Assembly: GCA_903873965.1 (NCBI GenBank)
Contig: CAIQQO010000017.1
Coordinates: 1-34,719, forward strand
From: an uncultured bacterium
GTDB taxonomy: Bacteria > Chloroflexota > Anaerolineae > J036 > Brachytrichaceae
Direction: 5' to 3'
DNA: 34,719 bases
This document shows positions 1-34,719 of the stretch, in pieces. Each line of letters begins with the position of its first letter. Within the stretch, counting starts at the first letter, position 1. Position numbers and translations under genes: made by a program. Under the pieces are notes generated by a model. That model was not told the DNA's origin. It worked only from the letters and a program-made list of their open reading frames with translations, and made no database searches.

Positions 1-1443
1 ATCATGCGCAGGCGCACCATTGCAACCCGTACCGGTTAGCAGATAGATAGCGGGGCTGCCTGGAAGCACAGCCACCGTGTGTAACGTGGCAGGTATGTTG
101 GGATCCAGGTTCAAAGGCGCCAGCAGTGGGTTTAGCGGTGATGCACTATTGCCTGTGCGGTCGCCGCGCTGGTTATTCACGATGCCATTACCGCTTGAGA
201 TGCCAACCAGGTTACCGCCACCTGATTTCATCGTACCACCCAGATCGGGCCGTCCACGTGAAGACACGTTGGCAGCCACGAGGCTGTTCTGGAGCGTTGT
301 CGTTGCTACTGAGAGCGACGTGATGCCGCCGGCGTCACGCGCATTGAGGCTGTGTGTTACTAGTGAGGTGTTAAAGGCGACAGTCGTGTTCAGCAGGTTG
401 ACGGTGCCTTTGAAGATCATCAGGCCGCCGCCGCCCTCATCGTTGGCGCCGTTGGCGCTGTTATTGGCGATCGTGCTGTTGATAAAACTGGCGATCGAAA
501 CACCGATATCGCCCTGCCCATTTTGGAACCCGCCGCCAGAGCCTTTATCGACATGGTTATCACTGACGTTGTAGGCGATGAGCGTGTTTACTACCGTTAG
601 TGTGCCCTGGTTGGCGAGACCTGCGCCACCGGCGCCGGCCGTATTGCTCAAGATGACACTCTGGGTAATGCTCATCAAGCCGGTGTTATACACCGCGCCT
701 CCGCCTTCACTCGCGTTGTTATTCGTGAAAGTGGTGGTTTCGATGGTCGTATGGCCGAGGTTGTAGATGCCGCCGCCGATCTGGGCGGTGTTGTTTGTCA
801 GGTGGCTATCGATGAGGTGCAGGTTCCCGCCATCCACCAGGATTCCGCCTCCGTAGCACGGGTTGCCGCAGTCGGCCGCCCCATACGGCGCCAAGCCATT
901 TGCAATGGTGAGTTTGGTCACCGTGACGTTGTAGCCCATATGAATATAGATGCCGCGCCCGATGGTTTGCGCATCCAGTGTCGTCGGGTGCAATCCGGGA
1001 TCAGATACCGCCCAGTCATCGGGGCTATAGCCTCCTTCGAGAGTGAGGTTTTTGTCGATATACAGCACATGGGTATACACATCTGTTCCGGATGTGAGAA
1101 CCTGGCTTCCGGCGCAGGTTCCAGCTATTTTCACCCAGTCGCCACTGGTTGCCGCAGAGACAGCCGATCGCAATGCGGTTGCATCGGTGCCGCTGAATGT
1201 TGCACCTGACCGAATCTGCGCAAAGCACTGATCTTGTTGGGGTTGTGCCGGGTTGGCTCGACTTGGTACCTTAACTTCAGTTAATGGTCCCGCTGGGGGG
1301 GCAGCGAGTTCCACCGGTTTGACGTCTTCTGCCAGTGCCACACCTGAGACAAACACACACAGTATGAATAATGCGACGCCTGTGGCCAGCGCGGCCATAG
1401 CGATTTGATTCAGTGAATTCCGAATTTGTCGTTGATTAACCAT
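1..1443 (-). CDS. Secreted right-handed beta-helix protein (choice-of-anchor Q type), C-terminus off the window edge
   Basis: This open frame of 481 codons runs from ATG at 1443 to the left edge without a stop, so the C-terminus is missing. Residues 1-38 form a signal peptide: a basic start, a hydrophobic stretch and an A-L-A cleavage motif before Glu39. From about residue 130 the protein consists of repeating turns rich in GGGI, NN and NTT, with alternating strands such as TVTKLTIANG and INSTIANNSA, the pattern of a parallel beta-helix. The last visible residues (CNGAPAHD) resemble the motif preceding the CDIGA(F/V)E ending of choice-of-anchor Q proteins. Such proteins are exported and usually cell-surface or released; some bind or cut polysaccharides, but no catalytic motif is visible. 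The ATG has only a weak GAGG about 12 bases upstream. It follows the glycosidase operon in the same direction but is separated by 274 bases and a hairpin, so it is probably its own unit. Confidence 0.8.
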   Translation of the reverse strand, partial: MVNQRQIRNSLNQIAMAALATGVALFILCVFVSGVALAEDVKPVELAAPPAGPLTEVKVPSRANPAQPQQDQCFAQIRSGATFSGTDATALRSAVSAATSGDWVKIAGTCAGSQVLTSGTDVYTHVLYIDKNLTLEGGYSPDDWAVSDPGLHPTTLDAQTIGRGIYIHMGYNVTVTKLTIANGLAPYGAADCGNPCYGGGILVDGGNLHLIDSHLTNNTAQIGGGIYNLGHTTIETTTFTNNNASEGGGAVYNTGLMSITQSVILSNTAGAGGAGLANQGTLTVVNTLIAYNVSDNHVDKGSGGGFQNGQGDIGVSIASFINSTIANNSANGANDEGGGGLMIFKGTVNLLNTTVAFNTSLVTHSLNARDAGGITSLSVATTTLQNSLVAANVSSRGRPDLGGTMKSGGGNLVGISSGNGIVNNQRGDRTGNSASPLNPLLAPLNLDPNIPATLHTVAVLPGSPAIYLLTGTGCNGAPAHD

Positions 1444-1650
1444 TGGCACAATAAACCTCAGCCGGATAAACAAGATCAGCGAAACGTGATGCGTGGCAGC
1501 ACGATCTCGTTTGACCCACGAGTACGCGCACACCCATCACGCATATTATCTCAAAAAGAGGGTGGACATAAGATGCCACTCGATGTGAGTTTAGGGCGTC
1601 TGTGGTTTTACACTATTGCGCATATGGCGTAATTCACCATTCACATAACA

Positions 1651-1699
1651 CTCCCGGAATTCTGGCTGGCGCAGAGCTGTCCCGCCAGTACTCCGGGAG
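1651..1699. other. Long imperfect hairpin between GH78 gene and beta-helix gene
   Basis: The arms at 1651-1666 and 1684-1699 pair over 16 positions with two mismatches around a 17-base loop. It starts 19 bases past the stop of the GH78 gene in the direction of transcription. No run of T follows on the minus strand, so it is not a textbook intrinsic terminator. It could slow RNA decay at the 3' end of the operon transcript or act as a weak terminator. I see no other feature in the 274-base gap 1444-1717 apart from a possible weak minus-strand -10 (GATAAT at 1545-1550). Confidence 0.5.
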
Positions 1700-1717
1700 A
1701 GCAACTCATGCGAGAAG

Positions 1718-4645
1718 TCAGAGGTTGATCAAGTCCTGCGCCAGTGACGCGACTTTCTCTGGCGTCATCAGATGCGGCGCCAGGCGTGCGACAACGTCGA
1801 CAGGCTGGTTGCCTATCCAGCGAAGCATTGGCGACATCAATACACCCTCGCCGACGTAGCCGGCAACAATGGCACGTGCGCGCTTGTTCTCCAGTACATC
1901 GCTCAAGTTGCTGCCGATGTCCAGCCGCCCGGCCACATGCCGCACCTTGGCCATGGCCCGCGCCGTTGTCATACCGCTGCTGATGAAGCTATATTGACCA
2001 GCGCCGATCTCGACGACCAGTGCGCCATCCGTTATTGTGCCGGTGATCACGGTACCGCCCTCGGTCACTACCGAGGTGGCTTCCTGCGCTGGGTCCACGG
2101 GGATGCGCACAGTCGCCCATGTGTTCGGTGGAACAGTAACCTGCAGATGCAGCCCGGAGTCGCTTAACTGCCACGCCGAAACCACTTCGCCATAGACGGT
2201 CTGCAGCGCCGCGCGCACTGACGTCAATCCACCGCCCGGTTGTGGCTGGATCAGGATATGCCGGTAACCGGCGCCATCGGGCGCGGTATCAATCCCGGCC
2301 GCGACGCGGTACATCCAATCGCCAATCGCGCCGTAAGAGTAGTGGTTGAACGAGTTCATTCCGGCATCTTGGAAGCTGCCATCCGGCTTGATGCCATCCC
2401 AGCGTTCCCAGATGGTTGTTGCGCCCATCTTTACCGGGTACAGCCATGATGGGAAGGATTCCTGGTTGAGCAACTCATACGCCAGATCGGTATGGCCGAA
2501 GCGGCTGAGTACGTGGCATAGATACGGCGTGCCAACGAAACCGGTTGTCAGGTGGTAGCCGAAGTCGCGCACAGATGCAGCCAGGCGTTCTGCCGCCTTC
2601 GGGCGCATCGACTCGGGCAGTAGATCAAAGTGCAGCGCCAGCACGTAGGATGTCTGGCTGCTCGAACTGACGCGTCCGTTGGCCGTGACGAATTCGTCTG
2701 TAAAGGCCGCCTTGACCTTGCCCAGCAGCGCCGCATAGTCGGCGGCGTCCGCTGTCTTGTCCAATACAACCGCTGCCTGTTGCAGCAGACTGGTGGAATA
2801 CGCAAAAAAGGCAGACGCAATCAAACTCTTGTCCGTGACCGGTGCGGCATCCATTTCGCCGCGTCCGCGGTAATCGAGCCAGTCGCCAAAGTGGAAACCC
2901 GTCGTCCACAGATAGGTGTCGCCGGCTTCGCGCCGCATATATTCAACCCAGCTCTTCATGCTGTCGTACTGCTGTACCAGGATGCCCGTGTCGCCATAGC
3001 ACAGGTAGATCGTCCACGGACAGATCACGGCAGCGTCGGCCCACGCCGATGATCCGCCGCTGGGGAAACCGGGTCCAGCTGACTTTCTGGGGCGTCCCAT
3101 CGGATCGGGAATGACCATCGGGACACTGCCATTCTTGGCTTTCTGTTCATCAGCCAGATCGAGCAGCCACTTGGTGAAAAATCCGGCTACATCGCGGTTA
3201 TAGGCCGCCGTGCGGATAAACACCTGCGCGTCGCCCGTCCAGCCCAGCCTTTCGTCGCGTTGCGGGCAGTCGGTAGGCACGTCCACGAAGTTGCCTTTCT
3301 GTCCCCACACAATGTTGTGCTGCAACTGGTTGATCATGGGGTTCGAACACTCAAATGACCCCGTCGAGGGGATATCCGAGTGCACCACCACGCCGGTCAG
3401 GCTATCGAGTGTGAGTTCGCCCGGGAAGCCCTCAACCTTGACGTACTGGAAACCCATGAACGTGAAACGTGGCTCCCATATCTCGACGCCGTCGCCTTTC
3501 ATCGTATACTGCGCAAGCTGTTTCGCGGCGCGCAGATTGGTAATGTAGAAATTGCCCTTTTGATCGAGCACCTCGGCATGACACATCGTGATGGTTGTGC
3601 CTGCCGGACCGCTGACCTGTAAACGCACCCATCCGACCATATTCTGCCCGAAGTCGACGACGGTTTCGCCGGCAGGGGTGGTGATGATGGCTTTGGGTTT
3701 GATTTCTTCATTGCGGATAATGGCCGGGCCGTTCTGTGCGACCAGAATATCGTTGGTTTGCTCCAGTATGCGCACGCCCAGCCAGTTCACAGCGTCATAC
3801 CCACTCTTGTTCCATCCGGCTAACTCGGCTCGTGCGTCATAGATTTCGCCGTTATAGATGTCAGACATGCGAACCGGCCCCGTCGTTGTTTGCCAGCCGC
3901 TATCGCTGATCACGACTGCCGTGCTGCCATCGGCGTAGGTCACGACAAGCTGCAACAACAGCGCCAGCCGATCGCCGTAGGTGTTGCGATTGCCGCTGAA
4001 ACCGATAAACCCTCGGTACCATCCGTCGCCCAGCAGTGCGCCAATCGCGTTTTCTCCGCTGTTTAATTGTGCCGTGACGTCATACGTCTGGTATTGCAGG
4101 CGCGTGTCGTAGCTGGTCCAGCCCGGCGCCAGTACACCTTCGCCCATGCGCTGTCCGTTCAGGTGCAACTCATACAGCCCGAGCCCGGTGGCATACACGC
4201 GCGCCGACTTGACAGGGCCGGTCAGAGTAAATGCCTTGCGCAGAACAGGCTGTGGCTGCGATTGTGTCACATCCTCATCCCAGTCGGGCGTGATCCACTG
4301 CGCAACCCAGTCGCTGTGTTGCAGCAATCCCATCTCCCACCATGCCGGCGCGCTCCATTCAGTTGCGGTGTCTGTTTCATCCCAGATGCGCACCCGCCAG
4401 TACACGCGCTGACCCGAAGCCAATGCCGGACCGCCATAGTTCACATGCACCGACTGGCCGCCCGCTACTTTCCCGGTATCCCAGAAAGGCGTTGCACCCG
4501 GCTCCGCTGCGGCTTGCACCTGATACGCCGTCTGGCGTGCGCCACGCCGGTCGCTCGCCATCTGCCAACTCAACCGTGGCGTCTTGACGTCGATGCCCAG
4601 GGGGTTGAGACGATATTCACTTTTAAGGTTATTGACTGTTGTCAT
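1718..4645 (-). CDS. Alpha-L-rhamnosidase, glycoside hydrolase family 78
   Basis: Inverting exo-glycosidase expected to release terminal alpha-L-rhamnose. The opening residues (LKSEYRLNPLGIDVKTPRLSW) are the standard GH78 N-terminal module. Beta-sandwich modules fill roughly residues 1-420, the (alpha/alpha)6 catalytic barrel about 425-790 and a C-terminal beta-sandwich about 795-890. The acidic catalytic block D459-C-P-Q-R-D-E-R-L-G-W-T-G-D472 is intact, and Glu747 in TIWERW matches the general base of characterised GH78 enzymes. Residues about 893-975 are an extra helical tail not needed for the family fold. No signal peptide is visible, so the enzyme is probably cytoplasmic. A GGAG lies 9 bases before the ATG, and the gene starts 6 bases after the preceding hydrolase stops, so it is the last gene of the glycosidase operon. 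The length (975 aa) is at the upper end of normal because of the tail. Confidence 0.95.
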   Translation of the reverse strand: MTTVNNLKSEYRLNPLGIDVKTPRLSWQMASDRRGARQTAYQVQAAAEPGATPFWDTGKVAGGQSVHVNYGGPALASGQRVYWRVRIWDETDTATEWSAPAWWEMGLLQHSDWVAQWITPDWDEDVTQSQPQPVLRKAFTLTGPVKSARVYATGLGLYELHLNGQRMGEGVLAPGWTSYDTRLQYQTYDVTAQLNSGENAIGALLGDGWYRGFIGFSGNRNTYGDRLALLLQLVVTYADGSTAVVISDSGWQTTTGPVRMSDIYNGEIYDARAELAGWNKSGYDAVNWLGVRILEQTNDILVAQNGPAIIRNEEIKPKAIITTPAGETVVDFGQNMVGWVRLQVSGPAGTTITMCHAEVLDQKGNFYITNLRAAKQLAQYTMKGDGVEIWEPRFTFMGFQYVKVEGFPGELTLDSLTGVVVHSDIPSTGSFECSNPMINQLQHNIVWGQKGNFVDVPTDCPQRDERLGWTGDAQVFIRTAAYNRDVAGFFTKWLLDLADEQKAKNGSVPMVIPDPMGRPRKSAGPGFPSGGSSAWADAAVICPWTIYLCYGDTGILVQQYDSMKSWVEYMRREAGDTYLWTTGFHFGDWLDYRGRGEMDAAPVTDKSLIASAFFAYSTSLLQQAAVVLDKTADAADYAALLGKVKAAFTDEFVTANGRVSSSSQTSYVLALHFDLLPESMRPKAAERLAASVRDFGYHLTTGFVGTPYLCHVLSRFGHTDLAYELLNQESFPSWLYPVKMGATTIWERWDGIKPDGSFQDAGMNSFNHYSYGAIGDWMYRVAAGIDTAPDGAGYRHILIQPQPGGGLTSVRAALQTVYGEVVSAWQLSDSGLHLQVTVPPNTWATVRIPVDPAQEATSVVTEGGTVITGTITDGALVVEIGAGQYSFISSGMTTARAMAKVRHVAGRLDIGSNLSDVLENKRARAIVAGYVGEGVLMSPMLRWIGNQPVDVVARLAPHLMTPEKVASLAQDLINL

Positions 4646-4651
4646 ATTTTG

Positions 4652-5470
4652 TCACTCCGTATTTCCGATTTCTCCTAGAAATTCACGCACCACACGCATA
4701 TATTCCGCAAACTGCTCGCGGCGGATGCTGTGACCCGCGCCGGCGATGTGCGCCACACGCATCTGCGGCAGGATGGCCTGCAGTTTTGTTGCGTCTTCGC
4801 TTGAAACGATAGCCCCGCGCTCGCGTTCCGCGGTGATTAAGAGCGTTGGACATGTCACACTGCGCACTGCCGCGTGCCAATCCACCGCTGCCTGATCTTC
4901 TGTTCGCAATACATACATGCTCAATCGCAGCTTTGAGTCGGCCCAGGGGCCAAGTTCATCTTCCGACCATGAGGGTGATGCTGCCCGTTGATCGGCGATC
5001 ATTTCCTCGCGCGTCTTGCGCTTCACATCAACAATCCAATGCCGTCTGCCGCCGCGTTGCGCAGAGCTTGGGGGTGGCCAGTTATGCGACCATGTTGGTG
5101 GAGGGTCTTCCAGCAAGATAGCGCGCGGCAAACCAGGGTGGGTTCCGGCTAATAACAGGGCGGTCATCGCGCCCATCGAATGTCCTAGCACGATTGGACG
5201 TTGCAGATGCAACACGCTGATCAGGCCAGCAATATCGGCAACGTGTTCTGCGGTGCCATAGCCGCCATCAGGAGCTTCCGATCGACCATGCCCGCGCGCG
5301 TCGAGCATGATGACGTCATATCTGGCTTCCAGCAGACGGGCTACGGGCGTCCAGCACAAACCATCATCAGAGAATCCATGTGCCATCACCAGCACGGGTT
5401 TATCGCCGCCGGTGCGGGTGTAATGCAAACGCAGGCCATTGGCCACGATTGTTTCAGATTGCCATGTCAT
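4652..5470 (-). CDS. Alpha/beta-fold hydrolase
   Basis: 272-residue serine hydrolase of the alpha/beta superfamily. An oxyanion-type segment MAHGF lies at 29-33. The nucleophile elbow is G96-H-S98-M-G, His247 sits in AGAGHSIR, and the third member is probably an acid near residue 215. There is no signal peptide or lipobox. The substrate cannot be told from sequence: such enzymes include esterases, lactonases and C-C hydrolases. Position inside the operon, 40 bases after the GH3 gene and 6 bases before the GH78 gene, suggests it removes an acyl or other ester group from the same glycoside, which is inference. TAGGAGT stands 7 bases before the ATG, a clear ribosome binding site. The family is very broad, so only the fold and triad are firm. 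Confidence 0.85.
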   Translation of the reverse strand: MTWQSETIVANGLRLHYTRTGGDKPVLVMAHGFSDDGLCWTPVARLLEARYDVIMLDARGHGRSEAPDGGYGTAEHVADIAGLISVLHLQRPIVLGHSMGAMTALLLAGTHPGLPRAILLEDPPPTWSHNWPPPSSAQRGGRRHWIVDVKRKTREEMIADQRAASPSWSEDELGPWADSKLRLSMYVLRTEDQAAVDWHAAVRSVTCPTLLITAERERGAIVSSEDATKLQAILPQMRVAHIAGAGHSIRREQFAEYMRVVREFLGEIGNTE

Positions 5471-5510
5471 TTACTAACTCCTATCATTCGGGTTTCGAAA
5501 TCATTATGTT

Positions 5511-7301
5511 TTAGTAGCTCAGACCGTGACCAAATCGATACAGCGGGTCAGCTGAGTCAAAGGGCACATCGGAGAACTGGGCGCGAACCGCGTCCATCGA
5601 CGAAGGTAACTCAAATGGCAGCTTGCCGGTCGGGGCAAACCGGCCAAAGACCACGTCGAGCACGGCGCCGTCACTGGCGCCAAAGTCACCCAGTAAAGCG
5701 GCACACGTGGCATTGATCTCAGGAATCACCGCAGGACGGTCAAGGTGCATTACGACAATGGTCGGCGTCTGCGCCAGAAGCGTCAGAATGTGCGCTTTCA
5801 CCTCTCCCTTAAAGTCAAGATCGCCTTGATGGAACATGTCGCGCAAAAAACCCTGGCCGGGCTGATAGGGTGTATTCAGCCGCACTATAGCAACATCGGC
5901 ATGCGCGGGATCAGTCACGACTTCGCCATACTGACTCGCCACTTTCACATCGATACCCTCGACGTACAGGCGCACACCGGGTTGCAATGGCAGATGAGCA
6001 TGGCCAGCCGCGTTCTTCAACAGGACAATCGACTTACGCTGCGCCAGTTCTCCCGCTGCGCGGAAGTCGGCTCGACCCGCAGTGCGTTCAGCGGCATCAG
6101 GATTGAGATAGGGATTGTCAAACAGACCGAGGCGGAATTTGTCGCGCAGCAATCGGCGCACGGACTGGTCGATGCGCGCTTCACTCACCTTACCGCTGCG
6201 CACCAGATCAACAATCACCTCGGGGCAGTTCTCGCCGCCGAACTGATCGATGCCGGCATCCAGCGCCTTAAGCGCGCGCTCAGAGCAGTTGAGATGCTCC
6301 ACGCCCCACGCGCGCGCCGCAAAGATCACGCGCCCGTCAAGTTCCATTGACGTGAGTAGACCCCAGTCAGTACATACGACGCCATCGAAACCATACTTCT
6401 CGCGCAACAGGCTGGTGATGACCTGCTTGTTGAAGCCAAAGCCGACCGCCTCGATGGGCAAGCCGACGGGCTGGCCATAATAGGGCATGATCATCGCGGT
6501 GCCTGCGCGGAAGGCAGCGTCGAATGGTATGAGGTGATAGTCGAAGTTGTCACCGGGGTAAACCTGTTCCTTGCCATCCTCAAAGTGCGGGTCCATGCCG
6601 TCTTTTTGCGGCCCGCCGCCGGGGAAATGCTTGGTCATACACGCCACGCTGGTTGGGCCGATGCTTTCGCCCTGAAAGCCAAGTACATACTGGTATACCA
6701 GTTCAGCAGCCAATTCAGCGCTTTCGCCAAAAGTGCCGTTGATGCGCGCCCAGCGCGGCTCGGTTGCTAGATCGGCCATCGGGTGCAGGGCGGCGCGTAT
6801 GCCCACCGCCACATACTCCTGCCGTGCGATGTCGGCGAACTCGCGCACCAGCATCGCGTCGCGCGTGGCTGCCAGCCCGATCGGTTCCGGCCACTGCGAG
6901 AAGTCGGGCGTAGTCATACCGACTGCCGAGTTGCGGGAAAAGGCATGCCGCGGGTCCGACGATAACGTCACCGGTATACCAAGGCGTTCCTTTTCGGCTA
7001 ACCGCTGCAGCCTGTTGCTCCATGCGACCATTTGACGCGGTGCTGGCGTCCCGGACAGATTCAAGTGTGTCATCTTCAGCCCATGCACCATGTGTGTTGG
7101 GCTGAATGGGCTGAAGCCACTGGCCGTCTCGAGCTTTTCGTCATCCGGATCCACGCCGATGAAGGTCTGGAACATCTGCCCAGCCTTCTCTTCCAGCGTC
7201 ATCTGTGCTAACAGGTCTTCGACGCGCTCGCCAATCGGACGTTCCGGGTCTTCATAGATATCCAGCTTGCCGTTCTTGTTCAAATCGCGAAAGCCATTCA
7301 T
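5511..7301 (-). CDS. Glycoside hydrolase family 3 beta-glycosidase without FnIII domain
   Basis: Retaining exo-beta-glycosidase, probably beta-glucosidase or beta-xylosidase. The TIM barrel carries KHFPGGG at 224-230 and the nucleophile Asp312 in VVCTDWG, followed by the C-terminal sandwich module (roughly 420-596) ending in LYRFGHGLSY. The usual fibronectin-like third domain is absent: the protein stops right where it would begin, giving 596 residues instead of more than 700. The first residues (D6-L-N-K-N-G-K-L-D-I-Y-E17) match a 12-residue EF-hand calcium loop. No signal peptide is visible. The start ATG overlaps the stop of the preceding GH106-like gene as ATGA (7298-7301), so translation is coupled; GAGAGGTGG lies just upstream. 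The exact sugar specificity cannot be decided from sequence. Confidence 0.93.
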   Translation of the reverse strand: MNGFRDLNKNGKLDIYEDPERPIGERVEDLLAQMTLEEKAGQMFQTFIGVDPDDEKLETASGFSPFSPTHMVHGLKMTHLNLSGTPAPRQMVAWSNRLQRLAEKERLGIPVTLSSDPRHAFSRNSAVGMTTPDFSQWPEPIGLAATRDAMLVREFADIARQEYVAVGIRAALHPMADLATEPRWARINGTFGESAELAAELVYQYVLGFQGESIGPTSVACMTKHFPGGGPQKDGMDPHFEDGKEQVYPGDNFDYHLIPFDAAFRAGTAMIMPYYGQPVGLPIEAVGFGFNKQVITSLLREKYGFDGVVCTDWGLLTSMELDGRVIFAARAWGVEHLNCSERALKALDAGIDQFGGENCPEVIVDLVRSGKVSEARIDQSVRRLLRDKFRLGLFDNPYLNPDAAERTAGRADFRAAGELAQRKSIVLLKNAAGHAHLPLQPGVRLYVEGIDVKVASQYGEVVTDPAHADVAIVRLNTPYQPGQGFLRDMFHQGDLDFKGEVKAHILTLLAQTPTIVVMHLDRPAVIPEINATCAALLGDFGASDGAVLDVVFGRFAPTGKLPFELPSSMDAVRAQFSDVPFDSADPLYRFGHGLSY

Positions 7302-9949
7302 CTTTCCACCTCTCCAATAAGCAATTGCACCGGTCCAAGCAAGCCGCTCGGTTCCTGCGGCATATATCGCGACAAGAAATCGCTCTGCTCCTTGACCAGT
7401 GTGTTTGTTACTTCAACGATGAGCGTGTTTGCTCCCGCCTTGAGCATCCCGTCAACGTCAAATTGATAAGGCGGGCAGATGCGCACACCAGCACGGTGAC
7501 CATTCAGCCATACCTCGGCAGTTTCGTACACGTCTCCAAGATCAAGCGTTGCCTTGTTGAAGGCATTTGCACACTCGAATGTCGTCTCATAGCGCAGCGT
7601 GCCTGAGAAAGCAGGCAACATGTCGGCTAGAACATGGACGGTGAATGCTGGTGTAAAAACAGGATATTGTTGCGATGTTGCCGTAGCTACATGCCAGTCG
7701 CCTGTGATCTGCAATGCGCCAATACTGTGGCGCGCAGGTGCAGGGTTATAGGGGCTGGTGACCTCGCCGGCGATGATGAGGACAGACTCATATGGGACGA
7801 GGTGCAACTCGAACCGTGCGCCGCGTTCCGTCTGCGTGAACGGCATCAGATGGGCCTTGTTAGCCAAGGCGTCGTAACGAATCAATGTTGTACCGAGCGG
7901 CACCTCGACGGACGTATTAACCACGTCATAGGGATGTTCATTGCTGAACATGAAGACGTCGCAGTCGACTTGTTGCACATGGTAGTAGCGGAGATGCGGT
8001 GCAGGGGGCTTGACCGTGATGTCGCACCAGCAACGACAGCGCAGAAATTCGGCAAGTGCCACGAGCGTCACGATGTGGACGTTGGCGTTATCGCGCAGTC
8101 GCTGCAAAGCGATTTCGGCGGCTGATACTGCGATCGTCGTGCTAGGCGGTTGCGGTGTCGGCAAACTGTTGATGAACAGGATGGGTAACCCACCAGTAGC
8201 CAGCGTTGCCAGGCGATCCAGCGCGGCTACCGGGAGCGTCTGGCAGTAAGGTACGATCAGGCACGCATAAGTTTCATCGGCGATCGCCAGTTTGCCATCG
8301 ATGACTTTCGACGCATCCAGCAGTATGTCGATCGGGATAACGTCGCAGTCGATCTGATGCTGCGTCAATTCCCGCACCGGTTTGTGGAAGGGCATCCAGC
8401 CTTTCTCGTCTGTGGCCGACCACTCGCCCTCAGCATGGTAAAGCACGGCTGCCGATGCGATGTGCCGTCCGCCGGATAGCAGGTGGGCAATACGGTTGGT
8501 ATAGTCGTTTAGTTCATGATAGTAACGGTACTGTGGATTCATGCCGTGCGCATACATGTGCGGCGGGCAGTCACGATCAGGGAAGGGCGCTTGCGAAAAT
8601 GCGTGCGGGACGAAGACATTGATGCCGCGCGTCAACAGATGATCGGTCATCCACTTCATCAGCTTCAGACCTTCACGCCAGCCGTACGCGCCGAATAACT
8701 CGCACATGGCACGCCCGCGCTTCTTCGGATCGATATGCGCCAGCGAGGACGCCAGCTTGGCGACGCCGTAGTGGTAGAACTCGCCATCGGCGTCGCCGCT
8801 GATATTCGCCACAGGGCCTGAATCGAAGCCGGGAACGAGTTGGTGCAGCACGATGTCGATTCCCGCCATATCCTGCCCCCATAGCGCGCGGAAGTAATGC
8901 CCTGCGCCGGGGCCAAGGCGGGTGTGTACGCCGTTGTCTTCCAACACGTGCCCGATGTAGTCCACATGATGCGCGCGACACCAGTCACCGACCTGCTGTG
9001 TGAAGTTGATGCCATACAGCCGCGACACAATGTCCATGTAGGCGAAATGGACTGTGGATGTGTGCGCGCCATCGTCATGCCATAACAACGGCAGGTAGTG
9101 CTGGTAATGATCTCCTAGCGCGTTCGCGAGCAGCGCAGCGGTGTCAGCGCTCCACGGCAATCCCACACCGCGCTTGCCAGGCTTGCAGAGGAAGTCGAAA
9201 GTCTGCGGGTCGTTATAGAAGCCTGGCTCATCGGAAAAGAAGCCCGCAAAAGTGGCGCCAAAGTCGGCCTTGTAGCGCGCATAAAAGGGTACGTATACCG
9301 CGTCGATGAGCACGCGAGTCGATCCCGCAATCAGCGGATTGATGTAGTCTTTTTGGCCTGCGCTGCCGCCGCTGGTGGTTGTAAAGACGATAAAGATACG
9401 CCAATACCCGGCGGGTATATTCCAACGTACGCGATCATCCTTGACCTGATCGGTCAGATCGACATATTCATCGAGTAACTGATCACTGGCCGCATCGCGC
9501 CGCACAGCAATGATGGCGACCAGTTCTGGCTTTGGCGTATCAGGAGGACCGAATAGGTTGGCGTACCACGACGCCACAGTGAACGAAGCGCCCTGCTGCG
9601 GGCCTACGGCATCGAAGTGCTGCTCTTTGAGAAACAGCCGCTGCAGGTCTGCGGGTGCGTTCTTCATCTTGCCGATGGCGTGTCCGGTCGGGAAATGATC
9701 ATCATCGAGCAGCCACACGCGCATGCCACGACGACGTGCTTCATCCATGATGATGTCTATGTCATGCCACCACTGCGGACCATAGAAGTCAGGATGGGGG
9801 CGCGCTTCGACGCACACCGCCCCAATCCCCGATGCCTGCACGCGCGCCATTTCCTCGCGGATGATGCCTTCTTCTTCGCCCTTCTGCCAAAGAAAAGGCA
9901 GAATGTAGTTAGCTTGCTGCCCTTGTAGAACGTCATTTAGTAATTTCAT
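7298..9949 (-). CDS. Glycoside hydrolase, GH106-like (putative alpha-L-rhamnosidase)
   Basis: 883-residue protein. A TIM-barrel-like start (about 10-90, with FLWQKGEEEGIIREEM and VWLLDDDHFPTGHA) is followed by a large catalytic region with conserved acids in FFSDEPGF (Glu241) and MCELFGAYGW (Glu417). A C-terminal jelly-roll of GH2 sugar-binding type (about 780-855, with AEVWLNGHRAG) closes the protein. This layout resembles GH106 alpha-L-rhamnosidases, and the presence of a GH78 rhamnosidase in the same operon fits, but the family assignment is by pattern only. The open frame extends 50 codons further upstream (to 10099). I place the start at 9949 because that ATG overlaps the preceding esterase stop as ATGA (9946-9949) and the extra residues would lie entirely inside that gene. 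No signal peptide from this start. Coupled at both ends by ATGA overlaps. Confidence 0.8.
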   Translation of the reverse strand: MKLLNDVLQGQQANYILPFLWQKGEEEGIIREEMARVQASGIGAVCVEARPHPDFYGPQWWHDIDIIMDEARRRGMRVWLLDDDHFPTGHAIGKMKNAPADLQRLFLKEQHFDAVGPQQGASFTVASWYANLFGPPDTPKPELVAIIAVRRDAASDQLLDEYVDLTDQVKDDRVRWNIPAGYWRIFIVFTTTSGGSAGQKDYINPLIAGSTRVLIDAVYVPFYARYKADFGATFAGFFSDEPGFYNDPQTFDFLCKPGKRGVGLPWSADTAALLANALGDHYQHYLPLLWHDDGAHTSTVHFAYMDIVSRLYGINFTQQVGDWCRAHHVDYIGHVLEDNGVHTRLGPGAGHYFRALWGQDMAGIDIVLHQLVPGFDSGPVANISGDADGEFYHYGVAKLASSLAHIDPKKRGRAMCELFGAYGWREGLKLMKWMTDHLLTRGINVFVPHAFSQAPFPDRDCPPHMYAHGMNPQYRYYHELNDYTNRIAHLLSGGRHIASAAVLYHAEGEWSATDEKGWMPFHKPVRELTQHQIDCDVIPIDILLDASKVIDGKLAIADETYACLIVPYCQTLPVAALDRLATLATGGLPILFINSLPTPQPPSTTIAVSAAEIALQRLRDNANVHIVTLVALAEFLRCRCWCDITVKPPAPHLRYYHVQQVDCDVFMFSNEHPYDVVNTSVEVPLGTTLIRYDALANKAHLMPFTQTERGARFELHLVPYESVLIIAGEVTSPYNPAPARHSIGALQITGDWHVATATSQQYPVFTPAFTVHVLADMLPAFSGTLRYETTFECANAFNKATLDLGDVYETAEVWLNGHRAGVRICPPYQFDVDGMLKAGANTLIVEVTNTLVKEQSDFLSRYMPQEPSGLLGPVQLLIGEVER

Positions 9950-10758
9950 TTTTGTCTGATTCCAAATCCCTGCGTATGCATCCAGTCGCCAAACCGTTCG
10001 ATCCATGTGTCCGACGGTAATCCTTGCGTTTGCATGCCAAAGCCATGCCCGCCTTTCGAGTAGATATGCAACTCGGCTGAATGCCCGGCCGCATGCCATG
10101 CCAGATACAGGTTGGCAGCGCCTGCTGCCGCTATCTTGTCGTTATCGGCGCACAGGACAAACAACGGCGGTGCATTGGCGGGTACAGGATGGTTGCCACG
10201 CCCATAGATCGGCGCTGCAAAGTTCGGGCGGCTGTCCGCATCGGGGCTGCAGGCTGCGGCCATGGTCACCATAGCGCCGGCTGAAAATCCAATGATGCCA
10301 ATGCGATCCGAGGCGATACCCCACTCGGCGGCATGTGCGCGTACCAGTCTGACGGCCTGTTGACCATCCGCTTCAACCAGCGGGCCAAGCGCGCGCATCA
10401 ACGCCTCCATACGGGCGGGGTCGCTGAGATTCTGCCACGCAACGGCAGGGAAATCGTCGCCAGTCTTGACCAGGCGGTATCGCAGGACAAACGCAGCCAC
10501 CCCGCGCGCGGTCAACCATTGCGCTATATCGGTGCCTTCCATGTCGATTGAAAGGAAATGAAAACCGCCACCCGGCGCGACGATGACACCCGTGCCTGTG
10601 GCGATATCGGCCGACGGTAAGTACACGGTCAACGTCGGTTGCGTGACGTTGCGAATCACTTTCAGGTTGGGCGGGATCAGATCTTCCTGTCCGGTCTGTG
10701 TCCAGCCTTCCGATCCTGGCGCGTCGTTCGGCCACAGTGCGATTACTTCGTTCATCAT
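9946..10758 (-). CDS. Alpha/beta hydrolase, acetyl-esterase-like
   Basis: 270-residue esterase-type hydrolase. It shows the oxyanion-hole segment PGGGF (62-66), nucleophile elbow G157-F-S159-A-G, candidate acid Asp207 in CADNDK and His238 in KGGHGFG. The pattern and the KGGHGFGMQ ending match small-molecule or xylan/sugar acetyl esterases of the BD-FAE / dienelactone-hydrolase-like group. The likely role is deacylation of a decorated glycoside before the glycosidases act, an inference from its place as the first enzyme gene after the TetR regulator. The longest frame begins at 10833, but that lies inside the tetR gene. I choose the ATG at 10758, 7 bases after the tetR stop, with GAAGGA about 11 bases upstream; the next ATG at 10755 is an alternative. 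No signal peptide. Confidence 0.83.
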   Translation of the reverse strand: MMNEVIALWPNDAPGSEGWTQTGQEDLIPPNLKVIRNVTQPTLTVYLPSADIATGTGVIVAPGGGFHFLSIDMEGTDIAQWLTARGVAAFVLRYRLVKTGDDFPAVAWQNLSDPARMEALMRALGPLVEADGQQAVRLVRAHAAEWGIASDRIGIIGFSAGAMVTMAAACSPDADSRPNFAAPIYGRGNHPVPANAPPLFVLCADNDKIAAAGAANLYLAWHAAGHSAELHIYSKGGHGFGMQTQGLPSDTWIERFGDWMHTQGFGIRQK

Positions 10759-10765
10759 GATTGGA

Positions 10766-11428
10766 TTATTCCTTCGTTGACTTTGCGTCAGCCAGGTCGG
10801 CGCACGGTCGTTCCGCACGCAACCCGTCGACAAAAATACGGACCATTTCGCGGAAAATGTTGTCGTTGCTCATGCCATATTCCACTTCGACCAGTGTGCC
10901 CAGCAATCCCACCCGCAACTGGATTGCTGCCGCGAAGTTGAGAATGGCCGAATGTGTCAGCGCAGGATCAAGGCCGGGGCGCAGTGAGCCATCGGCAACA
11001 CCTTCCTGCAGGATGGTGATGATGAAGTTACCGCGCGGTCCAAATTCGTGTTGAAACACCTCGACCATGCGCCTGCTAAAGCGCTCACGGGCATACAAGA
11101 CATTGAACTGTGCCAGAAAACCCGCCTGACGCGGATCGTGAATAGCAAAGTTGAGCGCGCTATGGAGGAACTTCTCGATGCGATCAGCGCCGCTGGTTAT
11201 GGCGCTTAGTACATCGCGTTCTGCATCCTCATGCCAGCCTGCAATGACGTTTTCGAAAAGCGCCCACGCAATTTCCTGCTTGTTGGCAAAATACTGGTAG
11301 ATGGTGGCGCGCGTGACTCCGCCTGCGGTTGCGATTTGCCCGATTGTTGCGGCATCAATGCCTTTTTGAATAAACAAATCCTCTGCCGCATCAAGGATAA
11401 CCTTGCGCTGGGATTCGCGATGCGCCAT
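10766..11428 (-). CDS. TetR/AcrR-family transcriptional regulator
   Basis: 220-residue DNA-binding regulator. The N-terminal helix-turn-helix (about residues 28-47, GQIATAGGVTRATIYQYFAN) is typical TetR, and the remainder is an all-helical ligand and dimer domain. Regulators of this type are usually repressors released by a small, often lipophilic or aromatic, ligand. It heads the glycosidase operon, 7 bases before the esterase gene, so it probably controls its own transcription and that of the enzymes. The open frame extends to 11554. I place the start at 11428 because AGAGG lies 7 bases upstream and the protein then begins with the normal TetR lead-in (MAHRESQRKVILDAAEDLF). A second in-frame ATG pair at 11461-11464 lacks a ribosome binding site. 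Ligand unknown. Confidence 0.9.
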   Translation of the reverse strand: MAHRESQRKVILDAAEDLFIQKGIDAATIGQIATAGGVTRATIYQYFANKQEIAWALFENVIAGWHEDAERDVLSAITSGADRIEKFLHSALNFAIHDPRQAGFLAQFNVLYARERFSRRMVEVFQHEFGPRGNFIITILQEGVADGSLRPGLDPALTHSAILNFAAAIQLRVGLLGTLVEVEYGMSNDNIFREMVRIFVDGLRAERPCADLADAKSTKE

Positions 11429-11492
11429 ATAAGCGCCTCTGGTTGGCATCTCGTCGTGCATCATGGCCGCCACAATAAGTAGATCTTGCTCA

Positions 11493-11515
11493 AAATTATA
11501 CGACCTGTATGAATT
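11493..11515 (-). promoter_or_regulatory. Candidate promoter -10 and TetR operator of the glycosidase operon
   Basis: A perfect TATAAT (minus strand) lies at 11495-11500, about 65 bases before the chosen tetR start. It sits inside an imperfect inverted repeat, AAATTATAC-gacct-GTATGAATT, with 7 of 9 positions pairing. Overlap of a palindrome with the -10 box is how autorepressing TetR proteins usually act. The -35 region is poor (TGGTGT at 17-base spacing). The assignment is inferred from position and symmetry only. Confidence 0.4.
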
Positions 11516-11592
11516 AGACACCAGCAAAGAAAGCGGCAAGTTTGATGCCAGCATGTTGATTACGAACGGGCTCGATCCAGAATCTATCTTCC

Positions 11593-11640
11593 TTGTCTTA
11601 GTATATCAAAAATCATATATAATAATTAAGATCTATATGA
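11593..11640 (+). promoter_or_regulatory. Candidate promoter and operator of the arsR-sulP unit
   Basis: TTGTCT (11593-11598) and a perfect TATAAT (11618-11623) are 19 bases apart. They predict a transcript start near 11630, only a few bases before the ATG at 11637, and no Shine-Dalgarno sequence is present. An inverted repeat TCATATATA (11613-11621) / TCTATATGA (11632-11640), 8 of 9 pairing around 10 bases, covers the -10 box and the start codon. Its size and AT-richness are like ArsR-family operators, so autoregulation is likely. Confidence 0.45.
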
Positions 11641-12026
11641 ATCAACCTATCCATAGAGTCAAGGCCGAGTTTTTTAAGGTGCTGGCTCATCCAGTGCGGC
11701 TGGCCATTCTTGAATGGCTGCGCACCGGTGAGAAGAGCGTAAATGAATTGCAGGTGCTGCTTGGCGCTGATCAACCGACAGTTTCGCAGCAGCTTTCGCG
11801 GTTGCGCATTGGCAATGTGGTCACCTCGCGCAAAGATGGCACAACGGTGTACTATGCGGTGCGCGATCCACTGGTTTTTACCCTGATGGATGTGGCACGC
11901 GAGATACTGAATAATGACTTTTTCAATCACCAGACGATCCTGCAGGAATTGCAGGCTGCGAATAGACCGCAGAATGCCGCAGAGGGACATCTTCCTGATG
12001 GTGGGCATGCTTCTACTGGGCACTAA
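11637..12026 (+). CDS. ArsR/SmtB-family winged-helix regulator
   Basis: 129-residue winged-helix repressor. VRLAILEWLRTGEKSVNEL and the recognition helix QPTVSQQLSRLRIGNVV (47-63), followed by a wing with RKDGTTVYY, are typical ArsR. The protein has no cysteine at all, so the classic arsenic/cadmium ELCV-type site is absent; the last 15 residues are His/Gly-rich (three His). The effector is therefore unknown. The frame opens upstream at 11463, but the ATG at 11637 gives the normal family N-terminus; there is almost no leader and no ribosome binding site, consistent with leaderless translation. It precedes the SulP gene by 79 bases on the same strand and probably controls it. Confidence 0.9.
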   Translation: MNQPIHRVKAEFFKVLAHPVRLAILEWLRTGEKSVNELQVLLGADQPTVSQQLSRLRIGNVVTSRKDGTTVYYAVRDPLVFTLMDVAREILNNDFFNHQTILQELQAANRPQNAAEGHLPDGGHASTGH

Positions 12027-12105
12027 CCGAATCGGGTGGACGCACAATGGCCGTCTGCAACGCTTACATGACTGTAATACTGCATTGTTTTAAGGCAAAC
12101 TGAAC

Positions 12106-13797
12106 ATGAATATTCCCTACGTCTCAATGATTCGTGAAGAGTTTCGTGGTTACTCCCCGACCAAGTTCCAGAAAGACTTGTTGGCCGGGTTGACAGTGGC
12201 GGCTGTGGCGCTTCCACTGGCGTTGGCGTTTGGTATCGCTTCCGGATCAACACCGGCGGCTGGCCTTGTCACCGCGATACTTTCCGGCATCATCATCGGC
12301 GGACTTTCAGGCGCTTCCTTTCAGATCAGCGGACCCACCGGCGCTATGTCCGCCGTCCTCATCCTTGTCGCCAAAGACTTCGGTCTGCCGGGGCTTTGGG
12401 TCACCGGCATGATCGCCGGCATCATGATCCTGCTCGTAGGCATTTTCAAGCTCGGGCGCACGGTGTTGCTGATTCCGCGACCCGTCATCACCGGATTCAC
12501 CAGCGGGATCGCCATCATCATCTTCGTTGGGCAATTGGGCAATTTCTTTGGTGCCACAGCCGCCCCTGCCGGCATTCCCCTGCTCACGGCGCTTGGTGTG
12601 ACCACGGACAGCTCGTTATTGAGGTTGTTTGGTTATCTTGGTTTTAACTATGCCATTAACGTGCAGACGGTCATCACTGCCGCGATCGTCATTGCGACGA
12701 TGTTTCTGCTGCCCAAGTCGATCAGCAAGCGTGTGCCGGGGTCGCTCATCGGCTTGGTGATCGCCACCCTCATCGTATTGGCGCTAGGCTGGAATGTGCC
12801 GACCATTGGCGTCATCCCCAGCAGCATCATTCTTGATCAACGCTTGACGCTGGATGTCATCGTGCTTAAAGACCTGCCCAAACTGTTCATGCCTGCGCTG
12901 AGCGTCGCTGCGCTGGGTGCGATCGAGTCGTTGCTGTGCGGTGCGGTGGCAGGTAAATCAGTCGGCAAGCGCATGGATGGCGATATGGAGCTGATCGCGC
13001 AGGGCATCGGCAACCTTATCATCCCGCTATTTGGCGGCGTCCCGGCAACGGCGGCGATTGCGCGCACCAGCGTCGGCGTCGCCAGCGGTGGTCAAACCCG
13101 CCTCGTCAGCATCATCCACGGAGTGATTCTGCTGTTGTGCGCGCTGTTTCTCGGGCCGATCATCTCAAAAATACCCATGGCAGCCTTGGCCGGCGTCCTG
13201 ATGGCAACCGCTATCCGCATGAACGAGTGGAGCGAAATTCGCTGGATGATCCGCCATAAATTCCGCTCTGCCATCGTCTTGTTCTTCATCACCATGCTCG
13301 CCACCGCCATGCTCGACCTGACGCAGGCCATCATCATCGGCGTCGGTTTGAGCGGGTTGTTCTATATCTATCGCTCCAGCACCATTGAAATCACCCGCAA
13401 GGAAGTGGATGTGCGCATGTTGCAACAGCGCGGCCACACTATTGACGATTCGCATCCTGAGATCAGCGTTGCCTATATCACCGGCCCCATGTTCTTTGCC
13501 GCCGCACAGACTTTTCGCAAGGCCTTCGAAGATCGCACCTGCGACAAAGTGCTGATCCTGTCGATGCGCGGCGTACCGTTGATCGACGTCAGCGGCCTGG
13601 AGTTGATCGAGGAACTGCTTGAACAGCAGGAAAAGTGCAAAGGCCAGTTGATGCTGTGCGCTCTCCAGCCGGCCGTGATGCAAATGTTAGTGCGGTCGAA
13701 GCTGGTCGATGAGGTGGGCAAGGACAATATCTTCTGGGCAGCCGACGCTGCCATTCTTGAAGCCAACCGCCGATTGGGTTTCCCTCCCGCCGCATAG
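12106..13797 (+). CDS. SulP-family anion transporter with STAS domain
   Basis: 563-residue inner-membrane transporter of the SLC26/SulP family, which moves sulfate, bicarbonate or other anions. About a dozen hydrophobic segments fill residues 25-425. The hallmark QISGPTGAM lies at 73-81 and GGVPATAAIARTSV lies near 310. The cytoplasmic STAS domain occupies about 450-560, with Ser496 in DVSGLEL at the position phosphorylated in anti-sigma antagonists. It resembles BicA-type bicarbonate or low-affinity sulfate carriers, but substrate cannot be read from sequence. The ATG follows AAGG about 10 bases upstream. A bidirectional terminator begins 18 bases past the stop. The preceding ArsR gene suggests control by an ion or redox signal. 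Confidence 0.94.
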   Translation: MNIPYVSMIREEFRGYSPTKFQKDLLAGLTVAAVALPLALAFGIASGSTPAAGLVTAILSGIIIGGLSGASFQISGPTGAMSAVLILVAKDFGLPGLWVTGMIAGIMILLVGIFKLGRTVLLIPRPVITGFTSGIAIIIFVGQLGNFFGATAAPAGIPLLTALGVTTDSSLLRLFGYLGFNYAINVQTVITAAIVIATMFLLPKSISKRVPGSLIGLVIATLIVLALGWNVPTIGVIPSSIILDQRLTLDVIVLKDLPKLFMPALSVAALGAIESLLCGAVAGKSVGKRMDGDMELIAQGIGNLIIPLFGGVPATAAIARTSVGVASGGQTRLVSIIHGVILLLCALFLGPIISKIPMAALAGVLMATAIRMNEWSEIRWMIRHKFRSAIVLFFITMLATAMLDLTQAIIIGVGLSGLFYIYRSSTIEITRKEVDVRMLQQRGHTIDDSHPEISVAYITGPMFFAAAQTFRKAFEDRTCDKVLILSMRGVPLIDVSGLELIEELLEQQEKCKGQLMLCALQPAVMQMLVRSKLVDEVGKDNIFWAADAAILEANRRLGFPPAA

Positions 13798-13814
13798 CTC
13801 CGGGACTTGATCAT

Positions 13815-13850
13815 AAAAAAAGACCGGCTTCCATAAGCCGGTCTTTTTTA
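13815..13850. terminator. Bidirectional intrinsic terminator between sulP and ppdK
   Basis: GACCGGCTT and AAGCCGGTC (13822-13830 and 13835-13843) form a 9-base-pair stem with a CCAT loop. Runs of seven A and six T flank it and pair further. It serves the plus-strand sulP gene and the convergent minus-strand ppdK gene, whose stop lies 26 bases away. Confidence 0.93.
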
Positions 13851-13875
13851 ACACCATATTCAGCAGCCAGGCGAA

Positions 13876-16764
<2,889 letters not shown>

Positions 16765-16924
16765 TCTTGCAATCTCTCCTGAAATATCTTTTGGCAGGCT
16801 CCAATGAAGCTTCGCCAAATAAAACTAAATCAAACCTATGTATTTTACGACAAGTAACGATAACAGGCCACTGCGCCGCGTCAAGTGATGAACGGTACGT
16901 CAGTGCGGCGATTATTCGCGCCGG

Positions 16925-16955
16925 TTTAAGAATCTTAAAAAATGAAATCTTAAAA
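16925..16955. repeat. AT-rich inverted and direct repeats after glyQS stop
   Basis: TTTAAGAATCTTAAA (16925-16939) is a perfect 7-1-7 palindrome. Its half AATCTTAAAA recurs at 16946-16955, across the glyQS stop codon. It has no GC stem, so it is not a clear terminator. The rest of the gap up to 16764 shows no feature I can name. Confidence 0.3.
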
Positions 16956-19952
16956 TCCTTCCATCTTGCTCAAGTCAACCAACCCTTGCGCCTGCGCGAC
17001 GACAGCCTGCAACAATGCCAGGCGCCCGCGCCGCACGGCCTCATCTTCGGCCATGACCAACACCTTCTCGAAGAAGACATTGATCGGCGCGACAAGCGTG
17101 GACAGGTTGCTCATCAGCCCGTTCACGTCGCTGGCGGGTTTTAATGCGACAACAACGTTGTATAGGTCATGCGTCGATGTATCCGGATCGGCACTCACGT
17201 CAAGCGGCAATGTCTCTTTAAGGTCGCGTGTGATGCGCGCGCTGCGTGCATAAGCCGCGAGGATAGGCGCCCACTCCGCCTGCTTGACCCACTGCGTCAA
17301 TTGTTCAACGCCGAGTTGCGCGCAGTATGGATCGTCGCCATGCATCGCAATGATGGCATCAACAGCATCGAAGCGGTTGCCGGCTTCGAGCAACAAGGCG
17401 CGCTGGCGCTCGCTGATGAACTTGTTCGCAGCATTAAGCGCATCCGCATCAGCGCGCACTGGCAGTAGCGCCGCCGCCGACTTCAGTCCTGCACGCAATG
17501 AGAAGGAGCGCTTGCTCTCGACGAGGTTTTGCACCACGCCGATGGCAGAACGCCGCAAGGCGAACGGGTCGGCTGATCCCTTCGGTGCGAGACCGATGGC
17601 AAACAGGCCGGCGATGCTATCGAGTTTATCGGCCAGTGACACAATCAACCCGGCCAGCGTGTCGGGCGTGTCATCTCCTGCATAACGTGGCAGGTAGTGT
17701 TCGTAGATGGCAGTAGCCACCGCATCGACATGCGTCGTTTCGTCACTGCCATGATTCAACTTGTAATACTCGCGCCCCATCACGCCCTGCAGCGAGGTGA
17801 AGTCGATCACCATGCTGGTGGCAAGGTCGGCTTTGCACAGGTGCGCTGCACGTTGGGAGATTGACTGATCCACCTCTCCAGCGCCCAACGTGTCGCCGAT
17901 AGTGTGCGATAACTTTTTAATGCGAATGGCTTTATCGAACATCGATCCCAGCTTGGCCTGGAATGTGAGCGTTTCCAGCTTGGGAAGATACTCGTCCAGC
18001 GGCTTCTGGATATCGTGGCGGAAGAAGTAGGCAGCATCGGCAAAACGCGCGCGCAACACGGCTTCGTTGCCGGTGCGGACTTCGTCGATGTGCTGTTCGT
18101 CGCCATTACGCACGGCGATGAAGTGCGGCAACAGCGCGCCGGTGTTGGCGTCAATCACCGGGAAGTAGCGCTGATGTTTCCGCATGACGGTCATCAGCAC
18201 CTGTTGTGGAATCTGCAGATAGTCGGGATCAAACGAACCGATCAGCGCAGTGGGCTGCTCCACCAGATTAGTCACTTCGCTGAGCAGGTTCGGGTCGATT
18301 GGCACGCGCCCGCCGACAGTGGCCGCAATGGCTTCGACCTGTTTACGGATGATGTCGCGCCGCGTGTTGATATCGGCCACGATGTGACGGTCGGCCAGGC
18401 GTTTGGCGTACTGCGCTGCTGTGCCTAGTTGGAAGGGCTTGCTGCCTTTGCCGCGCGGGCCGATGCTGGTGTTGCCGCTGTGCAATCTGGCGTATTCAAA
18501 CGGGACGACATTGCGGCCCAGCAGCGCCACGATCCAGCGGATCGGGCGCGAGAAGGCCACATTGGTGTCATTCCACCGCATCGTTTTCTCAAAGCTGAGT
18601 TTGGCAATCACGCCGGGGAGTACCTGGGCCAGCACTTCAAGCGCGGGACGCCCGTCTTCGTGTTTGTTCGCGTATACATAGCTGCCCTGCGCATCTGTCT
18701 TCACGACAAGCGTCGCAGGATCAATGTTGAAGCGCTTGGCAAAACCTGCTGCTGCGGGTGTAGGCTTGCCGGCGGCGTCAAACGCTACCTTGGCGCTTGG
18801 GCCACGCACCAGTTCATCGAGCGAGCGTTGCTGCGATGCAATGCCTTCGACCAGTGCGGCGACACGGCGCGGCGTGGCGAACAGCTTGATCTCACCATGA
18901 TCCAGCCGTGCTTCATCCAGCGCCGTAGTGAGTAGCTTGCCGAGTTGGTCGCGAGCCACCGTAACATCACCGGCGGGCAACTCCTCTACGCCCACCTCAA
19001 GCAGTAGCGGCACCGGGACCTTCAGCACTGTGACGCTCTTTTTCTCCTCTTCCTTACCTTTCTTTACCTCAGCGCCTTTCGCCAGCCACGGATAACCCAT
19101 GTCTTCGCGCTGTTTGAGATAGGCAGTGGCGACTTGTTTCGCCAGTTCGCGCATACGGGCAAAGTAGCGCGCGCGTTCAGTGACGCCAATAGCGCCACGC
19201 GCATCGAGAAGGTTAAAGGTGTGCGAGCAGTTCAACACATAGTCGTGCGCCGGTGTGACCAGTCCGCGTTCAAGCGCACGTTTGGCCTCGCCTTCGTAGT
19301 CATCGTACAGTTCATGCAGCACTTCGACATCGGCTTCGTTGAACGCGTACTTGCAGCGCTCTATCTCGGCGCTCAGGTTGACGTCGCCATAGGTGCGCTG
19401 TTTGTCCCACCGCAGGTCCCATACGGCGCGCACATCCTGAATGCTGTGCGACATTGCGATGCGCTCCAATCCATAGGTCAATTCGAGTGAAACCGGATTG
19501 AGCGTGAAACCGCCGGCTTGCTGAAAGTAGGTGTACTGTGTGATCTCAAGCCCGTCCAGCCACACTTCCCAGCCCAGTCCCCATGCGCCAAGCGCAGGCG
19601 ACTCCCAGTTGTCCTCCACGAACCTAATGTCGTGGTGCGCCGGGTCGATGCCGATAGCCTTCAAGCTTTCGAGGTAGAGCGCCTGTGGTTCCGCGGGCGC
19701 CGGCTTCAGGATCACCTGAAATTGCGTGTGCGTGTACATGCGATTCGGGTTCTCGCCAAAGCGACCATCATCGGGGCGCACAGAAGGCTCAACATAGGCC
19801 ACGTTCCATGGCTCAGGGCCGAGCACGCGCAAGTAGGTGGCGGGGTTCATTGTGCCGGCACCGACGACCTGATTGTAGGGTTGCCAAATCAGACAGCCCT
19901 GATCGGCCCAGAATCTTTGCAATTTGAGGATGAGATCTTGAAAGGTCAACAT
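16950..19952 (-). CDS. glyQS: Glycine--tRNA ligase, alpha and beta subunits fused in one chain
   Basis: Charges tRNA-Gly with glycine for translation. Residues 1-290 are the complete alpha (catalytic) subunit, with [19 protein letters not shown] at the start and [10 protein letters not shown] / [10 protein letters not shown] motifs. A short charged linker follows (about 293-312, rich in Lys and Glu). Residues 315-1000 are the beta subunit: [12 protein letters not shown] start, a [11 protein letters not shown]-type segment (707-715), [14 protein letters not shown] (792-805) and a C-terminal anticodon-binding domain of DALR type. In most bacteria these are separate genes glyQ and glyS; one-chain forms are known from chlamydiae and plant organelles. 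No Shine-Dalgarno sequence is seen before the ATG; a TATATATAA lies about 7-15 bases upstream, so a very short leader is possible. Divergent from the MFS gene. Confidence 0.96.
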
Positions 19953-20157
19953 GACTTTATATATAGCGGTTCCGTTTTTTAAGATTACAGGTTTACGAAA
20001 GCGTCACTGTTTCGGGCTACAGTATATTACATGCCCGCACGTTTTAAGCGTTGCTGTGCTGGTGAAATGTGCGATGAGACACTCTCCTTTACAATAGCCG
20101 CGCCATGGAACAAAACAATACCCCAGACCAATATCCAACAACAGAGGTGATCTACTA

Positions 20158-21393
20158 ATGCTGGCTGTATTCAAGCGCGCTCGGACGGAGTATCCACGCC
20201 AGTTCTGGCTGGTGTTAAGTGGGATGATGATCAGCAGCATTGGCGGAAGCATGATCTGGCCGTTCCTGATGGTGTATGTTAGTGGCAAGCTGCGCCTGGA
20301 CATGACTGCAACCGCAAGCCTGATGACACTGAGTGCTGTCTCGGGGTTAATTGCGTCATTCGTTGCCGGCCCGATTGTCGATCGGCTGGGGCGCAAATGG
20401 GTCATGGTGATCAGCCTGATTCTGAATGCAGTCAGTTACGTGTTTATGAGCGAGGCAAGCACTTATGTACACTTCGCCGTGCTGATGACGCTCAACGGCG
20501 TTTTTAATCCGCTCTATCGCATCGGCGTGGATGCCATGATTGCCGACCTCATTCCAACCGAAAAGCGAGCCGATGCCTATTCGCTCATACGCATGGCGCA
20601 CAACATCGGCGTGGCCGTAGGCCCGGCCATCGGCGGGTACATGGCATCCATTTCGTATGGCATTGCATTCGATCTGGCGGCGTTGTCATTGTTCATCTAT
20701 GGCGTGCTCATCATCTTCTTTACCGTCGAAACCATGCCGAAGCTGGCTCCTCATGAGAAGCATCCGGTTGAACGCGCCGGTGGTTATGGCTCGGTCTTGC
20801 GCGACAGCCCCTTTATGGGGTTCGTCGTTTCAACGACGTTCATGACAATCGCTGCCGCTATCATGTGGATTCTTCTGGCGGTGTATACCAAGCAGAACTT
20901 CGGCATCTCTGAGCGTGAGTACGGCTTCATTCCCACCACCAACGCATTGATGGTGATTTTCTTCCAGTTCGCAGTGACCCTTTTTACCAAGCGCTTTCCA
21001 CCGTTGTGGATGGTCGCACTCGGCGCCTTCTTCTACACCATTGGAACAGGCGGCGTCATCTTGGCGCAGGGCTTCTGGGGCTTCTGGACGTGTATGGTGG
21101 TTTTGTCGGTCGGCGAGTTGATCATGCAGCCGACAGCCAGCACCTATGTGGCCGGGCTGGCGCCGGCGGACAAACGAGGTCGCTACATGAGCCTGTATGG
21201 GCTGACGTGGAATATCGCTTCAGGCATCGGGCCGGTTATAGGCGGCATGCTCAATGACAACCTTGGCCCAATATCGATCTGGTACGGCGGCGCGGTATTT
21301 GGCGTGATCAGCGTGATCGGGTACATCGTGCTGGCAATGCGGCATAAGACAAATCAACTGCCGGAAAGCCCCGCTGTCGTTGAAACAGCGTGA
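20158..21393 (+). CDS. Major facilitator superfamily transporter
   Basis: 411-residue inner-membrane protein with about 12 hydrophobic segments. Motif A of MFS drug/sugar antiporters (GPIVDRLGRK, 71-80) lies between segments 2 and 3, and a glycine/proline-rich motif C-like stretch (GVAVGPAIGG, 151-160) lies in segment 5, which suggests an efflux type antiporter. The substrate is not evident. AGAGGTGATC immediately upstream is a near-perfect match to the anti-Shine-Dalgarno sequence, predicting strong translation. A 17-codon frame starting at 20105 ends in TAATG overlapping this ATG by one base. The gene stands alone, diverging from glyQS and converging on the MDR/ATC-hydrolase operon. Confidence 0.92.
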   Translation: MLAVFKRARTEYPRQFWLVLSGMMISSIGGSMIWPFLMVYVSGKLRLDMTATASLMTLSAVSGLIASFVAGPIVDRLGRKWVMVISLILNAVSYVFMSEASTYVHFAVLMTLNGVFNPLYRIGVDAMIADLIPTEKRADAYSLIRMAHNIGVAVGPAIGGYMASISYGIAFDLAALSLFIYGVLIIFFTVETMPKLAPHEKHPVERAGGYGSVLRDSPFMGFVVSTTFMTIAAAIMWILLAVYTKQNFGISEREYGFIPTTNALMVIFFQFAVTLFTKRFPPLWMVALGAFFYTIGTGGVILAQGFWGFWTCMVVLSVGELIMQPTASTYVAGLAPADKRGRYMSLYGLTWNIASGIGPVIGGMLNDNLGPISIWYGGAVFGVISVIGYIVLAMRHKTNQLPESPAVVETA

Positions 21394-21444
21394 GACTCAA
21401 CAGTCATTCCGACATCGCACATCCAGACTGGCTGCCATCATACG

Positions 21445-21475
21445 GCCAGGCGCCAACTTACTTCGTGCGCCTGGC
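21445..21475. other. 9-bp hairpin at the convergent gene ends
   Basis: GCCAGGCGC (21445-21453) and GCGCCTGGC (21467-21475) pair perfectly around a 13-base loop. It overlaps the last codons and stop of the ATC-hydrolase-family gene and lies about 50 bases past the MFS stop. No T run follows on either strand, so termination activity is uncertain. Confidence 0.4.
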
Positions 21476-21961
21476 GTAGCGAAATGTGCAGCGTGCTGCG
21501 CCTTGCATGATGGTCTGATCGCGCACCAATGCGATGTCGGGATTGAAGCCCTCGATGAGCGAGCCATCGCGATTGCATGACAACACTGCGCCGAGGTCGG
21601 CCATGCCCAGCGCGCGGTACATGTCGGCATAGCCGCAGCGTGTGACGTCATACGAGTAGTGCTCGTCGTTCTGTTCGAGCACTTCAACATCCATTGCGTT
21701 GCCCTTGCGCCAATCGCCCGCGGTACTCGCAAAAGCCGATAGCGACGTGTCGCCTGCCTGCGCCGCGCGCTCAGCGCCCTGTCGTCGCGCTATGCCCACA
21801 ATGGTCTCGCGCACCCTAGAGACAACGCGTTCACGGTCAAACTCGTTGCTCAATGCCTCAATTACCGGTCCCAAAATGCGGGCTTCGATCTCGCGTCGTT
21901 TCAAAACGCCGATCTCGTTCAACGTGTCAGGCGGAAGGGTGAAGGACTCTTGTTCTGTCAT
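21458..21961 (-). CDS. L-2-amino-thiazoline-4-carboxylic acid hydrolase family protein
   Basis: 167-residue protein. The C-terminal half carries the family signature: VTRCGYADMYRALGMADLG, then SCNRD, then EGFNPDIALVRDQTIMQGAARCTFRY. Cysteines 109, 129 and 158 are within conserved blocks. The founding member opens the thiazoline ring of L-ATC to N-carbamoyl-L-cysteine in a cysteine-forming pathway, but the family is broad and most members are uncharacterised, so the actual substrate is unknown. The gene starts 2 bases after the stop of the MDR oxidoreductase gene and has no ribosome binding site of its own, so translation is coupled. The neighbouring oxidoreductase may act on the same compound. 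Confidence 0.8.
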   Translation of the reverse strand: MTEQESFTLPPDTLNEIGVLKRREIEARILGPVIEALSNEFDRERVVSRVRETIVGIARRQGAERAAQAGDTSLSAFASTAGDWRKGNAMDVEVLEQNDEHYSYDVTRCGYADMYRALGMADLGAVLSCNRDGSLIEGFNPDIALVRDQTIMQGAARCTFRYARRTK

Positions 21962-21963
21962 GG

Positions 21964-22974
21964 TTACGGGTGTCTGATGACGATCTTGCCGAAGTGCGCG
22001 CCACTTTCAAGATGAGCGAGCGCATCGGGTGCGGATTCAAATGGGAAGACACGGTCGATCACCGGCTTCAAGTGATGCAGCGCAATGGCGCGATTCAGGT
22101 TGTCGAAGTCGGCGCGTGAACCGACGTAAATCTCATTGACGTTGACGCCGCGCGCAGCGGCTGCATCGCGGAAGACCGGATCACGGTCGAAACCTGTCAA
22201 GCCGCCGATCAGACTCACTGTCCCGCCGGGACGAGTCGTCTGAACTGATTGCATCACCGTATCGCGCCCGCCGACTTCGAGGACAAATTCGACACCGACG
22301 CCCGCAGTCGCCGCCAATGAACGCGTATGCCAATCAGGTGTTGCTTTGTAGTTGATCGTTTCACTGGCGCCCAGCGCCCGGGCGCGCTCCAGCTTGGCAT
22401 CGCTGCTGCTGGTGATGATGGATCGTGCGCCGGCCAGTTGCGCCAGTTGCACACCGAAGATGGATACGCCACCGGTGCCCTGCAACAGTACGATGTCGCC
22501 CGGTTTCAAGTGTCCGGCGGTGAAAAAGGTGTGCCACACCGTCACTGCGGCGCATGGTAATGCTGCTGCTTCTTCATAGGTGAGGTTGGCGGGAATCGCT
22601 ACGAGCGCTTCTTCGTGCAGGATGACGCGTTCGGCCAGCATGCCATCGGCCGAACCGCCGCCAAGCGCGCCGGCTGTTTTCTCACGCGAGGTAGCCCCAT
22701 CGATCCAGCCGTGGCCAAAGAAGCATGCCGCGACGCGTTGCCCGACGATGACACGTGACACGCCAGCACCGACTGCAAGTACTTCGCCGGCGCCATCGGA
22801 TAGCGCGATGGTGGGTTGGGGGATTTTTCCGGCGGCAGCGCGGCGCACCATGCTCAGGTCGCGGTAATTGAGTGAAGTCGCCTTGACCTGTATGAGCACT
22901 TCATGCGCGGCGGGTTGGCCATCGGCGCGCTCGATCATTTTCCATCCGGTCGGGTGAATTTCCCAAGCTTTCAT
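21964..22974 (-). CDS. Zinc-independent MDR-family NAD(P)-dependent oxidoreductase
   Basis: 336-residue medium-chain dehydrogenase/reductase. N-terminal GroES-like catalytic domain (VLIQVKATSLNYRDL near 26-40) and Rossmann domain with nucleotide loop LLQGTGGVSIFG (163-174). The zinc-ligand cysteines and histidine of true alcohol dehydrogenases are missing, so it belongs with quinone reductases, enoyl reductases and related zinc-less enzymes. The substrate is unknown. GAGGTG lies 6 bases before the ATG. It follows pcrA by 38 bases and precedes the ATC-hydrolase-family gene by 2 bases, so it may be part of the same transcript. Confidence 0.9.
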   Translation of the reverse strand: MKAWEIHPTGWKMIERADGQPAAHEVLIQVKATSLNYRDLSMVRRAAAGKIPQPTIALSDGAGEVLAVGAGVSRVIVGQRVAACFFGHGWIDGATSREKTAGALGGGSADGMLAERVILHEEALVAIPANLTYEEAAALPCAAVTVWHTFFTAGHLKPGDIVLLQGTGGVSIFGVQLAQLAGARSIITSSSDAKLERARALGASETINYKATPDWHTRSLAATAGVGVEFVLEVGGRDTVMQSVQTTRPGGTVSLIGGLTGFDRDPVFRDAAAARGVNVNEIYVGSRADFDNLNRAIALHHLKPVIDRVFPFESAPDALAHLESGAHFGKIVIRHP

Positions 22975-23013
22975 TTCATCACCTCATCATTACTTTTCGC
23001 AAGGAATCAACGA

Positions 23014-25155
<2,142 letters not shown>

Positions 25156-25173
25156 ACGATCTACCGTTATACC

Positions 25174-25229
25174 ATGCCGGCCGCACCAGGCGCCTGCAGA
25201 TCGGCAGGCCGATGGTGCTTGGCAGGCAT
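25174..25229. other. Multi-tier hairpin between the AAA+/RF gene and pcrA
   Basis: Three nested stems: GCCTGC/GCAGGC (25192-25197, 25204-25209, six-base loop), GCACCA/TGGTGC (25183-25188, 25213-25218) and ATGCC/GGCAT (25174-25178, 25225-25229). Together they cover most of the 73-base gap and reach the upstream stop codon. There is no T run, so it is more likely a processing or stability element, or a weak terminator, than a full stop. Confidence 0.5.
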
Positions 25230-28171
25230 TAGTCCGTCGTCATCTGCAGGTAAGCCAGCAGAAAATCGTCCAGATCGCCAGCCAGCACTTTTTTCGGCTG
25301 GTTGCTGGTACGACCGGTGCGCGCGTCACGCACTTGCTGTTGTTTGTAAAGCGTGTACACGCGTACATGATCTGTCAGCGAGATCACGCCATCGGCATCG
25401 ACAACTTTTACATCACTATCCTGACGATGCAACTGGGCGGTCAGAAAACGAATTGCCTGTTGCGTCAGTTCTTCCTGTCCGATAGCGTTACGCCAGTGAA
25501 ACGTGCGTCCCGTTGGCTGACCGCCGGTGATCTGGCTGATTACGGCGCTGCGCGTGATGCGCTCGGTAACGATTCCGGCCTCGCGAACGGCGTGGCTTTC
25601 ACAGCGCACAAGCTTCTGCATATCGGGTGTGGGCGGCAGGTCGGCCTCTACATCCACATGCGCCCAAACACTCAGGCGCGGATCGCCTTTTTTGCCGGTC
25701 TGGCCGCGCACCAGCCGGTGCGACCCGGTCTCGCCGCGCAACAGGGCATACGCTCCAAATCCAGCAATGTTGAGTGTGACTTCACTCAGCGCACCGTTCG
25801 TCACTGCTTCGTTCAGCAGAGTGACGTGAAACCTGCGTCCCATGCCCCACGCTGTGTACATCTCAATCAATGTTCTGACCCATTCCCCAGCAGCGGGCGT
25901 ATCATCCAACTGGCCAATTTGCCGTACAGTCACAAACGCCGGAGACTGGTCTTCCTCCGTTCTCAGGCACAGCATCAACTCGGTCAGCGGCAATTCGCGC
26001 GTCAATTCATTGTAGAGTGGCGCTACTTCATTGGGCAGCACGGCGACCTTGCCGCGCGCCGGCCTGACATTACCCAAGGCCGCCTTGAGTTGTTCCAGCA
26101 ACTGGCGTACGTTCTCAGCCTGATCGACGCGCTGGGTTAACTGATTCAGTATCTCCATCTGCGCTGTGGCTTCCTGGGGCTGTTGCCAGAATTCAGGCTC
26201 GCCGATGCGCTCCATCATCTTTTCAACGCGCGCTTTCTGCTCATCAATACGATATTGCTCGAACATGAGCGTCACGCGCGCCTCATATTGATCCAGCGCC
26301 AGGCGCAAGTCTTTAAGGTTCGGTAAGGGGATGTCAACAGCGGCCGCCATTTGCCCGCTGCGTAATGCCTCCCCATCTGCGGATTCGGACAGATTCAGCA
26401 AGCCGACCTGAATGTCGCTGTTACGCACCATCAGGCGCACGGCCGCGCCTGGTTCCAATCGCTTGCGGGCGATTTGGCGCGCCAGCGGGTATGTGATGCT
26501 GCGTTCGATCTGGCGCTTAAGATAACGCGCGCCGTAGCGCAGGTCATAGCCGCGCTCCACTATCAAATCGAGCACTGCATCATCCACGCTGATCTGGAGG
26601 TTTTGACGCACGATGCCCTCGCGCGAGATGACCTCGATCACCTCGCGCTGCGCGATCTGGCGGATAACGTGGCGCGGTAGCGGTTTGAAGAAACACACGG
26701 CATCGAGACGGTTGATGAACTCGGGTCGAAAGTATTTTTCACTCTGGCGGATCACAGCGTGTTCGGCTTCCAACATCGGATCTCTCATGCGAAAGCCAAT
26801 CGTCGGGCCAACCTGTTCTGCACCCAAGTTGGATGTCAGTACGATGATGGTATTGCGCAGGTTTATCTCCTCGCCCGCTCCGTTAAACAAGATGCCCTCA
26901 TCGAACAGTTGCAGAAAGCGCTGGTTCACCAGCTCATGCGCCTTCTCAAATTCATCCAGCAGCAGAACCGAAAAAGGTTGTCCATTCAGGCGCATCGACA
27001 GTTGCCCTTTTCGAAGGGACTCGTTATCTCTGAGTGGGTTGCCAAACAACAGGGAAAGTTGCCAATCTTCCGCGTAGTCAGCCATATTGAAACGCACGAT
27101 ACGATCCGGCCCGCCGAAGAGAAACTGTGACAGCGCCTTGATCAGTTCGGTTTTGCCAACTCCCGTCGGGCCGATAAATAGAAATACGCCCATCGGTCGC
27201 AGCGGATTGTTCAATCGCGCACGCACCAGGGCTATCATGCGCAGAATCGCGTCGACCGCCTGTTCCTGCCCGTAAACCCGCCTTGTCAGGGTAGCGCGCA
27301 CTGCCGCTTCATCGTAAGGGGCATCATCCGTGACAAGAAACTCGGGTAGCCCGCTACGCTGAATGAAGCGACGGCGCACTCTATCGCGCTGCAGTATCTG
27401 CGCGTTGCCGGCATCAATGGTGGTGAGGACATCTTTCAATAGATCAATGGCTGAACCGGGCAGCAGTTCATTGACCTGAAACCGCGCAGCCAGTTCGACT
27501 GCTTCGTCACATGCATCTGCTCCGATACTCACCAGGTGAATCACTTCCAGATCTTCGGTGGCTTTGCGAATCACGGGGATGGCCGACACCCGATCCATCT
27601 CGCCGACCGTGATGCCCGAGAACAGGTTTTTATAGCCGGAGTATTCACTGAATAAGGCTTCAAGTGGTCGTGAACGCGCTTCCATGATCATGCGCGGGTG
27701 TTTGCCTTTGAGTAGATCACCGAGTACATAGGCCAGGTCTTGTGGCGAATCATCTTCGCTGATGCCCAGCCCGAGCGCGGTGTGAAAATCGCGCAGGAAA
27801 AGAATCGCGCCTGAATCGACCAATTGCGCCATGAAATCGCCAATATGACTGCTCCACTGGGCTGACCCGCCCAATGCGTTGATGATGCGGCTGGGTGTGA
27901 TCTCGAATACCTGGGCATCACGGAGCGTTTTCGGACATTCACCTCGCGTGATACGGTTGATGGCGTGATGCACCACGGTAGTCTTGCCGCTGCGCGGCCC
28001 GCCCATGACGACCGGATAGAGTTCACCTGGCGACGCCAATGCATTCAACACATCATCTACTTCCTTGTCGCGTCCGTAAGCCACAACCAGTTTCCCGGCG
28101 GCGGAAGCAGCGGTCAAGTTGACTGCGTGGGTGCTTAGCATTTCCATGAAATGGTGGGTGCTTTCTGCCAT
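25229..28171 (-). CDS. Clp-type double AAA+ ATPase fused to an RF2-like release factor domain
   Basis: 980 residues, read as one frame. AAA1 (about 10-280): Walker A GGPRSGKT (57-64) intact, but the Walker B pair is Arg-Asp (127-128) and the Arg-finger site is NLF, so it is probably a non-hydrolysing module. AAA2 (about 295-590): Walker A GPTGVGKTE (334-342), Walker B LLLDEFEK, FRPEFINRLD and sensor-2 GARYLKR are intact; its pore loop lacks the GYVG aromatic. IGF (458-460) sits where ClpA, ClpC and ClpX carry their ClpP-docking loop. Residues about 618-980 follow RF2: PCRF helices with PEFWQQPQ, then RGETGSHRLVR. SPF is replaced by QTG (824-826), the GGQ site reads GIV (866-868), and a literal GGQ occurs at 883-885. 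No Clp N-domain or middle domain. I chose the ATG at 28171 over 28180 because GAGGGG is 9 bases upstream. Proposed role (inference): ribosome-bound rescue or nascent-chain handling. Confidence 0.9.
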   Translation of the reverse strand: MAESTHHFMEMLSTHAVNLTAASAAGKLVVAYGRDKEVDDVLNALASPGELYPVVMGGPRSGKTTVVHHAINRITRGECPKTLRDAQVFEITPSRIINALGGSAQWSSHIGDFMAQLVDSGAILFLRDFHTALGLGISEDDSPQDLAYVLGDLLKGKHPRMIMEARSRPLEALFSEYSGYKNLFSGITVGEMDRVSAIPVIRKATEDLEVIHLVSIGADACDEAVELAARFQVNELLPGSAIDLLKDVLTTIDAGNAQILQRDRVRRRFIQRSGLPEFLVTDDAPYDEAAVRATLTRRVYGQEQAVDAILRMIALVRARLNNPLRPMGVFLFIGPTGVGKTELIKALSQFLFGGPDRIVRFNMADYAEDWQLSLLFGNPLRDNESLRKGQLSMRLNGQPFSVLLLDEFEKAHELVNQRFLQLFDEGILFNGAGEEINLRNTIIVLTSNLGAEQVGPTIGFRMRDPMLEAEHAVIRQSEKYFRPEFINRLDAVCFFKPLPRHVIRQIAQREVIEVISREGIVRQNLQISVDDAVLDLIVERGYDLRYGARYLKRQIERSITYPLARQIARKRLEPGAAVRLMVRNSDIQVGLLNLSESADGEALRSGQMAAAVDIPLPNLKDLRLALDQYEARVTLMFEQYRIDEQKARVEKMMERIGEPEFWQQPQEATAQMEILNQLTQRVDQAENVRQLLEQLKAALGNVRPARGKVAVLPNEVAPLYNELTRELPLTELMLCLRTEEDQSPAFVTVRQIGQLDDTPAAGEWVRTLIEMYTAWGMGRRFHVTLLNEAVTNGALSEVTLNIAGFGAYALLRGETGSHRLVRGQTGKKGDPRLSVWAHVDVEADLPPTPDMQKLVRCESHAVREAGIVTERITRSAVISQITGGQPTGRTFHWRNAIGQEELTQQAIRFLTAQLHRQDSDVKVVDADGVISLTDHVRVYTLYKQQQVRDARTGRTSNQPKKVLAGDLDDFLLAYLQMTTD

Positions 28172-28253
28172 CTTGTTCATCCCCTCTACATACTCACTCG
28201 ATACCCTGCACGGCTTTGCTATACCTTGGGGACAGTCGTTGTAATCGTGCTAA

Positions 28254-28284
28254 CAAAAAAGCCGACGCCAGATGCGTCGGCTTT
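28254..28284 (-). terminator. Intrinsic terminator of the lipoprotein gene
   Basis: GCCGACGC (28261-28268) and GCGTCGGC (28274-28281) form an 8-base-pair stem with a five-base loop. On the minus strand the stem is followed by six T (28255-28260). It starts about 13 bases after the lipoprotein stop and separates it from the AAA+/RF gene, which therefore should have its own promoter between 28172 and 28253. Confidence 0.9.
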
Positions 28285-28296
28285 GCCTACGTTTTA

Positions 28297-28827
28297 CTAC
28301 TTGTTTAATTTGAACGATTTCAGGAACTTGTCCACGTCCTCGGTTTTAACTTTGTCTTTCAGCCCCACCACGATGATCTGATACAGCCGGTTCTTCACTA
28401 GGTAAATGCGCCCGCGCAGGCTGCCGTCGCCGGCGGTAGTAACCTTGCCACTGGCGCTGAACTCTCTGCCCGGGTTGTCACTTAGTGAAACATCGCTGGA
28501 TGACAACACCGTGCCGCCAAAATTGGTGATCTGGCCGTTCATGGCGCCATCAAGCACCTTGAGTGGATCGGCGGTGCTCATCATGTCTTGCGGGTAGTCC
28601 GCATAACTTACCAGGAAAGCCGAGTCGGACACTTCCACCGAGTACATTGTCAGGTTAATCGAGCCTGCAACCGTATCAACAGCCTGCGTGGACTCCTTCG
28701 GGGTGGACGGCATACTGACCGTGAAATTTCCTTTGTCTGATGAAAATTCCTTCCAGTCAGAACCTGTGCCGCCGCACGCTGCCAATACCAACGCCAGAAC
28801 CACTAACAATAAGCTTTTTGTTTTCAT
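28297..28827 (-). CDS. Small lipoprotein of unknown function
   Basis: 176 residues. The start MKTKSLLLVVLALVLAACGG is a lipoprotein signal peptide with lipobox LAAC, lipid-modified Cys18. The mature part (DWKEFSSDKGNFTVSMPSTP ... PGREFSASG ... GRIYLVKNRLYQIIVVG ... FLKSFKL) has the strand pattern of PsbP-like or LpqN-like single-domain lipoproteins often annotated only as domains of unknown function. I do not recognise a specific function. The frame opens upstream to 28905, but the ATG at 28827 has GGAGGG 5 bases before it and creates the signal peptide exactly. A strong terminator follows the stop. It lies on the same strand as the A2M gene, 141 bases after its stop; a 10-base palindrome (TCCCGCGGGA, 28919-28928) is in that gap. 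Confidence 0.88.
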   Translation of the reverse strand: MKTKSLLLVVLALVLAACGGTGSDWKEFSSDKGNFTVSMPSTPKESTQAVDTVAGSINLTMYSVEVSDSAFLVSYADYPQDMMSTADPLKVLDGAMNGQITNFGGTVLSSSDVSLSDNPGREFSASGKVTTAGDGSLRGRIYLVKNRLYQIIVVGLKDKVKTEDVDKFLKSFKLNK

Positions 28828-28968
28828 ACTTCCCTCCAGTAGATACGTCATTATAGCGGTAATAGACGGCTTTGCATCCCTTTGAGACAGGCCGACGGAC
28901 GTCATTATGACTTTTGAGTCCCGCGGGATTGACGCCGTCGACCTGTTGCCACTGCGAGAGAATGGCCG

Positions 28969-31900
28969 TTATTTCTCGATATTAAACTTCGCGCCATCGC
29001 TGCTGCCAAACGTCTCGGGGAAGTACGTTTCCGACACGTTGGCTGGCATCACCTTAAACGTTCCTGCGATGCTTGGCCGGATGACGTAGGTGTACTCATA
29101 GGTCCCTGCGGGCAGGTAACTGGCAAAGATCGCCGCGTGATCGTCGCGCAGCTCGATGTGGCTGAACCACCACCAGCCCCAGCCGCCAGCGCCACCGATC
29201 TCTTGCACGCCGGTTTCTGTATCAACGTGCTGGCTGGTCTTGAGCGATGTGTCCACGGCCTCAGCGCCGCCTGGTAGCGGGTCGTTTAGCTGAACGAAGT
29301 GCAGGTCATTCGGCGCCACGACGGTCAACCGCACGCGCACATTCTGACCGATCTTTGCGCTCGTTACTGCGTCGCACGGCTTGCCTGGTTCTGGTTTGCA
29401 GTCGGCCAGTTCGTAGCGTCGTGCAATCACGATGCCGCGATCCAGCGCCTTCGCCTCATCGGCGGGAAGGTATACCTTCAGGCGCGCGGTGTAGTACATT
29501 CGTCCGGTGCCAGCGCCGCGCTCGAAGATCAGTTCGTTGGTTTGGCCTCGCAGCAGTTGCGCTACTGGCGCCGAGTACTTGACTGATGAGCCGAGGGCTT
29601 CTGCACTGGCCTGTCCGCTCATCACGGCATCACCATTGAGCGTAGTGCGCCAGGTGTAATCAGCCGCCTTCTCGCCCACTGCATCCGACCAGTCCTTTAG
29701 CGCCATGACAGCCCAGGCGATCTCCTGATTGCTCTGCCAGCTCTCGCCTTCGCGCGCGACGAGCAGCCAGCGCACAACGTTGCTGCTCAACGCGCTGGTC
29801 GGATCGAGTCGCGCCAACGCGCTCAACACGACGGCTGTGCTGCGCGTGTTCGTGCCGAAGAGGAATGGATCCTGAGTCTTCTCCTGCCACATCATGCCAG
29901 TCGGCCCGCTTACAGCCGCGCTGGTCAGATCTGATAACAACGCCTTGACGCGGGTATCGCCCTGATTCACCGTATCGAGGCTCATCGCCAGCATTGCCTT
30001 GCTCGCATAGTTCAACGTGTCTCTATTTTCGTACAGTTGTCCGAGCCGCCCGCTGTCGTCGGCACCCGATTCGGTCAGCGCAAACATCACGAAAGCCTGC
30101 TGGTTAGCGAGGCTCGGACGCTTGTCCACCGCGATCAGGCGATTCACCAGAAATTCGCGTGCATGCGATAACGCATTGGCATCGACGCTGAACCCGCCTG
30201 TCTGAGCATGCGCCAGTGCGAGCAGGACATAGGCGGTCATGATCGTGTTGCTGTCGTCAGAAATCCACCAGCCCCAACCACCATCGCTGTGTTGGCTGCT
30301 CAATAGCCGCTGAATTGCGCGCGTCACGTTGTCGGGTGTGCCTGCGTTCTGTACGGCAACGCTTACCGCCAGGCGCGATGCCGTTGTCTCTGCGTTTTCG
30401 TACGGATAGGCCTGCAACAGGTTGTCGCTGGTCTTGATCACCGCGGCCAGCGCCGGGTCAACCTGCACGTCCAGTTGACCTTGGCCTGTGTCCAGGCGCT
30501 CAGGCAGCGCAACGATCTCCAGTTTCTTGCCCGGTTCGCTGACATCACCCGCTGTCGCCACAGTCTCGGGCGAGGCGTAATGCAGGATCGGGATGCCCTG
30601 ATCGGGCGCAGTCGCCAGCCCGGGCTTGCTGCTGTCGGTCAGCCCTTGAGCGCCGCTGTCTTTCACTGCAAACGTGAGCACAGCACTGGGTGCGTCATCT
30701 ACAGTCACGATCCAGTTGACGCGCGTCGAGCCCTTGGCCGGAATCGTTACTTGCTGCGGCGCGCTGTCGCTCAATGTAACGCCCCTGGCCTCAAGCGTTA
30801 CAGCCGCTTGAATGTCGGCGCTGGTGTTGTTGTTGACCACGGCGCCCAGCGTCACGGAGTCGCCAACCACGAAGAAGCGTGGCGAAACCGGACGGATGAG
30901 CAACGGTTTGGTCGACAGGATTTCGTTTTTAGCCTGTCCTGCCTTGCTGTCGGATGTGATCGCGCGCGCATCCAGCGACCATGTTGTCAGGTTATCGGGC
31001 AGGCGCACCTGCACCTGGGCTGCGCCATTGGCGTCGGTGTTGACGACGGCCGTCCACAGTGCGGTGTCTTTGAAGTCCTGACGCACAAAACTGGAGTCGA
31101 GTGCCCCCGCCAGGCCGCCTCCACCGCCGCCTTTGGCGTTCTCGGCGATGATCTTGGCCGTGATGCGGTCAACGTTGATGTTCAAACTATCAGCAGTATG
31201 CACGCCCAGTCCGCGCACGCCATAGAAGGCGTCGAGGATTGAGGGGCTGTTTGGGTCGGCCAGGCTCAATACAGCCTTGTCAACTAGCGCCAGCGATAGT
31301 TCTGCCTTGACCGGTTTGCCGGTGGAATCCGTCACCTTGATGTCGTAGGTGACAGTGTCGCGCGGGGTATAGCTCGGTTTGTCGGAAGTCACGGCTACAT
31401 GGAGTGCAAACTGATCGGGGTTGACCTGGAATCCCACCATGCCGACTTTATAAGAGGGCACAGGGTTATTCCCGTCAACACCCTTGACCAGCACGACCGA
31501 CACGAATGCATTCGGCGCATAACCGGCTTCCACCGGAATTTCGATGATGTCACTGTTAGTCTGTAGTTGCACCACCCGATGTGACAAGAAGCGGCCGCGC
31601 TCGATCGACAACAACGCGGTTACACTGCCATCATAGGGCGACGGGACAAGCACTTTGACTACATCGCCGACTTTGTATTGCTGCCGATCCGTCTTCAGGT
31701 CGATGCGGTCGTTGTTATTCACGCGCCAGCCGACGTAGTCACCGCCGGATGATACATACACGGAGTTGCCGGCCATGGGGCCTGCTTCGCCGGCACCCTT
31801 CACGACGGCATGGAACTCACCACCACCTTTCGGTATGAACGAGGTTGTGATTTTGCCATCGGCACCAGTCTTGATGTCACTGGTTGAAACGAGCGTGTCG

Positions 31901-34719
31901 CTGGGCACCGATGTGAACGTGCCGTTGCCATTCTTGTCCTGCTCCTGCGCCGTAAACCATTCGCGCTGATAGGTCGACACTGTCGCACTCTTGTCGGCGA
32001 CGGGCTGGCCATGCCAGTCGACAGAAATCACATCGAACTTCAGCTCTTTGCCCGAGACGCCGATGTAATCCTGCGGTGCGATGCCGAGGTAGTAATCGCT
32101 CTTGTGGATGACGGCCTCGGTACGCGCTGAGACGCTCTGGTCGTTGGCGTCGGTGACGCTGAGTTCGAGCGAGTAGACGGCGCTGTTCTTGCGCTTGCTG
32201 ATATCGGCGGGCACCGTAATGTCGATATGACCGCTGCCATCCGTCTGTCCAATGCCGTTGGCGATTTGTTCGTTGTAACTGACTCCCCGATAGAATGAGT
32301 CGTAATCACCGAACACATAGTTCCCGGCGCCCTTGTATCGGTCGAAATAGAAATCGCGCGCAAACAGCGTCCACTGCACCTTGGCGTTGGATACGTTACC
32401 GCCGAAGAAGAACTTCGCGTCCACGGCAGCTTTGAATGTGTCGTTGGCCAGGTAATCGGTCTTTTCTGTGTTGACGATGACTTCAAACTCGGGCAGTCGA
32501 TAAGCCGCTACCTGGAACTGGACACCGTAGTTGCGGCACTGCGGTTGGCGTATGTTGCCGTTAGCAGGAGCGTTGATGGCATTGCCCTTGAAGCCGGCGG
32601 CGGTGTCAAAAGGCAGGCACGTCTGCACGTAGTAGTAACCGGTGGCGGCAGCATTGTCCAGTGCAAAGGCGCCGCTGAACGTGCCGTTGGCGCTCACAGG
32701 TAGCGTCGTGCTGAAAACAACCTGGCCCTGGTCGTTATTGATCGCAATGTCGGCCGACGTGATTTTTGGCGCCAGGGTGTAACGCGCGTCATCTTCAGAG
32801 CGCACGATGCCCTTGTAATAGACCATCTGGCCGGGTCGGTAGATTGGGCGCTCGGTATACATATACGCCATGTATCGCGTGCTGCCAAACTGCGTCTGCA
32901 AGTTGAAGTCGTATGGGTTGATGCCTTGATCCCAGCGGTTGTAACCCAGGCCAAAGTTGGCCTGCCCCGGCTGACCGATCACGGCATAGAAGGCGGTGTA
33001 CTCTTCGAATGGCCCGGCGAACTTCGCCAGCAACTGCCCGTCATCCGAAGTAACGCCCTGCTTGATTTCGTTAAAGGAGCGGTCGTAGAAAGACACGGGC
33101 AAGTTGCCTGCAGGCTGGCCGTCATTCAGGTTTGTGACCCACAAGAGCGCCTCGCGCTCGGCCTGTTTCAACGTCACATGCAGGTTCGAAACGACCAGGA
33201 TGTGGCGTGCCGGCTCGTAGTATTGCACGGTTGCCGCGGCTTCCGGCGCAGTGAGTGTGAGAATGTAGATACCTGGCGCCAGACTGCCTTCATCCTGGGC
33301 GAGTGCGACTGAGGCGAAGGCGACTTCGTTCAACCCCGCCGTCGTCAACTGCGACCAGGTGCGCACCACTTGACTGTCCTCGGGTTTGAACTGCCGTATC
33401 AGTTCGTAGGCATTATCGGTGCCGGTGAACTGGTAGAACTGCTCTGGTGTGAGTGAAGCCAATTGCAGGTCAAGTTTGCTGACGTTGCGATAGGTGGCAA
33501 ACAACCGGGAGGATTTGCCGGCGTCATACGTGCCCATCACGCCGTTGGTGTTGAGCACCGCATACGGAACGAGTGGCGCCGTGGTGAACTGCACCACCGT
33601 ATTCTTGCCGATCTTCACGCCGTATTGGTCGGCGATATCGCCGCCGATCGTCAGTTTGTACGCCGTCGAAGGCTGCAATTGCAGATTGAGATAGAAACTC
33701 TTGTCGTTCGCATCGTAATAGCTGTACACCTTGGTTAGCGTAATCCCTGGCTCAAAGGTCAGGTTGGGCACGATGGTTTCGGGAAGGACTGGCGCCGTAA
33801 AGCGAATAGTGACGCCATTGCCCGAATCGGCTTTGTTGTTTCCATTGGTGGGCGACGTACTCGCGACGGCTGGCATCAGAATTGAACGGAAGGCAAACTT
33901 GCGTTGGCTCTTGGTGCCGCTCGATCCCAGCAATGCTTTTGCGCCGGCGTCAATCACCACGGTATACATGGTGTTACGGTTGTAATCCTGGTCTGGTACA
34001 AAAGCCATCACCTCGCCCGAGACGGGTGTGGTCTGCGGTGGTGTGCCGACGGCCAGATTCTGGCTGGTGCCTGAACGCTGCACCAGCGTTGTGTCGACCA
34101 CATCGTCAGACCAGCGGAACGTACCGGGGACATCAGGCGTGATCTTGAATGCCGCTTCGGCCGAGGCATGATCCATCTTCTGGCTGAATGTGATGCTGAT
34201 CGGGCGGCGCAGGTTGACATCAATAGTCGTGTCTTCGGGCGAGAGTGCCTTAATCGTCGGCGCAGCTACGCTGAAGCTCCACGAGTACTCTTTCTGTAGC
34301 AATGCGCCAGTGGTGTCTTTCAGCCCTGCGGCAACTGATCCCTTATAGACGACGCCGGAGGCCAGCGGTTTGCTTGGGCGGAACAGGTAGATGCTGGTGT
34401 TCAGCCACTCGCCCTGACCTTCGATCGTAGGTGTGAACTTGACCGGCGTGGGTAAATCGGCCTGCTGGCCGATACTCGTCAATGGCACGACCGGGCGATT
34501 GAATAACACCGTGATGCGCGCATCAGCGGCCACATCCTTCGCCCCGCCAGAGGGGATGGTCTGGGCCACATCAAGGAAGCCGATGGTGCTGATGTTGAAA
34601 ATCTGCGGGCGCGCCAGAGCCAGCCCGCGCGCGCTCTTGGCGGTGTCTTTCAGGCTGATCGTGTACTGTGTTGCGCGCTCCCAGGTCGCCGCATTGCCGG
34701 GCGTACTGGGAAGCAAGGC
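28969..34719 (-). CDS. Alpha-2-macroglobulin family protein, N-terminus off the window edge
   Basis: About 1917 residues are visible; the frame continues past the right edge, so the true start is not in the window (the TTG at 34716 is not a real start). The visible N-terminal part has bacterial Ig-like Big_5-type domains (for example LSPEDTTIDVNLRRPISITFSQKMD-like segments). Macroglobulin domains follow, then a Gly6 stretch near 31120-31135 close to the expected bait region, the A2M domain (TALWTAVVNTDANGAAQVQVRLPDNLTTW), a toroid with GGWGWW, and a C-terminal receptor-like domain. Bacterial A2M proteins sit in the periplasm or on the surface and trap proteases. The thioester motif (CxEQ after YPY) is here YPYENAET (30385-30408): Cys and Gln are lost, so covalent trapping is not expected. 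Signal peptide or lipobox cannot be judged. Confidence 0.93.
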   Translation of the reverse strand, partial: ALLPSTPGNAATWERATQYTISLKDTAKSARGLALARPQIFNISTIGFLDVAQTIPSGGAKDVAADARITVLFNRPVVPLTSIGQQADLPTPVKFTPTIEGQGEWLNTSIYLFRPSKPLASGVVYKGSVAAGLKDTTGALLQKEYSWSFSVAAPTIKALSPEDTTIDVNLRRPISITFSQKMDHASAEAAFKITPDVPGTFRWSDDVVDTTLVQRSGTSQNLAVGTPPQTTPVSGEVMAFVPDQDYNRNTMYTVVIDAGAKALLGSSGTKSQRKFAFRSILMPAVASTSPTNGNNKADSGNGVTIRFTAPVLPETIVPNLTFEPGITLTKVYSYYDANDKSFYLNLQLQPSTAYKLTIGGDIADQYGVKIGKNTVVQFTTAPLVPYAVLNTNGVMGTYDAGKSSRLFATYRNVSKLDLQLASLTPEQFYQFTGTDNAYELIRQFKPEDSQVVRTWSQLTTAGLNEVAFASVALAQDEGSLAPGIYILTLTAPEAAATVQYYEPARHILVVSNLHVTLKQAEREALLWVTNLNDGQPAGNLPVSFYDRSFNEIKQGVTSDDGQLLAKFAGPFEEYTAFYAVIGQPGQANFGLGYNRWDQGINPYDFNLQTQFGSTRYMAYMYTERPIYRPGQMVYYKGIVRSEDDARYTLAPKITSADIAINNDQGQVVFSTTLPVSANGTFSGAFALDNAAATGYYYVQTCLPFDTAAGFKGNAINAPANGNIRQPQCRNYGVQFQVAAYRLPEFEVIVNTEKTDYLANDTFKAAVDAKFFFGGNVSNAKVQWTLFARDFYFDRYKGAGNYVFGDYDSFYRGVSYNEQIANGIGQTDGSGHIDITVPADISKRKNSAVYSLELSVTDANDQSVSARTEAVIHKSDYYLGIAPQDYIGVSGKELKFDVISVDWHGQPVADKSATVSTYQREWFTAQEQDKNGNGTFTSVPSDTLVSTSDIKTGADGKITTSFIPKGGGEFHAVVKGAGEAGPMAGNSVYVSSGGDYVGWRVNNNDRIDLKTDRQQYKVGDVVKVLVPSPYDGSVTALLSIERGRFLSHRVVQLQTNSDIIEIPVEAGYAPNAFVSVVLVKGVDGNNPVPSYKVGMVGFQVNPDQFALHVAVTSDKPSYTPRDTVTYDIKVTDSTGKPVKAELSLALVDKAVLSLADPNSPSILDAFYGVRGLGVHTADSLNINVDRITAKIIAENAKGGGGGGLAGALDSSFVRQDFKDTALWTAVVNTDANGAAQVQVRLPDNLTTWSLDARAITSDSKAGQAKNEILSTKPLLIRPVSPRFFVVGDSVTLGAVVNNNTSADIQAAVTLEARGVTLSDSAPQQVTIPAKGSTRVNWIVTVDDAPSAVLTFAVKDSGAQGLTDSSKPGLATAPDQGIPILHYASPETVATAGDVSEPGKKLEIVALPERLDTGQGQLDVQVDPALAAVIKTSDNLLQAYPYENAETTASRLAVSVAVQNAGTPDNVTRAIQRLLSSQHSDGGWGWWISDDSNTIMTAYVLLALAHAQTGGFSVDANALSHAREFLVNRLIAVDKRPSLANQQAFVMFALTESGADDSGRLGQLYENRDTLNYASKAMLAMSLDTVNQGDTRVKALLSDLTSAAVSGPTGMMWQEKTQDPFLFGTNTRSTAVVLSALARLDPTSALSSNVVRWLLVAREGESWQSNQEIAWAVMALKDWSDAVGEKAADYTWRTTLNGDAVMSGQASAEALGSSVKYSAPVAQLLRGQTNELIFERGAGTGRMYYTARLKVYLPADEAKALDRGIVIARRYELADCKPEPGKPCDAVTSAKIGQNVRVRLTVVAPNDLHFVQLNDPLPGGAEAVDTSLKTSQHVDTETGVQEIGGAGGWGWWWFSHIELRDDHAAIFASYLPAGTYEYTYVIRPSIAGTFKVMPANVSETYFPETFGSSDGAKFNIEK

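What the first reader, a model, noticed from the sequence alone, without database searches (positions are those of the whole stretch)
25229..28171. One-chain fusion of a Clp-type AAA+ unfoldase and an RF2-like peptide release factor
The first 590 residues align by motif with ClpA/ClpB/ClpC (NLTAASAAGKL...GRDKEVDDVL; TSNLGA; FRPEFINRLD; GARYLKR). The last 360 follow RF2 from its PCRF helices (PEFWQQPQ vs PDVWNEPE in E. coli RF2) through ETGSHRLVR to a terminal LAGDLDDFLLAYL. I know of no characterised protein joining a Clp ATPase to a class-I release factor. The simplest model is a factor that enters the ribosomal A site like a release factor and couples this to ATP-driven remodelling or extraction of the nascent chain, a new kind of ribosome quality control. 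The model is inference; the domain order is visible.
Basis: partly seen in the sequence, partly recalled or inferred. Interest (0 to 1): 0.95.

Follow-up and report, generated by a model that had tools for sequence, protein, structure and literature searches.

The report
Clp motor with dead release-factor arm
One bacterial protein, with over a hundred relatives of the same build, joins a Clp-type ring ATPase to a release-factor arm that lacks both its stop-codon-reading and its peptide-releasing motifs; it likely uses that arm to dock on ribosomes, which would make it a motor that handles stalled or idle ribosomes.

Summary
The fusion is real. Window 25229-28171 (minus strand, 980 aa) encodes two Clp-type AAA+ modules, a short linker and a complete RF2-shaped C-terminal part. 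It is no assembly artefact: the same build recurs in 105 non-redundant proteins, trees of either half put all fusions on one side of a 100/100 branch, and dN/dS is 0-0.23 in every domain of six gene pairs. But it is no release factor: GGQ and SPF are absent at their columns in 128 of 128 rows, and 78 of these have shrunk the GGQ domain from about 94 to 25-46 residues. Nor is it an ordinary threading unfoldase: of 105, none keeps the D1 catalytic Glu, the D1 arginine-finger pair or the D2 GYVG pore loop, while all keep the D2 catalytic motifs. Ordinary GGQ factors, ClpP and tmRNA coexist with it in most genomes examined. Best model, inferred: a D2-powered remodeller carried to ribosomes by a dead RF2 arm. 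Ribosome binding is untested. My paper searches returned nothing on this architecture.

The parts
25229..28171 (-). whole fusion gene, 980 aa (983 aa from the ATG at 28180)
28181..28186 (-). ribosome-binding site GAGGGG, nine bases before the ATG at 28171
   Evidence: read by eye
27386..28150 (-). AAA+ module D1, residues about 8-262; Walker A kept, catalytic Glu and arginine fingers lost
27980..28003 (-). D1 Walker A GGPRSGKT, residues 57-64
27782..27808 (-). D1 Walker B place, AILFLRDFH, residues 122-130 (RD where ordinary Clps have DE)
26402..27304 (-). AAA+ module D2 with small domain, residues about 290-590; catalytic motifs intact
27149..27172 (-). D2 Walker A GPTGVGKT, residues 334-341
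26999..27043 (-). D2 pore-loop place, residues 377-391, without GYVG
26945..26965 (-). D2 Walker B, residues 403-409, with DE at 406-407
26792..26800 (-). IGF, residues 458-460, in the loop where ClpA and ClpC dock on ClpP
26324..26392 (-). linker between the Clp and RF parts, residues 594-616
25235..26317 (-). RF2-like part, residues 619-979
25967..26254 (-). RF domain 1 (within the PCRF match), residues 640-735 as used for the conservation count
25637..25939 (-). RF domain 2, residues about 745-845; SPF absent
25397..25624 (-). RF domain 3, residues about 850-925; GGQ absent at the catalytic columns, least conserved RF domain
25241..25369 (-). RF domain 4, residues about 935-977, with RDARTG

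Best explanation
The protein is a Clp-family AAA+ ATPase with intact catalytic motifs in one of its two ring modules and a C-terminal RF2-derived arm that has lost the stop-codon and peptide-release motifs; it likely docks on ribosomes through that arm and would use ATP hydrolysis in module D2 to remodel or clear the complex it is docked on. Shown from sequence and predicted structure: the order of the modules, D1 with its nucleotide-binding motif but without catalytic Glu and arginine fingers, the intact D2 motifs, the lost D2 pore loop, an xG[FL] loop at the place where ClpA and ClpC dock on ClpP, the RF2 fold, and the loss of GGQ and SPF. Inferred: it forms a hexamer like other Clp proteins; RF domains 1, 2 and 4, which evolution kept while the peptidyl-transferase domain eroded, still bind the RF2 site near the decoding and GTPase-associated centres, without codon specificity and without terminating; D2 strokes then move the tethered arms against the ring rather than threading a chain hand over hand; protein freed this way might be passed to ClpP. 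Its targets would be stalled or idle ribosomes, beside ordinary RF1/RF2 and trans-translation.
Against: No call tests ribosome binding. SPF and the HTSF-like stretch are gone, and the WG of the RF2 switch loop was seen only in 7 of 12 type C rows by a crude pattern that also misses most ordinary factors, so much of the decoding-centre surface has changed. I recognised no translation factor next to the gene in the loci read; in three Herpetosiphon-like genomes it sits among pyrimidine genes. Presence is patchy: 6 of 28 genomes of the window's family, none of four others of its genus. The IGF-like loop may be a relic: PGF, RGF, TGF and the like replace IGF in many proteins. D1 may still be a weak ATPase.
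Confidence: 0.4

Rival explanations
1. A ribosome protection or hibernation factor: the dead RF2 arms occupy idle ribosomes, and the ATPase is mainly used to take the protein off again.
For: Loss of both codon-reading and release motifs, as in Balon, an A-site hibernation factor from another release-factor family (PMC10901736, passages); accessory distribution, 6 of 28 genomes in the family.
Against: Most of the GGQ domain, which would reach the peptidyl-transferase centre, is gone in 78 of 128 rows; a large ATPase is costly for a plug; no link to hibernation genes was looked for.
Confidence: 0.2
2. The RF part is a protein-protein adaptor that no longer meets the ribosome and delivers substrates to a Clp motor working with ClpP.
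For: xG[FL] loop at the ClpP-docking place in 102 of 105; ClpP in 14 of 15 fusion genomes; loss of ribosome-contact motifs of RF2.
Against: No GYVG in D2 in 105 of 105 speaks against threading into ClpP; domain 4, the domain next to the decoding centre in RF2 (recalled), is the best-kept RF domain in type A (mean identity 0.71).
Confidence: 0.15
3. An RNA-binding regulator like chloroplast PrfB3, in which the RF2 fold binds particular transcripts and the ATPase remodels the RNA-protein complex.
For: PrfB3 is an RF2 relative that lost SPF and GGQ and binds the petB 3'UTR (PMC5897788, passages); three type C genes sit beside pyrR-like genes.
Against: PrfB3 has no ATPase; the pyr context is confined to type C, and one of the four type C loci read lacks it.
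Confidence: 0.12
4. A working release factor coupled to an unfoldase.
For: End-to-end match to the RF2 model and RF2 fold.
Against: GGQ 0 of 128, SPF 0 of 128; separate GGQ factors present.
Confidence: 0.03
5. An assembly or frameshift artefact joining two genes.
For: None; the junction is a poorly conserved linker (mean identity 0.14 in type A), and one relative, P0029, does look chimeric, though not at the junction.
Against: Same uninterrupted build in independent genomes and contigs, agreeing single-branch trees, dN/dS far below 1 on both sides.
Confidence: 0.01

Closest known systems
ClpC / ClpA / ClpB (Hsp100 ATPases with two AAA+ modules)
   Same: two AAA+ modules of the same fold and order, D2 catalytic motifs, GAR sensor 2, a loop at the place of the ClpP-docking loop
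   Different: no Clp_N among the Pfam families shown; D1 without catalytic Glu and arginine fingers; no GYVG in D2; RF2-derived arm; separate branch from 22 ordinary Clps, 100/100
Peptide chain release factor 2 (PrfB)
   Same: RF2 domain order and fold
   Different: no GGQ, no SPF, no RF-1 hit; in type B domain 3 is 25-46 residues
PrfB3 of land-plant chloroplasts
   Same: RF2 relative that lost SPF and GGQ (PMC5897788, passages)
   Different: binds the petB 3'UTR; no ATPase is mentioned in the passages seen
Balon, ribosome hibernation factor
   Same: release-factor homologue without codon-recognition and GGQ motifs, sits in the A site (PMC10901736, passages)
   Different: aeRF1 family, found with EF-Tu, no AAA+ ring (the last from recall)
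Vms1 and Cdc48 of eukaryotes
   Same: an RF-like factor that interacts with an AAA+ ATPase (PMC6514570, passages)
   Different: two proteins, aeRF1-type factor
Clp proteins with other added domains, such as the CHAT-like ClpC frames met here
   Same: Clp ATPase with an added region (L084-L088; the CHAT label is by eye)
   Different: GYVG and the D1 DE are kept in the frames read, and no RF part was seen

Membership tests
class-I release factor (RF2) | RF2 domain order and fold | tested here: met
class-I release factor (RF2) | GGQ at the catalytic position | tested here: not met
   0 of 128 fusion rows, 8 of 8 ordinary factors
class-I release factor (RF2) | SPF stop-codon motif | tested here: not met
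   0 of 128
class-I release factor (RF2) | peptidyl-tRNA hydrolysis at stop codons | not testable with these tools
   needs a bench assay
Clp/Hsp100 two-ring unfoldase | two tandem AAA+ modules of Clp type | tested here: met
Clp/Hsp100 two-ring unfoldase | complete D2 ATPase motifs | tested here: met
   105 of 105 for Walker A, Walker B, TSN, EFxNR and GAR
Clp/Hsp100 two-ring unfoldase | D1 catalytic Glu and arginine-finger pair | tested here: not met
   0 of 105 for each; 5 of 6 ordinary Clps
Clp/Hsp100 two-ring unfoldase | aromatic GYVG pore loop in D2 | tested here: not met
   0 of 105; 6 of 6 ordinary Clps
Clp/Hsp100 two-ring unfoldase | hexameric ring | not testable with these tools
   no complex was modelled
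ClpP partner ATPase | IGF/IGL-type docking loop | tested here: inconclusive
   xG[FL] in 102 of 105, IGF in the window's protein, but the first letter varies widely in the family
ClpP partner ATPase | ClpP in the same genome | tested here: met
   14 of 15 genomes, the window's included; not found in G116, 81% complete
ClpP partner ATPase | binding to ClpP | not testable with these tools
   needs a bench assay
PrfB3-like RF2 relative | RF2 homologue without SPF and GGQ | tested here: met
PrfB3-like RF2 relative | binding to a transcript end | not testable with these tools
   needs a bench assay
ribosome hibernation factor | occupies idle ribosomes | not testable with these tools
   needs co-sedimentation or cryo-EM

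The most novel reading that the evidence does not exclude
A ribosome-docked AAA+ machine of bacteria: dead RF2 arms around a Clp ring with a single motor place it on stalled or idle ribosomes, where D2 strokes clear or take apart the complex without codon reading, peptide release or hand-over-hand threading, perhaps handing protein to ClpP. It would be a one-chain bacterial counterpart of the eukaryotic pairing of an RF-like factor with Cdc48, and it arose once.
Probability: 0.35. Interest if true: 0.95.

Novelty: categorically new. Interest (0 to 1): 0.83.

Why it matters
I know of no system that puts a Clp motor and a release-factor fold in one chain, and this one fails the defining motifs of both parents: no GGQ or SPF, no D1 catalytic residues, no D2 pore loop. 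Yet selection keeps it across more than a hundred diverged proteins. If the arm binds ribosomes, a bacterial AAA+ motor acts directly on the ribosome and a non-threading mode of Clp action becomes testable; relatives in Herpetosiphonaceae may come from culturable bacteria (culturability recalled). Even if it does not, it is an RF2 fold recruited to another use, with erosion of the GGQ domain caught in stages.

Tried and rejected
Unfused forerunner: L014, L015 and L016, three of the best unfused matches in relatives, keep GYVG or GYIG and the D1 DE; I met no halfway form. Fusion replaces RF2: rejected, two full-length GGQ factors in 23 of 26 genomes; G000 (75% complete), G341 and G300 showed one (one of the two in G116 is a long stop-to-stop frame). 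Fusion replaces RqcH: type A genomes and G341 lack NFACT_N while the B, C and D genomes searched have it (8 of 14), but 0 of 28 genomes of the window's family reach the cut-off, with or without the fusion, so no link. Fusion replaces tmRNA: 13 of 14 have one over the cut-off; G000 does not. Shared operon: the only neighbour clusters shared between types look like common paralogues (response regulators, glycosyltransferases and the like; labels by eye). Defence system: PADLOC matches lie only in the AAA+ part. Search results that are not fusions: 25 of 400 genomes match, and by frame length and match extent 15 are fusions and 10 are not (I read three of these, L084-L086), 38 of 396 match, 14 of them fusions (of the rest I read L087-L089). 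G294 and G670 are cut by contig ends, and the RF part of G294 was not seen. 'Stops inside' for G278 and G300 lie beyond the fusion frames, which are open. The two trees differ in where type C joins: with A in the AAA+ tree (100/100), outside A in the RF tree (87/38, weak). In the type B gene pair synonymous changes are near saturation.

Rows dropped before counts: of 113 protein ids P0002-P0114, P0029 (no full RF part), P0030 and P0031 (copies of loci) were left out, and P0092, P0094, P0113 and P0114 failed the cut for the RF part; 106 proteins and 22 loci gave 128 rows, some of them the same protein twice; 111 remain under 90% identity. 124 rows of 940 aa or more gave 105 under 90% identity. 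In one search the pattern found no loop in P0058, so that row is untested for xG[FL] rather than lacking it. The first loop count (89 of 105) used a poorer pattern. Strict patterns also miss some ordinary Clps (D2 Walker A in 4 of 6, EFxNR and GAR in 5 of 6).

Papers seen without this architecture: listings (none); passages of PMC6514570 ('Clp' 0 times) and PMC3711429. The library lacks most subscription journals and bioRxiv, so absence from print is not proved.

Full report

FAMILY AND SPREAD. Three searches of the protein collection found 28, 74 and 9 proteins; 110 of these 111 carry PCRF with Clp domains in the precomputed Pfam list, the exception being P0029. Those with organism names are Chloroflexota (Anaerolineae, Roseilinea, Thermoflexales, Aggregatilineales, Herpetosiphonaceae, 'Chloroflexi bacterium'); most have no name. 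One genome scan named a Thermoflexales bacterium (L009); its contig length equals that of G015:C33 in the window's family, so the window is very probably from that group. In genomes, 15 of 396 drawn from the class match the window's protein at 1e-100, one of them (G294) cut at a contig end; in a draw of 400 from the phylum 25 match a type B query, 15 of them fusions by frame length and match extent. In the window's family 6 of 28 genomes have it, and none of the four others of its genus. I use four type names: A (window; full-length forms 962-1067 aa), C (Herpetosiphonaceae; about 960-1080 aa), D (frames of 1018-1038 aa) and B (mostly 1140-1190 aa, with about 190 added N-terminal residues; a weak UPF0150 match in one of two type B proteins scanned), plus G341 and P0105.

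ONE ORIGIN, KEPT BY SELECTION. Trees of the RF part (33 fusions, 8 ordinary factors) and of the AAA+ part (33 fusions, 22 ordinary Clps) each put all fusions on one side of a branch with 100/100 support. B, D and P0105 group together in both (100/97 in the RF tree, 94/87 in the AAA+ tree); type C joins A and G341 in the AAA+ tree (100/100) but not in the RF tree (87/38). P0105 is a long branch. Six gene pairs give dN/dS of 0 to 0.23 in every domain; domain 3 is the least constrained in five of the six (0.05 to 0.23), while D2 and RF domain 4 lie at or below 0.095. In the sixth pair, type B, only a remnant of domain 3 exists and synonymous changes are near saturation. In 20 type A proteins mean pairwise identity is 0.76 for D2, 0.71 for RF domain 4, 0.60 for domain 1, 0.58 for D1, 0.56 for domain 2, 0.40 for domain 3 and 0.14 for the linker. 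This rules out an assembly accident.

WHAT THE MOTOR KEEPS AND LOSES. Of 105 non-redundant fusions all keep D1 Walker A, none the D1 catalytic Glu, 11 the Asp before it, none the arginine-finger pair RRF; all keep D2 Walker A, Walker B, TSN, EFxNR and GAR; none has GYVG in D2. Of six ordinary Clps of the phylum, six have GYVG and five each of the D1 features. In ClpA, D2 is the principal motor and the pore-1 tyrosines contact the substrate (PMC9663308, passages). So the fusions keep the main ATPase but not its grip. At D1 pore loop 1 an aromatic residue stands at the usual column in 83 of 105, and W four columns on in 103 of 105. The loop after sensor 1 carries xG[FL] in 102 of 105, at the place of the ClpP-docking loop; the window's protein has IGF.

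SURROUNDINGS. In the window the gene lies between a lipoprotein-like gene, followed by a terminator-like hairpin read by eye, and a UvrD helicase gene 73 bases downstream. Five type A loci of another genus are convergent with two or three genes of one cluster, one of them XPB-helicase-like; three type B loci of one genus are followed by a globin-like gene; three type C loci have a pyrR-like gene, the fusion and pyrimidine-synthesis genes in a row (these labels are recalled from the sequences, no family search was run). No specific context is shared across types. Two full-length GGQ factors are present in 23 of 26 fusion genomes, ClpP in 14 of 15, tmRNA over the cut-off in 13 of 14.

MECHANISM. 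The losses say what the arm is not for: reading stop codons and releasing peptides. What is kept, domains 1, 2 and 4 while the peptidyl-transferase domain erodes, suggests a platform that still docks where RF2 docks. Joined to one working ring without a pore grip, the simplest machine is an ATP-driven remodeller of the complex it is docked on. Balon (PMC10901736, passages) and PrfB3 (PMC5897788, passages) show that release-factor folds without release motifs can serve as ribosome- or RNA-binding factors. Every step after 'D2 has an intact set of ATPase motifs' and 'the fold is RF2' is inference.

NOVELTY. A survey of release-factor evolution does not contain the word Clp (PMC6514570, passages), and the targeted searches listed no paper on this architecture (listings only). 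Automatic names such as 'ClpA/protein subunit release factor B' exist in JGI records, so annotation software has met the join, but I found no description of it. I rate it categorically new because tested defining features of both parent families are not met; by descent it is still a Clp-family ATPase.

Noticed in passing
L091, L094, L095 (type C loci): The fusion gene directly follows a pyrR-like gene and precedes an aspartate-carbamoyltransferase-like (L091, L095) or dihydroorotase-like (L094) gene, so it sits inside a pyrimidine operon; L090 lacks this (labels by eye).
   Followed up: partly
type B proteins, residues about 1-190: Added N-terminal region that looks like two HicB/UPF0150-like domains; weak Pfam match in P0098, none at 0.01 in P0085.
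   Followed up: partly
L084-L088: Clp frames of about 1170-1225 aa with a long CHAT-like N-terminal region (label by eye) in other Chloroflexota.
   Followed up: no
P0029: Type A protein whose RF part breaks off into a tail that looks like a glycyl-radical enzyme; probably a metagenome chimera.
   Followed up: no
window 16950-19952: Glycyl-tRNA synthetase alpha and beta subunits in one 1000-aa frame.
   Followed up: no
window 28969-34719: Bacterial alpha-2-macroglobulin-like protein of over 1900 aa that runs off the window.
   Followed up: no
genomes of the window's family: 0 of 28 genomes have RqcH (NFACT_N) over the curated cut-off, while tmRNA is over its cut-off in G015, G022, G023 and G266.
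   Followed up: partly
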